Below, in pieces: positions 1 through 64,000 of a stretch of 64,000 bases of DNA. Source of the stretch: Bacillota bacterium (GTDB lineage: Bacteria > Bacillota > UBA4882 > UBA10575); contig DUNX01000004.1 in NCBI GenBank assembly GCA_012839115.1, positions 1 through 64,000 of the forward strand. Direction: 5' to 3'. A model generated the notes under the pieces. That model searched no databases, was not told the DNA's origin, and saw only the letters and a list, made by a program, of their open reading frames with translations. Each line of letters begins with the position of its first letter. The first letter of the stretch is position 1. A program made the position numbers and the translations under genes.

Positions 1-12
1 CCGCGTACGCGG
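1..12. repeat. 12-bp perfect palindrome at the window edge
   Basis: The first 12 bases, CCGCGTACGCGG, are a perfect palindrome with mostly alternating purine and pyrimidine. The composition matches the RY-alternating islands found elsewhere in this window (for example 13177-13268 and 63535-63760). It is probably the edge of one such island lying downstream of the nucleotidyltransferase gene. No function can be read from it. Confidence 0.5.
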
Positions 13-22
13 CGGCAAGAGC

Positions 23-2500
23 CTATTTCATTTGCAATTCGTTGATCCTCTCCATATATAGCCTGGCAAGTTCCCCAGCTTGCTCCGGAGAGGTTCCCTC
101 GCTGTAGATCTGGAAGACCGGTTCTTCGGCATCCGGTAACACAAGGGCCCAGCCGTTATCATGGAAAACCTTTAAACCGTCAACCGCTTCAATAGGCCGG
201 TCTTTATTCTCTTCAAAGAGCGCCCGCATGATCCGGCCCTTTTCCTCCCACGGGCACGCCACCTCCCGGTGTTCCATGTAAAACCGGGGAAGAGTGGCAA
301 CCAACTCGGAAAGGGTCATCCCTTCCCTGGCCACCAACTCCAGGATTTTGACGAGAGAAAGCAGGGCATCGAAGGCCGGTTGAAACTGGGTTTTCCCGTC
401 GCGGCCGGCGAAGATCTTCTCCTCTGCCACTTTTTCCATTAGAGAACGCGGATTGGCCTTTGTCCGGACCACTTTTCCCCGGTACTCTTTGGACAGTTCC
501 TCAATGATCCCGGAAGCGGTAACCGGAACAGCCACAGTACTATGCTCGGTGTATTTGAGAACCAGAAAGGCAATTAAGGCGACAAACTGCTCATCCTGGA
601 TCAACCGGCCTTTTTCGTCCAGGAGGATTAGTCTCTCGGCATTATTGTCGACAACGATCCCCATATCCGCCTGTTCTTCCCGGACCCGGCCGCCGATCTC
701 ATCCAACACGGCGAGGATCTCTTTCAGGCTTTTCGCCTTATTGTTTTCCTCTAAAAGCTGGTGGTGGATGGCGTCGCAACCCAAAACCCGCAGGAGGGTC
801 GGTAAAAGAAGGGAGAGGATCCCCCGGTCATAATTGACGACCGCTTTAAAGTGGGCATTCCGGATCTGTTGCGGACTGGTGGCGGAGAGGACCCCTTCCA
901 GGTACCGCTCGAGAAGATGGGGGACGTAAAAGACTTCCCCGATCCGGTCTGCTGCTATGCGCCGGTATTCCTCGGTAAAAAAGCGCTGCTCGATCTTGCG
1001 CTCCAGATCCCGGCTGACCGCAAAGCCCTTTTCATCCAAAAATTCCACTAGGATGCTATCGCCGTTTCTGGGCGAGACCCGCAGGTGGACCCCGCCACCA
1101 GCGCCCAGAGTGGCCAGGGCGTATCGGACAATCGGGGTGGTCCCAATCCCCAGGTCAAAAAGGTTAACCCCGGTGGCGAGAAAACCGGCGATCATCGCCC
1201 TCTTCAACGTCCGGGCCGGCTGTGAATTATCGGCGCTGATCACCACCCGTGCCTTCTCCGGGAGTAAAGAGCCGTAAGCCACCCCCAGCCGGGCGGCAAA
1301 TTCCGGCGTCAATTCTTGGTTAAAGGTCTTGTCAATGCCCAAATTTCCAAAAAGACTGTTGCACCAACGGGTCCCCCAAATGAGGCTGTTACTCAGGACC
1401 GATCCGCTTTCTATATATTTGTCCGGCCAGACCTTGACTTCCGGCCGCAGCAGTGACCGGTTCCCAACCGTAGAACCATCACCGATCACCACTCCTTCAT
1501 AGAGGGAGACCCGGGATTTTAAATGGACCCGGTGGCCTAAGACCGCCCCACGCAGTTCGGAATGGTCTCCTACGTACACATGGTTCCAGAGGATGCTCTT
1601 TTTCACCGAGACATTCTTTTGGATATGGGTATGATCCCCAAGGACAGTAAACCCGCTGATTTTGGCGGTTTTCTTTACTCTGGCATATCGCCCAAGGATC
1701 ACTGGGGGCTCAATCTCCGCCCCTTCTTCAATTTCGGTCCCTTCTCCCGCCCGGACACCCGGGGCCAATTCCTGACCGGGCAGAGGTAACCGCACTTCTC
1801 CGCTTAACAGGTCATAATTGGCCTGCCGGTACTGGTCAAGATTGCCGATATCCGACCAATAACCATCGGCAACATAGCCGTAAAGGGGTTGCCCGTCCGC
1901 CAGTAACTTGGGGAAAAGGTTCTTGCTGAAATCTACGGCGTTCCCGTGTTCGTAAAAACGGAAGATCTCCGGTTCCAATAGATAGATGCCGGTATTTACC
2001 GTATCGCTGAAGACCTCCCCCCACCCGGGCTTTTCTAAAAAGCGCCGGATCTTCCCATTTTCATCGGTGATTACCACCCCGTATTCTAAAGGCGTTTTTA
2101 CCCTGGTCAAAACCAAGGTGGCAAGGGCCTTTTTGCTCTGATGAAAGGCGATTGCCTCCGCCAGGTTAAAGTCGGTTAAAGCATCCCCGCTAATGACAAG
2201 GAAAGTCTCGTTCAAAAAATCTTCGGCGTTCTTAACGCTACCCGCTGTCCCGAGCGGGGTATCTTCAGTAAAATATCGCAGGGTGACGCCGAATTCATCC
2301 CCATTGCCAAAGTAGTTCTTGATCACCTCCGGCAGGTAATAAAGGGTTACCGCGATCTGGGTCAGACCATGGTGGCGAAGAAGCCCGATAATATACTCCA
2401 TTATCGGGCGGGTCGCCAAAGGGACCATTGGTTTTGGCAGTTTGCAGGTGAGCGGGCGGAGTCTGGTCCCGGCTCCTCCCGCCATTATTACAGCTTTCAA
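23..2500 (-). CDS. Sugar-1-phosphate nucleotidyltransferase fused to a degenerate phosphomannomutase-like domain
   Basis: This 825-residue protein has three parts. Residues 1 to about 235 are a nucleotidyltransferase with the signature MAGGAGTRLRPLT and a KP(M)VP motif, which joins NTP and a sugar 1-phosphate. About 250-370 is a left-handed beta-helix of hexapeptide repeats. About 380-825 is a phosphoglucomutase/phosphomannomutase fold. The PGM/PMM part lacks hallmark residues: the phosphoserine loop usually written TASHN reads RVSPRN near residue 473, and the DGDGDR metal loop reads DNNAER near residue 618. Such fusions are often annotated mannose-1-phosphate guanylyltransferase, but the actual sugar is unproven and mutase activity is doubtful. 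A GT4 glycosyltransferase gene lies 99 bp upstream on the same strand, so both may serve glycan synthesis. Confidence 0.85.
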   Translation of the reverse strand: MKAVIMAGGAGTRLRPLTCKLPKPMVPLATRPIMEYIIGLLRHHGLTQIAVTLYYLPEVIKNYFGNGDEFGVTLRYFTEDTPLGTAGSVKNAEDFLNETFLVISGDALTDFNLAEAIAFHQSKKALATLVLTRVKTPLEYGVVITDENGKIRRFLEKPGWGEVFSDTVNTGIYLLEPEIFRFYEHGNAVDFSKNLFPKLLADGQPLYGYVADGYWSDIGNLDQYRQANYDLLSGEVRLPLPGQELAPGVRAGEGTEIEEGAEIEPPVILGRYARVKKTAKISGFTVLGDHTHIQKNVSVKKSILWNHVYVGDHSELRGAVLGHRVHLKSRVSLYEGVVIGDGSTVGNRSLLRPEVKVWPDKYIESGSVLSNSLIWGTRWCNSLFGNLGIDKTFNQELTPEFAARLGVAYGSLLPEKARVVISADNSQPARTLKRAMIAGFLATGVNLFDLGIGTTPIVRYALATLGAGGGVHLRVSPRNGDSILVEFLDEKGFAVSRDLERKIEQRFFTEEYRRIAADRIGEVFYVPHLLERYLEGVLSATSPQQIRNAHFKAVVNYDRGILSLLLPTLLRVLGCDAIHHQLLEENNKAKSLKEILAVLDEIGGRVREEQADMGIVVDNNAERLILLDEKGRLIQDEQFVALIAFLVLKYTEHSTVAVPVTASGIIEELSKEYRGKVVRTKANPRSLMEKVAEEKIFAGRDGKTQFQPAFDALLSLVKILELVAREGMTLSELVATLPRFYMEHREVACPWEEKGRIMRALFEENKDRPIEAVDGLKVFHDNGWALVLPDAEEPVFQIYSEGTSPEQAGELARLYMERINELQMK

Positions 2501-2599
2501 AGGGATACCTCCTATCCCCGGCCTCTACCTGTAAGGAGCGGCCGGTTATCCTTCTACCTGACCAGGGCATAATTCATAATCGCCTTAAACCGGCCTTTA

Positions 2600-3907
2600 C
2601 TAGGTTTCTACCTGGAGATAACGATGGAGAGCAGGTTCGCGCACACTCTCCCCATCGTTGGCCGGCGCCGGGAAAACCCGGCTTCCATGGTGGTACAGAT
2701 CATCTTTATCCATGGGCTTCCAGGGTGATGCCAAATACTCTTGCCAAACTTCTTCATAAACCGCCAGGGTCTGCCGGGCAATTTTACCCCAGTTATAGAC
2801 CTCCTCAACTTCCCGGGCGGCCAAATTCCGCAAAACCTCACCCTCCTCCGGGTGGCTGAGGAGACGTAGAATATTGTCGGCCAGAGAACCGATATCACCG
2901 GGGGAAGCCTTCAACCCGTTTTCACCATGGCGAACCACCTCGCCTAAACCGCCGGTGTCATTAACCACCACCGGAGTTCCGGCGGCCATCGCCTCCAGGG
3001 CAACAATCCCAAACGGTTCGTAAAGACTGGGAAAAACCGCCACATCAGCCAAGCGAAAAAGGGCGTTGCGGGTTTCGTCATCAAGGTAACCGCAGAAATA
3101 AACCTTATGGTAGATCCCCAGATTCCGGGCTTTCTCCTTTAGTCTGGGCTCATATGGGCCTTTACCGGCGATTATAAACTTTACCCGGCGAAAACGTTCT
3201 AAAATCCGCACCGCCGCCTCCAGGAGGAGATCCAACCCCTTCTCCCTGACCAACCGGCCGACGAAAAAAACGATCTTCTCATCAGGAGCGGCAAACTTCC
3301 CTCTTATTGCCGCCGGATCCCCTGTCAGCCGCCGGAATTTTTCCGGGTAAACCCCGTTGGGAATGATCCGTAACTTATCAGGCGGGAGCTGGAAGATGCG
3401 TTGCAGTTCATCATACATATAACTGCTACAACAAATGACTTTCCAGCTTTCATAGGTCAACCACCATTCAACATCACTTATATAACGCTGAAGCGGATTA
3501 TGAAGGCCATTGTTTCTTCCCCATTCCGTGGCGTGGACCGTTGCCACCAGGGGCAACCGCCAGGCATGCTTCAGGAGCTTGCCCGCATAGGCTGTCACCC
3601 AGTCATGACTGTGAATAATTTGAAACCCGTCGCCTTCCCGTTTCAGACTAACGGCTTTTTCAACCAGGTTTAAATTAAGCTGCAAAACCCCGGAGATAAA
3701 ATCAAATGGTTTCGGGTTATTACCTGCCACCCTGTGGACAATTACCCCACCAATCTCTTCCTCTTCAGGAGCGTCCGGCAGACCGGCGGTTAAAACATGA
3801 ACCTCCTGGTCCTGCCCGGCCAAGGCCAAAGTAAGGTCATAAACATGGGCGGCGATCCCTCCCACAACCCTTGGAGGAAATTCCCAGCTCAAAACTAGAA
3901 TTTTCAT
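2600..3907 (-). CDS. GT4-family glycosyltransferase, glycogen/starch-synthase-like
   Basis: About 435 residues. The N-terminus reads MKILVLSWEFPPRVVGGIAA, the typical glycine-rich start of GT-B enzymes of family GT4. The C-terminal half has the donor-site block with FVGRLVREKGLD and the E-x7-E type motif in EPFGIVALEAMAAG. It should transfer a sugar from a nucleotide-sugar donor; acceptor and sugar cannot be read from sequence. I chose the ATG at 3907 because GGCGGTGAAGG precedes it and the homologous sequence begins there; an in-frame ATG at 4018 would add 37 unlikely lysine- and phenylalanine-rich residues. It lies between panD and the nucleotidyltransferase fusion, all on the minus strand, but a terminator after panD separates it from the pan genes. 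Confidence 0.85.
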   Translation of the reverse strand: MKILVLSWEFPPRVVGGIAAHVYDLTLALAGQDQEVHVLTAGLPDAPEEEEIGGVIVHRVAGNNPKPFDFISGVLQLNLNLVEKAVSLKREGDGFQIIHSHDWVTAYAGKLLKHAWRLPLVATVHATEWGRNNGLHNPLQRYISDVEWWLTYESWKVICCSSYMYDELQRIFQLPPDKLRIIPNGVYPEKFRRLTGDPAAIRGKFAAPDEKIVFFVGRLVREKGLDLLLEAAVRILERFRRVKFIIAGKGPYEPRLKEKARNLGIYHKVYFCGYLDDETRNALFRLADVAVFPSLYEPFGIVALEAMAAGTPVVVNDTGGLGEVVRHGENGLKASPGDIGSLADNILRLLSHPEEGEVLRNLAAREVEEVYNWGKIARQTLAVYEEVWQEYLASPWKPMDKDDLYHHGSRVFPAPANDGESVREPALHRYLQVET

Positions 3908-4055
3908 TCCTTCACCGCCTGCTTGTTTTTTTTTGCGAGATTCCCCGTTACATATGGACAAAGAAAAAGACAGCTTCAGAGTCTGCTTTTTGTAAAAAAA
4001 ATAAAAAAAATAGGACATCTCTAGTCTGTCCGCAGGGGCGCAAAGGCATACCCGG

Positions 4056-4086
4056 AAAAATAAAAAACCGGGCCCGAAAAGCCCGG
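4056..4086 (-). terminator. Rho-independent terminator after panD
   Basis: The inverted repeat CCGGGC (4068-4073) and GCCCGG (4081-4086) is followed on the minus strand by a T-rich run (A-rich 4056-4067 on the plus strand). It lies 16 bp after the panD stop and should end the panB-panC-panD transcript. Confidence 0.8.
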
Positions 4087-4101
4087 CAAAAAAAGTAAAT
4101 T

Positions 4102-4452
4102 TTATCCCTTTATTCTGTTTTCCTCATCCAACTGGATAATGCGGGGCTGAAAAGCCTTTATCTCCCCCTCAGTAACCAAGCCGTAGGCGATAATGATCAC
4201 CCGGTCGCCGGGTACTGCCAATCTGGCCGCCGCTCCATTCAGGCAAATGATTCCACTACCGGCCGCCCCCTCCATTACGTAAGTCTCAAACCTGGCCCCG
4301 TTGTTGACATTGACTACCTGGACCATTTCGTAAGGGGAAATACCGGCTTTCTCCAATAGGTTCCGGTCTATGGTAATGCTTCCTTCATATTCCAAATTGG
4401 TCTCGGTCACTGTTGCCCGGTGCAGTTTACTCCGGCAGACTACCCGTAGCAT
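4102..4452 (-). CDS. panD: Aspartate 1-decarboxylase proenzyme
   Basis: This 116-residue enzyme decarboxylates L-aspartate to beta-alanine for pantothenate synthesis. It self-cleaves at the Gly-Ser bond in YEGSITID, and Ser25 becomes the pyruvoyl cofactor. It also has the conserved ending around NGAAARL and [10 protein letters not shown]. The start at 4452 is preferred because AGGGGGAG lies just upstream and Ser25 numbering then fits the family; a start 24 bp upstream is possible. The gene overlaps the end of panC by 26 bp, suggesting translational coupling. PanB, panC and panD supply both halves of pantothenate. Confidence 0.95.
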
Positions 4453-5326
4453 TTTCACTCCCCCTTTCGTGCGCACCCGTCTTTACGTCGACTGTTATGT
4501 TATCAATCAACCGCGCCGTTCCGACCCGCGCGGCGATGGCAAGCAAAACCTTCCCCTTTATCTCCATGAGCGGCGCCAGGCTTTCGTCATCCCTGAATTC
4601 AAGATACTCCAGTTTTACCAGGGGATACCCGGCAAGTATCCGTTGCATCCCTGCGGTCAGGTAGGCCGGGTCCCGTTCACCCGCTGCCAGCCGCTCTTTT
4701 GCCCAGAGCAAACTCTGGTAAAGCGCTGTCGCCTGCCGCCGTTCTTCGGGGGTCAGGTAAGCATTGCGCGAACTCATGGCCAGCCCGTCTTCTTCCCGGA
4801 CCGTGGGCACAGCCCGGATCTCCACCGGCAGGTTGAGATCGACGACCATCTTTTTGATCACCCTCAGTTGCTGTGCGTCTTTTTCGCCGAAATATGCCCG
4901 GTCGGGAGTGATAATATTAAAGAGTTTGGTGACAACCGTCGCCACACCCCGGAAATGCCCGGGACGGCTGGCGCCGCATAATCCCTGCGAAAGCCCGGTC
5001 ACCTCCACATAGGTCTGGTAATCACCGGGAAACATCGTTTCCGGCGCCGGATGAAACAAGGCGTCCACCCCGGTCTCCTCCGCCAACCGGCGGTCCCGTT
5101 CCAAGTCCCGGGGATAGCAGGCGAAATCCTCCCCTGGTCCGAACTGGGTGGGGTTAACAAAAAGGGAGACCGCCACGTAGTCATTTTCCGCCCGGGCCTT
5201 TTCCATCAGGGCCAGGTGCCCCTGGTGAAAATAGCCCATGGTCGGGACAAAGCCCACCTTACCCCCAGCCCGGTGCCACCTGGAGACGATCCTCCTCATC
5301 TCCGGAATCTCTGTTACCCACAGCAA
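4427..5326 (-). CDS. panC: Pantothenate synthetase (pantoate-beta-alanine ligase)
   Basis: About 299 residues. It condenses pantoate and beta-alanine with ATP. Visible signatures are the [13 protein letters not shown] motif (HIGH-like nucleotide-binding site), [14 protein letters not shown] and the MSSRNAYL (KMSKS-like) loop. A TTG at 5326 with AGGAGG seven bases upstream gives a start matching the usual N-terminus; the nearest in-frame ATG upstream (5356) would need a longer, unlike N-terminus. The product follows PanB in the pathway. About 200 bp containing a CG-rich alternating island separate it from panB, an unusual gap inside a pan operon. Confidence 0.93.
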
Positions 5327-5387
5327 GGCAATCCCTCCTACTACCAAACGGCACAAACTTCGTCATCCCCGTTTTCCCCCGGGCCAT

Positions 5388-5417
5388 CTTGGCGTGCACG
5401 CGCACGCGCGCTTCCGC
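5388..5417. repeat. Alternating purine-pyrimidine island between panB and panC
   Basis: A run of about 25 bases made almost only of GTGCAC, GCGCAC and GCGCGC steps lies in the 200-bp gap between panB and panC. It belongs to the same class of RY-alternating islands as 13177-13268. A reading frame through it on the minus strand does not resemble a protein. No promoter or terminator is clear. Confidence 0.55.
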
Positions 5418-5530
5418 CCCTTTGTTCCGCAACACATTAGCGACTACAAAAACCGCCTTCATTGCGCGACTCTGCCCCAACGGCCATCTCGGCCACGACT
5501 TTGCCCGGCTATAATGGAGTAAGGCCCCGA

Positions 5531-6382
5531 TCATTTTTCCCGTTTTTTCAGGGCTTCCTGAAAAAGGGCTGCTTCCTCCGGATTCATCCTCCTGGACTGG
5601 TCCTCTCCAGGGAAAACACCTTCCTTTACTTCCCGGATATAGCGTTGGAAACCCTCACGCATAACTCCGCCCACATCAGCGTATTGTTTCGCATGCCTGG
5701 GTTGAAAATCCCCGCACAAGCCGAAAAGATCATGAAAGACTTGGACCTGCCCGTCACATTCCGGGCCGGAGCCAATCCCGATCGTGGGGATAGCTAATTC
5801 CCTGGTGATTTCAGCCGCCAGTTCCCAGGGGGTTAACTCCAAAACCACGCCGAATGTCCCCGCTTCCTGTAAGGCAAGGGCGTCTTCCAGGAGATTAAGC
5901 GCGTCCGCGCTGGTTTTTCCTTGGACATAGAAGCCGCCGAATTTATGAATCGACTGCGGTGTAAAACCCAGATGCCCCATGACCGGAATTCCGGCCCCGG
6001 TGATCTTTCTTACCGCCGCCGTCACTTCGCGGCCGCCTTCCAACTTAACCGCGCCCGCGCCCGCCCGCAACAACCGGCCGGCGTTACGCAAAGCCTCCTC
6101 CGGTGTTATCTGGTAAGAAAGAAAAGGCAGGTCTGCGATGACCAGCGCATTTTTACTCCCCCTGGCCACCGCCTTTGTGTGGTGTACCATTTGCTCCATG
6201 GTAACTTCCAGTGTAGTCTCATAACCCAGGACCACCATGCCCAGGCTATCCCCCACCAAGATCGTTTCCACCCCCGCTTCATCCGCCAGGCGGGCGCCGG
6301 GATAGTCATAAGCGGTAACCATGGTGATCTTTTCCCCGTCCCTTTTCATCTTCAGCAACCGTCTTGCCGTTACCTTACTCAT
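5531..6382 (-). CDS. panB: 3-methyl-2-oxobutanoate hydroxymethyltransferase
   Basis: This 283-residue (beta/alpha)8 enzyme makes ketopantoate from 2-oxoisovalerate and 5,10-methylene-tetrahydrofolate, the first committed step of pantothenate synthesis. Conserved blocks include MVTAYDYPGARLADEAG, the metal-binding GDSLGMVVLG, and the catalytic HLGFTPQS region. It is the first gene of panB-panC-panD on the minus strand. The folate cofactor gives a loose link to the folB gene just upstream. No ketopantoate reductase (panE) is present here. Confidence 0.95.
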   Translation of the reverse strand: MSKVTARRLLKMKRDGEKITMVTAYDYPGARLADEAGVETILVGDSLGMVVLGYETTLEVTMEQMVHHTKAVARGSKNALVIADLPFLSYQITPEEALRNAGRLLRAGAGAVKLEGGREVTAAVRKITGAGIPVMGHLGFTPQSIHKFGGFYVQGKTSADALNLLEDALALQEAGTFGVVLELTPWELAAEITRELAIPTIGIGSGPECDGQVQVFHDLFGLCGDFQPRHAKQYADVGGVMREGFQRYIREVKEGVFPGEDQSRRMNPEEAALFQEALKKREK

Positions 6383-6460
6383 TTTTCTTCCCCTTCCTTC
6401 TTCGCCGGGCGCAGGCGCTTATATGCATTGCACAAGCAGGCTAAATATAAACGCCTTCCA

Positions 6461-6512
6461 CCGGAACGGAAGGCATATCCGGAACGGAAGGCATATCCGG
6501 AACAGAAGATAT
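6461..6512. repeat. 18-bp tandem repeat, 2.9 copies
   Basis: The unit CCGGAACGGAAGGCATAT occurs exactly at 6461-6478 and 6479-6496, with a diverged third copy at 6497-6512. It lies in the 389-bp space between panB and folB, immediately before an RY-alternating island (6512-6592). It is not coding as far as I can tell. Confidence 0.8.
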
Positions 6513-6592
6513 GATCGTGGGGTACCACACGTGCGTGAGTACCGCGCATGCACGGGCCCGCGCGTACATGAACGCCACGCGAACCCGCATAT
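6512..6592. repeat. Alternating purine-pyrimidine island between panB and folB
   Basis: This stretch carries GGTACC, CACGTG, GCGCATGCAC, GGGCCC, CGCGCGTACATG and similar palindromic hexamers in close succession. It occupies part of the gene-free space 6383-6771. The rest of that space shows no recognisable gene. The composition matches other islands in the window. Confidence 0.6.
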
Positions 6593-6771
6593 TCTGTTTT
6601 ACCTGCCGTCTCGGTCCTTCCGGATCCCAGCGGTTTCTTTGGTTTATTTTCAAAGCCATCTTTGTAAAGCCGTCTTCCCCGTTCTCTGGTTTTGAGTATG
6701 AGGCGTCCTGCTCTCATCTCCCAGTCACCCGGCATGTACAGCGTGCGAAGAGAATATCAGGCCAAGGCTTG

Positions 6772-7134
6772 TTAAGGCTTCCGGCTGATCTCTACTTCCA
6801 CATGGTCCAGGATACCACCGCTTGGCGGGAAGGGTTTTCTGACCCGGACCACCGCTTCCTCCACGGTGTAGGCAGAAAGGATTTCTCCGGCAATCGTCTC
6901 CGCCAGCGTTTCTATGAGGCTAAACTCCCGTTCTTCAACAATCTCTTTAACCAGGGTATAGACCTCCACATAATTAACGCTTAATTCAAGGTCGTCAGCA
7001 GCAGCGGCGGATTTCAAATCCAGATACAGCTCAACATCGACCTCGAATTGCTGGCCCAGTTCTTTTTCGGCAGCAAAGGCCCCGTGGTACCCATAGAAAA
7101 CCATTTTCTTCAGGACCAACCGGTCGGAAGCCAT
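6772..7134 (-). CDS. folB: Dihydroneopterin aldolase
   Basis: About 120 residues. It converts 7,8-dihydroneopterin to 6-hydroxymethyl-dihydropterin in folate synthesis. Matching blocks are the FYGYHGAFAAEKELGQQFEVDVEL start, VNYVEVYTLVKEIVEE, the SLIETLAETIA helix and the ending VEISRKP. The ATG at 7134 has AAGGGA upstream; an ATG nine codons earlier is less likely. No other folate genes are adjacent, so it stands apart from the usual folP-folB-folK cluster. Confidence 0.9.
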   Translation of the reverse strand: MASDRLVLKKMVFYGYHGAFAAEKELGQQFEVDVELYLDLKSAAAADDLELSVNYVEVYTLVKEIVEEREFSLIETLAETIAGEILSAYTVEEAVVRVRKPFPPSGGILDHVEVEISRKP

Positions 7135-7480
7135 GATCAATCCCTTCTTTCTAGTTTCCATTTTACCTCATGGCCACAGATATGTGAATAGTTTTTTCAA
7201 TACTTCTCGAAAGAATGAGCTTAACCTATAGTCTTCAAAAAAATGTGGCCCCATTTCTCTGCTTTCAGCGCAAAGATTCAGAAGTAAAAGAGAGAACGTT
7301 GCGCTCTATAATATATATATCATACTATATATGATAAACAAGACCGGGTAACAAATAATCTTTCCAGATAGTCCCATTTCATTATCTCATAAAAGCCCGG
7401 GAATATCCAGTTCTTTTCCGCCTTTTCTGCGAGTTTTTCCTGCGAAATTCTGACCCATGGGATCGTAACAAACAGTTTTA
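7135..7480. other. Gene-free spacer between folB and nadA
   Basis: The space between divergent folB and nadA contains an AT-rich patch at about 7305-7340 with repeated TATATA. A 6-bp inverted repeat TATCAT/ATGATA is visible there. Any folB promoter should lie here on the minus strand but is not clear. I see no gene. Confidence 0.5.
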
Positions 7481-7510
7481 TTGACAAACCTCTTCCGGGA
7501 AATGTAGAAT
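7481..7510 (+). promoter_or_regulatory. SigA-type promoter of nadA
   Basis: TTGACA at 7481-7486 and TAGAAT at 7505-7510 are separated by 18 bp. The -10 lies about 30 bp before the nadA start, a close match to the vegetative consensus. Confidence 0.75.
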
Positions 7511-7539
7511 AAACTTGATACTTATAAGGAGTGTCTTTT

Positions 7540-8454
7540 TTGGATGATTCTTATCTGCAAGCTTCTTTAATTGAATTGAAGAAGCAACGAAATGCCCTTA
7601 TTCTAGCGCATAATTACCAAAACAACGAGATACAGGAGGTCGCCGATCACGTCGGTGATTCACTGGCTTTAAGCCGTTTAGCGGCTGAAGCCTCGGAAGA
7701 TGTAATTGTTTTTTGCGGTGTCCATTTTATGGCAGAAAGTGCCGCATTGCTCTCCCCGGGAAAGACCGTTCTCCTGCCGGCCGCCGATGCCGGTTGCCCG
7801 CTGGCGGATATGGCCACCCCTGATATGGTCAAAGAATGGCGGCGCAGATACCCCCGCGCCACGGTAGTAGCTTATATCAACTCTTCCGCAGCAGTAAAAG
7901 CGGAGAGCGATATTTGTTGCACCTCTGCCAATGTTATACAAGTGTTACGGTCTTTACCGGACAAAGAGATTATCTTCTTACCCGATCAGAATCTCGGCGC
8001 CTATGCCGCTTCCCAGGTACCGGAGAAGACTATCCACCTCTGGCCAGGTTACTGCCCGGTCCACCATCAAGTGGAAGTCCACGAGGTACTGGCCGCGAAA
8101 AAGCTGGCGCCCAGTTCTGAAGTGGAAGTTCTGGCCCACCCGGAATGCCGCCCGGTGATCTTGACCCATGCCGACTTTGTGGGTAGTACCACTCGTATTA
8201 TTGAGCAGGCGGGAAGATCCAAGGCCCGTCATTTCGTTATTCTCACAGAAAAAGGGGTTCTTTACGAGCTAAAAAAGAGATATCCGGAGAAGCATTTTTA
8301 CTTTCCGGCAAAAGATTTGGTTTGTCCAGATATGAAAAGAATCTCTCTGCAACAGATCGTCACCACCCTGCAGGAGATGAAGCCTGTTATTTCCGTGCCG
8401 GAACCTGTCTGTTCCCGGGCGCGGCGGGCATTGGAAAGAATGCTGAACCTCTAA
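7540..8454 (+). CDS. nadA: Quinolinate synthase A
   Basis: About 304 residues. This 4Fe-4S enzyme condenses iminoaspartate with dihydroxyacetone phosphate to give quinolinate for NAD. Hallmarks are ILAHNYQNNEIQEVADHVGDS near the N-terminus, VVAYINSSAAVKAESD followed by the cluster cysteine in ICCTSANV, HPECRPVI and the late VCPDMKRI cysteine. The TTG at 7540 is favoured: AAGGAG (7526-7531) lies eight bases upstream, while the GTG at 7531 overlaps it. nadC follows after 226 bp, but no nadB lies between or nearby, so iminoaspartate must come from an oxidase or aspartate dehydrogenase encoded elsewhere. Confidence 0.93.
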   Translation: MDDSYLQASLIELKKQRNALILAHNYQNNEIQEVADHVGDSLALSRLAAEASEDVIVFCGVHFMAESAALLSPGKTVLLPAADAGCPLADMATPDMVKEWRRRYPRATVVAYINSSAAVKAESDICCTSANVIQVLRSLPDKEIIFLPDQNLGAYAASQVPEKTIHLWPGYCPVHHQVEVHEVLAAKKLAPSSEVEVLAHPECRPVILTHADFVGSTTRIIEQAGRSKARHFVILTEKGVLYELKKRYPEKHFYFPAKDLVCPDMKRISLQQIVTTLQEMKPVISVPEPVCSRARRALERMLNL

Positions 8455-8495
8455 CTGTTCGGCTATACGCCGGTGGTAAGAGGGTTTCTGAAAGC

Positions 8496-8671
8496 TTATC
8501 AACAGCTTTTAAGGTAGGTTTTTCACCCGAACGTTATCAGCAGCTTTTAAGGTAGGTTTTTTACCTGAACGTTATCAGCAGCTTTTAAGGTAGGTTTTTC
8601 ACCCGAACGTTATCAGCAGCTTTTAAGGTAGGTTTTTCACCCGAACGTTATCAGCAGCTTTTAAGGTAGGT
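8496..8671 (+). repeat. 38-bp tandem repeat between nadA and nadC (4 full copies plus a partial fifth)
   Basis: Unit boundaries are 8496-8533, 8534-8571, 8572-8609, 8610-8647 and the partial 8648-8671. The unit begins TTATCAGCAGCTTTTAAGGT; copies differ at only a few positions (copy 1 has AACAG for AGCAG, copy 2 has TTACCTG for TCACCCG). Each copy carries AAGGTAGGT, and the last one is placed to act as the ribosome binding site of nadC. The array fills most of the intercistronic space. TTATCAACA in copy 1 is near a DnaA box, but the other copies are not. Confidence 0.9.
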
Positions 8672-8680
8672 GTCAACCAG

Positions 8681-9532
8681 ATGTTCTTACCACCCGAACA
8701 TATCATTGAAAAAAATGTCCGTCTCGCCCTGGAAGAAGACCTGGGTACCGGCGATATCACCTCTGTCCTAACCGTTCCCGACCACCTAAAAGGAACCGCC
8801 CGGTTTATTACAAAGGAAGCCGGGGTCATCTGCGGCTGGCCGGTAGTGAAAAAAGTCTTCCAATTGCTCAACCCGGAAATTGAGTTAACAGTTCACTATC
8901 CCGAGGGCGCCACCGTCAAAGAAGGCGATACAGTCGCGGAAATAAGCGGTCCTTTACAGTCCATTTTCACAGGAGAAAGAGTAGCCCTCAATTTCCTTCA
9001 GCGACTCTCCGGGATTGCCACCTGTACCCGTTCTTTCCGGGAGATGTTGGCTGATTTTCCCCATGTCCGGCTGGTGGATACCAGGAAGACCACACCCGGT
9101 TTACGGGTCCTGGAGAAATACGCCGTACGGGTCGGCGGCGGTCAAAACCACCGGTTCACCCTCTCCGGCTTTGTTTTAATTAAAGACAATCATTTGGTCG
9201 CTGCCGGCGGTGTCCGCCAGGCGGTGGTAGCAGTCAGGAAAAATTCCTCTCATACCCTGATGATCGAAGTGGAAGTTGAAACCGAGGAGCAAGTGCGGGA
9301 GGCCCTGGCGGCCGGGGTAGATATCATCATGCTGGATAACATGGCTCCGGAAAAAATGGCAGCCATGGTGAAACTGGTCAACGGCCGCGCCCTTATAGAG
9401 GCTTCCGGCAATGTAACCGCAGCCAACATCAAAGCGATCGCCGCCACCGGCGTAGATATCATCTCCATCGGCGGATTGACCCATTCAGTTAAAGCGTTAG
9501 ATATCAGCTTGGAAGTAAATCAAATATATTAA
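8681..9532 (+). CDS. nadC: Nicotinate-nucleotide pyrophosphorylase (quinolinate phosphoribosyltransferase)
   Basis: This 283-residue enzyme converts quinolinate and PRPP to nicotinate mononucleotide with loss of CO2. Conserved segments are EEDLGTGDITS, ERVALNFLQRLSGIATCTR, DTRKTTPGLRVLEKYAVRVGG (shown in part), the HR in QNHRFTLSG, DNMAPE and EASGNVT. The start ATG at 8681 uses AAGGTAGGTG from the end of the 38-bp repeat as its ribosome binding site. It is downstream of nadA on the same strand and ended by a strong terminator at 9565-9600. Confidence 0.95.
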   Translation: MFLPPEHIIEKNVRLALEEDLGTGDITSVLTVPDHLKGTARFITKEAGVICGWPVVKKVFQLLNPEIELTVHYPEGATVKEGDTVAEISGPLQSIFTGERVALNFLQRLSGIATCTRSFREMLADFPHVRLVDTRKTTPGLRVLEKYAVRVGGGQNHRFTLSGFVLIKDNHLVAAGGVRQAVVAVRKNSSHTLMIEVEVETEEQVREALAAGVDIIMLDNMAPEKMAAMVKLVNGRALIEASGNVTAANIKAIAATGVDIISIGGLTHSVKALDISLEVNQIY

Positions 9533-9564
9533 CCCGGGCTTAAGATCACTGGGGACGCTCCACA

Positions 9565-9600
9565 AAAAAGCAGGGCTTTTTTCAGCCCTGCTTTTTCTTT
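9565..9600 (+). terminator. Rho-independent terminator after nadC
   Basis: AAAAAGCAGGGC (9565-9576) pairs with GCCCTGCTTTTT (9585-9596) around an eight-base loop, followed by TCTTT. Flanking A and T runs make it usable in both directions, so it may also end the convergent gene at 9621. Confidence 0.9.
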
Positions 9601-9620
9601 TCCCGAGTGCCCACAGAAAA

Positions 9621-10640
9621 CTAGAACAGTATGCTCGCGGTGGCGAAAATCCCGGTGGCGGATCCTTCCTTCCAAATACCGGCTATATCCAATAGGACCG
9701 GGCCCAATTTGAAGCCGGCGCCGGCGGTGAAGTTAAATTTACCGCTGCCAATCCCATACCCACCAGCCCGGAGCACCAGCAAACGGGCGGGAAGGATCGG
9801 TTGTTCCACCCCAATCCGGACCCCGCCTTCCCCGTCGCCTACCAACGGGGTTTCCAGGTCTACGGCAACCAGTGTCCCGGTAAGCGGGATCTTAACAGCT
9901 CCACCCAAAACCAGGACAGAAGGGAGTTCATATTTTGTAGTCCAGTCAGTGGTTGTGGTTTCAATAACACCGGTGGTCTCATTACCGGTCAAGGTGATTT
10001 CCCCCAAGGGAAAATCGCGGACCACTGCTGCCACCCGGATTGTCTCGCCGATCCGGAACATACCGCCAAGGTCCAGTGCGATACAGGAGCCATCACCATA
10101 ATGGCTGGTGTAAAAGACTTCACCTTCATGCCTTTCCAACATTGTTCCTGTGACTATGGAAACATATTTGATATTCGCCCCCACGGCGATGAGGGGAGTG
10201 AACTCCCGCGCCAAGGTAATAACGCCCTGACCCTTACCGTTGATCGCAAGTTCGCTGCCGCTGCCATCGGCAGTAGCGAACATATCCACATCGGCAAAGA
10301 CATTTACAGCAAACCGGGAAGTATTAATCCCAACCCCCAAATTACCGCCGCCGACCAATTCCCCGCTGGACAGCTCCACGTATTCACCTTCGTTTAATTC
10401 TTTCAAAAAATCAAAAATTTCGTTCCAATCGCCAAATGTACCAAGGGAAGGAGTTAAGCTGAATTTTAACTGGGTGATACCTGCCGGATTCCAATAAGCC
10501 GCCGTCCCGTCGTCCGCTACCGCCGAAAAGGCGCCACCCATGCCAATACCTCTGGCCCCGATCCCTGTGGTAGCTATTCCTGCCTGGGCGAACAACAGCA
10601 ACAGCCCGAAACTGAGTCCAATGATCCCGAAGCGTTTCAT
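9621..10640 (-). CDS. Predicted outer-membrane beta-barrel protein (FadL/PorV-like)
   Basis: 339 residues with a signal peptide (MKRFGIIGLSFGLLLLFAQA) and a mature start resembling FadL/PorV/UPF0164 barrels: GARGIGMGGAFSAVADD followed by TAAYWNPAGI. The rest alternates short beta-strand-like stretches with glycine- and threonine-rich turns and ends in SILF, with a terminal phenylalanine as in barrels recognised by the BAM machinery. The start is supported by GGGGAGG eight bases upstream. Function could be hydrophobic-compound transport or a structural barrel; neither is shown. Its presence implies an outer membrane, unusual in a Bacillota genome. Confidence 0.75.
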   Translation of the reverse strand: MKRFGIIGLSFGLLLLFAQAGIATTGIGARGIGMGGAFSAVADDGTAAYWNPAGITQLKFSLTPSLGTFGDWNEIFDFLKELNEGEYVELSSGELVGGGNLGVGINTSRFAVNVFADVDMFATADGSGSELAINGKGQGVITLAREFTPLIAVGANIKYVSIVTGTMLERHEGEVFYTSHYGDGSCIALDLGGMFRIGETIRVAAVVRDFPLGEITLTGNETTGVIETTTTDWTTKYELPSVLVLGGAVKIPLTGTLVAVDLETPLVGDGEGGVRIGVEQPILPARLLVLRAGGYGIGSGKFNFTAGAGFKLGPVLLDIAGIWKEGSATGIFATASILF

Positions 10641-10839
10641 CGATATTCCTCCCCGCTATTCTGGATTAATAATTTTGCTAATAATAAAAAAACCGGTTAT
10701 TATTTAATTCGCCAGGAAAAACAACACTCCTTTTTTGTTTTTTTTCCTACAACTACCTGTTGCTTTTCATTTCGCCCCGGTCCTGCCGCAAATCACCGGA
10801 TTGTACTACGCACGACATAGCCTATTTTTTTACCCGCTG

Positions 10840-12696
10840 TCACTCAAGGTTACCGGCATCTGCAGGCAAATACCACTCGTTGTTTGACCGGTCAACATCA
10901 GGCCACCATTTTTCCGGGTCTAAAGAAACAACCAACGGCGGGCCGGCGGTCTCCACCAAAACCCAGCCGCCGTCCACAGGAAAACCGGTGATTACCTCCT
11001 TTTCTTCTCCGGCGGTCTCCACCCGCAAAAGGATCCGGCCCCGGAATTCCCTGCCGGTTTCCTCCCCCGCAGGTGCGCAACCTACCAGGATTTGCGAAAT
11101 GCAGCCATCTTTGTGTTCCACGGTTACAACCTGTCGTACCTGCAGATCCAGACGGGTGTTGGCGTAGAGGAAGTAATCAAAAAACCAGTCCAGGCCGTTC
11201 TCTTCAGTTCCGTTTTCCCCGGCATCACTTTCTCCGCTCCGCCCTTCCTCACTGTTACCGGCTGTCCGATCCCCGGCTGCGGTCACACTGGCCCTGGCTG
11301 CCAGTTCCCGCAGGCCTTCCCATGTTCCTGCACGTCCCTGCGAAGTCCAGAAAAACTCGCGCAGCAACTCAAAAAAGGCCTCGTCTCCCAGGTGAAAGCG
11401 GAGCGCATGCCAGACCAGGGGGGCCTTATAATAAGCCAAATCCCTCTGGGCATCCCAGAGAGGATAGATCCCGGCCAACGGTTTTTCGCTCCTTTTGAAC
11501 CGTGCCAATGCCGCCAAATATTTCTGGTACCAGTCTTCCAGGATAAACCCGGCTTCTTCCGTAGTGTGTAACCGGGAAAAGGCCAGATACCCGGCATAGC
11601 GGGCCAGGCTTTTGGCTAAAAACCCGCCCTTCTCACAGGAGGAAAAGACGGTTCCTCCCCACCAGATCCCGGCAATCTTCTCCAATAACCGGCGTTCTGT
11701 TTCCGGGGAAAGCAGGATTTGCCTGTCTCTGCGGGCGGTCCGGTCGTCCAGGTTAAATGCAGTGTAATATAGGTTTGAATCGCCTGGAGATTCTAAACCG
11801 GGACTAAAAAGAAAATCATGCTCATTCCGGGGTAAATCTCCAAAAAGCTCATGGAAATAACCAGCTGCCGCCGTTGTCTTCTCCATCAATTCCGAAAAAA
11901 GGTCATTCTCAACGTCCTTACGGTAGAAAACAAAGGGATAACCCGGAGCATTCTCTGGATCGCTTGTTTCTCCTGTCTCCTCTGCCTGCGTGCTCCCGCC
12001 CGCTTCTATCCTCTGTAATTCCCAGGTCTTTCCGATTTGAAGCATGGCGGCGGGTACAGGATAGGGAGAAGAAAATTCATATGATTTTACCCCGTCCTTC
12101 ACCTCTGTAACCAAATCCAAAACCCCGGAAAAGACCGGCGTCCAGCCCTGGTCCACGATGCATTTGAATAAGTCGATCTGCCCTCCCTGGCACATTTGCG
12201 GAGTCTGCGGGTACCAAAACTGATCCGCCGAAAAAAAGAGGAGCTTTTTCCTGCGGGAGACGGAGCCGGTATAAAGCAGATAAAGAGCGTTGGATTTTTC
12301 CCCGTCTTCAATAGGTTTCGGATAGACCTTCCAAAAAGTTACTTGCCCGCAGGTGAACCATTTCTCAAAATGAAGGTTCTTCCCGTTTTGTTTAATCGAC
12401 TCAAAAACAAAACCGTTATGTAAAATAAACGGTTGAAAACCCGGGGCTTCCGTCCCGGCCTCATATTCAATAATACTTTTCCCGGTAACCATCCCCGGAG
12501 AAAAGCGGATTTCGACTTCATGGCCAATAACGGTTAACCGGTCTGCATGGAATGCCTGATCCAGGCGGAGATCTGTTTTTCTGCCGGCATGTAGGAGATA
12601 AGCCCGTCGCACGGGGGTATTAAGCAATAAGCTCCCGATCACAATCAAAAAGAGCAGGAGGAAAGATAAGGAAATCTGAGAAAGCCTTTTTTTCAT
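10840..12696 (-). CDS. Membrane-anchored M1-peptidase-like protein lacking zinc ligands
   Basis: 618 residues with an N-terminal hydrophobic anchor (about 8-26) and an extracytoplasmic body. The fold hints at the M1 aminopeptidase superfamily: an N-terminal beta-rich part, a catalytic-like part with IAGIWWGG (about 340-347) where active enzymes have the HELAHQWWG type motif, and a following CEKGGFLAKSLARYAGYL block where the third ligand glutamate normally lies. The HExxH residues are replaced by EKIAG, so zinc catalysis is unlikely. Two acidic, glycine-rich inserts (around 235-250 and 485-510) look like flexible linkers. GGAGGAATATA precedes the ATG. Role unknown; perhaps a pseudoenzyme or scaffold at the cell envelope. 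Confidence 0.55.
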   Translation of the reverse strand: MKKRLSQISLSFLLLFLIVIGSLLLNTPVRRAYLLHAGRKTDLRLDQAFHADRLTVIGHEVEIRFSPGMVTGKSIIEYEAGTEAPGFQPFILHNGFVFESIKQNGKNLHFEKWFTCGQVTFWKVYPKPIEDGEKSNALYLLYTGSVSRRKKLLFFSADQFWYPQTPQMCQGGQIDLFKCIVDQGWTPVFSGVLDLVTEVKDGVKSYEFSSPYPVPAAMLQIGKTWELQRIEAGGSTQAEETGETSDPENAPGYPFVFYRKDVENDLFSELMEKTTAAAGYFHELFGDLPRNEHDFLFSPGLESPGDSNLYYTAFNLDDRTARRDRQILLSPETERRLLEKIAGIWWGGTVFSSCEKGGFLAKSLARYAGYLAFSRLHTTEEAGFILEDWYQKYLAALARFKRSEKPLAGIYPLWDAQRDLAYYKAPLVWHALRFHLGDEAFFELLREFFWTSQGRAGTWEGLRELAARASVTAAGDRTAGNSEEGRSGESDAGENGTEENGLDWFFDYFLYANTRLDLQVRQVVTVEHKDGCISQILVGCAPAGEETGREFRGRILLRVETAGEEKEVITGFPVDGGWVLVETAGPPLVVSLDPEKWWPDVDRSNNEWYLPADAGNLE

Positions 12697-12952
12697 TATA
12701 TTCCTCCATCCATTCCTGCACGTGTTCTGTGCTCATTCTGTTTTACCCAGCTTATGTATGTATTCGCCCCCAAAAATATTTATCCTTCTTTAAAACTACC
12801 CGCTCTTTTCCTTTTCCTTTTTCTAAGAGGCACACCGGGATAAGCATTATCATATCTTATACCAAAATTAGCTGAAGGCAAATCTCTTTATTCCCTCTGA
12901 TTAACTTTTACTATGCTAAACCTGCGTCCGTATGCAGACAGGAGGTTTAATT
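12697..12952. other. Divergent intergenic region upstream of feoA
   Basis: This 256-bp space separates the M1-like gene (minus) and feoA (plus). The stretch 12895-12925 is AT-rich (ATTAACTTTTACTATGCTAAA), with a weakly symmetric TTAAC...CTAAA that could be an iron-regulator site. The match is poor and I do not assign it. Confidence 0.35.
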
Positions 12953-13174
12953 ATGGAATTGACTGCGCTTCCCATAGGCAAATCCGCAACTATCGCCGGG
13001 TTAAACGCAAAAGGGCCAACGCGGCGTCGCCTGTTGGACCTGGGTATGATCCCCGCCACAACAATTGAGGCTGTTAGAAAAAGCCCGGCTGGCGATCCCG
13101 TGGCCTATAAAGTCCGCGGGACAATTATTGCTCTACGTTCCGAGGAAAGCCGTTTAATTAGAGTGCACCAGTAA
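12953..13174 (+). CDS. feoA: Ferrous iron transport protein A
   Basis: This 73-residue SH3-like protein assists FeoB. It has the typical ELTALPIGKSATI start, the RRRLLDLGMIPATTIEAVRKSP block and an ending with IALRSEESRLIRV. The ATG at 12953 has AGGAGG at 12940-12945. An RY-alternating hairpin element of about 200 bp separates it from feoB, although the two are normally adjacent. Confidence 0.93.
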   Translation: MELTALPIGKSATIAGLNAKGPTRRRLLDLGMIPATTIEAVRKSPAGDPVAYKVRGTIIALRSEESRLIRVHQ

Positions 13175-13176
13175 CC

Positions 13177-13268
13177 ATCGTGGACTTCATCGTGCACGTG
13201 CAAGTGCACGTGCACGCTCATATATTCGCGTGCAGGCATGCACGCGAATATATGTCGTGCGATAGATC
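13177..13268. repeat. RY-alternating element with two perfect hairpins between feoA and feoB
   Basis: Two perfect inverted repeats lie side by side. CGTGCACGTGCA (13191-13202) pairs with 13205-13216 around a two-base loop. ATATATTCGCGTGCA (13220-13234) pairs with 13239-13253 around GGCA, a 15-bp stem. No T-run follows either, so neither looks like a terminator. The DNA is almost entirely alternating purine-pyrimidine and rich in GTGCAC, GCATGC and CGCG. It may form cruciform or Z-DNA, or act as an RNA hairpin in the feo transcript. Confidence 0.8.
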
Positions 13269-13382
13269 TCTACTAGCTCTCTGACTCTACAGCCATAAGG
13301 GAATCTGCGCTCGTCCATGACTACACGCGTCTATATGGCCTGCGATCCCACAAAAGCAGACTGGCCTGAACGGAGGAATAGG

Positions 13383-15503
13383 ATGAATCTGAAGAATGCA
13401 GACTCGGGTCCCGTGCCGGAGCCCCTGATTGCCCTGGCCGGGAACCCAAATACGGGAAAAAGCACCATCTTTAATGGTTTAACCGGCTTAAAACAGCATA
13501 CCGGCAACTGGCCGGGAAAAACGGTCGCCCAGACCAAAGGCCAATATCGCCACGGCAACCGCACCATCAACCTGGTGGATCTGCCCGGTACCTATTCACT
13601 ACTGGCCGGTTCTCCGGAAGAGCAGGTAGCAAGGGATTTCATCTGTTTTGCCGCCCCGGATGTCACCATCGTCGTTGCCGACGCCGGTTGCCTGGAACGC
13701 CATCTTAACTTGGTCCTACAGGTGATGGAGATCACGCCAAAAACCATCCTCTGTGTAAACCTGATCGACGAAGCCGAAAAGAAAAAAATCCGGATTGACT
13801 ATGAAAAACTTCACACCTTATTAGGGATCCCAGTCGTTCCGACGGCGGCGCGGAATAAAAAAGGCCTGGGCGCCCTGAAAAATACCGCCGACGATCTTAT
13901 CGCCGGTAAAATCAAACCTTCTCCCCGCCTTCCGGCTTATGACGAACCGGTGGAAAATGCCCTACAAACGCTGGGCAAAAGCTTGCAACGGTTCTACAGT
14001 GGAGGTTTAAACCCCCGTTGGCTTGCGCTACGGCTCCTGGACGGAGATCCCGCGCTTCGTGCGGAGCTTAAGGAGTCTTTGCGTAAAAATCCAAAACCTG
14101 GAATTGCCGGTGCGGAGCAAAAAAAACTGATCGCCGCTTTCCTGCAGGAAGCGGCATCATACCGGAGAAAACTGGGCCCGGATCTCCGGGACCGCGTGGT
14201 CCGGTCCCTATACCAGAGAGCCGAAGAGATTGTCGCCGGCGTTGTCCGGAAACCGCCGGTCAAAGTTGCCGACTGGAACAACCGGATCGATAATATTGTC
14301 ACCTCGCGCCTGTACGGTTACCCAATCATCCTGCTTTTGCTGGGCTTTATTTTCTGGTTAACAATTGCCGGGGCCAACTACCCCTCTGAACTGTTGGCCA
14401 GGATCCTCTTTGGGCTGGAAGAGAAGCTGGCCACCACCGGCCAGGCCTTGGGCGTCCCCGCCTGGCTCGACGGCCTACTGGTCAAAGGAATCTATCGCTC
14501 CCTGGCTTGGGTGGTTTCGGTCATGTTACCGCCGATGGCCATCTTCTTTCCACTCTTTACTTTCTTGGAAGACCTCGGTTTCTTGCCCAGGGTCGCCTTT
14601 AACCTGGATAAATTCTTTAAAAAAGCCGGCGCCCACGGAAAACAATCCCTTACCATGTGTATGGGCTTTGGTTGTAATGCAGTGGGTGTTACCGCCTGCC
14701 GGATTATTGACTCGGCACGGGAAAGACTGATCGCCATTTTGACCAATAACTTCGTTCCTTGCAACGGCCGCTTTCCCACCCTGTTTATCATGGCTTCCTT
14801 TTTTTCCGTTGCCTTGCTGGGCCGGACGAACAGCCTGCTCGCTTCAGCCTTGGTTCTCCTGGTTATCCTGGTGGGGGTTGGCGCCACCCTCCTCTGCTCG
14901 CTGTTGCTCTCCAAAACTATCCTCCGGGGGATTCCTTCCACCTTTACTCTGGAATTACCCGGGTATCGTTGGCCGAAAATTGGTACTTTGCTGATCCGTT
15001 CCATCCTCGACCGCACCCTCTTTGTCCTGGGCCGCGCAGTGACGATCGCCGCACCGGCCGGCGCTTTCGTTTGGCTGCTGGCCAACATCCAAAGCGGGGA
15101 GGGAAGTCTGTTAACCCAATTAGCCGGTTGGTTGCAGGGCTTCGGAAACTTACTGGGAATGGACGGTTACATTATTCTCGCCTTCATTCTGGGATTACCC
15201 GCCAACGAAATTGTCTTGCCAATCCTAGTTATGGGATACCTCTCCGGAAGCTATCTCCTGGAACCGGAGTCGGTAGAGGCATTTCATGCCCTGTTCTTCG
15301 CCAACGGCTGGACTTGGCTGACCGCACTAAATGTGATGATCTTTGCCCTCTTGCATTTCCCGTGCGGGACAACGCTCTTAACCATCAGAAAAGAAACACT
15401 TGGCGGAAAATGGACGTTTCTAAGCGCTTTCCTGCCCACCGTAGCCGGGATTATTCTTTGCTTATTGATTACACAGGTTGTCCGGTTTTTCCGGCTGGTG
15501 TGA
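13383..15503 (+). CDS. feoB: Ferrous iron transporter B
   Basis: About 706 residues. The N-terminal GTPase domain shows G1 GNPNTGKST, the switch QHTGNWPGKTV, G3 DLPGTYSL and G4 NLID. The C-terminal part is a polytopic membrane permease with two Gate-like regions, including the CNGRFPTLF segment. It imports Fe(II). The ATG at 13383 has GGAGGAATAGG upstream; an upstream ATG (13317) would add 22 residues encoded by the RY island and is not favoured. It lies between feoA and a DtxR-family gene, implying iron-responsive control. Confidence 0.95.
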   Translation: MNLKNADSGPVPEPLIALAGNPNTGKSTIFNGLTGLKQHTGNWPGKTVAQTKGQYRHGNRTINLVDLPGTYSLLAGSPEEQVARDFICFAAPDVTIVVADAGCLERHLNLVLQVMEITPKTILCVNLIDEAEKKKIRIDYEKLHTLLGIPVVPTAARNKKGLGALKNTADDLIAGKIKPSPRLPAYDEPVENALQTLGKSLQRFYSGGLNPRWLALRLLDGDPALRAELKESLRKNPKPGIAGAEQKKLIAAFLQEAASYRRKLGPDLRDRVVRSLYQRAEEIVAGVVRKPPVKVADWNNRIDNIVTSRLYGYPIILLLLGFIFWLTIAGANYPSELLARILFGLEEKLATTGQALGVPAWLDGLLVKGIYRSLAWVVSVMLPPMAIFFPLFTFLEDLGFLPRVAFNLDKFFKKAGAHGKQSLTMCMGFGCNAVGVTACRIIDSARERLIAILTNNFVPCNGRFPTLFIMASFFSVALLGRTNSLLASALVLLVILVGVGATLLCSLLLSKTILRGIPSTFTLELPGYRWPKIGTLLIRSILDRTLFVLGRAVTIAAPAGAFVWLLANIQSGEGSLLTQLAGWLQGFGNLLGMDGYIILAFILGLPANEIVLPILVMGYLSGSYLLEPESVEAFHALFFANGWTWLTALNVMIFALLHFPCGTTLLTIRKETLGGKWTFLSAFLPTVAGIILCLLITQVVRFFRLV

Positions 15504-15546
15504 GGTTCTTACCGGTAAAGAACTGCCATATGCATGAATTGAACGG

Positions 15547-15577
15547 TGCCGCGCGCGTCACGGCGTAAGCCGTGAAT
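15547..15577. repeat. Short CG-alternating tract with 7-bp hairpin
   Basis: GCCGCGCGCG is followed by TCACGGC (15558-15564) and its complement GCCGTGA (15569-15575) around GTAA. It sits between feoB and the DtxR-family gene and resembles the other RY islands. There is no T-run. Confidence 0.5.
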
Positions 15578-15602
15578 AACCGGAGGAAAAGAGGAGAGGC
15601 CT

Positions 15603-16088
15603 TTGGATAAGGAAATAAAGCTCACCGAGAGTATGGAAGACTACTTGGAGATGTTTTACCGGATAGTTAAAAAACAAGGATACATCCGCCCGGTGGATTT
15701 GTCCGAAGCGATTAAGGTACGGCCGTCATCGGTCACGAGAATGATCAGGAAACTGAATGATACCGGCTTTATTACCTACGAAAAGTACCGGAATATTGCC
15801 CTGACCCTGAAGGGGATAAGGTACGGTAAATTCCTGGTCTGGCGGGATGAAACCCTGAAAGAGTTTTTCCGCCTTGTCAATGCCGGAGCCGGTCTGGAGG
15901 AGCAAATTGAAGGGATCGAGCATTATCTCACCCCGGCCACCATGGGTATAATCCGTAACCTCATCCTCTATTTTCGCGCCCATCCGGACATGCTTAAGGA
16001 ACTGGCAAAATTTTCAGAGCAGAGCATGTACCCGGATCACGAGCACTTAAGCCAGTTACGGGCTTGGCTTCTTCATCACAGCCCGTAA
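15603..16088 (+). CDS. DtxR/MntR-family metal-dependent transcriptional regulator
   Basis: 161 residues. The N-terminal winged helix begins with KLTESMEDYLEMFYRIVKKQG, continues with a recognition helix in VRPSSVTRMIRKLNDTGFI and ends its wing at YEKYRNIALT. The C-terminal part is a dimerization and metal-binding helical domain with EEQIEGIEHYL; there is no SH3 domain, as in MntR. It probably represses the upstream feoA-feoB genes, or manganese uptake genes elsewhere, when its metal is bound. The start is a TTG at 15603 preceded by GAGGAGAGG. Fe or Mn specificity cannot be decided by eye. Confidence 0.85.
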   Translation: MDKEIKLTESMEDYLEMFYRIVKKQGYIRPVDLSEAIKVRPSSVTRMIRKLNDTGFITYEKYRNIALTLKGIRYGKFLVWRDETLKEFFRLVNAGAGLEEQIEGIEHYLTPATMGIIRNLILYFRAHPDMLKELAKFSEQSMYPDHEHLSQLRAWLLHHSP

Positions 16089-16378
16089 TTGCTTTTCTTT
16101 CAGTTCCACGCCAAGGTTATATCTTTGTGGATGTATCAAACATAAGGATCAAGCATTTTTGTCAACCGAAAAGTCATTACGTCAATGTCCGGCCAGCCTT
16201 CTTCCCGGTCAGGACGACCTTTCCGGCGGCCGGTAAAAAAGAAAATCTTCAGAAAAAAGCAGGATTCTACAGGCGCCACTCAGAATACTTTGCCAGTAAA
16301 CAAAGAGTATGCGTGCTGCGTCTGTGCGTAATCATCTATGAACGGGAGTGTTGAACCATAGAAAAGCATCTGCACGAA
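16089..16378. other. Spacer between the DtxR-type gene and the DUF1015 gene
   Basis: The 290 bp hold no recognisable gene. A short alternating stretch GTATGCGTGCTGCGTCTGTGCG lies near 16307-16330. A promoter for the next gene is not clear. Confidence 0.4.
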
Positions 16379-17701
16379 ATGGAAAAACTCGGCCTTTACC
16401 TGCCGGAAATCCTGCTGCCCAGGGAAGGTATTGACCTGACAAAATGGGCGGTAATCGCCTGCGACCAATACACTTCCGAGATCGATTACTGGGAAAAAGT
16501 GAAGAATTTTGTCGGTGATTCCCCCTCTACCTTACATATGATCTTCCCCGAATGCTATTTGGAGGAGGAAGACGCCGACCAGCGAATTAACGGGATCCAT
16601 TCGGTTATGCGCCAATACCTGAAAGAAAAAATCCTCTCCCCCCAGCCGCCAGGGTTGATCCTGGTCGACCGTAAAACCCGGTACGCTTCCCGTAACGGCC
16701 TGCTGGTCGCGGTTGACCTCGAACAGTATTCCTATGAAAAAACCGCTGATGGACACGGGTGCAAGCCTTCAATCAGGGCGACAGAGGAGACCATCCTCAC
16801 CCGGCTTCCTCCAAGGATAAAATTACGGGAGGATGCGGTACTGGATCTGCCGCATCTTCTCTTGCTCATTAACGACCCGGACGAACGGGTAATTGAACCA
16901 GTCGCCCGGTCCCGGGAGAGACTGCCCAAATTATATGATTTCGATTTAATGATGGACAGCGGCCGCCTGGCCGGTTTCAGGGTGGACGACCACCAACTCT
17001 TGGCCGGCATTATCAGCGGCCTTAAAGCACTGGCCGCCGCTGAAGAAAAAAATGGTGACCGGCTCTTACTAATCGTTGGCGACGGTAACCACTCGCTGGC
17101 AGCGGCCAAAGCGGTCTGGGAAAAGCTTAAAAAAGGTCTGCCAGAAAAAAGCCGCCACCACCATCCGGCCCGGTTTTCCCTGGTAGAGATAATCAACCTC
17201 TATGACAGGGGTCTACATTTCGAACCAATCCACCGGGTACTGCTGAATGTTGATCCCGGGAAATTCTTCCCTGCCCTGCAGTCCTATTATAATAACCGGT
17301 GTTTTGTGGATTTTTTCCCCGAAAAAACCGGGATGGAGAACGCACTACGGGTGAAAGAGGAAGAAAGGGGCAACCACCGCATTGGTTTTATCCAGGAGAA
17401 GCGGTTCGGCGTGATTACGATCCAGGACTCCGCTGCTGTCCCGGCTATTGTCGTTTTACAACCTTTCCTGGATGATTTCACCGCCCGCTGCCCCCAGGTG
17501 AAGATGGATTATATCCACGGGGAGGAGACCGTTACCAAACTGGGATCAAGACCGGGAAATTTAGGCTTCTACTTGCCAACGTTTGCTAAAACCAAGCTCT
17601 TCTCCTCGATCAGCACCCGTGGCGCCCTGCCGAAAAAGGCCTTTTCCATTGGCAGGGCTGAGGAAAAGCGCTTCTATATGGAATGCCGGAGGCTCTCGTA
17701 A
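16379..17701 (+). CDS. DUF1015 family protein
   Basis: About 440 residues matching the DUF1015 family, whose biochemical function is unknown. Family features are the early WAVIACDQYTSE and the central LLIVGDGNHSLAAAKAVWE block with GDGNHS, plus the HPARFSLVEIINLYDRG segment. The ATG at 16379 has only a weak ribosome binding site. It converges on iorB. In some anaerobes DUF1015 genes sit beside amino-acid or serine metabolism genes, but nothing here fixes a role. Confidence 0.8.
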   Translation: MEKLGLYLPEILLPREGIDLTKWAVIACDQYTSEIDYWEKVKNFVGDSPSTLHMIFPECYLEEEDADQRINGIHSVMRQYLKEKILSPQPPGLILVDRKTRYASRNGLLVAVDLEQYSYEKTADGHGCKPSIRATEETILTRLPPRIKLREDAVLDLPHLLLLINDPDERVIEPVARSRERLPKLYDFDLMMDSGRLAGFRVDDHQLLAGIISGLKALAAAEEKNGDRLLLIVGDGNHSLAAAKAVWEKLKKGLPEKSRHHHPARFSLVEIINLYDRGLHFEPIHRVLLNVDPGKFFPALQSYYNNRCFVDFFPEKTGMENALRVKEEERGNHRIGFIQEKRFGVITIQDSAAVPAIVVLQPFLDDFTARCPQVKMDYIHGEETVTKLGSRPGNLGFYLPTFAKTKLFSSISTRGALPKKAFSIGRAEEKRFYMECRRLS

Positions 17702-17831
17702 CTCGTAACTCGTCGCTCGTTGATCAGCATTCGTCGCCCGGCGCCCGTCTTCTTACTGGTTGTGCGGCAACTAACGGGACCGCTCCCCGGTGCTATCGAG
17801 TTAAGTCTCGGCCTTTGGCAAAACCGCCTTT
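17702..17831. other. Convergent spacer with CTCGTAACTCGTAACTCGTCG repeats
   Basis: After the DUF1015 stop there are near-tandem copies of CTCGTAA/CTCGTCG and then CAGCATTCGTCGCCCGGCGC, which resembles the repeat core upstream of uvrB (31055-31163). No clear terminator is seen between the convergent genes. Confidence 0.4.
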
Positions 17832-18476
17832 TTATGCCTGGCCGGAAGGCTGGGTATACCGGTATCCCCTGATAAAAGCCTGGCGGTTCACGTCCAGCAT
17901 CCGTGCGGGCGCCACTTCAGCCAGGGTTTCCAACCAAATCTCCTCTTCAACCGGGAGAAACCGGGCGGTCAAGCCCAAAAGTACTGTGTTTACAGTACGA
18001 AGAGAGCCGCACTCCCCGGCGATTGTCAACGCATCCACCAACTCAACGCTGCCGGCACGACGGCGGATTATTGCGGGAATCTCTTTGGGGTATTCGGCCT
18101 TCCCACTGATCACCGGCATGGGATCGATCCTCTGCCTGTTCAGGATTACCCGCCCTCCCGTGCAAAGATGATCCAGCCAGCGCAGGCCCTCCAGTTCTTC
18201 AAAGGCCACCAGCAGGTCGCAACGGCCTTTCTCAACCACCGGGGCGTAGACCTTGCGGCCGAACCGCACATACGAGACCACACTCCCGCCCCGTTGGGCC
18301 ATGCCGTGTACCTCCGAGACCTTCACATCATACCCTTTCATCAGGGCAGCTGTTCCCAAAACCCTGGCGGCAAAGAGGATCCCCTGCCCGCCAACTCCAG
18401 CCAGGATTATGTTATAGACATCCTCCGGTCCCGGCCATCTCTTTTTCGTCAATTCATCCTTTATCTGAGCGCCCAT
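17832..18476 (-). CDS. iorB: Indolepyruvate:ferredoxin oxidoreductase, beta subunit
   Basis: 214 residues. Gamma-type subunit of the 2-oxoacid:ferredoxin oxidoreductase superfamily, with the early NIILAGVGGQGILFAARVLG motif, SEVHGMAQRGGSVVSYVR and a conserved middle with LDHLCTGG. With IorA it oxidatively decarboxylates aryl pyruvates (from Trp, Phe, Tyr) to aryl-acetyl-CoA, reducing ferredoxin, or runs in reverse. Its ATG directly follows the iorA stop (18477-18479), so the two are coupled. Confidence 0.9.
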   Translation of the reverse strand: MGAQIKDELTKKRWPGPEDVYNIILAGVGGQGILFAARVLGTAALMKGYDVKVSEVHGMAQRGGSVVSYVRFGRKVYAPVVEKGRCDLLVAFEELEGLRWLDHLCTGGRVILNRQRIDPMPVISGKAEYPKEIPAIIRRRAGSVELVDALTIAGECGSLRTVNTVLLGLTARFLPVEEEIWLETLAEVAPARMLDVNRQAFIRGYRYTQPSGQA

Positions 18477-20336
18477 CTATCTTTCCACCCTTTCGATTGC
18501 GCCGAACGGGCATAATTGCACACAGAGCATACAGCCGGTGCAAAGCGTTTCATTGATAACGATCCGTCCCTTTTTCTCCCCGGCCGTGCGCGAGACGGCC
18601 ACCGCCGGGCAGCCGATGGCCAGACATCTCCGGCAAAAGGTGCATTTTTCCTCATCCACCCGCACCAAAACCCGGGTTTTACTCCGGTCGAGCAAAACAC
18701 AGGGGCGCCGGGCAATGATGACCGATGGGTCTTCCGCCTGCACCTCTTCTTTGACGGCCTTCTCCAGTTCCGTAAGGGCAAACGGGTCAACGACCTTCAC
18801 CCGCCGCACCCCCACCGCCTTGGCTACCTGGACCAGGTCCAGCCGGTTGGTGGGTTCTCCCCGGAGATCAAAGCCTGTCCCCGGATGGTTTTGATGGCCG
18901 GTCATACCGGTGGTATTATTATCAAGAATGATGACTGTACCACGGCCTTTATTGTAAACAAGATCCGTCAAACCGGTAATCCCCGAATGGATGAAGGTGG
19001 AATCACCGATTACGGCTACCGCCTTCCCGGCAAATTCCGGCCCCCGCGCCTTTTCCATCCCGTGTAACATCCCGATGCTAGCGCCCATACAGATACAGGC
19101 ATCCATAGCCCCGGTTGGCGGCAGGGCGCCCAGGGTGTAACAGCCAATATCCCCTAGAACTGTAAGGCCCAGTTTCTTTAGGACATAAAATACCCCCCGG
19201 TGCGGGCAACCTGGACAGAGAACGGGCGGCCGCGTTGGAATGGCTTCTACTTGTGCTCCGGCTTTTGCTTCTTCCTTTTCCTCCTTGGTGTTTGCCCCGA
19301 AAATCCGCTCCCGCAAGACTCCGGGGAGGAGCTCGCCGGTGGCTGGAAACAGCTTCTTACCGGTAACCCGGATCCCCAACGCCTTTAGTTGCGTCTCCAA
19401 AAACGGGTCTCCCTCTTCAATGACGTATAATTCTTCCCGGCCTTGGGCAAAATCAACAACCAGCCGTTCCGGGAGCGGATGAACCATCCCCAGTTTCAAA
19501 TAGGAGACTTCACCAAAGACCTCTCTGGCATATTGATAGGCGATGCCGCTGGTAATAACGGCTGTTTTTCCGTTCCCCGCTTCCACCCGGTTTAATTGCA
19601 GATCCGTCTGGGTCTGTGTATGCGTATCCGCAAGTGTATCCCCAGGCGTATCCGCGTGCTGATCCACATACATATTCGCGAGCGAATAAGTATTCGCCGC
19701 CTCCGCCAACCGGGCCATCCTCTGCTCCACAATCTCCCGGCGCTGCCGGGCCATTCCCGGTAGCATCACATACTTGGAGAAGTTCTTGACATAATCCCAA
19801 AGAGGTGCTGTTTTCCGTTCACCAACTATAACCACACCGCGGGTATGGGCAACCCTGGTGGTAAGACGGACCAAAACCGGGCAATCAAACTCTTCGCTCA
19901 AAGAAAAGGCGGTCAAAATATAATCCCGGCACTCCTGGGCATCGGCCGGTTCCAGCAACGGAATTTTCGCCGCCAAAGCGTAATACCGGGTATCCTGTTC
20001 ATTTTGGGAACTGTGCATACCGGGGTCGTCGGCCACCACGATCACCAGCCCGCCGTTGATCCCGGTGTACGAGAGGGTAAAGAGGGGATCCGCCGCCACA
20101 TTCAAGCCCACATGTTTCATGGTACAAAGTACCCGTGCCCCCCCGATCGCCGCACCGGCGGCCACTTCCAGGGCGACCTTTTCATTGGGCGCCCACTCGC
20201 AGTAAATCTCCTTGTAGCGGCTGATGGTTTCCGTAATTTCCGTACTCGGTGTCCCGGGATACGCCGTGGCTACCGTGACCCCGGCTTCATAAGCCCCCCG
20301 GGCTACCGCTTCGTTACCAAGCATGAGTTCTTTCAT
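18477..20336 (-). CDS. iorA: Indolepyruvate:ferredoxin oxidoreductase, alpha subunit
   Basis: About 619 residues. Domain order: pyrimidine-binding domain (LGNEAVARGAYEAGV, then YPGTPSTEI), a linker, a TPP-binding domain (GDSTFIHSGITGL, then ILDNNTTGMTGHQ), and a C-terminal two-cluster ferredoxin domain with CTFCRRCLAIGCP and CTGCMLCVQLCP. The start at 20336 is chosen from GAGGTG eight bases upstream and family alignment. A low-complexity insert near residues 215-245 (DNA 19600-19695) has a four-residue period, DTPG DTLA DTHT; it is encoded by a 12-bp repeat with RY-island character. Such an insert is not expected in IorA. Confidence 0.92.
   Translation of the reverse strand: MKELMLGNEAVARGAYEAGVTVATAYPGTPSTEITETISRYKEIYCEWAPNEKVALEVAAGAAIGGARVLCTMKHVGLNVAADPLFTLSYTGINGGLVIVVADDPGMHSSQNEQDTRYYALAAKIPLLEPADAQECRDYILTAFSLSEEFDCPVLVRLTTRVAHTRGVVIVGERKTAPLWDYVKNFSKYVMLPGMARQRREIVEQRMARLAEAANTYSLANMYVDQHADTPGDTLADTHTQTQTDLQLNRVEAGNGKTAVITSGIAYQYAREVFGEVSYLKLGMVHPLPERLVVDFAQGREELYVIEEGDPFLETQLKALGIRVTGKKLFPATGELLPGVLRERIFGANTKEEKEEAKAGAQVEAIPTRPPVLCPGCPHRGVFYVLKKLGLTVLGDIGCYTLGALPPTGAMDACICMGASIGMLHGMEKARGPEFAGKAVAVIGDSTFIHSGITGLTDLVYNKGRGTVIILDNNTTGMTGHQNHPGTGFDLRGEPTNRLDLVQVAKAVGVRRVKVVDPFALTELEKAVKEEVQAEDPSVIIARRPCVLLDRSKTRVLVRVDEEKCTFCRRCLAIGCPAVAVSRTAGEKKGRIVINETLCTGCMLCVQLCPFGAIERVER
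19600..19695. repeat. In-frame 12-bp periodic repeat inside iorA with RY-island composition
   Basis: From about 19622, the units GCGTATCCGCAA, GTGTATCCCCAG, GCGTATCCGCGT and GCTGATCCACAT run in tandem. They are followed by ATATTCGCGAGCGAATAAGTATTCGC, which carries an inverted repeat TATTCGC/GCGAATA. The frame through iorA stays open because each unit is 12 bases. The sequence class matches intergenic islands such as 13220-13253. Confidence 0.75.
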
Positions 20337-20622
20337 AAAAAATCGCACCTCGAACCTGTATTCAGCGTGAGCAAAAAATATCCTACCGGCGGGATCGCAT
20401 TGCAATCTGTGCGTGCACCGGCAATATCAACCGCCGGTTATTGCCTAACGCCGGTTATATTTTATGGTATCACAAATAAAGGACGGAGTGCAATAGATAG
20501 GAGAAAAAGCTTCTCGTCGGGATATTTAATTTCGCGTGTGCCTGTGGGGTGCGGGTGGAATCTCCAAAACAATAACACCAAAGGGGTGGGGATGGGGTCT
20601 TACGGAAGTCATCAATCAAGGG
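20337..20622. other. Spacer between iorA and the SARP-type gene
   Basis: This 286-bp region should carry the iorA promoter on the minus strand. I see ATAAAATATAAC near 20455-20470 but no convincing -35 box. Short alternating tracts (GTGCGTGCAC near 20410, CGCGTGTGCC near 20532) are present. No gene is seen. Confidence 0.4.
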
Positions 20623-21852
20623 TCAAGCATGCATAACTACGGTTTTAACAGAGCATAGTTCCTTATAAAAGGCTATTATCTCGAAAGACGGCCTTGTGCC
20701 CAAATCTTCATAAAGGATTTTCGCAAAGTCCATATATGCTTTTCTTACAGCCAATAGATCTCCCTTTCCGGCAAGGGCTGTCATTAATAAACGCAACGCT
20801 TCTTCGGAGTACGGATCTTCCGCCATTATCTGCTTAATATGCACCAGAGCCCGTGAATACATCCGGTTTTTCATATAATAGCCGGCCAGTTCTTGCTTCA
20901 AATTGATGTTAGTATTTTTCAGTTGCTCTTGAACCGGAATCATCCATGGGTAGTCAAGCTCTTCAAGATAATCCCCCCGGTAAAGAGCAGCTGCGATTTC
21001 CAGTTCGTTCGCCATAGTCTCCGTTATGGTTTTTCCTAGAGCTCTTTCCGTTATTTCTTCAAATTGATATCTGTCAATCATAACACTTCCGGGGCGGAGT
21101 TGATAACGTCTGGAACCGTGAAGAATAATCTCTTCATTCGTATACTGCTGTATAAGCCGGCGTAAGTAATAAAGCGTAGTGTGAAACACGGCGGAGGCTT
21201 TATCCATACTAAGCTCCGGCCATAAATCCTCCAAAATTTGGTCGGTACTTACCGGTTTACCCCGGTGGGCAAGATAGGCCAAAAGGTCACGGGATTTAAC
21301 CGTCCGCCAGCTATTGGCGGGAATTTCTTCATGGTGATAAAAAACCCGGAACGGCCCGAACATCTGGAACCGGAAAAGGTAAGGATCTTTCTCCAAATTA
21401 ATGGGCTGCACCTTCCTTGGGTTGCTATTTCCCGGTGTGATTTGCTTTGCCATTTTGAGTAATAATACCGCCGAATTTTTCAACCTTTCCCCGGCTTCCT
21501 TGGCATTTCCCCTTTCCAGCAAGATCATACCGAGAATCATCTCGCAAATGGGTAATACTACTCCTCCTTGTGAGAGCGCATCATGATAAGCGTTTTCTCC
21601 GATAGTCAGCGCTTTATCCCATTCCCCCTTCTTTAAATATACCAATGCCAGAAGGGAACAGTTAATTATCCCGATATGCTGAGCATCTTCAATTTGCTGC
21701 AGGATTTCGCCGCCATAGTGCAGAAGATGTTCTGCTAGATCATCAGGGTTATAATTATTCTGGATAATTTGGGGATATAGAATCTTCTTATGTAAATAGT
21801 CTGGGTTTCCCTGTCCAAACTCTCCTTGCTCGAAACCGCTTTTTAGATGCAT
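20623..21852 (-). CDS. SARP/BTAD-type transcriptional activator
   Basis: About 409 residues. The N-terminal 130 residues look like TPR helices (for example LALVYLKKGEWDKALTIGE). A DNA-binding winged helix (about 155-245) contains MFGPFRVFYHHEEIP, TVKSRDLLAYLAHRGK and ILEDLWPELSMDKA, typical of SARP proteins. A bacterial transcriptional activation domain follows with YRGDYLEELDYPWM and LKQELAGYYMKNRMYSRAL. GGGAGG supports the ATG at 21852; an ATG at 21891 lacks a site. It is divergent from the sugar-binding lipoprotein and LuxR genes and probably regulates them. No sensor domain is obvious beyond TPR. Confidence 0.8.
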   Translation of the reverse strand: MHLKSGFEQGEFGQGNPDYLHKKILYPQIIQNNYNPDDLAEHLLHYGGEILQQIEDAQHIGIINCSLLALVYLKKGEWDKALTIGENAYHDALSQGGVVLPICEMILGMILLERGNAKEAGERLKNSAVLLLKMAKQITPGNSNPRKVQPINLEKDPYLFRFQMFGPFRVFYHHEEIPANSWRTVKSRDLLAYLAHRGKPVSTDQILEDLWPELSMDKASAVFHTTLYYLRRLIQQYTNEEIILHGSRRYQLRPGSVMIDRYQFEEITERALGKTITETMANELEIAAALYRGDYLEELDYPWMIPVQEQLKNTNINLKQELAGYYMKNRMYSRALVHIKQIMAEDPYSEEALRLLMTALAGKGDLLAVRKAYMDFAKILYEDLGTRPSFEIIAFYKELCSVKTVVMHA

Positions 21853-21890
21853 TCTTTCATTTTCCTCCCAAATGTTATTAAGTGAAAACA

Positions 21891-21918
21891 TTGACTTGTC
21901 AAGTATTCATGATAAAAT
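21891..21918 (+). promoter_or_regulatory. Candidate divergent promoter with TTGACTTGTCAA palindrome
   Basis: On the plus strand TTGACT (21891-21896) and TAAAAT (21913-21918) are spaced 16 bp, reading toward the solute-binding-protein gene. The same 12-bp imperfect palindrome gives TTGACA (complement of 21897-21902) on the minus strand, pointing at the SARP gene. Both genes may share one operator. Confidence 0.55.
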
Positions 21919-22015
21919 AACAATGGGGAATTTTTACACTTTTTCACTTTTCACTTATACTTGATTTTGCAAAGGGTTTTCTATTTTCCACTATACGGTA
22001 CAATTCATTTTTTGT

Positions 22016-22072
22016 AATCACCCCAAGGGTGATTGGGGCGTCAAAATAGGGGTGATTTTTGGGGTGATTTTT
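22016..22072. promoter_or_regulatory. Cluster of four GGGTGATT boxes, candidate operator
   Basis: AATCACCC (22016-22023) and GGGTGATT (22027-22034) form a perfect 8-bp inverted repeat with a three-base spacer. Two further direct copies occur as GGGGTGATTTTT at 22049-22060 and 22061-22072. The cluster lies 110-166 bp before the solute-binding-protein start and downstream of its candidate promoter. It is a plausible binding site for the SARP or LuxR regulator encoded on either side. Confidence 0.6.
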
Positions 22073-22181
22073 GTTTATTCCCGCGCACACAAAGATCAAC
22101 AGGGGCTTTTTAGCAAACCCCGGCAGGGGTTCCAGTTTTTTAGCGCGCGAAGATCTACGGTGATAAACGGAGGCGGTTCCA

Positions 22182-23543
22182 TTGAAAAGAAGGATTTTTT
22201 TTGCGACCTTCTGTATAGCGATATTTTTCTTTATCATCGGGTGTAACAGTGAAAGGCTGGATCCAAAAAAACCGGTGGCTATCACCATGTGGCATAACTA
22301 TGGCGGCCAGATGCAAAGCGTAATGGATGAACTGATCGACGAGTTCAACAGAACAGTTGGGCGGCAAAAAGGCATTATTGTAAGTGTTACTTCCATTTCG
22401 GCTACAAAAGAAATGCAAGAAAAGCTCTTTATGATTGCTGCGGGCGACCCCGGCGCGCCGGAGATGCCCGATATCGTAACAGCCTACCCTAAAACCGCCA
22501 TTATCCTGTGTGAACATGGACTATTGGCCCCTTTGGACGAGCAATTCACCGCCAAGGAACTCGATGCTTATCTGCCCCAATTCATCAAAGAAGGCCGTCT
22601 TTCCGATGGTAAACTTTATGTTTTCCCCATCGCCAAATCTACTGAGGTTTTATTTGTCAACCAGACACTATTTGACCGCTTTTCAGCCGCAACCGGTATT
22701 AACCTTGACAGCCTCTCAACCTTTGAAGGGATTGCCAAAGCTGCGGTTAAGTATTATGAATGGACGGATTCGCTGACCCCTGATAAAGCCAATGATGGCA
22801 AAACATTTTTTACCGCCGATTCCTGGTTCAATATTGCCCAAGTAGGAATCGCCCAGTTGGGCGGGGAGTTCGTCTTTTCGGATCACCTGGATGTTTCTTC
22901 CGATCTTTACCGGCGCATCTGGGACTTTAGTGTTCTTCCCGCCCTTACCTGCGGTTATGCTGTGACCGACGGTTATTCCTCCGATCTCTCCAAAACAGGC
23001 GAAATCGTCTGCTCAATCGGTTCCACAGCAGGAATTCTTTTTTACGGCGATAGCATTACTTATCCTGACAATACCATTGAGGCTGTCACCTATAATATCT
23101 TGCCTTACCCGGTCTTCCAGGGCGGTAAAAAAATCGCTATACAACGAGGCGGAGGCATGTGCGTCAAGCGCTCTACACCCAAAAAAGAATATGCCGCCGC
23201 GTTATTTCTAAAATGGTTCACCCAACCTGAGCAGAATATGCGCTTTGTTTATTCCACAGGTTATTTGCCTGTAACCAAAGAAGCTTTTGAAAACAACATG
23301 AAACAAGAGATTTATACGGCGAAAACCCCGAATCTCAAGAAGCTGTTGGAAGCAGCCACACACATGTACGAGGAATATACCTTCCTGATTCCGCCAAACT
23401 ATGAGCAATTCGACAGCTTGAGTAGAGCATACGAGTTTAGGCTAAAGCAACTGATGTTGGCAGGAAGGAAGAGCGTTATCCAGGAAAATAAAACACCGTC
23501 CGCTGTTAGCGAGGAACTTTACGGCGTCTTTGTCAATCTCTGA
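22182..23543 (+). CDS. Extracellular solute-binding lipoprotein (family 1, sugar-type), orphan
   Basis: 453 residues. Signal peptide with lipobox FIIGC (Cys21), then a periplasmic-binding fold of the maltose/sugar type: ITMWHNYGGQMQSVMDELIDEFN, MPDIVTAYPKTA and a later SIGSTAGILFYG. It should be lipid-anchored and bind a sugar or oligosaccharide. No ABC permease or ATPase gene is adjacent; instead a membrane-bound LuxR regulator follows, so it may serve signal sensing instead of uptake. The TTG start is preceded by GGAGGCGG. Confidence 0.85.
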   Translation: MKRRIFFATFCIAIFFFIIGCNSERLDPKKPVAITMWHNYGGQMQSVMDELIDEFNRTVGRQKGIIVSVTSISATKEMQEKLFMIAAGDPGAPEMPDIVTAYPKTAIILCEHGLLAPLDEQFTAKELDAYLPQFIKEGRLSDGKLYVFPIAKSTEVLFVNQTLFDRFSAATGINLDSLSTFEGIAKAAVKYYEWTDSLTPDKANDGKTFFTADSWFNIAQVGIAQLGGEFVFSDHLDVSSDLYRRIWDFSVLPALTCGYAVTDGYSSDLSKTGEIVCSIGSTAGILFYGDSITYPDNTIEAVTYNILPYPVFQGGKKIAIQRGGGMCVKRSTPKKEYAAALFLKWFTQPEQNMRFVYSTGYLPVTKEAFENNMKQEIYTAKTPNLKKLLEAATHMYEEYTFLIPPNYEQFDSLSRAYEFRLKQLMLAGRKSVIQENKTPSAVSEELYGVFVNL

Positions 23544-23568
23544 AAATCCATTGGCAGGTGCGGGAGAC

Positions 23569-25191
23569 ATGTTGATATCAATCGTATTACAAAAAATCCA
23601 AGGGAAAATCCGCTTGTTTAAAAAAAACCAGTTTTCCCTGCATTGGCACTCATTTGTTTACTTTATCCTTTTTTTGTTGGCTGTTATGTCGGGATTATTA
23701 TTGATCCTTTTTTCCACCGGAGGTTTTTCCGTTGGCTATAAGGAGTGTCATATCTTTTTAAGGAACGAGCTTGAACATATTGCCGGTGACGTATCGCAGG
23801 AGTTTGGCACCCTCTCTGTAGAAGGCGTGGCCCTGGCTGAACACTTGGCCGAAGAAATTGAAAGACGACTGAAAGCCGATGGTGTAAGCCCTTCCGAGCT
23901 TAAAAACCATCCCCATCTTTTAGAACCAATCCTCAGCGAGTCGGCAGACCGGCTGCTCACGGCTTTGAAAAAGAACAAAAGCAGCGGTGTCTTCCTGATT
24001 CTGGATGCCACAGTCAATCCGGCGCTACCTACCTCGAAAAATTCCCGTGCCGGGCTTTTCCTTAAAAACATGGAGCCCAACGTGATCAACCTTACTTCCC
24101 CGGCGATCCGCTTTTTACGGGGCTCCGTTGCAATTGCCCGGAAAATGCACCTTAATTTGCTGCCCCAATGGCAAATGGAATTCCAGGTGACGCCGGGCGA
24201 CTTTTTCTTTACAACCATTAAAGCTGCGACCGGCAGTGACCTTCCTCTCTCGCGCTTATATTACTGGAATCCCTGTTCCGCATTGGCCAGCAATTGCGAA
24301 AAAGCCATGCTGTTGTGCGTACCGCTCATAACCTCTGACGGCACAGTGATCGGCATTTGTGGATTCGAGGTCAGCGCCATGTTATTCAAACTCAAGAACA
24401 GCCCCAACAACTCCACCTATATCCGGGCCTTTACCATGTTTGCGCCTTTGCATAGGGATGTTCTTGACGCGTCAAAAGCTATGTACGCGGGAAATTACAG
24501 CGCCATCCCCTTACAAAACGGTGGTATTTTGTCAATCATGGCGCCGGCAAAAGGCATCTCAAACTATGTGGCGTCAGCAGACGGCTCTATTTATTCCGGC
24601 CTCCACCAAAAAATAAGCCTTTACCCGAAGAATGCCGCCTTTTCCAGGAATGAATGGGCATTGGCTGTTTTAATACCGAATCAAGATGTGAGGGCAAATA
24701 TAAGGCAGCAAAACCAGTATTTTCTGGCTCTCCTTTTTGCGCTCTTCATCTTTAGCATCGGTACGGCATTGTTAATCAGCCGCAAATCCGTAGCTCCGGT
24801 GATCGGCGCCCTGGAAATGGTTAAAGAACGCAAGGTTTCTGATCATATGAAAACCAACATACAAGAGATCGACGATCTGATCGCTTTTTTGGCCACACAA
24901 GACGCTGCCGCCAACGGCCTTGCCGGACCGGAGAAAGACCCGACAGAGTCTTCCGCCTTATTCAACGCCTTTGTGAAAAACATCAAGACCCTTTCCCCTG
25001 CCGAACGGGCGGTATTCAACCTCTATATGGAAGGATATACAGCCCAAGAAATCGCCAAGATCTTGTGCCTTTCCATCAACACCATTAAAACCCATAACAA
25101 AAGGATCTATACGAAATTGAATGTTTCCTCCAGAAAAGAATTGCTGGTTTATGTCAAGATGATGCAGGAGAAAGACGGTAAACCGGATTAG
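23569..25191 (+). CDS. Membrane-bound LuxR-family regulator with extracellular sensor domain
   Basis: About 540 residues. An N-terminal transmembrane helix (about 29-50), a 330-residue extracytoplasmic domain with Cache-like character (for example LCVPLITSDGTVIGICGFEVS), a second transmembrane helix (about 383-404), a short linker and a C-terminal LuxR helix-turn-helix with LSPAERAVFNLYMEGYTAQE, IAKILCLSINTIKTHNKRIY and KLNVSSRKELL. It has no kinase or receiver domain, so it is a one-component membrane regulator. I favour the ATG at 23569 with AGGTG eight bases upstream; a TTG at 23530 inside the preceding stop region is possible. It probably receives a signal from the upstream binding lipoprotein. 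Confidence 0.85.
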   Translation: MLISIVLQKIQGKIRLFKKNQFSLHWHSFVYFILFLLAVMSGLLLILFSTGGFSVGYKECHIFLRNELEHIAGDVSQEFGTLSVEGVALAEHLAEEIERRLKADGVSPSELKNHPHLLEPILSESADRLLTALKKNKSSGVFLILDATVNPALPTSKNSRAGLFLKNMEPNVINLTSPAIRFLRGSVAIARKMHLNLLPQWQMEFQVTPGDFFFTTIKAATGSDLPLSRLYYWNPCSALASNCEKAMLLCVPLITSDGTVIGICGFEVSAMLFKLKNSPNNSTYIRAFTMFAPLHRDVLDASKAMYAGNYSAIPLQNGGILSIMAPAKGISNYVASADGSIYSGLHQKISLYPKNAAFSRNEWALAVLIPNQDVRANIRQQNQYFLALLFALFIFSIGTALLISRKSVAPVIGALEMVKERKVSDHMKTNIQEIDDLIAFLATQDAAANGLAGPEKDPTESSALFNAFVKNIKTLSPAERAVFNLYMEGYTAQEIAKILCLSINTIKTHNKRIYTKLNVSSRKELLVYVKMMQEKDGKPD

Positions 25192-25260
25192 GGAGAAAAG
25201 CAAAAAGACTGATGTTTACTGAAATAGCTGCCTAGCAAGGAGGAAAGCAGGTGAAAACCC

Positions 25261-25297
25261 AAAGGGCTGCTTAGAATTACTTCCAGGCAGCCCTTTT
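25261..25297 (+). terminator. Rho-independent terminator after the LuxR gene
   Basis: AAAGGGCTGC (25261-25270) pairs with GCAGCCCTTT (25287-25296), followed by TTG and preceded by A residues. It closes the SBP-LuxR unit and faces the convergent lipoprotein gene. Confidence 0.8.
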
Positions 25298-25326
25298 TGC
25301 TTGTGGGATAATGAATTTGCGACTGG

Positions 25327-25932
25327 TTACTGTTTTTTGAAGGTTAGTTCAGTAGCATCGTCGGGATCAAAATCCAATATCGTTTCATTTTCCTGGCAAA
25401 TATATAACCTCGATGCTTTTAAAGTATTATTATCCGCCAAATACCCGTCCAATTCAAGCTCATTGGCAACAGTGGTCCCAAATTCATCGTCAACTTCTTC
25501 CCTTGCCCTGACTATGATAGTTCTCATTGTCAACTGGCCGCTTTTGACGATGCTTGCCAAAATGTATTTTTCACCCAATATCTTGTTATCCGCGGCGGTA
25601 ATATCCAGATGTCCCTCGCTCAAAACATTACAGGTCACCTTCCCTGTAAAATACCGAAAGTCACCTGGATAGTCATCCTCAATCAGTTCACTGACTGTAA
25701 TTTCAACCGCAGGCGACACGTCCACACTCTTCCATACCCCTACATATGCGCTAAAATCGACGCCGACGTTGTCTCCACCGTTTCCTCCATCTCCTCCGTT
25801 TCCTACGTTGTTATCACCGTTATCAACTTTCCCGCTGCTGCACCCAGAAACAACTAACGCAAAAACAACCAAGACCAGCACAAGACTGGGCAACCTGCCT
25901 GCCCGGGCAAAAGACGTTTTGCTCTGTAACAT
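25327..25932 (-). CDS. Lipoprotein of unknown function with Gly/Asn-rich linker
   Basis: 201 residues. Signal peptide with lipobox VVSGC, then a low-complexity spacer rich in Gly, Asn and Asp (about residues 34-56), then a beta-rich domain of about 145 residues (FSAYVGVWKSVDVSPAVEIT onward). The spacer should lift the domain away from the membrane. The form recalls small secreted immunoglobulin- or lipocalin-like domains, but I recognise no family. It converges on the LuxR gene. Confidence 0.65.
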   Translation of the reverse strand: MLQSKTSFARAGRLPSLVLVLVVFALVVSGCSSGKVDNGDNNVGNGGDGGNGGDNVGVDFSAYVGVWKSVDVSPAVEITVSELIEDDYPGDFRYFTGKVTCNVLSEGHLDITAADNKILGEKYILASIVKSGQLTMRTIIVRAREEVDDEFGTTVANELELDGYLADNNTLKASRLYICQENETILDFDPDDATELTFKKQ

Positions 25933-26114
25933 TTCGACTGTTTCCTCCTTAATTATTTCGGTTTTTTCCCCAATGGTTTCCCCAGTTTAATTACGTGTTT
26001 TCCATACCTATTATAAACTGCAACTATAAACAGATTCTCAACAACGCAAGCTAGAAGGTGGATAAAGGCAACCGGCCAAAGGCGGCAGTCGCTGGTTTTG
26101 CCGGTAGGAAACCA

Positions 26115-26156
26115 AAGAGGGGCGGTTACGCGCGCACGTAACCGCCCCTCTTCTTT
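26115..26156. terminator. 16-bp perfect hairpin after uvrA with an RY loop
   Basis: AAGAGGGGCGGTTACG (26115-26130) pairs perfectly with 26137-26152 around the loop CGCGCA. CTTTTG follows on the plus strand and CTTTGG on the minus. It lies 72-109 bp downstream of the uvrA stop and probably terminates uvrBA. The T-runs are weak. The loop is a fragment of RY-island sequence. Confidence 0.65.
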
Positions 26157-26223
26157 TGCCGGATCAATTTTTGAAATTCCGTTCAATAGATGACAGGTTC
26201 AACAGAGGGTAAGTAACTTCCTG

Positions 26224-29052
26224 TTAATGCGTTTGCAAAATCTTCTTGAGGTACGCTCCTGTGTACGAAGTGGGGTGGGCGGCCACTTCCTCCGGTGTCC
26301 CGGTGGTGACCACTTGACCGCCGGCGTCACCGCCTTCCGGCCCCAGATCAATAATATAGTCGGCGGTTTTAATCACATCCAGGTTGTGTTCGATCACCAA
26401 CACCGTATTGCCCGCCTCCACCAGCCGCTCCAGGACCTCCAGGAGTTTCTGGACATCGGCAAAATGCAAACCGGTTGTGGGTTCGTCCAGGATATAAAAG
26501 GTCCGGCCGGTACTGCGTTTGGAGAGTTCTGTGGACAATTTAACCCGCTGGGCTTCGCCTCCGGAAAGGGTGGGGGCGGGCTGACCGAGCCTGATATAGT
26601 CAAGACCCACATCGCAGATGGTCTCAAGGCGCCGCTTGATCCGGGGATGATTCTGGAAAAACTCTAGGGCCTCTCCCGCCCGCATCTCCAAAATATCGGC
26701 GATGGTTTTTCCCCTGTACTTAACCTCCAGGGTCTCGCGGTTGTACCGTTTCCCGTGGCAAACCTCGCAGGGAACGTAGATGTCCGGGAGAAAGTGCATT
26801 TCAATCTTGATGATCCCATCGCCCTCACAGGCCTCGCAACGCCCGCCTTTGACATTGAAAGAAAACCGCCCCGGCTTGTACCCCCGCATTTTGGCCTCGG
26901 TGGTCCCGGCAAAAACCTCCCGGATCTCATTGAAAACCCCGGTGTAGGTGGCTGGATTGGATCGGGGCGTCCGTCCGATCGGCGACTGGTCGATATTGAT
27001 CACTTTGTCGAGGTGTTCCAGGCCTTCCACCCCGGTATGGGCGCCGGGGTTGAGGGTGGTGGCCCTGTTCAACTTTGTGGCCAGTGCCGGGTAAAGGATC
27101 TCATTCACCAGCGTGCTCTTGCCGGAGCCGGAGACCCCGGTGACACAGATAAAACAACCCAGGGGAAACCGGACGTCAATCGCTTTCAGGTTATGCTCCC
27201 GGGCCCCTTTTACCTCCAGCCAGGCGCCGTTCCCCTTCTGACGCCTGGCGGGCACGGGAATCCGGCGTTTTCCAGAGAGATACTGCCCGGTCAGGGAGGC
27301 CGGGCACTCCATAATGGTTTTCAGGTCTCCGGTGGCTACAATCTCGCCGCCGTGGCTTCCGGCGCCCGGCCCGATATCAATGATGTGATCGGCCTCCCGG
27401 ATCATCTCCTCATCATGCTCCACCACGATCAAGGTATTCCCCAAATCGCGCAGGCCCTTCAAAGTCTCGATCAGACGGCGGTTATCCCGTTGGTGCAGGC
27501 CAATACTGGGTTCATCCAGAATATATAAGACACCAACCAAGCCCGAACCCACCTGGGTGGCCAGGCGGATCCGCTGGGCCTCGCCGCCGGAAAGGGTCCC
27601 GGAGACCCGGTCCAAAGTCAGGTATTCCAAACCCACATTCTCCAGGAACCCCAAGCGGAGATCGATCTCCTTCAATAACCGTTCGGCAATCAACTGCTCT
27701 TTCTTACTGAGGTTCAATTCTTGCAGGAATTCCCGGGCGGCAGAGATGGAAAGGGCTGTCACCTGGCTGATGTTTTTCCCGTTCACCGTAACCGCCAGGA
27801 CCTCCCGGCGGAGGCGGGACCCCCGGCAGGTATGGCAGGGACGGAACGTCATGTAGTTCTCCTGGATCTCCCGGCGCATACTCTCCGAATGGGTCTGCCG
27901 GTAGCGCCGGGCCAGGTTGTTGACAATTCCCTCAAAACGCACTTCATGCCGCCATTCCCTTCCGTCCTTTGCCCGGTAAATAATGGGGACTTTCTTCCCC
28001 TGCGTCCCGTAGAGGATCACGTCGATCTGTTCGGGGGTTGCCTCCCTTAAAGGTGTCGCCGGGTCAAGTCCGTAATGTTTTCCCACACTCGTCAAATACT
28101 GGAGAGACCAGGAATCCCGGTAAGCGCTCCAGGCACGGACCGCGCCTTCCTGAAGGGATCTCTGTAGATCCAGGACCTTTTCCGGGTCGATCTCCATCTT
28201 TGTCCCCAAGCCGTCGCATTCCGGGCAAGCGCCATAGGGGGAGTTAAACGAGAACATCCGGGGAGTCATCTCTTCCACACTGAATCCGCAGTTGGGGCAG
28301 GCGTAATTCTCACTGAAGAGCTGTTCTTCCCCGGAAAGCCGGGCCACAATCACCAAGCCCTTGGCCAGCCGCAACGCGGTCTCGACCGAATCCGCCAACC
28401 GGGATTCATTCCCCGGGCGGGCAACCAGCCGGTCGACCACCACCTCGATCCAGTGTTGTTTATATTTTTCCAGCCGGATCTCTTCATCAAGCTCCCGGAT
28501 CTCCCCGTCCACCCTGGCCCGGACAAATCCTTCTTTCTTCAGGTCGGACAAGACCTTGGTGTATTCTCCTTTTCTTCCCCGGACCACCGGGGCGAGGATA
28601 TAGAATTTTGTTCCCTCCGGTAGCCGGCTGATCTGGTCGACAATCTGCTCCACTGTCTGGCGTTTAATCTCCAGCCCGCAATCGGGGCAGTGGGGGTGGC
28701 CGATCCGGGCATAAAGCAGCCGCAGATAATCATAGATCTCCGTCACCGTCCCCACTGTGGAACGGGGATTATTCGAAGTGGTCCGCTGGTCGATGGAAAT
28801 GGCCGGTGAAAGCCCTTCGATGCTATCCACATCCGGCTTGTCCATCTGGCCCAAAAACTGCCGGGCGTAGGCGGAGAGGGATTCCACATACCGCCGCTGC
28901 CCCTCGGCATAAATGGTATCAAAAGCCAGCGAAGATTTGCCGGAACCGGAGAGCCCGGTAAAGACCACCAGGCGGTCACGGGGGATCTCCACAGTGATAT
29001 TTTTCAAGTTGTGTACCCGGGCGCCCCGGACAAGAATCTTTTCTTTGGCCAT
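26224..29052 (-). CDS. uvrA: Excinuclease ABC subunit A
   Basis: 942 residues, full family length. Two ABC ATPase modules with Walker [11 protein letters not shown] and [10 protein letters not shown], signature motifs [11 protein letters not shown] and [11 protein letters not shown], and zinc-binding cysteines in CPDCG, CPNCG, CHTCRG and CEACEGDG with CEVCHG. It recognises DNA damage in nucleotide excision repair and loads UvrB. It lies three bases after uvrB, forming an operon. Confidence 0.97.
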
Positions 29053-29055
29053 TCC

Positions 29056-31038
29056 TCATTCCTCCAGTAGCTTCTGCCACTCCCGCAATTCATCCCGGAG
29101 TTTGGCCGCGGTTTCAAATTCCAGTTTCCCGGCGGCTTTCAACATCTCTTCCTCCAGGCGGGCAACGATGGCGGCAATATCCTCCTCTTTGAGGCCCTTT
29201 TCCCGTGCCCGCTCCACTTCATAGCGGGCTTTTTCTTCCGCGGCCGTACCGGCCCTGACCAGATCACGAACGGCCTTTTTGATTGTTACCGGGGTGATCC
29301 CATGCTCCCTGTTGTAGGCCAACTGTTTCTCCCGCCGCCGGTTGGTCTCCTTAATCGCCCGCGCCATTGAGTCGGTAATCTCGTCGGCATACATAACCAC
29401 CTTCCCCGCCACATTCCGGGCGGCCCGCCCGGTAATCTGGATGAGAGTGGTCTCGGAACGGAGAAACCCTTCTTTATCCGCGTCCAATACCGCCACCAGG
29501 GTGACTTCCGGCAGGTCCAACCCCTCCCGGAGCAGGTTAATCCCGACCAGGACATCAAATTTCCCCAACCGGAGATCGCGCAGGATCTCCACCCGGTCCA
29601 ACGTATGGATCTCCGAATGGAGATACCGGACCCTAAACCCGGCCTCTTCCAGGTACTCGGTGAGATCCTCCGCCATCCTCTTGGTCAGGGTGGTCACCAA
29701 TACCCGTTCGTTCCTTTCCACCCGGACCCGGATCTCCTCCATCAGGTCGTCGATCTGGCCCTGCACCGGCCGGACCTCAATCTCCGGGTCGACCAACCCG
29801 GTCGGGCGGATCAACTGCTCCACCAATTGTTGTTTGCGCTCAATTTCATAAGGGCCGGGGGTGGCTGAAACATATACTAGCTGGTTAACTGCTCTTTCAA
29901 ACTCATCAAAACGCAGGGGGCGGTTATCCAGGGCCGACGGCAGCCGGAAGCCGTAACGGACCAGGGTCTCCTTGCGGGAGCGGTCTCCGGCATACATCGC
30001 CCGCAACTGCGGGATAGTGACATGGGATTCGTCGATAAAAACCAAGAAATCATCGGGGAAATAATCCAGGAGGGTGGCGGGGGCCTCCCCCGGCCCGCGG
30101 CCGGTCAAATGCCGGGAGTAGTTCTCAATCCCCTGACAGTACCCGACTTCCCTGAGCATCTCCAGGTCAAAACGGGTCCGCTGCTCCAGTCTCTGGGCTT
30201 CCAGGAGCTTATCCTCCGCCCGCAACCGGGCCAGTTGTTCCTCGAGTTCCTCTTCAATGGCGGCAATCGCCCTCTTCATCTTCTCTTCGGTGGTGATATA
30301 GTGGGTGGCCGGATAAATGGTTACCGCTTCTTTCTCCCCCAGCAGTTCACCGGTGAGGGGGTCAATCTCCAGGATCCGCTCGACCTCATCCCCAAAAAGC
30401 TGGATCCGGATAATATTCTCCTCATAAGCCGGGATAATCTCCACCACATCCCCGCGGACCCGGAAGGTTCCGCGACTGAAGCCCAAATCGTTCCGGGAAT
30501 ACTGGATCCCCACCAAGCGCCGGAGGAATTTATCCCTTTCCTGCCACTCCCCACGGCGCAGGGTAACTGTGAGCCCCTTATAATCTTCCGGTGAACCAAG
30601 ACCGTAAATACAAGAGACGCTGGCTACGATGAGCACATCCCTCCGCTCGAAGAGGGCGGAGGTGGCGGCGTGGCGGAGCCGGTCAATCTCCTGGTTAATA
30701 CTGGCGTCTTTTTCGATATAGGTATCGGTCTGGGGGATGTAGGCCTCCGGCTGGTAGTAATCATAGTAACTGACGAAATATTCTACGGCGTTCTTCGGGA
30801 AAAACTCCTTAAACTCACTGTATAACTGCGCGGCCAGGGTTTTGTTGTGGGCAATAACCAGGGTGGGCTTTTGCACCCGGGCAATAACCCCGGCCATGGT
30901 AAAAGTCTTCCCAGACCCGGTCACCCCCAGCAGGACCTGGTCCCGCAAACCCTTCTCCACCCCGGCGGCCAAGTTGCCAATGGCTTCCGGCTGGTCGCCT
31001 TTGGGCTGGTAAGGAGCGATTAATTCAAATCCGGCCAT
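29056..31038 (-). CDS. uvrB: Excinuclease ABC subunit B
   Basis: 660 residues. Walker [11 protein letters not shown], the damage-probing beta-hairpin [12 protein letters not shown], the helicase box DESH, later helicase motifs with [10 protein letters not shown] and QITGRAARN, and the C-terminal UVR motif with [18 protein letters not shown]. It is the damage-verification helicase of nucleotide excision repair. It is first in uvrB-uvrA, behind two tandem promoters and a candidate LexA box. Confidence 0.97.
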
Positions 31039-31054
31039 TTTTTGCTCTCCCTGT

Positions 31055-31163
31055 TATCCAGTATTCGTCACGCGCCGTGCGATAGTTATAATAGCAATCC
31101 TAAACCATAAGTCAATTTGCTATCAGTATCCGTCGCGCGTGTGCGATGATTATAATATCAATT
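31055..31163 (-). promoter_or_regulatory. Duplicated promoter/RY repeat upstream of uvrB
   Basis: Two near-identical units of about 43 bp lie at 31055-31098 and 31121-31163. Each has a CAGTATTCGTC core, a CGCG/GTGCG stretch and a TTATAATA segment. On the minus strand each supplies a -10 (TATTAT). P1 has TTGACT (31110-31115) 16 bp before TATTAT (31088-31093). P2 has TTGAAA (31174-31179) 16 bp before TATTAT (31152-31157). The RY core lies just downstream of each -10. Confidence 0.7.
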
Positions 31164-31180
31164 ATTTTAGATTTTTCAAT

Positions 31181-31194
31181 CGAACATATATTCG
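31181..31194 (-). promoter_or_regulatory. Candidate LexA (SOS) box for uvrBA
   Basis: CGAACATATATTCG matches the Gram-positive LexA/DinR consensus CGAACNNNNGTTCG except for one position. It abuts the -35 of the distal promoter P2. uvrBA is an SOS operon in Bacillus, so the placement is sensible. Confidence 0.65.
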
Positions 31195-31236
31195 ATATAA
31201 CCGCCTGGGCTCCTTTCTCTTAACCCATATTTAACA

Positions 31237-31290
31237 AACCCCCCGCCGGAAAAACGCACCCCTTTTGCAGAACCACTGGCGGGCGGTTTT
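31237..31290 (-). terminator. Hairpin at the end of the polysaccharide deacetylase gene
   Basis: AACCCCCCGCC (31237-31247) pairs with GGCGGGCGGTT (31278-31288) with one mismatch. A strong T-run is on the plus strand and a weaker TTTGTT on the minus, directly after the minus-strand stop codon at 31291. It probably acts as a terminator. Confidence 0.5.
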
Positions 31291-32214
31291 TTATTCCACT
31301 AACTCCGAAACTGGGACAATCTCCACACCCGCCGCCTGAAAACGTGGGAGAAAGCCGGCAAGCGCTTCCGCCGCCCCCGGCCGGGGGTGAAGGATCCCAA
31401 TGGCGCTCCCCTGTTCTAGCGCGGTTTGTAACAAATTCTCCAGTTGCCGGGGGATGTCTTCCGTCCCGTAATGGTCCAAAAAGAGATCCCGTTCCGCCGC
31501 AGGTACTCCCAGTTCCCGGGCGGTCTGTAGCCCCACCGACCCCTCAATGGTAAAACTGTCGACAAAAAAAAGCCCTTCCGCCTTGAGTTCTTCCATGACC
31601 AGGCGCATCAACGCCGGATCTTGGGTCCCCTTCGAGCCCATATGATTATTAGCCCCCGTAATCCCGGGGATACTCCGGATATTGGCCCTAAGCTGCCAAC
31701 GGTTCTCTTCCAGGGAAGCATCTCCATAGAGGGTTCCCGGTCCAGGCAAGACCGCCGGGTCCAGGGGTTCCAAAGGAAGATGCAGCATTACCTCAAAACC
31801 ATGGTTCTTTGCTTTTTCCGCGTGTTGTTGTGAATATTCTCCCCACGGTAATACCGCCAAGGTCAAAGGGGCTTCGATCAAAAAAAACGCCTCCACCGGC
31901 TCCCGGACAAAGCCGACATCATCAAGGATCAAAGCCACCCGGGGTTTAAACGGCAGAGAAGGCGGTAGTTCCTGCCGGGGGGGAATACGGGGGACCGGTA
32001 AGAAACGGGAAAAAGGGAGAACCCCTGTTTCCTGTCGCTCTCCGGGGAGGATCAGGCACGAGGCGGCAAAAGTAGAAAACCCGGGAACAGCGGTTCCCCG
32101 GGCTGTATCCGGGTTGGCCGGCAGCGGGCTTACCGGGGCATAATAAGTAATTAACGGCAGGACAAGATTGAGGAAGAGCAAAAAACCCCAAGCTCTTCCC
32201 CGTCTTTTTGCCAT
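31291..32214 (-). CDS. Divergent polysaccharide deacetylase family protein (YibQ-like)
   Basis: About 307 residues from the ATG at 32214. N-terminal membrane anchor (WGFLLFLNLVLPLITYY), a proline-rich stretch, then the divergent deacetylase domain with RVALILDDVGFV, VMLHLPLEP, the conserved NNHMGSKGT and FFVDSFT. It is exported and presumably acts on cell-wall or envelope polysaccharide; in diderms homologues sit near EnvC/FtsX genes, and here it follows ctpA and ftsEX. Another start at 32301 would overlap ctpA and translate an RY-rich 29-residue lead; its ribosome binding site (AAAGGA) is better, so the start is unsettled. Confidence 0.8.
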   Translation of the reverse strand: MAKRRGRAWGFLLFLNLVLPLITYYAPVSPLPANPDTARGTAVPGFSTFAASCLILPGERQETGVLPFSRFLPVPRIPPRQELPPSLPFKPRVALILDDVGFVREPVEAFFLIEAPLTLAVLPWGEYSQQHAEKAKNHGFEVMLHLPLEPLDPAVLPGPGTLYGDASLEENRWQLRANIRSIPGITGANNHMGSKGTQDPALMRLVMEELKAEGLFFVDSFTIEGSVGLQTARELGVPAAERDLFLDHYGTEDIPRQLENLLQTALEQGSAIGILHPRPGAAEALAGFLPRFQAAGVEIVPVSELVE

Positions 32215-32275
32215 GCGTACGCGAATTTCCGGATTTAACTTGTTCGCCCTGCGCGCACATGCGCGGATATGCCTT
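32211..32275. repeat. RY island at the ctpA/deacetylase junction
   Basis: GCGTACGCGAATTT and GCGCGCACATGCGCGGATATGCC flank a short spacer. The island covers the space between the ctpA stop and the internal ATG of the deacetylase gene. It would be coding only if translation starts at 32301. Confidence 0.5.
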
Positions 32276-33557
32276 AAGCCGCTGCCCTTTCCGGACGCCA
32301 TTCCGCTGTCCTTTCCGACCGCCGGGTCTGAAGGATTTTATCCCTCAAAACCTCTCTGGCCTTTTCTTCTGTTCTCTCGTCCACTTCCTCCAGGGCTTCG
32401 ATCTGTCCCTCTTCAACCGCCTTTTCCAAGTTTTCATCGATCTCCGGGGTAAAATCGGGATTGATCCCTTTCTCGTGAATAGAATGGCCCCCGGCTGTCA
32501 AATAGCCGGCCACAGTTAAAGTGAACGCTCCCCCGTTGGCCAAAGGAATAATATCCTGAACAACCCCTTTACCAAAAGTTGTTCTGCCCACCAGGGTTCC
32601 GATCTCATAGTCTTTAAGCGCTCCGGCTAAAATCTCAGCGCCGCTGGCACTCCATTCGTTGACCATAACGACCAGCGGCAGCCCCCACTTTTTCCCGGAA
32701 GGGCCGGTATAGGTCTTAACCCGTTTTCCCCGTTGGGTAATATGGACTACAGGTTTCTCCCCGGCAAAGCAGCCGGCGGTTTCCACCGCAGCGGTGAGCA
32801 GCCCGCCAGGGTTATAACGCAAATCCAAAAGCATCCCGGAAACCTGTTCCCCGGCTAAAAAAGCCAAGGCTTTCCGGAGATCCTCCGGGGTTTTCTCATT
32901 AAACTGAAGGATATTAACCAGGCCGATTTTTCCGGCCGCCGGGTCTTCTTCCACCTGCCACTCAACGGACGGGATGTCAATCAAAGCCCTAGTCAATTCG
33001 ACCGTCTCCACCTGGTGTTCTTTGCCTTCTCCCCGCTCTATGGTGAGAGCAACCTTTGTCCCGGGCGGTCCCTGGATTTTTACCACCGCCACATCCAAAG
33101 CCATCCCCGCGGTGGATTCCCCGTTTATGGTCAGGATCCGGTCCCCTGCCCGCAACCCCGCTGCTTCGGCCGGGGTGTTTTTGATCGGCCTCATAATCGT
33201 TATGTGGTTATCCTTAAAGACAACATAAAAACCGACCCCTCCGTATGTTCCCTCCGTCTGGGTCAGTAATTGTTTGTACTCATCTTTATTGAGATAACGG
33301 GTATACGGATCACCCAAACTCCCCAGCATCTCCCGGATATTGCCGTTCCGGATATAACTGCCGATCAACCGGGAAAAAGGAACCGGTTCAATATAATAAT
33401 AACGGACCACCGGTATCACATAAATCGCCAAGCCGATGTCGCGGTACTTGCCCCGCGCGACCGCTCTGGCCAGCCCCAAAACGGCCAGAAAAATAAGGAA
33501 AACACCAATCCTCCTGATTACTTTGGACCGGTTACCGGCCCCCTCTATCTGCTCCAT
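32274..33557 (-). CDS. Carboxyl-terminal processing protease (S41 family)
   Basis: 427 residues: N-terminal anchor (VIRRIGVFLIFLAVLGLARA), a helical part, a PDZ domain (about 105-185, with GVGFYVVFKD and AGLRAGDRILTING), and an S41 peptidase domain. The catalytic serine is in SASGAEILAGALKD and the lysine in TFGKGVVQ. It cleaves exported proteins at the C-terminus or in the envelope. It follows ftsX by about 120 bp on the same strand, a layout seen in many Bacillota and diderms. Confidence 0.92.
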   Translation of the reverse strand: MEQIEGAGNRSKVIRRIGVFLIFLAVLGLARAVARGKYRDIGLAIYVIPVVRYYYIEPVPFSRLIGSYIRNGNIREMLGSLGDPYTRYLNKDEYKQLLTQTEGTYGGVGFYVVFKDNHITIMRPIKNTPAEAAGLRAGDRILTINGESTAGMALDVAVVKIQGPPGTKVALTIERGEGKEHQVETVELTRALIDIPSVEWQVEEDPAAGKIGLVNILQFNEKTPEDLRKALAFLAGEQVSGMLLDLRYNPGGLLTAAVETAGCFAGEKPVVHITQRGKRVKTYTGPSGKKWGLPLVVMVNEWSASGAEILAGALKDYEIGTLVGRTTFGKGVVQDIIPLANGGAFTLTVAGYLTAGGHSIHEKGINPDFTPEIDENLEKAVEEGQIEALEEVDERTEEKAREVLRDKILQTRRSERTAEWRPERAAA

Positions 33558-33678
33558 ACAGGCACGCCTCCAAGCTTAACCCCATTTACCTTCTATTTAA
33601 ATATGTGCCGGACGCCCGGTATATACCTTTATCTGCCGGGCAAATACAGATAAGGATTTACGCGCATACCCGCTCGCT

Positions 33679-34551
33679 TTAAATACTAAGATACCTCTTC
33701 ACCGAAAGAAGACTCCCCAACGCCCCGAAGAAAATCCCGATCCCAAAGAACCCGCCGATAACGTAGGGGGTGATCTCCGCCCTGGTCAACAGGGAAAGAA
33801 CAGTAGATACCTGTCCGAGCCGGTTATTGAGAAAGGCATATGCCTCAAGCACAATAATCACGGCAATCAGTGCCCCGCCAAGCCCCAACATAATACCTTC
33901 CAGCATAAAAGGCCAACGGATAAACCAGTCGGTAGCCCCCACCAGTTTCATGATTTCAATCTCTTTCCGCCGGGCGTATATGGTCATCTGGATCGTGTTG
34001 ACGACAATATAAAGGACGGCCAGCATAACCAGGAATAAGAGGCCGAACCCTATCACCCAGATCAGCCGGACAATAATATGCAAAAGCCGGACAAACTCCC
34101 GGCCGTAAACAACTTCATCAACACCGGCAACCCTCTGTACTTGCCTGGCAATATTTTCGACATTCGCCCCCCGGGCCGGATAGACATTGATACTATTTGG
34201 CAGCGGGTTCTCGCCGCCAAGAAACAATCCTTTATTGCCCAAGGCCTTCTCAAGCCAGCGGGCGCCTTCCTCTTTTGAAATAAACTTCACCCTTTGTACT
34301 CCGGGGATAGCCTGAATCTCCGCTTTTAGCAGTTCATAATTGCGGGCACTCTCACTTAAGAAGGCCCGTATTTCTATCCTGCCCAAGGCAAGATTACTGA
34401 AATACTGGAGATTGGTGGTGAACAGGCAGAATACGCCGAAGAGCATTAAAGCTATGGTGATAGTCCCCATAGCCGTCAAAGACATTAACCTGTTCCGGAC
34501 AAGCCCACGCCAGGCTTCGCGGAAAAAATACCTGAAAGTCCTAAGCTTCAA
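33679..34551 (-). CDS. ftsX: Cell division protein FtsX
   Basis: About 290 residues with a cytoplasmic start, a first membrane helix (LMSLTAMGTITIALMLFGVF), an extracytoplasmic loop of about 120 residues, and three helices near the C-terminus. With FtsE it forms an ABC-like complex that activates peptidoglycan hydrolases at division or during sporulation. A TTG at 34551 with GGAGG eight bases upstream begins KLRTFRYFFREAW, matching the family start; upstream ATGs are too close to the ribosome binding site. It overlaps the end of ftsE by 11 bp. Confidence 0.92.
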   Translation of the reverse strand: MKLRTFRYFFREAWRGLVRNRLMSLTAMGTITIALMLFGVFCLFTTNLQYFSNLALGRIEIRAFLSESARNYELLKAEIQAIPGVQRVKFISKEEGARWLEKALGNKGLFLGGENPLPNSINVYPARGANVENIARQVQRVAGVDEVVYGREFVRLLHIIVRLIWVIGFGLLFLVMLAVLYIVVNTIQMTIYARRKEIEIMKLVGATDWFIRWPFMLEGIMLGLGGALIAVIIVLEAYAFLNNRLGQVSTVLSLLTRAEITPYVIGGFFGIGIFFGALGSLLSVKRYLSI

Positions 34552-35227
34552 CCGCATAGCCTCCTTTACGCTCATCCCGGACCAGCCGACCTTTTTCCAG
34601 GGCAATGACCCTTTTTTGCATGCGGTCGACAATCTCCCGGTTATGAGTGGCCATCACAATGGTTGTGCCCCGCCGGTTAATCTCCCGGAGAAGCTCCATA
34701 ATCTCCCATGACGTATCCGGGTCAAGATTCCCGGTGGGTTCATCCGCCAGTAACAACAAGGGCCGGTTAACGATGGCCCGTGCCAGGGAAACCCGTTGCT
34801 GTTCCCCTCCGGACAGTTCGGAGGGGAAAACCTCCGTCTTATGAATCAGTCCCACCAAGTCCAAGACAAAATTAACCCGGTCCCGGATTTCCATCGGGTC
34901 CACCTCTATGACTTCCAAGGCAAAGGAGACATTTTCTCCCACGGTTTTGTTGGGAAACAATTTATAGTCCTGAAAAATATAGCCTATTCTCCGGCGAAAA
35001 AGCGGGATCTCCTGTTTTTTTATAAGCGTCACGTTTCTCCCGGCCACAGAGAGGAAACCGTCTGTCGGGATTTCCCTGCGAATGACCAAGTTCAGAAAAG
35101 TGCTTTTCCCGGCGCCGCTGGGGCCCACCAAAAAGACAAATTCTCCCTTTTCTATGTGGAGCGAGAGATTCTCCAGGGCAAGCACTCCGTTGCCGTATTT
35201 TTTCGTCAACCGCCTGGCCTGAATCAA
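34541..35227 (-). CDS. ftsE: Cell division ATP-binding protein FtsE
   Basis: About 228 residues. Walker A GPSGAGKST, Q-loop region, signature LSGGEQQRVSLARA, Walker B LLLADEPTGNLD and H-loop MATHNREIV. It powers FtsX. I place the start at a TTG at 35227 with GAGAGGTG upstream, which gives IQARRLTKKYG right after the initiator; an ATG at 35269 would add 14 unusual residues. Confidence 0.93.
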   Translation of the reverse strand: MIQARRLTKKYGNGVLALENLSLHIEKGEFVFLVGPSGAGKSTFLNLVIRREIPTDGFLSVAGRNVTLIKKQEIPLFRRRIGYIFQDYKLFPNKTVGENVSFALEVIEVDPMEIRDRVNFVLDLVGLIHKTEVFPSELSGGEQQRVSLARAIVNRPLLLLADEPTGNLDPDTSWEIMELLREINRRGTTIVMATHNREIVDRMQKRVIALEKGRLVRDERKGGYAVEA

Positions 35228-35352
35228 TAACCCACACCTCTCTCCCCATGTGCAAACGGGTATGCACAAGTATTTCTGCTAATTTTCTTCGACACTACCT
35301 GGTGATCTCCTGCCGTCTGCTCTTGCTGTCCGTGGAATCCGTGAACATTTTT
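35228..35352. other. Spacer upstream of ftsE
   Basis: This stretch, directly before ftsE on the minus strand, contains GTGCAAACGGGTATGCAC and otherwise no recognised signal. The ftsE promoter may be here; I see no clear -35/-10 pair. Confidence 0.35.
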
Positions 35353-35394
35353 ACAAAAAAAACTGCCCTGTGGGCGGGGCGCCCCCGGGGCAGG
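35353..35394 (-). terminator. Rho-independent terminator after leuD
   Basis: CTGCCC (35363-35368) pairs with GGGCAG (35388-35393), with a GC-rich loop able to extend the stem, and eight T residues follow on the minus strand (A at 35355-35362). It ends leuC-leuD. Confidence 0.8.
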
Positions 35395-35442
35395 TACCCT
35401 ACGGGCGGGCGCCCTTCGGCTAGGCGCCTTCCCCCGGGTGGA

Positions 35443-35937
35443 TTAACAGTTTAGCCGGGACCGGACATAAGGGATCAGGCCGCCGGCGGCGATCAGTTCC
35501 CGCATAAACTTGGGGAAGGGCGCGGCTTGATAAACCTTACCGGTAGTGGTATTAATAATCTTCCCTTCTTCCAGGTTGATCTCCAGTTCCTCTCCGGCTT
35601 TTATCTCCCCGGCTGCCGCTGGGCACTCCAGGATCGGTAAGCCGATATTGAGGGCATTCCGGTAAAAGATCCGCGCAAAGGTGGCAGCAACCACACAAGA
35701 GATTCCGGCCGCCTTGATGGCCAGCGGGGCATGCTCCCGTGAGCTGCCGCAACCAAAGTTGTTCCCGGCGACAACGATATCACCAGGCCGGACCTGCCGG
35801 GCAAATTCCGGGTCCGCGTCCTCCATGCAGTGGGCTGCCAGTTCTTTCGGGTCTGAAGTATTAAGATAACGGGCGGGAATTATGACATCGGTGTCGATGT
35901 CATCCCCAAACCGCCAAGTTCTCCCTTTAAGCACCAT
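35443..35937 (-). CDS. leuD: 3-isopropylmalate dehydratase small subunit
   Basis: About 164 residues. Swivel domain of the aconitase superfamily, with the start [38 protein letters not shown] and the [18 protein letters not shown] ending. It pairs with LeuC to isomerise 2-isopropylmalate to 3-isopropylmalate. The ATG at 35937 overlaps the leuC stop and has AGGAGGTG upstream; a much longer reading frame upstream is not family-like. The short length matches the archaeal/clostridial LeuD type. Confidence 0.94.
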
Positions 35938-37195
35938 TACCAGACACCTCCTCGGGATGGGCAATCCTGCCCTTAACCGCTGAAGCCGCTGCCACCGCCG
36001 GCCCGGCCAAATAAACCTCGCTCTCGGGGTGCCCCATCCGCCCGACAAAATTCCGGTTGGTGGTAGCCACCGCCCTTTCGCCATGGGCCAGGATCCCCAT
36101 GTATCCCCCGAGACACGGCCCGCAGGTAGGGGTGGAAACAACCCCGCCGGCTTCAATAAAATCGGTGATCAACCCTTCTTTCAAAGCCTGCAAATAGATC
36201 TCCTGTGTTCCCGGGATCACAATCAAGCGGACCTCCGGATGTACCCGCCTTCCTTTGAGCAATTGGGCCGCCTCCCGCAGGTCTTTCATGCGCCCGTTGG
36301 TACAAGATCCGATCACCACCTGGTCAATGCGGACATCAGTAATCTCGCTGACCGGCCGGGCGTTCTCCGGCAGGTGCGGCAGGGCTACCTGCGGTTCCAG
36401 CCGGGAGACGTCAAATTCGTACTCTTTGGCATATTCCGCCTCCGGATCGCTGGCATAAACTTTGTGAGGACGTTTAAGGCGGCCATCAATATAGGCAAGG
36501 GTCTTCTCATCCACCGGGAAGATCCCGTTTTTTGCCCCCGCCTCGATCGCCATGTTCGCCATGGTAAACCGGTCATCCATCGTCAAAGCGGCTACCGTCT
36601 CTCCGGTAAACTCCATGGCTGAATATAACGCACCGTCTACTCCGATCCGGCCGATGGTGTAAAGGATCAAATCCTTCCCGCCGACCCAGGGCGGGAGCGT
36701 CCCGTAGTAATGAAAGCGGATGGACGGCGGGACCTTCAGCCAGACCTCGCCAAGGGCCATGCCGGCCGCCATATCCGTGCTGCCAACGCCGGTGGAAAAA
36801 GCGCCCAATGCCCCGTAAGTACAGGTATGGGAATCGGCGCCGATTACCAGATCCCCCGGCCCGACCAGCCCTTGTTCCGGGAGGAGACAGTGCTCAATCC
36901 CCATCTTGCCGACCTCAAAATAATGGACGATCCCGTATTTCTTCGCGAATTCCCGCACCATCTTTGCCTGCTCCGCCGATTTGATATCCTTGTTTGGGGT
37001 AAAATGGTCCGGGACCAGGGCGATCGCCTCCGGATCAAAGACCTTATCCACCCCAATCCGGGCAAACTCCTTAATCGCCACCGGCGCCGTAATATCATTG
37101 CCCAACACCAGGTCTACCCGGGCGTTGATCAGTTCCCCCGGTTTTACCTCTTGCTTTCCGGCATGCGCCGCCAGGATCTTTTCTGTTATTGTCAT
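35927..37195 (-). CDS. leuC: 3-isopropylmalate dehydratase large subunit
   Basis: About 422 residues, the short LeuC/HacA-type form common in Clostridia and archaea. Iron-sulfur cysteines appear in VIGSCTNGR and in [13 protein letters not shown]; substrate residues lie in [21 protein letters not shown] (shown in part). The ATG at 37195 has AGGTGAGG upstream; ATGs at 37201 and 37204 are alternatives. It heads leuC-leuD behind a consensus promoter. Homoaconitase is a theoretical alternative, but the neighbourhood favours leucine synthesis. Confidence 0.94.
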
Positions 37196-37251
37196 TGCCA
37201 TCATCCTCACCTGCCGTTCCTCCATGTTTTGCAACCGAGAGTATTCCTAAT

Positions 37252-37280
37252 ATTATAACACCGGTTTTCTACTGTATCAA
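37252..37280 (-). promoter_or_regulatory. SigA promoter of leuCD
   Basis: On the minus strand TTGATA (complement of 37275-37280) and TATAAT (complement of 37252-37257) are spaced 17 bp, about 57 bp before the leuC start. Confidence 0.8.
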
Positions 37281-37297
37281 TAATGTACGCCCTATCC

Positions 37298-38131
37298 TTA
37301 GAAAGCGATGACCAATCCGCCCTCATTCCCGTAGACAGTGGTGATCCCGGACCCGTCAAAGATGATCACATCCTTAAAATTGAAGCGTTCGCGGATCTTA
37401 TCATAAAGTTGCTGTGCCTTCTCAAAACAGTTGATATGGGCGATCCCGCAAATTTTTTTCTCAAGATTACTGCCGGTCTCGGCGATTAAATCCACAAGCT
37501 TTTGCATTGCCCGTTTTGTTCCCCTGACCTTCTCCACCAGATCAATCGTGCCTTCCGGGCTCCGCCCAAAAACCAGCCGGATATTAAGGGCCGAGCCCAA
37601 CCTGGCCATCATCTTACTGACCCGGCCCGATTTGACCAAATTGTCTATGGACTCAAGAAAACCGTAGGTGTTCAGGTTTTCAATATAATCGTTTACTTCT
37701 TCCACAATCTCTGTTTCTGCCCGCTTTTCCTCTATCAACTCAAGTACCTTTAGGGTGACCAGGGTTTGGCCGACCGTCGCATTTTTGGAATCAAAGACAT
37801 GAACAAAACGGGTGAGCTTCTTTTTCCTGGCCATCTCCGCCGCAAGCACGGCATTGGCGTACGAACCGCTGAGTTGGGAAGAGATGGTTACCACAAAGAC
37901 ACAGTCCTCGCCGGTATATTCCCGGAGAAAATCCCACGGTGAAGGGCTGGCGGTCTTCGGCGCCTCCGTTGACTCCTTCATCGCCCGTAGCAGCTCTTTT
38001 AGATCCAGCTCTTCATCATCCACAAACTCCCGGTCGCCAACACGAATCGCCAGCGGCACCCGGGTGAACTTACCGCAAAGGTCTTTATTGATATCACCGG
38101 CGCTATCGGTAATCAGTTTCACGTGTTTCAA
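37298..38131 (-). CDS. DegV family fatty-acid-binding protein
   Basis: About 277 residues, two-domain DegV fold. Typical stretches are VKLITDSAGDINKDLC, the TASPSPWDFLREY motif where TSQPS is usual, VVTISSQLSGSYANA and FGRSPEG. DegV/FakB proteins bind fatty acids for the FakA kinase in Bacillota; no fakA gene is here. The start is a TTG at 38131 with GGGAGGAG upstream, which begins with KHVKLITDS and fits the family; an upstream ATG (38215) would add 28 unrelated residues. Confidence 0.88.
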   Translation of the reverse strand: MKHVKLITDSAGDINKDLCGKFTRVPLAIRVGDREFVDDEELDLKELLRAMKESTEAPKTASPSPWDFLREYTGEDCVFVVTISSQLSGSYANAVLAAEMARKKKLTRFVHVFDSKNATVGQTLVTLKVLELIEEKRAETEIVEEVNDYIENLNTYGFLESIDNLVKSGRVSKMMARLGSALNIRLVFGRSPEGTIDLVEKVRGTKRAMQKLVDLIAETGSNLEKKICGIAHINCFEKAQQLYDKIRERFNFKDVIIFDGSGITTVYGNEGGLVIAF

Positions 38132-38264
38132 TCTGATTCTCCTCCCTTTTTGTTTACTGTAAATACTGGGCTTCTGCCATGAAAAAACAGTCCCATCTTC
38201 ATTATGGCCAAACATATCTCATTCCAATTAGTTCCGCCGGACCATGCATTTTATTATATCATAG

Positions 38265-38294
38265 ATTATAACTCTATTCGTAGGCGTTCTGTAA
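38265..38294 (-). promoter_or_regulatory. Candidate promoter of the DegV gene
   Basis: On the minus strand TTACAG (complement of 38289-38294) and TATAAT (complement of 38265-38270) are spaced 18 bp. It lies about 135 bp upstream of the DegV start. Confidence 0.55.
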
Positions 38295-38372
38295 ATCCCT
38301 GCATTCTATTTTCTAAAACTCTCTTTTCTGTGCTATAATTAGACACATACAAATTATGGGAAAAGGGGGCTG

Positions 38373-38781
38373 TAAAAAATGAAAACAAGCCTTTACTCTT
38401 CCTTCTCCCATCCTTCCTGAGCTCCGGGATGAAAATGGCCGGTCTTTATAAAAAATACGCCGGCATGACCCTGGGGAAATTCACCGGGGCCGCATACATG
38501 TTGGGGGGAACGTTCGCCACCATATTTGAGGATTACTGGACTGTTGCCGGGGGAATGCAGTCATGGGCTGAAACCTGCTTGATGACCCATCGGCTGTTCC
38601 TCCGGAGTTTTTGGCCAAAGTGGAAGAGACCCCGGTCTCTGAAGGGGTTGTCACCGCTTGTCTCGGTTTGTCCCTTCCCAATGAGAGGTTACAGGCATAT
38701 TTAAAACTTCCCCACCTGTATTACCTTGTGGGCGAAGCCGGCGCTGAGCTTCGTGACCCATCAGACCGGGATTATTAAAAA
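38373..38781 (+). pseudogene. Decayed FAD-dependent oxidoreductase (phytoene-desaturase-like) fragment
   Basis: Two frames carry fragments of one protein family. The first gives LLPSFLSSGMKMAGLYKKYA, then GMTLGKFTGAA and ATIFEDYWTVAGGMQSWAE. Just after it, in another frame, come DPSAVPPEFLAKVEETPV, ACLGLSLPNERLQAYLKLPH and YYLVGEAGAELRDPSDRDY before a stop. These resemble internal parts of CrtI-like NAD(P)/FAD-dependent oxidoreductases, with the FAD-binding N-terminus, middle and C-terminus gone. A TATAAT on the plus strand (38334-38339) may be the relic promoter. Base-level decay and deletion explain it better than a functional gene. Confidence 0.6.
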
Positions 38782-38785
38782 AAAA

Positions 38786-38836
38786 CCGGCGCCACGCATT
38801 ATTCCCCTTCCCTGCTTAATAAGAAACTGGCGCCGG
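38786..38836. repeat. Inverted repeat CCGGCGCC/GGCGCCGG downstream of the pseudogene
   Basis: CCGGCGCC (38786-38793) and GGCGCCGG (38829-38836) face each other across 35 bases. Each is rich in the GGCGCC palindrome. It could be a transcription hairpin or relic; there is no T-run. Confidence 0.4.
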
Positions 38837-38884
38837 AGTTGGAATCCACAGAACAAATTCCATGAGAGCCTGATGAAAAAAATC

Positions 38885-39313
38885 TTATATGATCGCAACC
38901 AACTCAATGTCGAAAATCAGGTTCTGCCCAGCTAAGGGATGATTTGCATCCAACTTGATGCTTTTCTCTGTTACCTCAACCACTCTGACCAACAAATTTT
39001 CCCTTCCCTCCTGGTGAACCTCTAAATGCTGCCCCACCTCGGGTTCTAGTCCAGGGGGGATTTGTTCCCTCCCAAGGTCCAGCACCAATTCTTCATAATG
39101 TGGGCCATACCCCTCATCTGGCGTCAGATTGACTGTCTTGGTCTCCCCCGGGGTCATCCCGATCACCACTTTTTCGAACCCGGGGATTATCTGACCTTCT
39201 CCAATCGTGAACTCCAATGCTTCGCGATTCTCGGTGCTGTCAAAGACTTGCCCGTTTTCCAATCTCCCCGTATAATTCACTTTTACAGTATCACCCTGCT
39301 TGGCTTGGCTCAT
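38885..39313 (-). CDS. FKBP-type peptidyl-prolyl isomerase, SlyD-like
   Basis: 142 residues. FKBP core with GDTVKVNYTGRLENGQVFDST and IPGFEKVVIGMTPGETKTV, an inserted chaperone (IF) domain, and the diagnostic LDANHPLAGQNLIFDIELV ending. It is a cytoplasmic proline isomerase and folding chaperone. It lacks the His-rich metal-binding tail of SlyD from enterics. Confidence 0.9.
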   Translation of the reverse strand: MSQAKQGDTVKVNYTGRLENGQVFDSTENREALEFTIGEGQIIPGFEKVVIGMTPGETKTVNLTPDEGYGPHYEELVLDLGREQIPPGLEPEVGQHLEVHQEGRENLLVRVVEVTEKSIKLDANHPLAGQNLIFDIELVAII

Positions 39314-39345
39314 ACCGGCACTCCTTTCTTCTAATAATTATACCC

Positions 39346-39876
39346 TCAGTTAACCAGTTTAACCTTGCTGAAAAAATCCCTCAGTTGCTCACGTTTTATA
39401 GAGGAATCAAAGTGTTGCAGGACAACTTCAATATTTACAGGATCAAGGATTTTATCAGCTACGCTTTTTATCAACTCCTCCCGCCGGTTGTCAAACTTAT
39501 ATAATGCAACCAGTTTTCCCAATTGTGAACATGTTATCTTCCCATTACCCAAGGATTTCTGGATTAATTTTGTCTTCGCAGAATCTGATATTTCATTTTT
39601 AACGTTATTATAGAGAATGATAAAGGCTTCTTCACCCATTATACTATGGTGATATACCGGACCACTAGTGAGCCCGACGACGAGCTCTTTAGTTTCATTC
39701 ATTATCTTAACGGCTTCTCTTCTTTCATGCGGGCTTAAGTGCTTGAAATACATATTTTCTATGTAATTCAGGTTTTGTATAATCCTGCTCTCCGGATCAG
39801 CCCCAAAAGGGAAGGTGTGCGAATAAGCAAGCCCCACACAAAGCAAGAAGATACTGGGGAAAATTAACCTTTTCAT
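39346..39876 (-). CDS. Exported DUF4476-like protein
   Basis: About 176 residues. Signal peptide (MKRLIFPSIFLLCVGLAYS), a helical middle, and a C-terminal segment resembling DUF4476: ITCSQLGKLVALYKFDNRRE followed by DPVNIEVVLQHFDSSIKREQ. Function of that domain is unknown. The ATG at 39876 has GGGAGG upstream. The composition is more AT-rich than its neighbours. Confidence 0.6.
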   Translation of the reverse strand: MKRLIFPSIFLLCVGLAYSHTFPFGADPESRIIQNLNYIENMYFKHLSPHERREAVKIMNETKELVVGLTSGPVYHHSIMGEEAFIILYNNVKNEISDSAKTKLIQKSLGNGKITCSQLGKLVALYKFDNRREELIKSVADKILDPVNIEVVLQHFDSSIKREQLRDFFSKVKLVN

Positions 39877-39957
39877 AAACAACCTCCCAACTGTGAAAGA
39901 CTCTTCTCCCATGCCCATAATACCATTAACTGTCATTGCCGTCAATAAACCGGCACA

Positions 39958-40863
39958 TCAGTAGTTCAAAACTACCGCCTCTGTAACGGCGCCTCTGCCA
40001 TTGCTGTTGGCATTAATCGCCCGGTTTGCCCGGACTGTTTCAACCCGGAATCCCTTGTACAATTCAAAGATAAAGGGGGTATGTGAGTTGCTCAGCATAC
40101 AGAGACAGCCCTTGGCGGTCAGCCGCGTAAAGACCGCAGCCAGATCCCGCTGGTCTTCTTCGGAAAAGCTTCCCGCCGTATATCCGGTAAAACTTGACGT
40201 CTTACTCAAAGGGTGGTAAGGCGGATCAAAATAAAAAAAATCTCCAGGTACGGCGAGTTTAGCCACTGAACGAAAATCCTTGACCTCAAGATGAACCCCT
40301 TGTAACGCGCAACTGTCCGCTTTCAACAGTTCCGCATCGAGGATCTTCGGGCTCTTGTAACGGCCGGCCGGCACGTTAAAATGGCCTTTTTTGTTCACCC
40401 GGTAGAGGCCGTTATAACAGGTCCGGTTCAAGTAAATGGTACGCGCCGCTCTTTCCGGAGCACTCAAGGCATTCAAACCGCTTGTCCTCCGGTCAAGGTT
40501 ACGGATCTTATAGTAATACTCCCGGCAATGCCTCTCTTTATGCACAGCAAGAATTTTTATCAGTTCGTCCGGGTTATCCCTGACCATTATATAAGCGTTG
40601 ATCAGTTCCTCGTTGTTGTCAAAAAGATAGGCGGCGCCGGGCAGTCTTCCTGTCTTCCGCAGGTGAAAAAAAACGGCGCCGCCGCCCAGAAAGGGCTCAA
40701 AATAGCGGTGAAAACCGGTGGGGAAATACTGTTCATAATCTGCCAGAAGCTGCTGCTTTCCCCCAGCCCACTTTAAAAAGGGCCTGGCAGCAGCATACCC
40801 GCGGTCCGTGCGGGCAGCAGAACCGTGGACTCTTTTATCATAACCTTTAGGACCAAATGTCAT
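39958..40863 (-). CDS. D12-class adenine-specific DNA methyltransferase (Dam/DpnM-like), solitary
   Basis: About 301 residues. The AdoMet-binding start PFLKWAGGKQQLL and the catalytic DPPY motif in FYFDPPYHPL define the D12 (alpha) class, with FEPFLGGGAVFFHLR and YLNRTCYNGLYRVN between them. Such enzymes often methylate GATC. No restriction gene lies beside it, so it may be an orphan regulator of replication, repair or expression, or a restriction remnant. An ATG at 40881 is an alternative; the ATG at 40863 has CAGGGA upstream. It follows the hemicellulase genes on the same strand. Confidence 0.88.
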   Translation of the reverse strand: MTFGPKGYDKRVHGSAARTDRGYAAARPFLKWAGGKQQLLADYEQYFPTGFHRYFEPFLGGGAVFFHLRKTGRLPGAAYLFDNNEELINAYIMVRDNPDELIKILAVHKERHCREYYYKIRNLDRRTSGLNALSAPERAARTIYLNRTCYNGLYRVNKKGHFNVPAGRYKSPKILDAELLKADSCALQGVHLEVKDFRSVAKLAVPGDFFYFDPPYHPLSKTSSFTGYTAGSFSEEDQRDLAAVFTRLTAKGCLCMLSNSHTPFIFELYKGFRVETVRANRAINANSNGRGAVTEAVVLNY

Positions 40864-40930
40864 ATTCTCATTCCCTGACATGCGTATTCGCCTGCTGTGA
40901 TCGGTCTCGACCGCATGACCCACACCAGAA

Positions 40931-42466
40931 CTACTGCTTAAAACTCCAGGCATCGAAGGCAAATGCTTCTCCTGTAAAAACAAAGAACAGATCATGCCGG
41001 CCTTTAACCTTTTCCACATCAACAGTTACTTCGACAAACTCCTCCAGACTTCCTGTCTTGGGGACTTCCACCTTACCAATGGCCTCGCCCTCCGGCCCGC
41101 CGATATGAATGGTAATGGTATTCCCCGCGGAAAGGCTGGCGACTTTAGCCGTAAAGCTCTTGGGGCCTGTTTCGCCAAAATCGACCCCCGCCAGACCGGT
41201 GAAACTACCAGTGGTCATATCCGTGACAACCATATTAACCTCGCCATAGATTGTACTTCTTTTCTTCGTCGGTTTCGTTGTTATCCCGGCGTTCCAGGCC
41301 ATGGTCTCCGCCTCGTTTTTCTGATAGGGGTTAAAGGCTTTAATTTGTTTGACTCCGGCGAATGAGCCGCTAACCCGTTGGATAGCCCCGTCCGCTGTGA
41401 TCGACATTTCCTCCACGTGAGTACTGCGGTAGCCGCCGGAAATCCCCATAAGATCCTGCAAAAGCTGGGTATGGTAGAAGAAAAACCATTGGCCGTTAAA
41501 CTTCACAAAACTGTGATGATTATTGCCGTAACTCCCGAAAAACACCCCCGGGTTTCTGAAGAAGGTACCCTGGTATTCCCACGGCCCCATTGGGTTATCA
41601 CTGGTCATATAGGCGATTACCGCCTTCTCCGGAACGTCTTTATCAACAGGCCGGGGTGCCCAATTGGTGCAATAGGAATAATAATAAGTTCCCCCGATTT
41701 TATTGACAAAGGCCGCCTCAAAAAACCAAGGTGCTTCTACCACTACGGGGGTACCGGCGAGACTGATCATATCATCACCCAATTCAACCACCCGCCCGGT
41801 ATTGGGCATCTCCGCCTGGTCTTCCGGGACCCCGCCGCCGAAATAGAGATAGGCCTTGCCATCGTCATCCACCAGGACGGCGGGGTCAAAGAGCCAGACC
41901 ACATCGGCGCAATTCGGGGTCGCCCTTGTGACCAACGCCTCGCCGAGGGGGTCCGTATAAGGCCCCACCGGGTGATCGGCGGTCAGGACCCCAATACCAT
42001 TACCCGAGTTGGCGAAGTAAAGGAAAAACCGGTCTTTCCCGTCGATTTTTTTATAAGTTACCGCCGGCGCCCATGAATTCCGTGCCCACTCTGTAATACC
42101 GCCGATTCCATTATCAATCGACCACCCGGCCTGGATCCATCCGTGATCGGTCCAGTTGACCATGTCATCCGAGGAAAGACAGTTAATGGAGTTAATTGTG
42201 CTGTATGTGTTTTGGCTAATTTTTCCATCCTGATCCCTCTCAATCACGTCATGGGTCATATAGACGTAAACCCGCCCGTCATAAACCATGGCATACGGGT
42301 CGGCGCCGAACCTCTGGGTCATGATGGGGTTATGGTCGCTCAGATCTTTGTAAGCGACCGGTCCCCCCGTATCATCCGCGTGCGCGCGATTTACCGGACC
42401 CGTAAAACCACCTGCCAATAAAACCGCCACGACCAATAATAACCACCGGACTCTCTGCCTTTTCAT
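40931..42466 (-). CDS. Secreted GH43 enzyme with C-terminal CBM6-like domain
   Basis: 511 residues. Signal peptide (MKRQRVRWLLLVVAVLLAGG), then a five-bladed GH43 propeller: catalytic base region ADPYAMVYDGRVYVYMTHD, the pKa-modulating Asp in DPAVLVDDDGKAYLYFGGG, and the acid glutamate in WFFEAAFVNKIGGTYYYSY (approximate). Residues from about 385 form a beta-sandwich like CBM6. It resembles XynD-type arabinoxylan arabinofuranohydrolases. It should act outside the cytoplasm on arabinoxylan. It is the third gene after abfA and a cytoplasmic GH43. Confidence 0.88.
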   Translation of the reverse strand: MKRQRVRWLLLVVAVLLAGGFTGPVNRAHADDTGGPVAYKDLSDHNPIMTQRFGADPYAMVYDGRVYVYMTHDVIERDQDGKISQNTYSTINSINCLSSDDMVNWTDHGWIQAGWSIDNGIGGITEWARNSWAPAVTYKKIDGKDRFFLYFANSGNGIGVLTADHPVGPYTDPLGEALVTRATPNCADVVWLFDPAVLVDDDGKAYLYFGGGVPEDQAEMPNTGRVVELGDDMISLAGTPVVVEAPWFFEAAFVNKIGGTYYYSYCTNWAPRPVDKDVPEKAVIAYMTSDNPMGPWEYQGTFFRNPGVFFGSYGNNHHSFVKFNGQWFFFYHTQLLQDLMGISGGYRSTHVEEMSITADGAIQRVSGSFAGVKQIKAFNPYQKNEAETMAWNAGITTKPTKKRSTIYGEVNMVVTDMTTGSFTGLAGVDFGETGPKSFTAKVASLSAGNTITIHIGGPEGEAIGKVEVPKTGSLEEFVEVTVDVEKVKGRHDLFFVFTGEAFAFDAWSFKQ

Positions 42467-42477
42467 GCTTACCCCTC

Positions 42478-45972
<3,495 letters not shown>

Positions 45973-46707
45973 ATGGGACCAACCGCTTCTGCAGCTACGC
46001 GCGACTTTTTCCGGTATTTGGAGCGGAAATACAGAATTGTCGAAGCTAAACCCTTTGCACCGCCCAACAAATTGGATTTTCAGTACTTCACCGGGGAAGC
46101 GCCGGGGGAAAAAAAGGTCTTTATTAAGCTGGAGGGAAAAGTAGAACACGCTTCCGCCCGCGAGGCCTTTTTCATCAACCTTTTACGGAAATCCGGTCAA
46201 GCCGGATTTTTTCCGAGAATTATCGCCTGCCGGACCAAGCCGCCTTTCCCTTTTATTGCCACGGAATTTATTGAAGGGCAGACACTTGAGAAATTTCTCT
46301 GCCAGAACCGGCGTAACCCGAAAATCCTCCGGTCGTTGCTGGAACAGATGTGTTCCATATTAGAGATTTTACACGGGGCCAAAGTTGTCCACCGTGATGT
46401 CCGCCCGCCTAATTTAATCGTTCGCGCAAAAAAAGACCCTCCTCACCTCCGGATTGTCTTGATTGATTTCGCCTATGCCCTCCGCCTTAAGCCGCCCCTG
46501 GCTGAACTGCCATTTGTCGCTGTAAACATCGCCATCCTTAAAAAACTGGGAACCGGCTACAAACCCCGGGAACTCCTGTGGGATGACGCCTTTGCCTTTG
46601 CAAAGATCGCCGCAGAAGTCGATCCCGGTTACAAAGAAAAATTCCCGGAGATTCATTCCTTTCTCTCTGCAAAAGCCGGTAAACTCACCTATGCCTTTAA
46701 AGTATGA
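45973..46707 (+). CDS. Small eukaryotic-like protein kinase fold
   Basis: 244 residues. A minimal kinase core is visible: Lys in KVFIKLEGKVEH, the hinge TEFIEGQTLEKFL, catalytic loop VVHRDVRPPNLIV (HRD, with the metal Asn) and LIDFAYAL where DFG is usual (DFA). The activation segment is short. Substrate may be protein or a small molecule; this compact form also occurs in lipopolysaccharide- or aminoglycoside-kinase-like proteins. AGGAGG precedes the ATG. It starts a plus-strand run with a TPR protein and a cDPG-synthetase-like protein. Confidence 0.75.
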   Translation: MGPTASAATRDFFRYLERKYRIVEAKPFAPPNKLDFQYFTGEAPGEKKVFIKLEGKVEHASAREAFFINLLRKSGQAGFFPRIIACRTKPPFPFIATEFIEGQTLEKFLCQNRRNPKILRSLLEQMCSILEILHGAKVVHRDVRPPNLIVRAKKDPPHLRIVLIDFAYALRLKPPLAELPFVAVNIAILKKLGTGYKPRELLWDDAFAFAKIAAEVDPGYKEKFPEIHSFLSAKAGKLTYAFKV

Positions 46708-46747
46708 CGCAAGCACAAAGGAGAGGAAGATAAAGGAGGATTTTTTT

Positions 46748-46798
46748 GTGCAAAGTACAAATATTCAACTAATTGAGATCTTTATTTCATGGGGGTAA
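46748..46798 (+). CDS. Possible 16-residue leader ORF before the TPR gene
   Basis: A GTG start with AAAGGAGG eight bases upstream opens a 16-residue frame (MQSTNIQLIEIFISWG). It overlaps the candidate start of the next gene (46789) by 10 bases, an arrangement suited to translational coupling. The peptide resembles nothing known. Confidence 0.35.
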   Translation: MQSTNIQLIEIFISWG

Positions 46799-47628
46799 TT
46801 ACTGTGTCCAGGAGGTGTCGCGCGCGGGGGCGCGCGGGTGCATATACCTGCGCGGGCGTACGCATATGGATAACCGTTGGAATTCTTTTGCTTTTCTCCA
46901 TCCCGGTTTTTCCCGGCGGAGGCGCACTCACGTACGCGGAAGAGAACAGTACCTTTCAAATAGTGGACAACCTTTATGCCCGGCGTTGTGAAGCTCCGGA
47001 AAACTCCCGGCGGATGATGGAAATAATAGAAGAGAAGCTCGCCGCGGACGAACAGAACCCCGGCAATTATGAACTGCTCTGGCGGGCAGCCCGCGGCTAT
47101 CTTTTCCTGGGTGACTACGCCGGGGAGAGCAAAGAAAAGCTCCGCCTGTATGAGAAGGGAAAGGAATACGCGGAACTGGCTGTTGCTGCCAACAGCCAGG
47201 GCTATGAAGGCTTTTTCTACCTGGGGGTATTAATCGGCAGCATCGGAGAGGAACGGGGGGTAATGAACAGCCTTTTTATGGTCAAACCAATGCGGAACGC
47301 CTTGGAACGGTGCCTGGAGATCGACCCGGAACGACCCCTGGCCTATAACCCCCTGGCACAGCTTTATTGGAAAGCCCCGGGCCGGCCGCTGAGTATCGGT
47401 AATATCAAAACCGCTCTCCAATTGGCAGAAAAACTGGTGACCTTATCCCCGGATTCTCCCTACGACTGGTACATATACGGCTGTATCGCCCTGGCGACTA
47501 AAGAACGGGATCTGGCTATGGAAGCTTTTACTAAATGCCTCTCTTTTCCTGAAGATCCCGAAGATCCGCGATTGGACCGTGAGGCTAAAGAATCAGCCCG
47601 GGCAGAATTGGATAAATTAAAAAAATGA
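46789..47628 (+). CDS. Exported TPR-repeat protein (TatT-like)
   Basis: About 279 residues. A hydrophobic signal segment (IWITVGILLLFSIPVFPG) is followed by about five TPR-like helix pairs, including NYELLWRAARGYLFLGDYAG, YAELAVAANSQGYEGFFYLG and ALQLAEKLVTLSPDSPYDWY. It resembles the TatT family of TRAP-transporter-associated TPR proteins, although no transporter gene is near. Residues 10-27 are encoded by a CG-rich RY island placed right after an AGGAGG (46810-46815); the original start may have been near 46880. The true start is uncertain. Confidence 0.6.
   Translation: MGVITVSRRCRARGRAGAYTCAGVRIWITVGILLLFSIPVFPGGGALTYAEENSTFQIVDNLYARRCEAPENSRRMMEIIEEKLAADEQNPGNYELLWRAARGYLFLGDYAGESKEKLRLYEKGKEYAELAVAANSQGYEGFFYLGVLIGSIGEERGVMNSLFMVKPMRNALERCLEIDPERPLAYNPLAQLYWKAPGRPLSIGNIKTALQLAEKLVTLSPDSPYDWYIYGCIALATKERDLAMEAFTKCLSFPEDPEDPRLDREAKESARAELDKLKK
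46814..46868. repeat. RY island at the N-terminus of the TPR gene
   Basis: GTCGCGCGCGGGGGCGCGCGGGTGCATATACCTGCGCGGGCGTACGCATATG continues directly after an AGGAGG. It would lengthen the signal peptide by a charged CRARGRAGAYTCAGVR segment. A similar short CACGTACGCG lies at about 46927-46937. Confidence 0.65.
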
Positions 47629-47813
47629 TCTAAAAATTTTACAAAAACTACGCATAATCTTGCAGGAGGTGGCGGCTTTTCACAGAATAAAAAAAGAGTT
47701 GTACCTCTGGCATGTTTCTGCTTGGACCTGTAGGAACAGGCGTACCGGCATCTCCAAGCACAGGACATTCTTTCGGGTACGGCATCATATTTATGCTATA
47801 GGAGGTTGGCAGG
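47629..47813. other. Spacer upstream of the DUF1611 gene
   Basis: This 185-bp region has AGGAGGTGG near 47664 and a frame of unclear merit after it. I do not call a gene here. Confidence 0.35.
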
Positions 47814-49127
47814 TTGAAGAAAAAAGTGATTATTATGGGTGCGGCAGGAAGAGATTTTCATAATTTTAACACCTATTTCCGTAATAATGAGGATTATGAA
47901 GTCCTGGCCTTTACCGCAACACAGATTCCTGATATCCACGGGAGAAAATATCCGCCGGCTTTGAGTGGAGAGCTCTACCCGGAAGGGATCCCAATTTACG
48001 ATGAGGCGGATTTGGAGACCCTGATTAAGGAGAACACTGTGGATGAAGTGATCTTTGCTTACAGTGATGCCTCCCACGAATATGTGATGAACCGGGCCTC
48101 CCTGGCCATGGCCGCAGGTGCGGATTTTCGCCTGATGGGGCCGAATACCACTATGCTTGAGGCCAATGTTCCGGTGATCTCGGTTTGCGCCGTCCGGACC
48201 GGCGTCGGCAAAAGCCAAACCACAAGAAAAGTGGCGAAAACTATTCAGGAGATGGGGAAAAAGCTGGTTGTCATCCGCCATCCCATGCCCTATGGTGACC
48301 TGGAAAAACAGGCCTGTCAACGGTTTGCTTCTTACGAGGATTTGGATAAACACGACTGCACCATTGAAGAGCGGGAGGAGTACGAACCCCATATTGAAAA
48401 GGGCTTTGTGGTTTATGCCGGTGTCGACTACCAAAAAATACTGGCTGAGGCGGAAAAAGAAGCCGACGTGATCCTTTGGGACGGCGGCAATAACGATCTG
48501 CCGTTCTACCGCCCCCTGTTGCATATAGTCCTTGTCGACCCGCACCGGCCCGGGCACGAACTACGGTATCATCCCGGTGAAACCAATTTCCGCATGGCTG
48601 ATGTCCTACTCATTAATAAAATCGAAACCAGTTATCCCGAGAATGTGGAAAAGGTCCGCGAAAGTATCCGGCTGGCCAACCCAAAAGCCACTGTAGTAGA
48701 GGCTGCTTCGCCCATTTTTATTGACCAGCCCGGCCTTTTGACCGGCAAACGGGTTTTGGTGGTGGAGGACGGCCCCACCCTCACCCACGGCAACATGGAA
48801 TACGGTGCCGGCGCCATCGCCGCCCGCAAATACGGCGCTACCGAACTGGTCGACCCCCGGCCCTACGCTGTGGGCAGTATTGTCGATACCTTCGCCAAAT
48901 ACAGCCATCTCTCGAATATCCTTCCGGCCATGGGTTACGGCAAAAAACAAATTCAAGAACTGGAGGAGACAATCAAACGGGCGGATGCCGATGCGGTCGT
49001 AATCGGCACTCCTATTGATCTCCGGCGCCTGGTCAAGATCAACAAACCGGCAGCCCGGGTCCGTTATGAACTACAGGAAATCGGCGAACCGACACTGGAA
49101 GAGATTATCAAGGCAAAGTTGGGATAA
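47814..49127 (+). CDS. Cyclic 2,3-diphosphoglycerate-synthetase-like P-loop protein
   Basis: 437 residues. N-terminal NAD-binding-like segment (KKKVIIMGAAGRDFHNFNTY), P-loop RTGVGKSQTTR near residue 130, then LWDGGNNDLPFYRPLLHIVL and a C-terminal domain with EDGPTLTHGNMEYGAG. It resembles archaeal cyclic 2,3-diphosphoglycerate synthetase and related bacterial GTPase-like proteins, so ATP-dependent cyclisation of 2,3-diphosphoglycerate is a possible role, unproven in bacteria. TTG start at 47814 with AGGAGG eight bases upstream. It follows the TPR gene on the same strand; there is a terminator at 49329. Confidence 0.78.
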   Translation: MKKKVIIMGAAGRDFHNFNTYFRNNEDYEVLAFTATQIPDIHGRKYPPALSGELYPEGIPIYDEADLETLIKENTVDEVIFAYSDASHEYVMNRASLAMAAGADFRLMGPNTTMLEANVPVISVCAVRTGVGKSQTTRKVAKTIQEMGKKLVVIRHPMPYGDLEKQACQRFASYEDLDKHDCTIEEREEYEPHIEKGFVVYAGVDYQKILAEAEKEADVILWDGGNNDLPFYRPLLHIVLVDPHRPGHELRYHPGETNFRMADVLLINKIETSYPENVEKVRESIRLANPKATVVEAASPIFIDQPGLLTGKRVLVVEDGPTLTHGNMEYGAGAIAARKYGATELVDPRPYAVGSIVDTFAKYSHLSNILPAMGYGKKQIQELEETIKRADADAVVIGTPIDLRRLVKINKPAARVRYELQEIGEPTLEEIIKAKLG

Positions 49128-49167
49128 AGGCAAAACTGGGATAAGAAAAGCTGGGAATCGGGTAGGA

Positions 49168-49328
49168 GGCTACCCATTAGTTGAGTAGCCATCATCAGAT
49201 CATCGGCATCCGAACGAATCAGTGCCCCCGTCTTTCCAGCTCATGGTCACATTCATTCTGTTCCGCAGATACCTTTTACGGGGACTACGGACTTTCACCG
49301 ATTAGACTGCGCCCATGCTGGACGCAGT
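49168..49328 (-). mobile_element. Probable group II intron 5'-end remnant
   Basis: Read on the minus strand, the fragment begins GCGTCCAGCATGGGCGCAG, continues TCTAATCGGTGAAAGTCC (ends at 49289) and later has GGCTACTCAACTAATGGGTAGCC as a hairpin (49168-49190). GCCCAGCATGGGCGCAGTCTA followed by GGTGAAAGTCC is the pattern I recall at the 5' side of bacterial group II introns. No reverse-transcriptase ORF or intact 3' domain V is seen, so it would be a truncated relic. Another kind of repeat remains possible. Confidence 0.45.
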
Positions 49329-49371
49329 AAAAAGAAGCTTCCTGCCGGAAGGGTAGGGAGCTTCTTTTTTT
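49329..49371 (+). terminator. Rho-independent terminator after the DUF1611 gene
   Basis: AAAAAGAAGCT (49329-49339) pairs with AGCTTCTTTTT (49359-49369), with a further T-run. It can act in both directions. It adjoins the group II-like remnant. Confidence 0.75.
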
Positions 49372-49498
49372 CCTTTGCGTTCTCTTTCGATTGCGCTCTC
49401 TTTCGATATGTTTTGTCTTCCGTAACCATGTTTCCGGAGTTCCTGAATTCCAGGGTTGACTGCTTTGCGCAGAAATTTGGGTGAGTTACGTCAATTTC

Positions 49499-49939
49499 TC
49501 AATAATCATAAAAAATCTCTACTTTTTTTGAAGACGCTTTTTTGTTCCTAAGTTCAGTAAGGAGAGATTTTGTAAAACTGTTTAGTTTGTATTTTTCAAT
49601 CTCCTCCAAACCAACCCATATATAGTCTTCAGCCTCTTCATTTAATACAACATTGTAAGAATCTGTTTTACATAAAAAATCCAAAAATATAAAATGCTTC
49701 TTTTCATAAAAGGATTCGCTATATATGCTTTCTTTTAAACCTAATAACTGAAGATCGCAAATCTTTAACCCGGTTTCCTCCAATATTTCTCGTTTTAATG
49801 CCTCTTCCATTTTCTCTCCCAATTCAACGTGGCCACCTGGGATCACATATTCATCATTCCATTTGTGGGACTTACAGAGAAGTATTTTGTTGTCCGGGTT
49901 AAAAATAACAGCCCCAACAGTTAGCTCAGGATACTTCAT
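49499..49939 (-). CDS. Nudix hydrolase
   Basis: 146 residues with an intact Nudix box GHVELGEKMEEALKREILEE followed by TGL, in a compact MutT-like domain. It hydrolyses a nucleoside diphosphate linked to another group, substrate unknown. The gene is clearly more AT-rich than its neighbours, which suggests recent acquisition. It lies next to a group II intron-like remnant. Confidence 0.9.
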   Translation of the reverse strand: MKYPELTVGAVIFNPDNKILLCKSHKWNDEYVIPGGHVELGEKMEEALKREILEETGLKICDLQLLGLKESIYSESFYEKKHFIFLDFLCKTDSYNVVLNEEAEDYIWVGLEEIEKYKLNSFTKSLLTELRNKKASSKKVEIFYDY

Positions 49940-49987
49940 GGAAATTAACCTCTCTTATTACCCTGGCGTAATTTCATATAATGCCTT

Positions 49988-50022
49988 ATTCGCGCGGTAT
50001 GGCGCGGTGGCATGCGCGCTAA
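49988..50022. repeat. RY island between Nudix and secreted-protein genes
   Basis: ATTCGCGCGGTATGGCGCGG and GCATGCGCGC lie in the 79-bp space between two minus-strand genes. It matches the island composition seen elsewhere. Confidence 0.5.
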
Positions 50023-50759
50023 AAAGCCAGGGAATAGACGGCCGCGATCGACCCGTCCGGCCTTGGTATAATTGCGAAGGAGCCGTTTCGTTTCTGCCCC
50101 TCTTTATATTCCTTCAACATCCGCTCTGCCGGGCTCTCCACCAGAAAATAATAGGCGCTTAATGCACCAAAAACAAGAGCATTATAGTAATAATACTTAG
50201 AATCACTCTCATTGAAAAGAGACGGCCGGAATGTAAGATTATAAAGGCAAAAAACGGCACTGCTAATTGCGCTCGAAAGCCTTTCCACCTTTGCTTTATT
50301 CGCGACATGGGTCAAGACGGTATACGCCACCTCATCCCGCTCCCCCGGATCCCCAATTTTCCTTATCCGGTTATATTCCGATTCAACATAACCTGGCACA
50401 ATAAATGTATACAAGCCGACCCCGGTTAATATGATTCCAGCTGTCAAGGAGGCGCTACTATTATAGTCCGTATTTGTACTGGCAAGGATAAAAAGAAGGC
50501 CGGTCCCGGTCAAAATTCCTCCACCAATTTTCCGGCTCTTTCTCTCATCCTGCGCCAAGGTTGAAACGAAGCTCTCGGCTGAAGTTCCTCTCCGGACAGG
50601 CTTCGCCAGTTCTATGTGGGCAAAGAGCGGGGTCTCCGTATCTCCGATATACTCCGGCGCAAAATCCTGCAATGTAATGCGGAATTCTTTAGCTTGTACC
50701 GGTGAACCCATAGACGTGAACAAAAAGACAAAAAGGACAATTATTCCTGTTTTTTTCAC
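50019..50759 (-). CDS. Exported membrane protein of unknown function
   Basis: 246 residues. Signal peptide (MKKTGIIVLFVFLFTSMGSPVQA), a soluble part with two predicted membrane stretches (GGGILTGTGLLFILAS and LTAGIILTGVGLYTFIVPG), and later a hydrophobic ALVFGALSAYYFLV. It ends in YSLAF. I recognise no family. The terminal Phe and signal peptide would fit an envelope location. The GH12 gene lies upstream on the same strand. Confidence 0.6.
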   Translation of the reverse strand: MKKTGIIVLFVFLFTSMGSPVQAKEFRITLQDFAPEYIGDTETPLFAHIELAKPVRRGTSAESFVSTLAQDERKSRKIGGGILTGTGLLFILASTNTDYNSSASLTAGIILTGVGLYTFIVPGYVESEYNRIRKIGDPGERDEVAYTVLTHVANKAKVERLSSAISSAVFCLYNLTFRPSLFNESDSKYYYYNALVFGALSAYYFLVESPAERMLKEYKEGQKRNGSFAIIPRPDGSIAAVYSLAF

Positions 50760-50825
50760 CGTTTTCTCTCCTTCCCCCTCACCGGCCGGCGCCGGTAGAT
50801 ATTCATATCATGTCACTTATTATAT

Positions 50826-50861
50826 ATTATAGCACATTTGTTAAGGTTAGGAAAAAGGCCA
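50826..50861 (-). promoter_or_regulatory. Possible -10 box before the exported protein gene
   Basis: TATAAT on the minus strand (complement of 50826-50831), 66 bp before the start of the preceding gene, lies in a short AT-rich stretch. A -35 box 16 bp upstream (TTCCTA) is weak. Confidence 0.35.
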
Positions 50862-51749
50862 TTATTTGCCGGTTCTGCCGGACGCGACCCGCTTGCCGTT
50901 TATCACGTAATCCAATTTTTTAATATGCACCCGGCCGGCGGTATGATCTCCGTACTCCATCCCGAACTCCAGGGAACCCAGCCAGAGGCGGCCGCTTCTT
51001 TGGTGTTCCTCCTGAATATAATCGAGAAAAGGCTTTATATTTACTACCTCGGGAATCGTTCCTTTCTCCTTAATCCTGAATTGATGGTAATGCCAACCCC
51101 ACCCGTTCTCTTCGCTCCAATTAGGCACTGATAGGCAATACGCATATTCATATTGATGATCCTTCACAGCCTCCGAATCCTCCCAATCCTCTTCCGCCGG
51201 GTCCCAGGGTACATCTTTCCAATCAAACCAGATCATGATCTCATCGGTGATGCTATCCTCCACCTTATCCCCGGGCTTATCTTCCGTTAACCAGACCTCA
51301 AAAGCCAGGTTCCACCAGGCGTTATCTCCTGTATCGTGCAGTATCTTATAATCCAGGTCCATTTCCATGACCAGAGAAGCAACCTCCTCCAACTGCAGCG
51401 GCAACCCGCTCCCTTCGAGGAAATACTCTTCGTGTTGGCCCCACGGTTTCACACCGAAGACGACTTCCGGATAATTGCCATTTTCCCTGGTTTTTCCTCT
51501 CTCCCAACTCCAGCCGTAGCTGCCGTCGGTATATTGGTAAATAGTCTGGGTAGTATTTTCTGTGGTGCCCCACATGTTATTTGTCAGGAGAAATCCGGGG
51601 GCAACCTTGATTCTAGCCCAATTGTCTTCCTTTGTTTTTATGATTTCAGGATCAGTAGGGTCTGGTACGGGCCGGCAGCCGGCCGGAACAAGGAAAAATA
51701 CCGTCAGGAATAAATAGAGAAAAGATGCTCTCATTCTTGATGAACTCAT
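50862..51749 (-). CDS. GH12 family glucanase-like lipoprotein
   Basis: 295 residues. Lipobox PAGC (Cys near residue 24) after a signal peptide, then a GH12 beta-jelly-roll: LTNNMWGTT, YPEVVFGVKPW, WNLAFEVWLTE, nucleophile Glu in DEIMIWFDW and acid/base Glu in LGSLEFGMEYGDHTAGR. It should cleave beta-1,4-glucan or xyloglucan at the cell surface, tethered by lipid. With GH51 and GH43 enzymes upstream it points to plant hemicellulose use. The gene is preceded by a 300-bp spacer shared with the divergent porin-like gene. Confidence 0.85.
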   Translation of the reverse strand: MSSSRMRASFLYLFLTVFFLVPAGCRPVPDPTDPEIIKTKEDNWARIKVAPGFLLTNNMWGTTENTTQTIYQYTDGSYGWSWERGKTRENGNYPEVVFGVKPWGQHEEYFLEGSGLPLQLEEVASLVMEMDLDYKILHDTGDNAWWNLAFEVWLTEDKPGDKVEDSITDEIMIWFDWKDVPWDPAEEDWEDSEAVKDHQYEYAYCLSVPNWSEENGWGWHYHQFRIKEKGTIPEVVNIKPFLDYIQEEHQRSGRLWLGSLEFGMEYGDHTAGRVHIKKLDYVINGKRVASGRTGK

Positions 51750-52052
51750 TCGTGTTGTAGACTCCTTTCAATGTTACTTGCAACCTTAAAGACGCCTGCT
51801 ATTTACGGGGAATAATTTTATGGGTGATATAGCAGCCTCCTTTCCTCGATAATTTTTGGGTGAACCTCAGAATCCTGGTCCTCTTATTCTTTCTATCGGC
51901 TATTTCCTTTAAAACCCGACAGTAATTTTTCGCCAACGGTTACCTTTGCCAAGAGGATTTTTTTGTCCGGTGCTGAAATAAATTAAAGGTTTTCCACATG
52001 TTTGGAAAACCAGGCCGGCAGGCACCCACAGGCGTAATACGGAGGGATAACC
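51750..52052. other. Divergent spacer between GH12 and porin-like genes
   Basis: This 303-bp region holds no gene I can support. An AT-rich stretch near 51955-51990 precedes the porin-like gene; TTTTTTTGTCCGG is visible but no clear promoter pair. A regulator binding site may be present but was not identified. Confidence 0.4.
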
Positions 52053-52967
52053 ATGTCAAAACCAGTTCCTACAGGAGTTATTCTGAAAAGACTCCGCACC
52101 ATACTTCTTTCTTTTGTTGCGGTTATGTTGGCGGCCGCTTCGTCCCACGCGGCATTTGTCGACGGGGGAGACCTTAAGGTACGCTTTTTTATTGAGCCCG
52201 ATAATTCCGGTTTTGCCTTTGACCGTCTCGCTCTCAATTTCAACGCCGGTTTAGGCGCAAAGGACGGGATAAAGGGAGAGTTTAAATGGGGAAGCAGTGG
52301 AGTGGATACCGTCGCTTACTACTATATTAATGATGTGATCCGGAAAGACGAGGTCAATATCGGCCGGTTTTATGTGAACTGGGCCTCCGCTTCCTCGGCG
52401 ACTATCAATGGCAGCCTGGCCCAGAACCTGCAATGGTGGGGAGGGGTAGCCGTACCGCCCGACTCCGGGTTTTACAAAGGAATTGGGGTAAAATACAAGA
52501 CTGATTTTGAAAAGTTTGCCTTTGTAGCATCCGTATCAAATTCCGACTTCGGAGATGGAACCGATCTGGCCGGCCGGGGAAGTTTTCAGCTTAATCCGGA
52601 TCTGCAAATCGGGGTGGGGGTGGCTTCCATAAACCGTCACCGGGTCGCAAATGCCAGCGATCTCGGGCTGTTGGTTGACGCCGGTTACCACACCGGGCCG
52701 TTTCATCTCCTCTGTGAAGTGGTGGGTATCAACAGCCGGCGGCAGAATGACTCGGAGACTAATTTCGGGTTTTACGCGGAAGCCGCTTATGAGCTTTCAA
52801 AGAAATCCCTTTTGTACGGTGGTTTTTACGGGGCTAATTCTCTAACCGATGATATGCTGGTTGTCGGCTATAAAAACAATATAACGTCCCATGCGGCCGT
52901 CCAGGGAGAAATCCTCAACACCCGGGATAATTGGCACCTGACACTGGGGTTAGATGTGAATTTTTAG
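52053..52967 (+). CDS. Predicted outer-membrane porin-like beta-barrel
   Basis: 304 residues. Signal peptide (about 1-33, ending SSHA), then alternating aromatic/polar strand-like segments (FDRLALNFNAGLGAKDG, YYINDVIRKDEVNIGRFYVNW, ILNTRDNWHLTLGLDVNF) and a C-terminal Phe, typical of barrels inserted by BAM. GGAGGGATAACC precedes the ATG. It is next to the GH12 lipoprotein gene and divergent from it. It could pass sugars or other small solutes across an outer membrane; no selectivity can be read. Confidence 0.7.
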   Translation: MSKPVPTGVILKRLRTILLSFVAVMLAAASSHAAFVDGGDLKVRFFIEPDNSGFAFDRLALNFNAGLGAKDGIKGEFKWGSSGVDTVAYYYINDVIRKDEVNIGRFYVNWASASSATINGSLAQNLQWWGGVAVPPDSGFYKGIGVKYKTDFEKFAFVASVSNSDFGDGTDLAGRGSFQLNPDLQIGVGVASINRHRVANASDLGLLVDAGYHTGPFHLLCEVVGINSRRQNDSETNFGFYAEAAYELSKKSLLYGGFYGANSLTDDMLVVGYKNNITSHAAVQGEILNTRDNWHLTLGLDVNF

Positions 52968-52979
52968 GGGCGGTTGGTA

Positions 52980-54167
52980 TTACCCGCCCCTTTCTGCCAG
53001 GACTCCGTAAAGAATCTCCAAACCTTCTTCCAAATCCTCCTTGTTGATATTCAGGGGAGGTAAAAGCCGGATTGCCGTAGGGGTAACAGCATTAATCAGT
53101 AAGCCCCGGTTAAGACAGGTCTCGACTACCGGCTTGGCCGGGCCGGAGAGTTCCAGGGCGAGCATCAGGCCGAGCCCTCTTACTTCCTTGATTACAGGGA
53201 GTTTCTCCCGCCACTCGCTGAAGAGCGCGGTCAATTCCCGGCCCAGCCGGCCGGCCCTCCCCGGCAGATCTTCCTCTTCCATTATCCGCAGCACTTCCAG
53301 GGCAACGGCAAAGGCCATACCTCCGCCGCCTACGGTGGTACTATGATCGCCCGGTTCCAGAACAGCCGCCTCCTCCCGGGCCAGCACGGCGCCGAAAGGA
53401 ATTCCATGCCCCAATGCTTTTGCCAAGGTCAGGACATCGGGTTTAACACCTGTATGTTCCCAGGCGAAAAACCGCCCGGTCCGGCCGAGACCGGTCTGGA
53501 CCTCATCCATCATCAAAAGCAACCGGTGTTTCCGGCAGAGTTCCGCCAAGCCCTGGATAAACTCTTTTGTCACCGGCCGTACTCCCCCCTCACCCTGGAC
53601 CGGCTCAACCAAGACGGCACAGGTCCGGTCATTGACCGCCGCTTCCCAGGCGGCAAGGTCGTTAAGGGGCGCATAGCGGAATCCTTCCGGCAGCGGTGAA
53701 AAGGCCTCCTGGTACTTGGGCTGCCCGGTCGCGGCCAGTGCGCCCATGGTCCGGCCGTGGAAGGAACCGGTCGCTGTGATAATCTCGTATTTTCCCCCCA
53801 GTTTCCGGCCGTATTTCCGCGCCAGCTTGATGGCGGCCTCATTGGCCTCGGCCCCGCTGTTACAGAAGAAGACCCGGTCCAGGCCGGAGAGGTCTTTTAA
53901 CCCCTCGGCGAGCTCCACTTGCTCCTCAAGGAAGAAATAATTGGAGACATGGAGAACCTTCGCCGCCTGCCGTTGCATGACCGAAACCAACCGGGGATGG
54001 GAATGGCCCAGGGCCAAAACAGCGATCCCGCTCAAGAAATCCAGATATTTTTTGCCGTCGGTATCGAAAAGATATGCGCCTTCACCACGGGTAAAAACCG
54101 CCGGTAACCGGAGAACGTTCCTCATCATCACCTTTTCTCCCCTGGCCAATAATTCCTGCATTTTCAT
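52980..54167 (-). CDS. argD: Acetylornithine aminotransferase
   Basis: 395 residues. Class III PLP enzyme with FLSGIAVLALGHSHP, the PLP-phosphate site in FFCNSGAEANEAAIKLARKYG (approximate), DEVQTGLGRTG and the Schiff-base lysine in LTLAKALGHGIPFGA. It converts N-acetylglutamate semialdehyde to N-acetylornithine. Last gene of argC-argJ-argB-argD. It converges on the porin-like gene. Confidence 0.94.
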   Translation of the reverse strand: MKMQELLARGEKVMMRNVLRLPAVFTRGEGAYLFDTDGKKYLDFLSGIAVLALGHSHPRLVSVMQRQAAKVLHVSNYFFLEEQVELAEGLKDLSGLDRVFFCNSGAEANEAAIKLARKYGRKLGGKYEIITATGSFHGRTMGALAATGQPKYQEAFSPLPEGFRYAPLNDLAAWEAAVNDRTCAVLVEPVQGEGGVRPVTKEFIQGLAELCRKHRLLLMMDEVQTGLGRTGRFFAWEHTGVKPDVLTLAKALGHGIPFGAVLAREEAAVLEPGDHSTTVGGGGMAFAVALEVLRIMEEEDLPGRAGRLGRELTALFSEWREKLPVIKEVRGLGLMLALELSGPAKPVVETCLNRGLLINAVTPTAIRLLPPLNINKEDLEEGLEILYGVLAERGG

Positions 54168-54186
54168 GGCATTACCCTCCCAGATC

Positions 54187-55050
54187 TTATTCCACCACCA
54201 TTGAGCCGATACCTTTATCAGTTAAAACCTCCAACAACAAGGAGTGCGGCCGCCGTCCGTCGATAATATGCGTCCGGCTCACCCCGTGCCGTAATGCATA
54301 GATGCAGGCTTGCACTTTAGGAATCATTCCGCTGCCGATCCGGCCGTCCTCAATCATCTCCAGCGCCTTGGCGATCTTCAGTTTCGAAATCAAGGTGGAA
54401 CTGTCGGCCGGGTCTTCGTGAATCCCTTCTACATCCGTTAGGATAATCAACTTCTCCGCTTGCAACGCCGCGGCCAATTCCCCGGCCACGGTATCGGCGT
54501 TGATATTGTAGATCTCGCCTTCACCACCCACCCCGACAGTGGCAACTACCGGTATATAGCCTTTGACCAACAAAGTGTGGAGCAATTCCGGGTTGACACG
54601 CTCCACTTCACCGACAAACCCCAGATCCTCCCCGCCGGACAGTTTTTTCTTGGCGGCAATCAACAGGCCTCCGTCCTGTCCGGAAAGACCGGCTGCCTTC
54701 ACCCCGACATGGTTTAACATGGTGACCAGTTCCTTATTGATCTTGCCGGCCAGGACCATATTGACTACTTCCATCGTCTCCCGGTCGGTCACCCTCTGCC
54801 CATGCAGGATTATGCTTTTCTTCCCGATCCTCTCCAGCATCTCGGTGATCTCCGGTCCACCGCCGTGCACCAGGACGGGATTCAACCCCAAATACTTGAG
54901 GAGCGTGATATCCAACATGACCGACTGCTTAAGCTCAAGGTCACACATGGCGTGCCCGCCGTATTTAATCACAAAGGTCTTCCCATGAAACGCCCGTATG
55001 TAAGGGATCGCTTCAATTAGAACCTGTGCCCGGTTCATGATCTCTTCCAT
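54187..55050 (-). CDS. argB: Acetylglutamate kinase
   Basis: About 287 residues. Amino-acid kinase fold with FVIKYGGHAM, VLVHGGGPEI, and NADTVAGELAAALQAEKLIIL. It phosphorylates N-acetylglutamate, normally the arginine-feedback step; a long N-terminal helix of the inhibitable type is suggested by residues before FVIKYGG. The start is uncertain between the ATGs at 55050 and 55038; I chose 55050 from its GGGTG site. Confidence 0.93.
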   Translation of the reverse strand: MEEIMNRAQVLIEAIPYIRAFHGKTFVIKYGGHAMCDLELKQSVMLDITLLKYLGLNPVLVHGGGPEITEMLERIGKKSIILHGQRVTDRETMEVVNMVLAGKINKELVTMLNHVGVKAAGLSGQDGGLLIAAKKKLSGGEDLGFVGEVERVNPELLHTLLVKGYIPVVATVGVGGEGEIYNINADTVAGELAAALQAEKLIILTDVEGIHEDPADSSTLISKLKIAKALEMIEDGRIGSGMIPKVQACIYALRHGVSRTHIIDGRRPHSLLLEVLTDKGIGSMVVE

Positions 55051-55095
55051 CTCTTGCACCCGTTTTCTCCCTCCGTTCAAGGATCGTTCCTTTTG

Positions 55096-55210
55096 TACGA
55101 ATGCACAGCGTACCTACGCTGAACGGTCCGTTGCAATACGCACAGGCACGCGGTGCGTAACCGGGAAAAACCCGCTAAACCATACGTTATTTCCACAGGC
55201 GCGCGCAGCA
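55096..55210. repeat. RY island between argB and argJ
   Basis: The 208-bp gap between argB and argJ carries GTACGAATGCACAGCGTACC, CAGGCACGCGGTGCGTAAC and GGCGCGCGCAGCACGTAAAG. This is one of the larger islands and lies inside what should be an arg operon. No terminator or promoter is clear. Confidence 0.6.
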
Positions 55211-55258
55211 CGTAAAGGACAAACGCACATAAAGTTCCACAGGAGTATAGCACATGCT

Positions 55259-56455
55259 TTATGAACGGTAACTGGCGTTTATTCTTACATAATCATACGA
55301 AAGGTCACATGTCCATATGCCGGCTTCTGCCGCGCCCCGGTGGAGATTGATCACCACCTCCACCTCGGGGGCTTTCAGAATCCGTGCCGCCTCCTCCTCG
55401 GAAAACTCAAGGCCCTTTCCTTCCTTAAAAACGGTTAAACCGCCCAGGCTGATCTCGGTTGTCTCCGGGGAAAAATCAATCCCCGAATAGCCAACAGCCG
55501 CCAAAATCCGGCCCCAATTGGCATCTTCCCCAAAAAAAGCCGTCTTCACCAGGTTGGAATTGGCCACGGCCCTGGCGGCTACCTCCGCCTCTTCCTCAGT
55601 GGCGGCCCCGGTCACACGGACCGTTATAAACTTGGTGGCGCCTTCTCCGTCTTGAACGAGCATTTTGGCCAATTCCGCGGCCACGTCATATAAGGCGGCC
55701 TTAAACTCATCCAGGTTCCGTCCACGGGTTACCGGCGGGGCGTCGGCCCTACCGTTGGCCAGAAGGAAAACCGTATCATTGGTACTGGTATCGCCGTCCA
55801 CGGTGATCCGGTTAAAGGTCAGGGCGTTAACCTCCCGCAGCGCTTCCCGGAGGAGCTCCCTTTCCACCCGGGCATCGGTGGTAATGACCGCCAGCAACGT
55901 GGCCATCTTGGGATTGATCATCCCCGATCCTTTGGCCATCCCCCCGATCCGCACTTCTCCGCCGCCCAATTCCAAACGGCGGCCCCATTCTTTCGGGCGG
56001 GTGTCCGTGGTCATAATCGCCCTGGCCGCCGCCCCGCCGGAGGGGGAAAGGCTGTTAACCAGGGCGGGTAGGGCATCCAGGATCTTCCCGACCGGTAAAG
56101 GTACGCCGATGACACCGGTGGAACCCAGAAGGACCTCCTCAGGAGAGATCTGTAACAAACCGGCGGTTTTCGCCGCCACCGCCCGGGCATCCTGCAAACC
56201 CTGCTCTCCCAGGCAGGCATTGGCGTTACCGCTATTGATCACCACCGCCCGGGCATATTCCGCCGCCAGGTGCTCCCGGCTGACGATTACCGGAGCGGCC
56301 TTAACTTTGTTGGTGGTAAAAACCCCGGCCGCAATAGCCGGGCTTTCGGAAAAAACCAGCGCCAGGTCGGGCGCGCCGTCTTTTTTCAAGCCGCAGGAAA
56401 GCCCGGCCGCGGCGAAACCCCGCGGCCCGGTTACCCCGCCGTCCAAATACGTCAT
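55259..56455 (-). CDS. argJ: Bifunctional ornithine acetyltransferase/N-acetylglutamate synthase
   Basis: 398 residues. ArgJ proenzyme that self-cleaves before Thr in NPKMATLLAVITTD, making alpha and beta chains. Other family blocks are INSGNANACLGEQG, STGVIGVPLP and VDGDTSTNDTVFLLANG. It recycles the acetyl group from acetylornithine to glutamate. Second gene of the arg cluster. Confidence 0.95.
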   Translation of the reverse strand: MTYLDGGVTGPRGFAAAGLSCGLKKDGAPDLALVFSESPAIAAGVFTTNKVKAAPVIVSREHLAAEYARAVVINSGNANACLGEQGLQDARAVAAKTAGLLQISPEEVLLGSTGVIGVPLPVGKILDALPALVNSLSPSGGAAARAIMTTDTRPKEWGRRLELGGGEVRIGGMAKGSGMINPKMATLLAVITTDARVERELLREALREVNALTFNRITVDGDTSTNDTVFLLANGRADAPPVTRGRNLDEFKAALYDVAAELAKMLVQDGEGATKFITVRVTGAATEEEAEVAARAVANSNLVKTAFFGEDANWGRILAAVGYSGIDFSPETTEISLGGLTVFKEGKGLEFSEEEAARILKAPEVEVVINLHRGAAEAGIWTCDLSYDYVRINASYRS

Positions 56456-56481
56456 TTTGCCTCATCCCTTACTCTTTTTGA

Positions 56482-57525
56482 TTACGGCCAGATTCCGGAG
56501 GCCGTGAGCCCCAGGGTCTCATCAAAACCGTAAAGAATGTTCATGTTTTGAACTGCCTGCCCGGCAGCGCCTTTCACCATATTATCCAAGGCGGAAAGAA
56601 CAATGATCTGGCCGGTCCGGGGGTCAAACCGCGCCGCCACTTGACACCGGTTGGAAAAAAGCACCCCTTTTGTTTGTGGAAGCAACGGTTCCGGCAAGGG
56701 CACGACAAACGGCTCTCCGGCATAAAAATCCTGATAGATTTCGAATAACTCCGCATCGGAGAGGGCCCTGGCCGCCGGCAGGTAAATTGTGGCAAAGAGC
56801 CCTCTGCTCACCGGGAAGAGATGGGGGGTGAAGATTACCCGGACCTCCCGCCCGGCCACCCGGCCTGCCTCTTCTTCGATCTCCGGAGTATGCCTATGCC
56901 CAACCAGCCCATAAGCGCGGAAATCCCCATCCATCTCCGCATAGTGCAGGTCAGCCCGGAGGGCGCGTCCGGCTCCGGAGACCCCGGACTTGGCATCAAC
57001 GATCACCGGGCCTTCCGTGACCAGGTCGGCCTTTAAGAGCGGCGCCATGGCCAAGAGGGCCGCTGTGGGATAACAGCCGGGATTCCCCACCACCCGGGCT
57101 TCTTTTATCTCTTCCCTGTGGAGCTCCGGCAGGCCGTAAACAGCCTCTGCCAGCAAAGAAGGGGCGGCATGGGTCACTTTGTACCACTTCTCATAGATAC
57201 CCACCCGGCGGAAACGGAAATCCGCCCCTAGATCAATAACCTTGCCGCCTTGCCGCAAAAAGTCCGGCGCCAATTTGGCCGCAACTCCGTGCGGCGTGCA
57301 AAGGAAAAACAGCTCACAGCCGGAAAAAGCCGGGTCTTCAGGATAAACGACCGGCAAATCTCCGATGGCCACTCCCCGTAAAGATGGAAAGACCTCGGCC
57401 AGCCGCAGTCCGGCTTGCGAACGGGAGGCTGCGGCCACAACCTCCACCTCTGGGTGTCCTGCAAGCAACCGTAGCAATTCCCCGCCGGCATACCCATTAA
57501 CCCCGATTATTCCTGCCTTGACCAT
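56482..57525 (-). CDS. argC: N-acetyl-gamma-glutamyl-phosphate reductase
   Basis: 347 residues. NAD(P)-binding start VKAGIIGVNGYAGGELLRLL and the catalytic cysteine in VGNPGCYPTAALLA. It reduces N-acetylglutamyl phosphate to the semialdehyde. First gene of argC-argJ-argB-argD behind a near-consensus promoter. Confidence 0.95.
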   Translation of the reverse strand: MVKAGIIGVNGYAGGELLRLLAGHPEVEVVAAASRSQAGLRLAEVFPSLRGVAIGDLPVVYPEDPAFSGCELFFLCTPHGVAAKLAPDFLRQGGKVIDLGADFRFRRVGIYEKWYKVTHAAPSLLAEAVYGLPELHREEIKEARVVGNPGCYPTAALLAMAPLLKADLVTEGPVIVDAKSGVSGAGRALRADLHYAEMDGDFRAYGLVGHRHTPEIEEEAGRVAGREVRVIFTPHLFPVSRGLFATIYLPAARALSDAELFEIYQDFYAGEPFVVPLPEPLLPQTKGVLFSNRCQVAARFDPRTGQIIVLSALDNMVKGAAGQAVQNMNILYGFDETLGLTASGIWP

Positions 57526-57563
57526 TCTATTGCCTCCTTGAACCAGAACGTAGTATGCCTAAT

Positions 57564-57592
57564 ATTATATACCAAGCCGGACCCTTTGGCAA
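57564..57592 (-). promoter_or_regulatory. SigA promoter of the arg operon
   Basis: TTGCCA (complement of 57587-57592) and TATAAT (complement of 57564-57569) are spaced exactly 17 bp, about 39 bp before argC. AT-rich sequence just upstream (57592-57630), with AATATTCATT on the minus strand, could include an ArgR half-site, but a full ARG box is not evident. Confidence 0.8.
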
Positions 57593-57611
57593 TATATTAA
57601 TACAATTTTAA

Positions 57612-57707
57612 TGAATATTTATGACATGTCCTAATCAAAAAAGTAAAATCCACCCCCTTAAGACTGATGGGCGGTCAGTTTTCAATTGATTATTTATGAC
57701 TTGCCCT
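57612..57707. repeat. Duplicated 21-bp segment around the DUF2007 stop
   Basis: TGAATATTTATGACATGTCCT (57612-57632) and TGATTATTTATGACTTGCCCT (57687-57707) agree at 18 of 21 positions. The second spans the stop codon of the DUF2007 gene; the first is a lone copy of its tail. It looks like a partial duplication. Confidence 0.5.
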
Positions 57708-57912
57708 CTAAAACCTCCCTGGCCTTCGCCAGGTCTTCCCGGCGCACCTTAATCTTTAGGCCGAAAACACCCCCGTAGGCGCTGCCAAAACCTTCATCCG
57801 GGATATACGAAGGGATCCCGGAACCCTGGAGAATGCTGCGGATCAGATCGGCCCGGACCAGGGTGTCGACTTCGATTAAGGTTACCAGTTCGTCTTTGCG
57901 GTTATCCCGCAT
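57694..57912 (-). CDS. DUF2007 domain protein
   Basis: 72 residues. Small domain often labelled putative signal-transducing: [34 protein letters not shown], then [18 protein letters not shown]. Its start overlaps the ilvD stop, so it is translated with ilvD. Function unknown. Confidence 0.8.
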
Positions 57913-59566
57913 CAGTAATCGCTCCTGTATTTGCAGATTTTACTTGTTTGGTGTAGCGGGCAAGATAACCCGTGGCAATCCTGGGTTGCGGCGCACGCCA
58001 TTCCTGCCGTCTCTTGGCCAGTTCTTCCTCGGAGACCAGTAAGTCCAGGCAGCAGCCGGGAATATCAATCTTGATCCGGTCGCCCTCTTGAACCAGGGCG
58101 ATTGGTCCGCCTTCGGCCGCCTCCGGTGAAATATGGCCAATGGACGCGCCACGGCTGGCCCCGGAAAACCGGCCGTCGGTCAGGAGGGCGACTTCCCGGT
58201 CCAATCCCATTCCAGCAATGGCCGAGGTGGGGGAGAGCATTTCGCGCATTCCCGGCCCGCCTTTCGGCCCTTCGTACCTGATGACCACCACATCCCCGGG
58301 GTTGATCCGCCCGCTGAGGATCGCCTCAATGGCCGCTTCCTCACTGTCAAAGACCCGTGCCGGCCCTTCATGCCTCATCATCGCCGGGTCCACCGCCGAC
58401 TGCTTCACCACCGCCCCGTCAGGCGCCAACGAACCAAAGAGGATTGCTAGCCCGCCTTCTTGGTGATAGGGGTTATCCAGCGGCCGGATGACGTCAGGCC
58501 GCAAGACCCGGATTCCTTGGAGGTTTTCCCCTACAGTCCGCCCGGTTACCGTCCGGCAGGAACCGTCGATTAAGCCCTTCTCCGTCAAGGTGGCCATCAC
58601 AGCCGGGATCCCGCCGGCGGCGTCAAGATCCTGGATATGGTGGGGACCGCCCGGCCGCAGGTGACAAAGGTGCGGTGTCCGGCGGCTGATCTCATTAATC
58701 CAGTTCAAGTCGAGCTCAATTCCGACCTCCCGGGCAATGGCCGGGAGGTGCAGGACGGTATTGGTGGAACCGCCGATAGCCATATCCACGGTAAAGGCGT
58801 TGGTAAAAGCGGCTTTCGTCATGATCTCCCGCGGCCGCAAATCCGCTTTGATCAGTTCGATCACCTGCCGGCCGGCGGCTTTGGCCAGCCGGATCCGGCG
58901 GGCGTCGACCGCCGGAATGACACCGTTCCCCGGCAGCCCCATCCCCAGGACTTCTGTCAGACAGTTCATGGTGTTGGCTGTAAACATGCCGGCACAGGAA
59001 CCGCAACCCGGACAGGCCCGTTCCTCAACGGCTTTCAATCCTTTTTCCGAAATTTTTCCGGCCGCTTGGGCGCCCACCCCTTCAAAAACCGTGTTCAGAT
59101 CGATCTTTTCCCCGTCTAGCTCCCCGGCCAGCATCGGCCCGCCGCTCACAACTACAGTGGGGATATTAATCCGCCCGGCGGCCATCAACATGCCGGGGAT
59201 GATCTTATCGCAGTTAGGGATGAGGACCAGCCCGTCAAACATATGGGCCTGGGCCATGATCTCCACCGCATCGGCAATCAGTTCCCTGCTAGGCAAGGAA
59301 TAATGCATTCCCGCGTGGCCCATGGCAATCCCGTCACAGACCCCGGGAATCCCGAACTCCACCGGTGTGCCTCCGGCTGCCCGGATCCCGCTCTTAACCG
59401 CATCGGTAATCGTCCGCAGATGGATATGGCCGGGAATAATCTCATTAAAGGAATTGGCCACCCCGATTATGGGTCCGGCCAGTTCCTCATCGGTATACCC
59501 CATTGCCTTAAAAAGCGCCCTGTGCGGTGCGCGGCTGATGCCTTTTTTCACCTGGTCACTGCGCAT
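57902..59566 (-). CDS. ilvD: Dihydroxy-acid dehydratase
   Basis: About 554 residues. Iron-sulfur dehydratase of isoleucine, valine and pantothenate synthesis. Cysteines are in [16 protein letters not shown] and in [18 protein letters not shown]; the end has [20 protein letters not shown]. It supplies 2-oxoisovalerate, the substrate of PanB in this same window. GAGGAAG lies upstream of the ATG at 59566. Confidence 0.95.
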
Positions 59567-59741
59567 TTTGATCACTTCCTCACTTGTCTTATTGGTTTTT
59601 GAGTATTCGTGACCCCCTTTGCAAAACCCTTTTTCTCCCGGCGAAAATCACACGTTCTTTACCAAACGGAAGTCGAACCAGTAAAACCAGGAAATCAGCT
59701 GCCTGCGGAAAAATTCGACCTTTCCTGGTATGGAAAGACCG

Positions 59742-59770
59742 CAAAAAAACACCCGGGCTTACCGCCCGGG
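59742..59770 (-). terminator. Rho-independent terminator overlapping the DUF1540 gene end
   Basis: CCCGGGC (59752-59758) pairs with GCCCGGG (59764-59770). A T-run follows on the minus strand. The stop codon at 59759-59761 lies in the loop. Confidence 0.8.
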
Positions 59771-60013
59771 CTCTTTACCACCTTCCTTTTTTTCCTGTTC
59801 CTGCTCTTTGCGGGGTTTATATGTCCGGCAACAGGTTCCTTCGGAAGCCGCTGCTTCGCTGCTTCCCTCCCCAAGGACGCCGATCTCCATATCGTTCCCT
59901 GTCATCACCCACCGGTTATCCACTTCAATCGCATCAGCCCCGCAATAATTATTTTTCTGCCAGTAGTGACAACTGTCGACATAACATTTTACTTCCAAGT
60001 AGCCAGCGGCCAT
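59759..60013 (-). CDS. DUF1540 family cysteine-containing small protein
   Basis: 84 residues. Cysteines in KCYVDSCHYWQKNNYCGADA match the DUF1540 pattern, a small likely metal-binding motif seen in spore formers. The tail is charged (KEQEQEKKEGGKEPG) after GTCCRTYKP. The ATG at 60013 has AAAGGAGG eight bases upstream. Confidence 0.8.
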   Translation of the reverse strand: MAAGYLEVKCYVDSCHYWQKNNYCGADAIEVDNRWVMTGNDMEIGVLGEGSSEAAASEGTCCRTYKPRKEQEQEKKEGGKEPGR

Positions 60014-60060
60014 CGCCACATACCTCCTTTTTTTATAGTATCCCTGCGGAGCCCGTAGAT

Positions 60061-60235
60061 CATGCACGTAAGCGTGTGCGGCACGCTAACGTGCCGGGGA
60101 CCCGTATGTGTTGAGAAGCGTATGGGCTGGGCACATGTACGTGCCGGGTAAATCTCTTTAACCAGCTGCTCTGACTTATGCCTTTCGTGTATGCCGCGCA
60201 TGGGGGTGTGCTATACCAACGGCGCCGGCATGGGC
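60061..60235. repeat. RY island between DUF1540 and ZIP genes
   Basis: CATGCACGTAAGCGTGTGCGGCACGC, CACATGTACGTGCCGG and GTGTATGCCGCGCATGGGG occur in the 237-bp gap. The pentadecamer ATGTGTTGAGAAGCG (60105-60119) has a near copy at 61073-61087. No gene is seen. Confidence 0.55.
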
Positions 60236-60250
60236 TCATGACATATCTTG

Positions 60251-61015
60251 CTAACCGGTGAGTCTCGCCAATAAATAGGCGAAAAAAAGCCCTGCTGCCA
60301 CCGCCGCCAGGACCGACCGGCAAGGGGTTATTTTCCCGGCAACCGGCAACAGTTCCAAAAAGACCAGGAGAAACATGGCCCCGGCAGCAAAGCCCAAGGC
60401 AGAGGAGCTCACCTGCACCGAAACCTGCCCGAGGAGCCCGCCGAAAAAGGCGCCAAGGCCCATTGGGGCTTCCACCAGTAACAAGGCGTAAATGATCTTT
60501 CGCCAACCGGTCCGCCCCAGCTTGAGCGCGGCAGTCATGGCCAGTCCTTCCGGGATGTTATGAACGGCCATTAATAGGGCCAAACCCCACCAGAGGCGGG
60601 AAAAGGGCGCCTGGACAAAGACGGTGCCGACCGCCACTCCCTCCGGAAAATTATGAGCCCCGATCCCGATCCCCAACAACACCCCAGTTCTGGTAAATTT
60701 GGCAAAAGTCTCACAAGACTCGCCGTTCCTTTCCGGTCTGCGCCGCTCCTCCCGTCCCCAAAAACCCCGGACCAAGAGGATAAAGGCCAATCCCGCCAAG
60801 AATCCTCCCAGACCGTACGCAGGTCCCAACCGCCAAAACTCAGGATAAAGATCCCAAAAGACCACACCCAGCATGACCCCGGAAGAAAGGCTCAACAACC
60901 CTCCCTGCCCCGATGGGGAGAGCCCTGGGAAAAAAAGACCGCTTAGGCCCCCCAGGCCGGTACCGGCGATCCCTACGCCAAAGCCAATGGCCGTGCCAAG
61001 GAGTACGGCGCCCAT
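60251..61015 (-). CDS. ZIP family metal transporter
   Basis: 254 residues, about eight membrane helices. Signature HNFPEGVAVG in one helix and HNIPEGLAMT in the next, which bind the metal. Likely imports zinc, iron or another divalent cation; specificity unknown. A short charged loop (REERRRPERNGES) lies between helices 3 and 4. Confidence 0.9.
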   Translation of the reverse strand: MGAVLLGTAIGFGVGIAGTGLGGLSGLFFPGLSPSGQGGLLSLSSGVMLGVVFWDLYPEFWRLGPAYGLGGFLAGLAFILLVRGFWGREERRRPERNGESCETFAKFTRTGVLLGIGIGAHNFPEGVAVGTVFVQAPFSRLWWGLALLMAVHNIPEGLAMTAALKLGRTGWRKIIYALLLVEAPMGLGAFFGGLLGQVSVQVSSSALGFAAGAMFLLVFLELLPVAGKITPCRSVLAAVAAGLFFAYLLARLTG

Positions 61016-61136
61016 TTTTTCACCCCTTATGAGTTTATTCTTTCGTGCCTGCTGAATATGTCCACGTTGGTGGATGTATTGAGAAGCGCGGGAAGGGGAG
61101 ACTAACTGTAAAATTTATTTGCGAGGGGGAGACAAC

Positions 61137-61601
61137 TTGTTTTCCGGGGAAACACTTCTCTTCCTACTCATCGCCGGACTGGCCGGGGCTTTAATGGCGG
61201 TGCAAGGAACCCTTAATGCCCTGGCCGGGAAGATTGTAGGCTTGATCCCTGCCACCTTTATTGTTAACCTCTTGGGTTCAGTTGCCGCCGGTCTTCTGCT
61301 CTTCTCTTTTAACCACAATACCACGGCTTTGGGTGAAATTCTGCAAAAAATACCCTCCGTGCCTTTCTATGCCTGGCTCGGAGGGCCAATCGGGGTGGCG
61401 ATTATTTATGGTGTGGCCGTAAGCATCCCCCGGCTTGGCGTGGGGAGTGCGACCACGGGCATTATTACTTTTCAATTGCTGACGGCCTATGCCATAGACC
61501 ATTTCGGCCTTTTCGGCCGGGAACATCTCCCTTTTAACTGGATAAAACTAACGGGTATCCTCTTGTTGGCCGCCGGTTCATACCTCTTGCTCAAGAAGTA
61601 G
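61137..61601 (+). CDS. DMT-family membrane protein (YdcZ/DUF606-like)
   Basis: About 154 residues with about five membrane helices. Pattern LIAGLAGALMAVQGTLNALAG, FIVNLLGSVAAGLLLFSF and AWLGGPIGVAIIYGVAV matches the DUF606 group of small drug/metabolite transporters. TTG start at 61137 with GAGGGGGAG upstream. Convergent with cheY, ending two bases from it. Confidence 0.8.
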   Translation: MFSGETLLFLLIAGLAGALMAVQGTLNALAGKIVGLIPATFIVNLLGSVAAGLLLFSFNHNTTALGEILQKIPSVPFYAWLGGPIGVAIIYGVAVSIPRLGVGSATTGIITFQLLTAYAIDHFGLFGREHLPFNWIKLTGILLLAAGSYLLLKK

Positions 61602-61603
61602 CC

Positions 61604-61975
61604 TTACTCTTTATCGCGCAGGGCCTCTTTAGCTGCTTCCAATACTTTGGAAGGGGTGAAAGGTTTGACGATATAGTTCACGGCCCCGGCGACAATCGCT
61701 TCGACCACAAGGGGCCTTTGTCCCATGGCTGTACACATGATTATGCGCGCTTCCGGGTCGATTTTTTTGATCTCCTTAACCGCATCAATCCCGGACATTT
61801 CCGGCATGGTGATATCCATCAGCACCAGATCCGGCTTTATTTCCTTATATCTCGCTATCGCCTCCAGACCGGTGGCGGCTTCTCCGGCAACTTCATACCC
61901 GGCTTGTTCAAAAATGCGGGCCAGCATCAACCGCATAACTTTGGCGTCGTCAACCAGCATAACCCGGTGTGCCAT
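61604..61975 (-). CDS. Stand-alone CheY-like response regulator
   Basis: 123 residues, a single receiver domain. Acidic pair in MLVDDAKV, phospho-acceptor Asp in LVLMDITMPEMSG, the switch Thr in MCTAMG and Lys in VKPF. No output domain, no kinase and no other chemotaxis genes are near. The ATG at 61975 has GGGGGG upstream. In spore formers such single-domain CheY proteins may also work outside motility. Confidence 0.9.
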   Translation of the reverse strand: MAHRVMLVDDAKVMRLMLARIFEQAGYEVAGEAATGLEAIARYKEIKPDLVLMDITMPEMSGIDAVKEIKKIDPEARIIMCTAMGQRPLVVEAIVAGAVNYIVKPFTPSKVLEAAKEALRDKE

Positions 61976-62072
61976 GATTAAACCCCCCCAACAAAATGGC
62001 GCACATACAAAACCATTCTTCTCAAATATCGGCCGGACAAGATAAATACTATAGATATAAAGATTCGACAAA

Positions 62073-62098
62073 GAAAAAAAAAGCCCTCCCGGGCTTTT
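62073..62098 (-). terminator. Rho-independent terminator after ypeB
   Basis: AAAAGCCC (62079-62086) and GGGCTTTT (62091-62098) form the stem, with a long T-run on the minus strand (A at 62072-62080). Confidence 0.85.
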
Positions 62099-62131
62099 AA
62101 GAAAACCTCTTCCGTAAAAGAGTACTGTTGA

Positions 62132-63520
62132 TTATTCAAGTTCTACCCCGCGCCGGTCCACCCGTTTGATATTCTCTTCCTCACCGGTAAGAGCGTTGAT
62201 ATAGATTAAAAAACGCTCTTTATCGAGGTGTGTATCGCATTCATAACAGAGGGTCTCCTGAAAACGGTCGTTCAGAATGACCGTCTTTTTGACATCTTCA
62301 ACCCGTAAATGCGGATTCAATTTCTTCCGGGCTTCCGCCGGCGAAAGGCGGGGCGAAGGGATCTTGCGCTCCGGGTCTTTGAAAGTTAAGTAGGGGATCG
62401 CCTCCATCCCCAAAATCTCACCGTTGTCCAAAGCCACCTGTACCTTGAGGGTTTCCGGTTGAATAATTATCTCCCCGCTTTTTCTTGTCAGGCTGATGAT
62501 GGCCGCATTCCTAAACTCTTCAACCGCGATGGGGACCATCTCCGGGTACTCCCGCTTCCGTAGAAACTCCCGGGCTTTTTCGGTGGCTTCTTCCAATGAT
62601 AATTCCCGGCCGGGGACCATTCTCTCCCGCAGCATCCAGGCGACATGACCACCCTTTGTGCTTACAGCCAGCCGGATTGGCGCCCCCCGTCCTCTTTCCC
62701 CACCTTCCCGCTTCAGGTTAAAAAGGTAAAGCGGTAATTTCCCTTTTATTTCCCCGTCATAATCCGCCTGGTACTCTCTGCCGTCCCGCTCTAAAAAACG
62801 AAGGGCAATCTTTCTGGCTTCTTCCACGTCAATCCGGGGCCCGGTCAATCCTTTCGGCTCCGCCTGAAAATCCCTGGGGGTACCTTCAATTTCCGGCTCC
62901 GGTAGGCGCCGGAGGCCGTCTTCCATCATCATAAAGCTCTTGGTGACTTTATTCGTCTCCAAACGTTGGGAAACATCCGCAGTCATGGCACTCATATTTA
63001 CCCGGTCTACATTTAACCAACGCTCTGCTCCTTCCAGAATTCTCTCCTGGAGCGCAAAGAGTTCTCCCGAGATGTACCGGGCCTGCCTGTGTAAATCCTG
63101 AAGAGTCTTCCATTTTTTCTCCGGCATCCCATTCCCTTTACCTGCCTCTGACAACATTCCAAAAGAAAACGACTGCACTTTGGTTAAAAAATCCTTGGTC
63201 CGGGCAAGTTCCACCGAAGCTAAAGGCAGTTGCCCGATATCTTCCTGGGCGTGATAGGCCTGACGCCAGGCCTCGGTGAGCAAACGTGCCTGTTGCTTAG
63301 GGGAATTGGCCACCGCCGCCTTGGCCAGTTGCGTTTCCAACCCCGCCACGTGGAGCGCCAGTTCGGAAAAGGAACGGTTATATTGGTTTTCCGCCCGCAC
63401 TTCCCACGCCCGCCTGGCACGGTACTGTGTATAACCCCACGCTACGGAGGCAAGAAGGGCCACGGCCAGTACCGGTACGAGAAAACGTGACCGGGACCAT
63501 CCTTCTCTTCTTTCGTCCAT
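62132..63520 (-). CDS. ypeB: Germination protein YpeB
   Basis: 462 residues. N-terminal transmembrane anchor (SRFLVPVLAVALLASVAWGY), then the long helical and PepSY-bearing body typical of YpeB, with FLTKVQSFSFGMLSEAGKG and later EEARKIALRFLERDGREYQA. YpeB partners the cortex-lytic enzyme SleB during spore germination; sleB is normally just upstream and would lie beyond the right edge. It is the strongest evidence that the organism makes endospores. Confidence 0.9.
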   Translation of the reverse strand: MDERREGWSRSRFLVPVLAVALLASVAWGYTQYRARRAWEVRAENQYNRSFSELALHVAGLETQLAKAAVANSPKQQARLLTEAWRQAYHAQEDIGQLPLASVELARTKDFLTKVQSFSFGMLSEAGKGNGMPEKKWKTLQDLHRQARYISGELFALQERILEGAERWLNVDRVNMSAMTADVSQRLETNKVTKSFMMMEDGLRRLPEPEIEGTPRDFQAEPKGLTGPRIDVEEARKIALRFLERDGREYQADYDGEIKGKLPLYLFNLKREGGERGRGAPIRLAVSTKGGHVAWMLRERMVPGRELSLEEATEKAREFLRKREYPEMVPIAVEEFRNAAIISLTRKSGEIIIQPETLKVQVALDNGEILGMEAIPYLTFKDPERKIPSPRLSPAEARKKLNPHLRVEDVKKTVILNDRFQETLCYECDTHLDKERFLIYINALTGEEENIKRVDRRGVELE

Positions 63521-63534
63521 CTGAAACCCTTCCC

Positions 63535-63752
63535 TTCATATACGAATACGTTTTCCACGCATATGCTTATAGTTAATATTCCCCGGCCGTTGCCGCTTAT
63601 ACAAAACCCGCCCATGTACGAAAGCGAGCGCGTACGAGACGCCCACATGAAACGCACGCACAAAGTGCACGCGCGAGGTTCCGTGTACGATGCGTACGCG
63701 CTTGCTGTGCACGCGCAAAGCGCCGCACGATGCGCACGCGCTTGAAGCGCGA
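63535..63752. repeat. Largest RY island: 218-bp alternating region upstream of ypeB
   Basis: Most of the stretch is GTACGC, GCGCGC, GTGCAC, GCATAT and similar steps. Examples are GAGCGCGTACGAGACGCCC near 63627-63645 and GATGCGTACGCGC and TGTGCACGCGC near 63690-63717. It ends at the stop of the small ORF in CTATTCGTGAG. A related run is at 63904-63932 (ACACGCGCCGCGTGATATACGCGC). No gene or promoter is recognised. Confidence 0.65.
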
Positions 63753-63869
63753 CTATTCGTGAGATGACCCGGTAGCCCTTTTCTCTTTTGCAATCAACGC
63801 CTTCAGCCCGGCATGGTCACCGAGTAAAAGCAGGTGTTTAATCAATCTCTGCAGATCCTTTCCTCGCAA
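63753..63869 (-). CDS. Possible 38-residue small protein upstream of ypeB
   Basis: A TTG start at 63869 with GGGAGG exactly seven bases upstream (63877-63882) opens a frame of 38 residues: MRGKDLQRLIKHLLLLGDHA, then GLKALIAKEKRATGSSHE. It is amphipathic and basic. The ribosome binding site is as good as those of confirmed genes here. The stop lies in an RY island. The sequence resembles nothing I know. Confidence 0.45.
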   Translation of the reverse strand: MRGKDLQRLIKHLLLLGDHAGLKALIAKEKRATGSSHE

Positions 63870-64000
63870 AAAAAAACCTCCCGGTTAATGATTTCGGTCG
63901 CCCGTTACACGCGCCGCGTGATATACGCGCAACAAAACTCATTATATTACCGGAAGGAAAAAAAGTGCCGGGCAATAATCATTCCTGGCTGCAGGTGGAG
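63870..64000. other. Right edge, unassigned
   Basis: The last 130 bases include the short RY run ACACGCGCCGCGTGATATACGCGC (about 63907-63930) and an AT-rich stretch. A minus-strand frame (LHLQPGMIIARHFFSFR then stop) enters from the right edge, but it matches no SleB-like ending. I assign no gene. Confidence 0.3.

Follow-up and report, generated by a model that had tools for sequence, protein, structure and literature searches.

Comparison of orthologous intergenic spaces supports well the reading that the alternating purine-pyrimidine (RY) islands dispersed through this Bacillota genome are insertions. In their turnover between congeners, their nearly random sequence within a strict alternation, and their occurrence inside genes, the islands look like the marks of an unusual process of DNA synthesis or repair, and not like a functional element.

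Genome, window and samples

The window analyzed here covers the initial 64 kb of a contig of 78.7 kb, from a genome of 2.35 Mb in 148 contigs (G000), and its genes include ypeB, ilvD, argJ, argC, feoB, and panB. The nearest named records were Bacillota MAGs (AS09scLD isolates, 93% and 90% identity in YpeB), and a more distant record carries the label Hydrogenispora. The island-bearing genus is associated with digesters. Two congeners, G001 and G002, were used for direct comparison with G000. Genomes were sampled by regions, and later batches of G000 and G001 were partly picked by RY hits; rates are therefore quoted from contigs chosen without regard to islands. Genes were called with a simple, purpose-written caller. 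A 618-aa open frame on the minus strand (10840-12696) had no match in Pfam or NCBIfam, and its ortholog in G002 lacks a 93-bp stretch.

RY alternation exceeds the expectation from composition

The initial annotation described the islands as a dispersed family with a dinucleotide grammar and no fixed consensus, and listed 13 intervals. With an island segment called at an RY score of at least 9, such a segment was found in 12 of the 13 (Table 1); the remaining interval, 1-12, scored 5.7 and is the end of the contig. Window positions 1-24 are identical to the start of another G000 contig, C102 (CGCGTACGCGGCGGCAAGAGCCT), and this shared end is probably repeat sequence at which the assembly broke.

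Alternation in the best 60-bp windows reached 0.85, 0.83, and 0.81, compared with a window mean of 0.44 and with maxima of 0.66-0.75 in 20 first-order Markov simulations. In intergenic samples that were partly picked for RY content, RY runs of at least 12 numbered 89 in G000 against 6.8 expected (13-fold) and 48 in G001 against 4.5, and runs of at least 16 in G000 numbered 29 against 0.27; keto-amino and strong-weak alternation in the same samples stayed close to chance. On the G000 contigs chosen without bias, 15 islands were counted across 22 kb of intergenic sequence, where a third-order intergenic Markov model predicted 1.9, and these occupied 14 of 97 intergenic spaces, while 138 kb of coding DNA held five islands against 1.7 expected. 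The islands thus lie far above what local composition would produce, and no Rfam family matched within the window. The refuting conditions set out in the initial annotation thus leave its description standing, and the run counts uphold a distinct, statistically real class. The islands are mostly intergenic, as had been described, although the accompanying view that they have no coding logic does not extend to all of them, some being located inside genes.

Table 1. RY segments in the 64-kb window, and the end-joining operon of the genome (coordinates in locus L004)
Feature	Coordinates	Remarks
Short GC-rich RY tract	5392..5411	G002 space ~190 bp shorter
Intergenic RY island	6522..6592	G002 space ~100 bp shorter
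AT-rich RY segment	7296..7336	Absent from the initial annotation
RY island between small upstream gene and feoB	13188..13264	Two perfect hairpins, stems of 11 bp and 16 bp
RY segment, then small hairpin	15524..15567	Partly conserved in G002
RY tract inside iorA	19615..19675	Absent from the initial annotation
Weak RY segment at gene start	32250..32272	
Weak RY segment	45708..45729	
RY island just before likely ATG of TPR-protein gene	46815..46868	
RY island in ~60-bp insertion	49991..50019	Insertion absent from G001 and G002
RY island	55094..55159	Recognizable orthologous island in G001; island at same place in G002
RY segment cluster with small hairpins	60061..60246	G001 space ~115 bp shorter
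RY segment inside a gene	61724-61750	Absent from the initial annotation
Main RY island, upstream of ypeB	63628..63741	Dense part of the annotated interval 63535-63760
Second RY island, same space as main island	63903..63934	Different, longer RY island there in G001
Operon of Ku, NHEJ ATP-dependent ligase, and LigD-type polymerase	L004 8589-11610	Three separate genes

Islands turn over between congeners

Where an island was found in G000 alone, the G000 space exceeded its G001 counterpart by a median of 64 bp, compared with -1 bp for spaces with an island in neither genome (P = 0.0006), and its G002 counterpart by a median of 57 bp (P = 0.019). Within orthologous spaces, 39% of island bases fell in gaps of the G001 alignment, compared with 10% of other intergenic bases, and identity to G001 at aligned positions was 58% for island bases and 82% for the rest. 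Both the alignments and the length comparison bear out the expectation that islands appear and vanish between relatives.

Individual islands of the window behave in the same manner. The main island could be aligned in neither G001 nor G002, and its flanks could be aligned. The island upstream of feoB is part of a stretch of ~150 bp that is absent from G002; the small gene on its other side, which carries no annotation here, is presumably FeoA-like, judging from its position. At the island preceding the TPR-protein gene, G000 has 45 bp that are not in G001 and 33 bp that are not in G002. The insertion at ~49955-50016 is missing from both congeners, and is thus most simply explained by a gain in the G000 lineage. 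RY insertions occur in G001 too, and most of the island differences are not polarized by an outgroup.

Fourteen spaces carry islands in both G000 and G001, which is above chance (odds ratio 11) and suggests that some islands were inherited or that the sites are hotspots. Few of the island pairs at these shared sites are recognizably homologous, and most score like unrelated islands.

Insertions inside genes

Comparison of 140 G000/G001 ortholog pairs, for insertions of at least 6 bp, revealed 35 coding insertions, all of which were multiples of three, which speaks for real DNA exposed to selection rather than an assembly artefact. Twelve of them were at least 70% alternating, where about two were expected; in sequence the coding inserts approach (CG)n, and the flanks of the coding insertions are not RY-like. 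In der, a 15-bp RY insertion (GCGCGCGTGCGCGCG) directly follows the DTAGIR motif, and in murF another of 15 bp (GTGCGCGCGCGCGCG) lies near the gene end. The RY tract in iorA (18477-20405, minus strand) adds ~20 in-frame codons relative to G002. Coding insertions specific to G002 showed no RY enrichment.

Island sequence is nearly random within the RY frame

Blastn searches (word size 9) found no similarity among the islands, except in tandem arrays and one pair at contig ends, and the islands have no fixed consensus. No template match was found in the sampled regions of three congeners, nor for the one island that was searched against whole genomes. Apart from the alternation itself, the choice of bases is close to random: identity at lags 2 to 20 in intergenic islands was at, or barely above, that of RY-preserving shuffles, indicating that the bulk of the islands does not consist of dinucleotide or longer repeats. 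Self-complementary steps (GC, AT, CG, and TA) are favored beyond composition in G000 and G001 alike, and the A to C step occurs as often as A to T. Short hairpins numbered 185 in the G000 islands against 117 under an RY-preserving shuffle (z = 5.4), and their excess in the G001 islands was not significant (z = 1.4). On folding of four islands, 13188-13264 gave z = -7.1, and the other three folded no better than shuffles.

These properties bear on the earlier suggestion that the copies arise by slippage and self-expansion, that is, by slippage of short RY seeds, or by their local duplication in tandem or inverted orientation, with later blurring by mutation. Such an origin would fit a few sites that are plainly tandem arrays, with units of 16 bp and 51 bp in contig C58 and repeats of the GTGATTACAC type in contig C28. 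It would also fit the direct repeats in G000 islands, which are modestly above the RY-preserving shuffle, and the closeness of the coding inserts to (CG)n. As a general origin it is nevertheless unlikely. Periodicity of 2 bp or more is almost absent, tandem arrays are few, and the coding insertions sit in ordinary flanks; furthermore, on the way from (CG)n to ~57% GC, at a transition/transversion ratio (ts/tv) of ~2.3, transversions would be expected to destroy the alternation. The islands share a low-complexity look and the few tandem arrays with microsatellites and minisatellites, but most of them are aperiodic in the RY frame. RY-rich arrays with 16-bp or 51-bp units were observed in L085 (8441-8581 and 19057-19324) and at the end of L227, some with GATAAG spacers, and these arrays are located at or near contig ends.

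Tests for function, mobility and artefact

The islands had also been proposed to act as protein-binding sites or topology buffers, which would make them functional Z-DNA or cruciform tracts under selection. Alternating RY DNA that contains CG steps is prone to the Z-form, one island has two perfect hairpins, and the sharing of sites between G000 and G001 exceeds chance. This role appears improbable, however, as the islands are highly divergent, are turned over rather than conserved, and are also inserted into essential genes. In confidently aligned island stretches ts/tv was 2.75, compared with 2.26 elsewhere, suggesting that the RY class is not clearly constrained; conservation of the RY class by selection was rejected because the ratio is not clearly raised. 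Co-directional, divergent, and convergent spaces are equally hit, with no preference for gene orientation, TA and AT steps are enriched along with the others, and most of the folded islands resembled their shuffles. Neither an RY pattern kept by selection nor a characteristic gene context was found.

A decayed non-autonomous mobile element is very improbable. Like REP, MITE, and HIP1 repeats, the islands are dispersed and mostly intergenic, and they are partly palindromic and present or absent between relatives; however, the lack of shared sequence or consensus largely refutes an element of the REP or MITE kind, the main island has no plasmid or phage match, and the window lacks an Rfam family. 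Least probable of all is an assembly or sequencing artefact of MAGs. In its favor, the nearest relatives with named records are MAGs, RY arrays form the ends of some contigs, and amplification can yield untemplated DNA (PMC13061963). Against it, orthologous copies of some islands occur in genomes that were assembled separately, the coding insertions invariably keep frame, most islands lie inside well-aligned contigs, and other family members lack them. Contig breaks were not caused by the islands, which were found at only 2 of 38 ends.

Distribution among relatives

The RY excess is strong in G000 and G001, weak in G002, and close to nil across most other members of the family. Perfect RY 20-mers, counted as overlapping hits, numbered 60 in G000, 53 in G001, and 3 in G002; elsewhere in the family, G005 had 15 and every other member 0-1. 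Across 61 genomes, 39 had no such 20-mer. The G000 hits overlap each other and fall in at least 25 distinct places among the matches listed. In a more distant member of the Bacillota (G034), near-identical RY words (GCATGCATGCATATACGCGTAT) were observed at several places in contigs C5, C16, and C22; these look like a true dispersed repeat, unlike the aperiodic islands of G000.

Proposed origin of the islands

For the islands of G000 and G001, the leading explanation, still tentative as a whole, is an ongoing and largely neutral insertion of new RY-alternating DNA, through untemplated synthesis and end joining. Its neutral-insertion part is likely to be correct. A process specific to the lineage would add DNA of a few to ~150 bp that is RY-alternating, otherwise nearly random, and able to form short hairpins. 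It may land anywhere, with survival mostly in intergenic DNA, and in genes only when the insertion is in frame and tolerated, and the inserted tracts would later decay or be replaced. The likeliest source would be a family A polymerase, Pol I for example, making the DNA at broken ends either without a template or, by hairpin extension, with the strand itself as template; the product might then be joined by the proteins of the Ku, ligase, and LigD-type polymerase operon. This assignment of enzymes, with Pol I or a relative as the source and nonhomologous end joining (NHEJ) as the means of capture, is the weakest step, which we infer and regard as possible rather than probable. More doubtful still is the broadest form of the proposal, in which the lineage would continually insert strictly RY-alternating random DNA that was never templated, even into essential genes.

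Several observations bear on the polymerase. Without a template, family A polymerases favor A to T, T to A, and G to C, with C to G at 74 C, and their products alternate, as GT, AT, and GTATATAC repeats (PMC13061963). The islands resemble this untemplated ("doodled", or ab initio) synthesis in their alternating RY, in their self-complementary steps, and in the hairpin-driven extension that has been described for it (PMC13061963). The match is partial: RY alternation and self-complementary steps are found in the islands, and highly repetitive short units are not. Untemplated synthesis is known in vitro, where it gives mostly simple repeats, and its traces in vivo have only been proposed, by the authors of that work, who suggest looking for such polymerase signatures in genomes (PMC13061963).

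For the joining step, Ku, ligase, and LigD-type polymerase are all present in G000. Bacterial NHEJ with Ku and a LigD polymerase, for which the operon exists here too, can add nucleotides at ends. Nucleotides added in this way usually form short stretches that lack RY alternation. Gene order in the operon is unchanged in G001, G002, and G005, and Ku is present family-wide, including in island-poor relatives. With the operon found in G002, where islands are rare, and Ku in island-free relatives, Ku fails to explain the restriction of the islands, and its presence was rejected as the cause.

Other candidate causes were also set aside. Loss of mismatch repair was rejected, as mutS-family hits were found in all relatives searched. 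Loss of SbcD does not discriminate, since no SbcD was found above the cut-off in any of the family members searched, island-free ones included; the search returned distant metallophosphatase hits only. High growth temperature was suggested by amino-acid composition, a rough estimator, for island-rich and island-free members alike. No gene was tied to the island trait.

Relation to known systems and implications

RY patterns are often suppressed in prokaryotes, with isolated exceptions at the species level; over-representation has been reported in Treponema pallidum, Helicobacter felis, and Thermofilum pendens (PMC4060949). As in those species, G000 and G001 combine a strong RY excess with normal relatives and no functional association, and both an excess over composition and a restriction to a small clade were found here. 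The survey gave no origin for the excess (PMC4060949), whereas the congeners examined here reveal insertion, turnover, in-frame coding insertions, and aperiodicity.

The RY excess of isolated species was thus noted in 2014 with no origin given, and in 2026 a study raised the question of whether the products of untemplated synthesis leave marks in genomes. The genus provides a concrete test case for that question, with congeners that have the process and congeners that do not, well-aligned surroundings, and coding insertions that remain in frame. If an untemplated origin is true, cells can generate new sequence that is not copied from a template, and the intergenic DNA of such species would be written in part by the step preferences of a polymerase.
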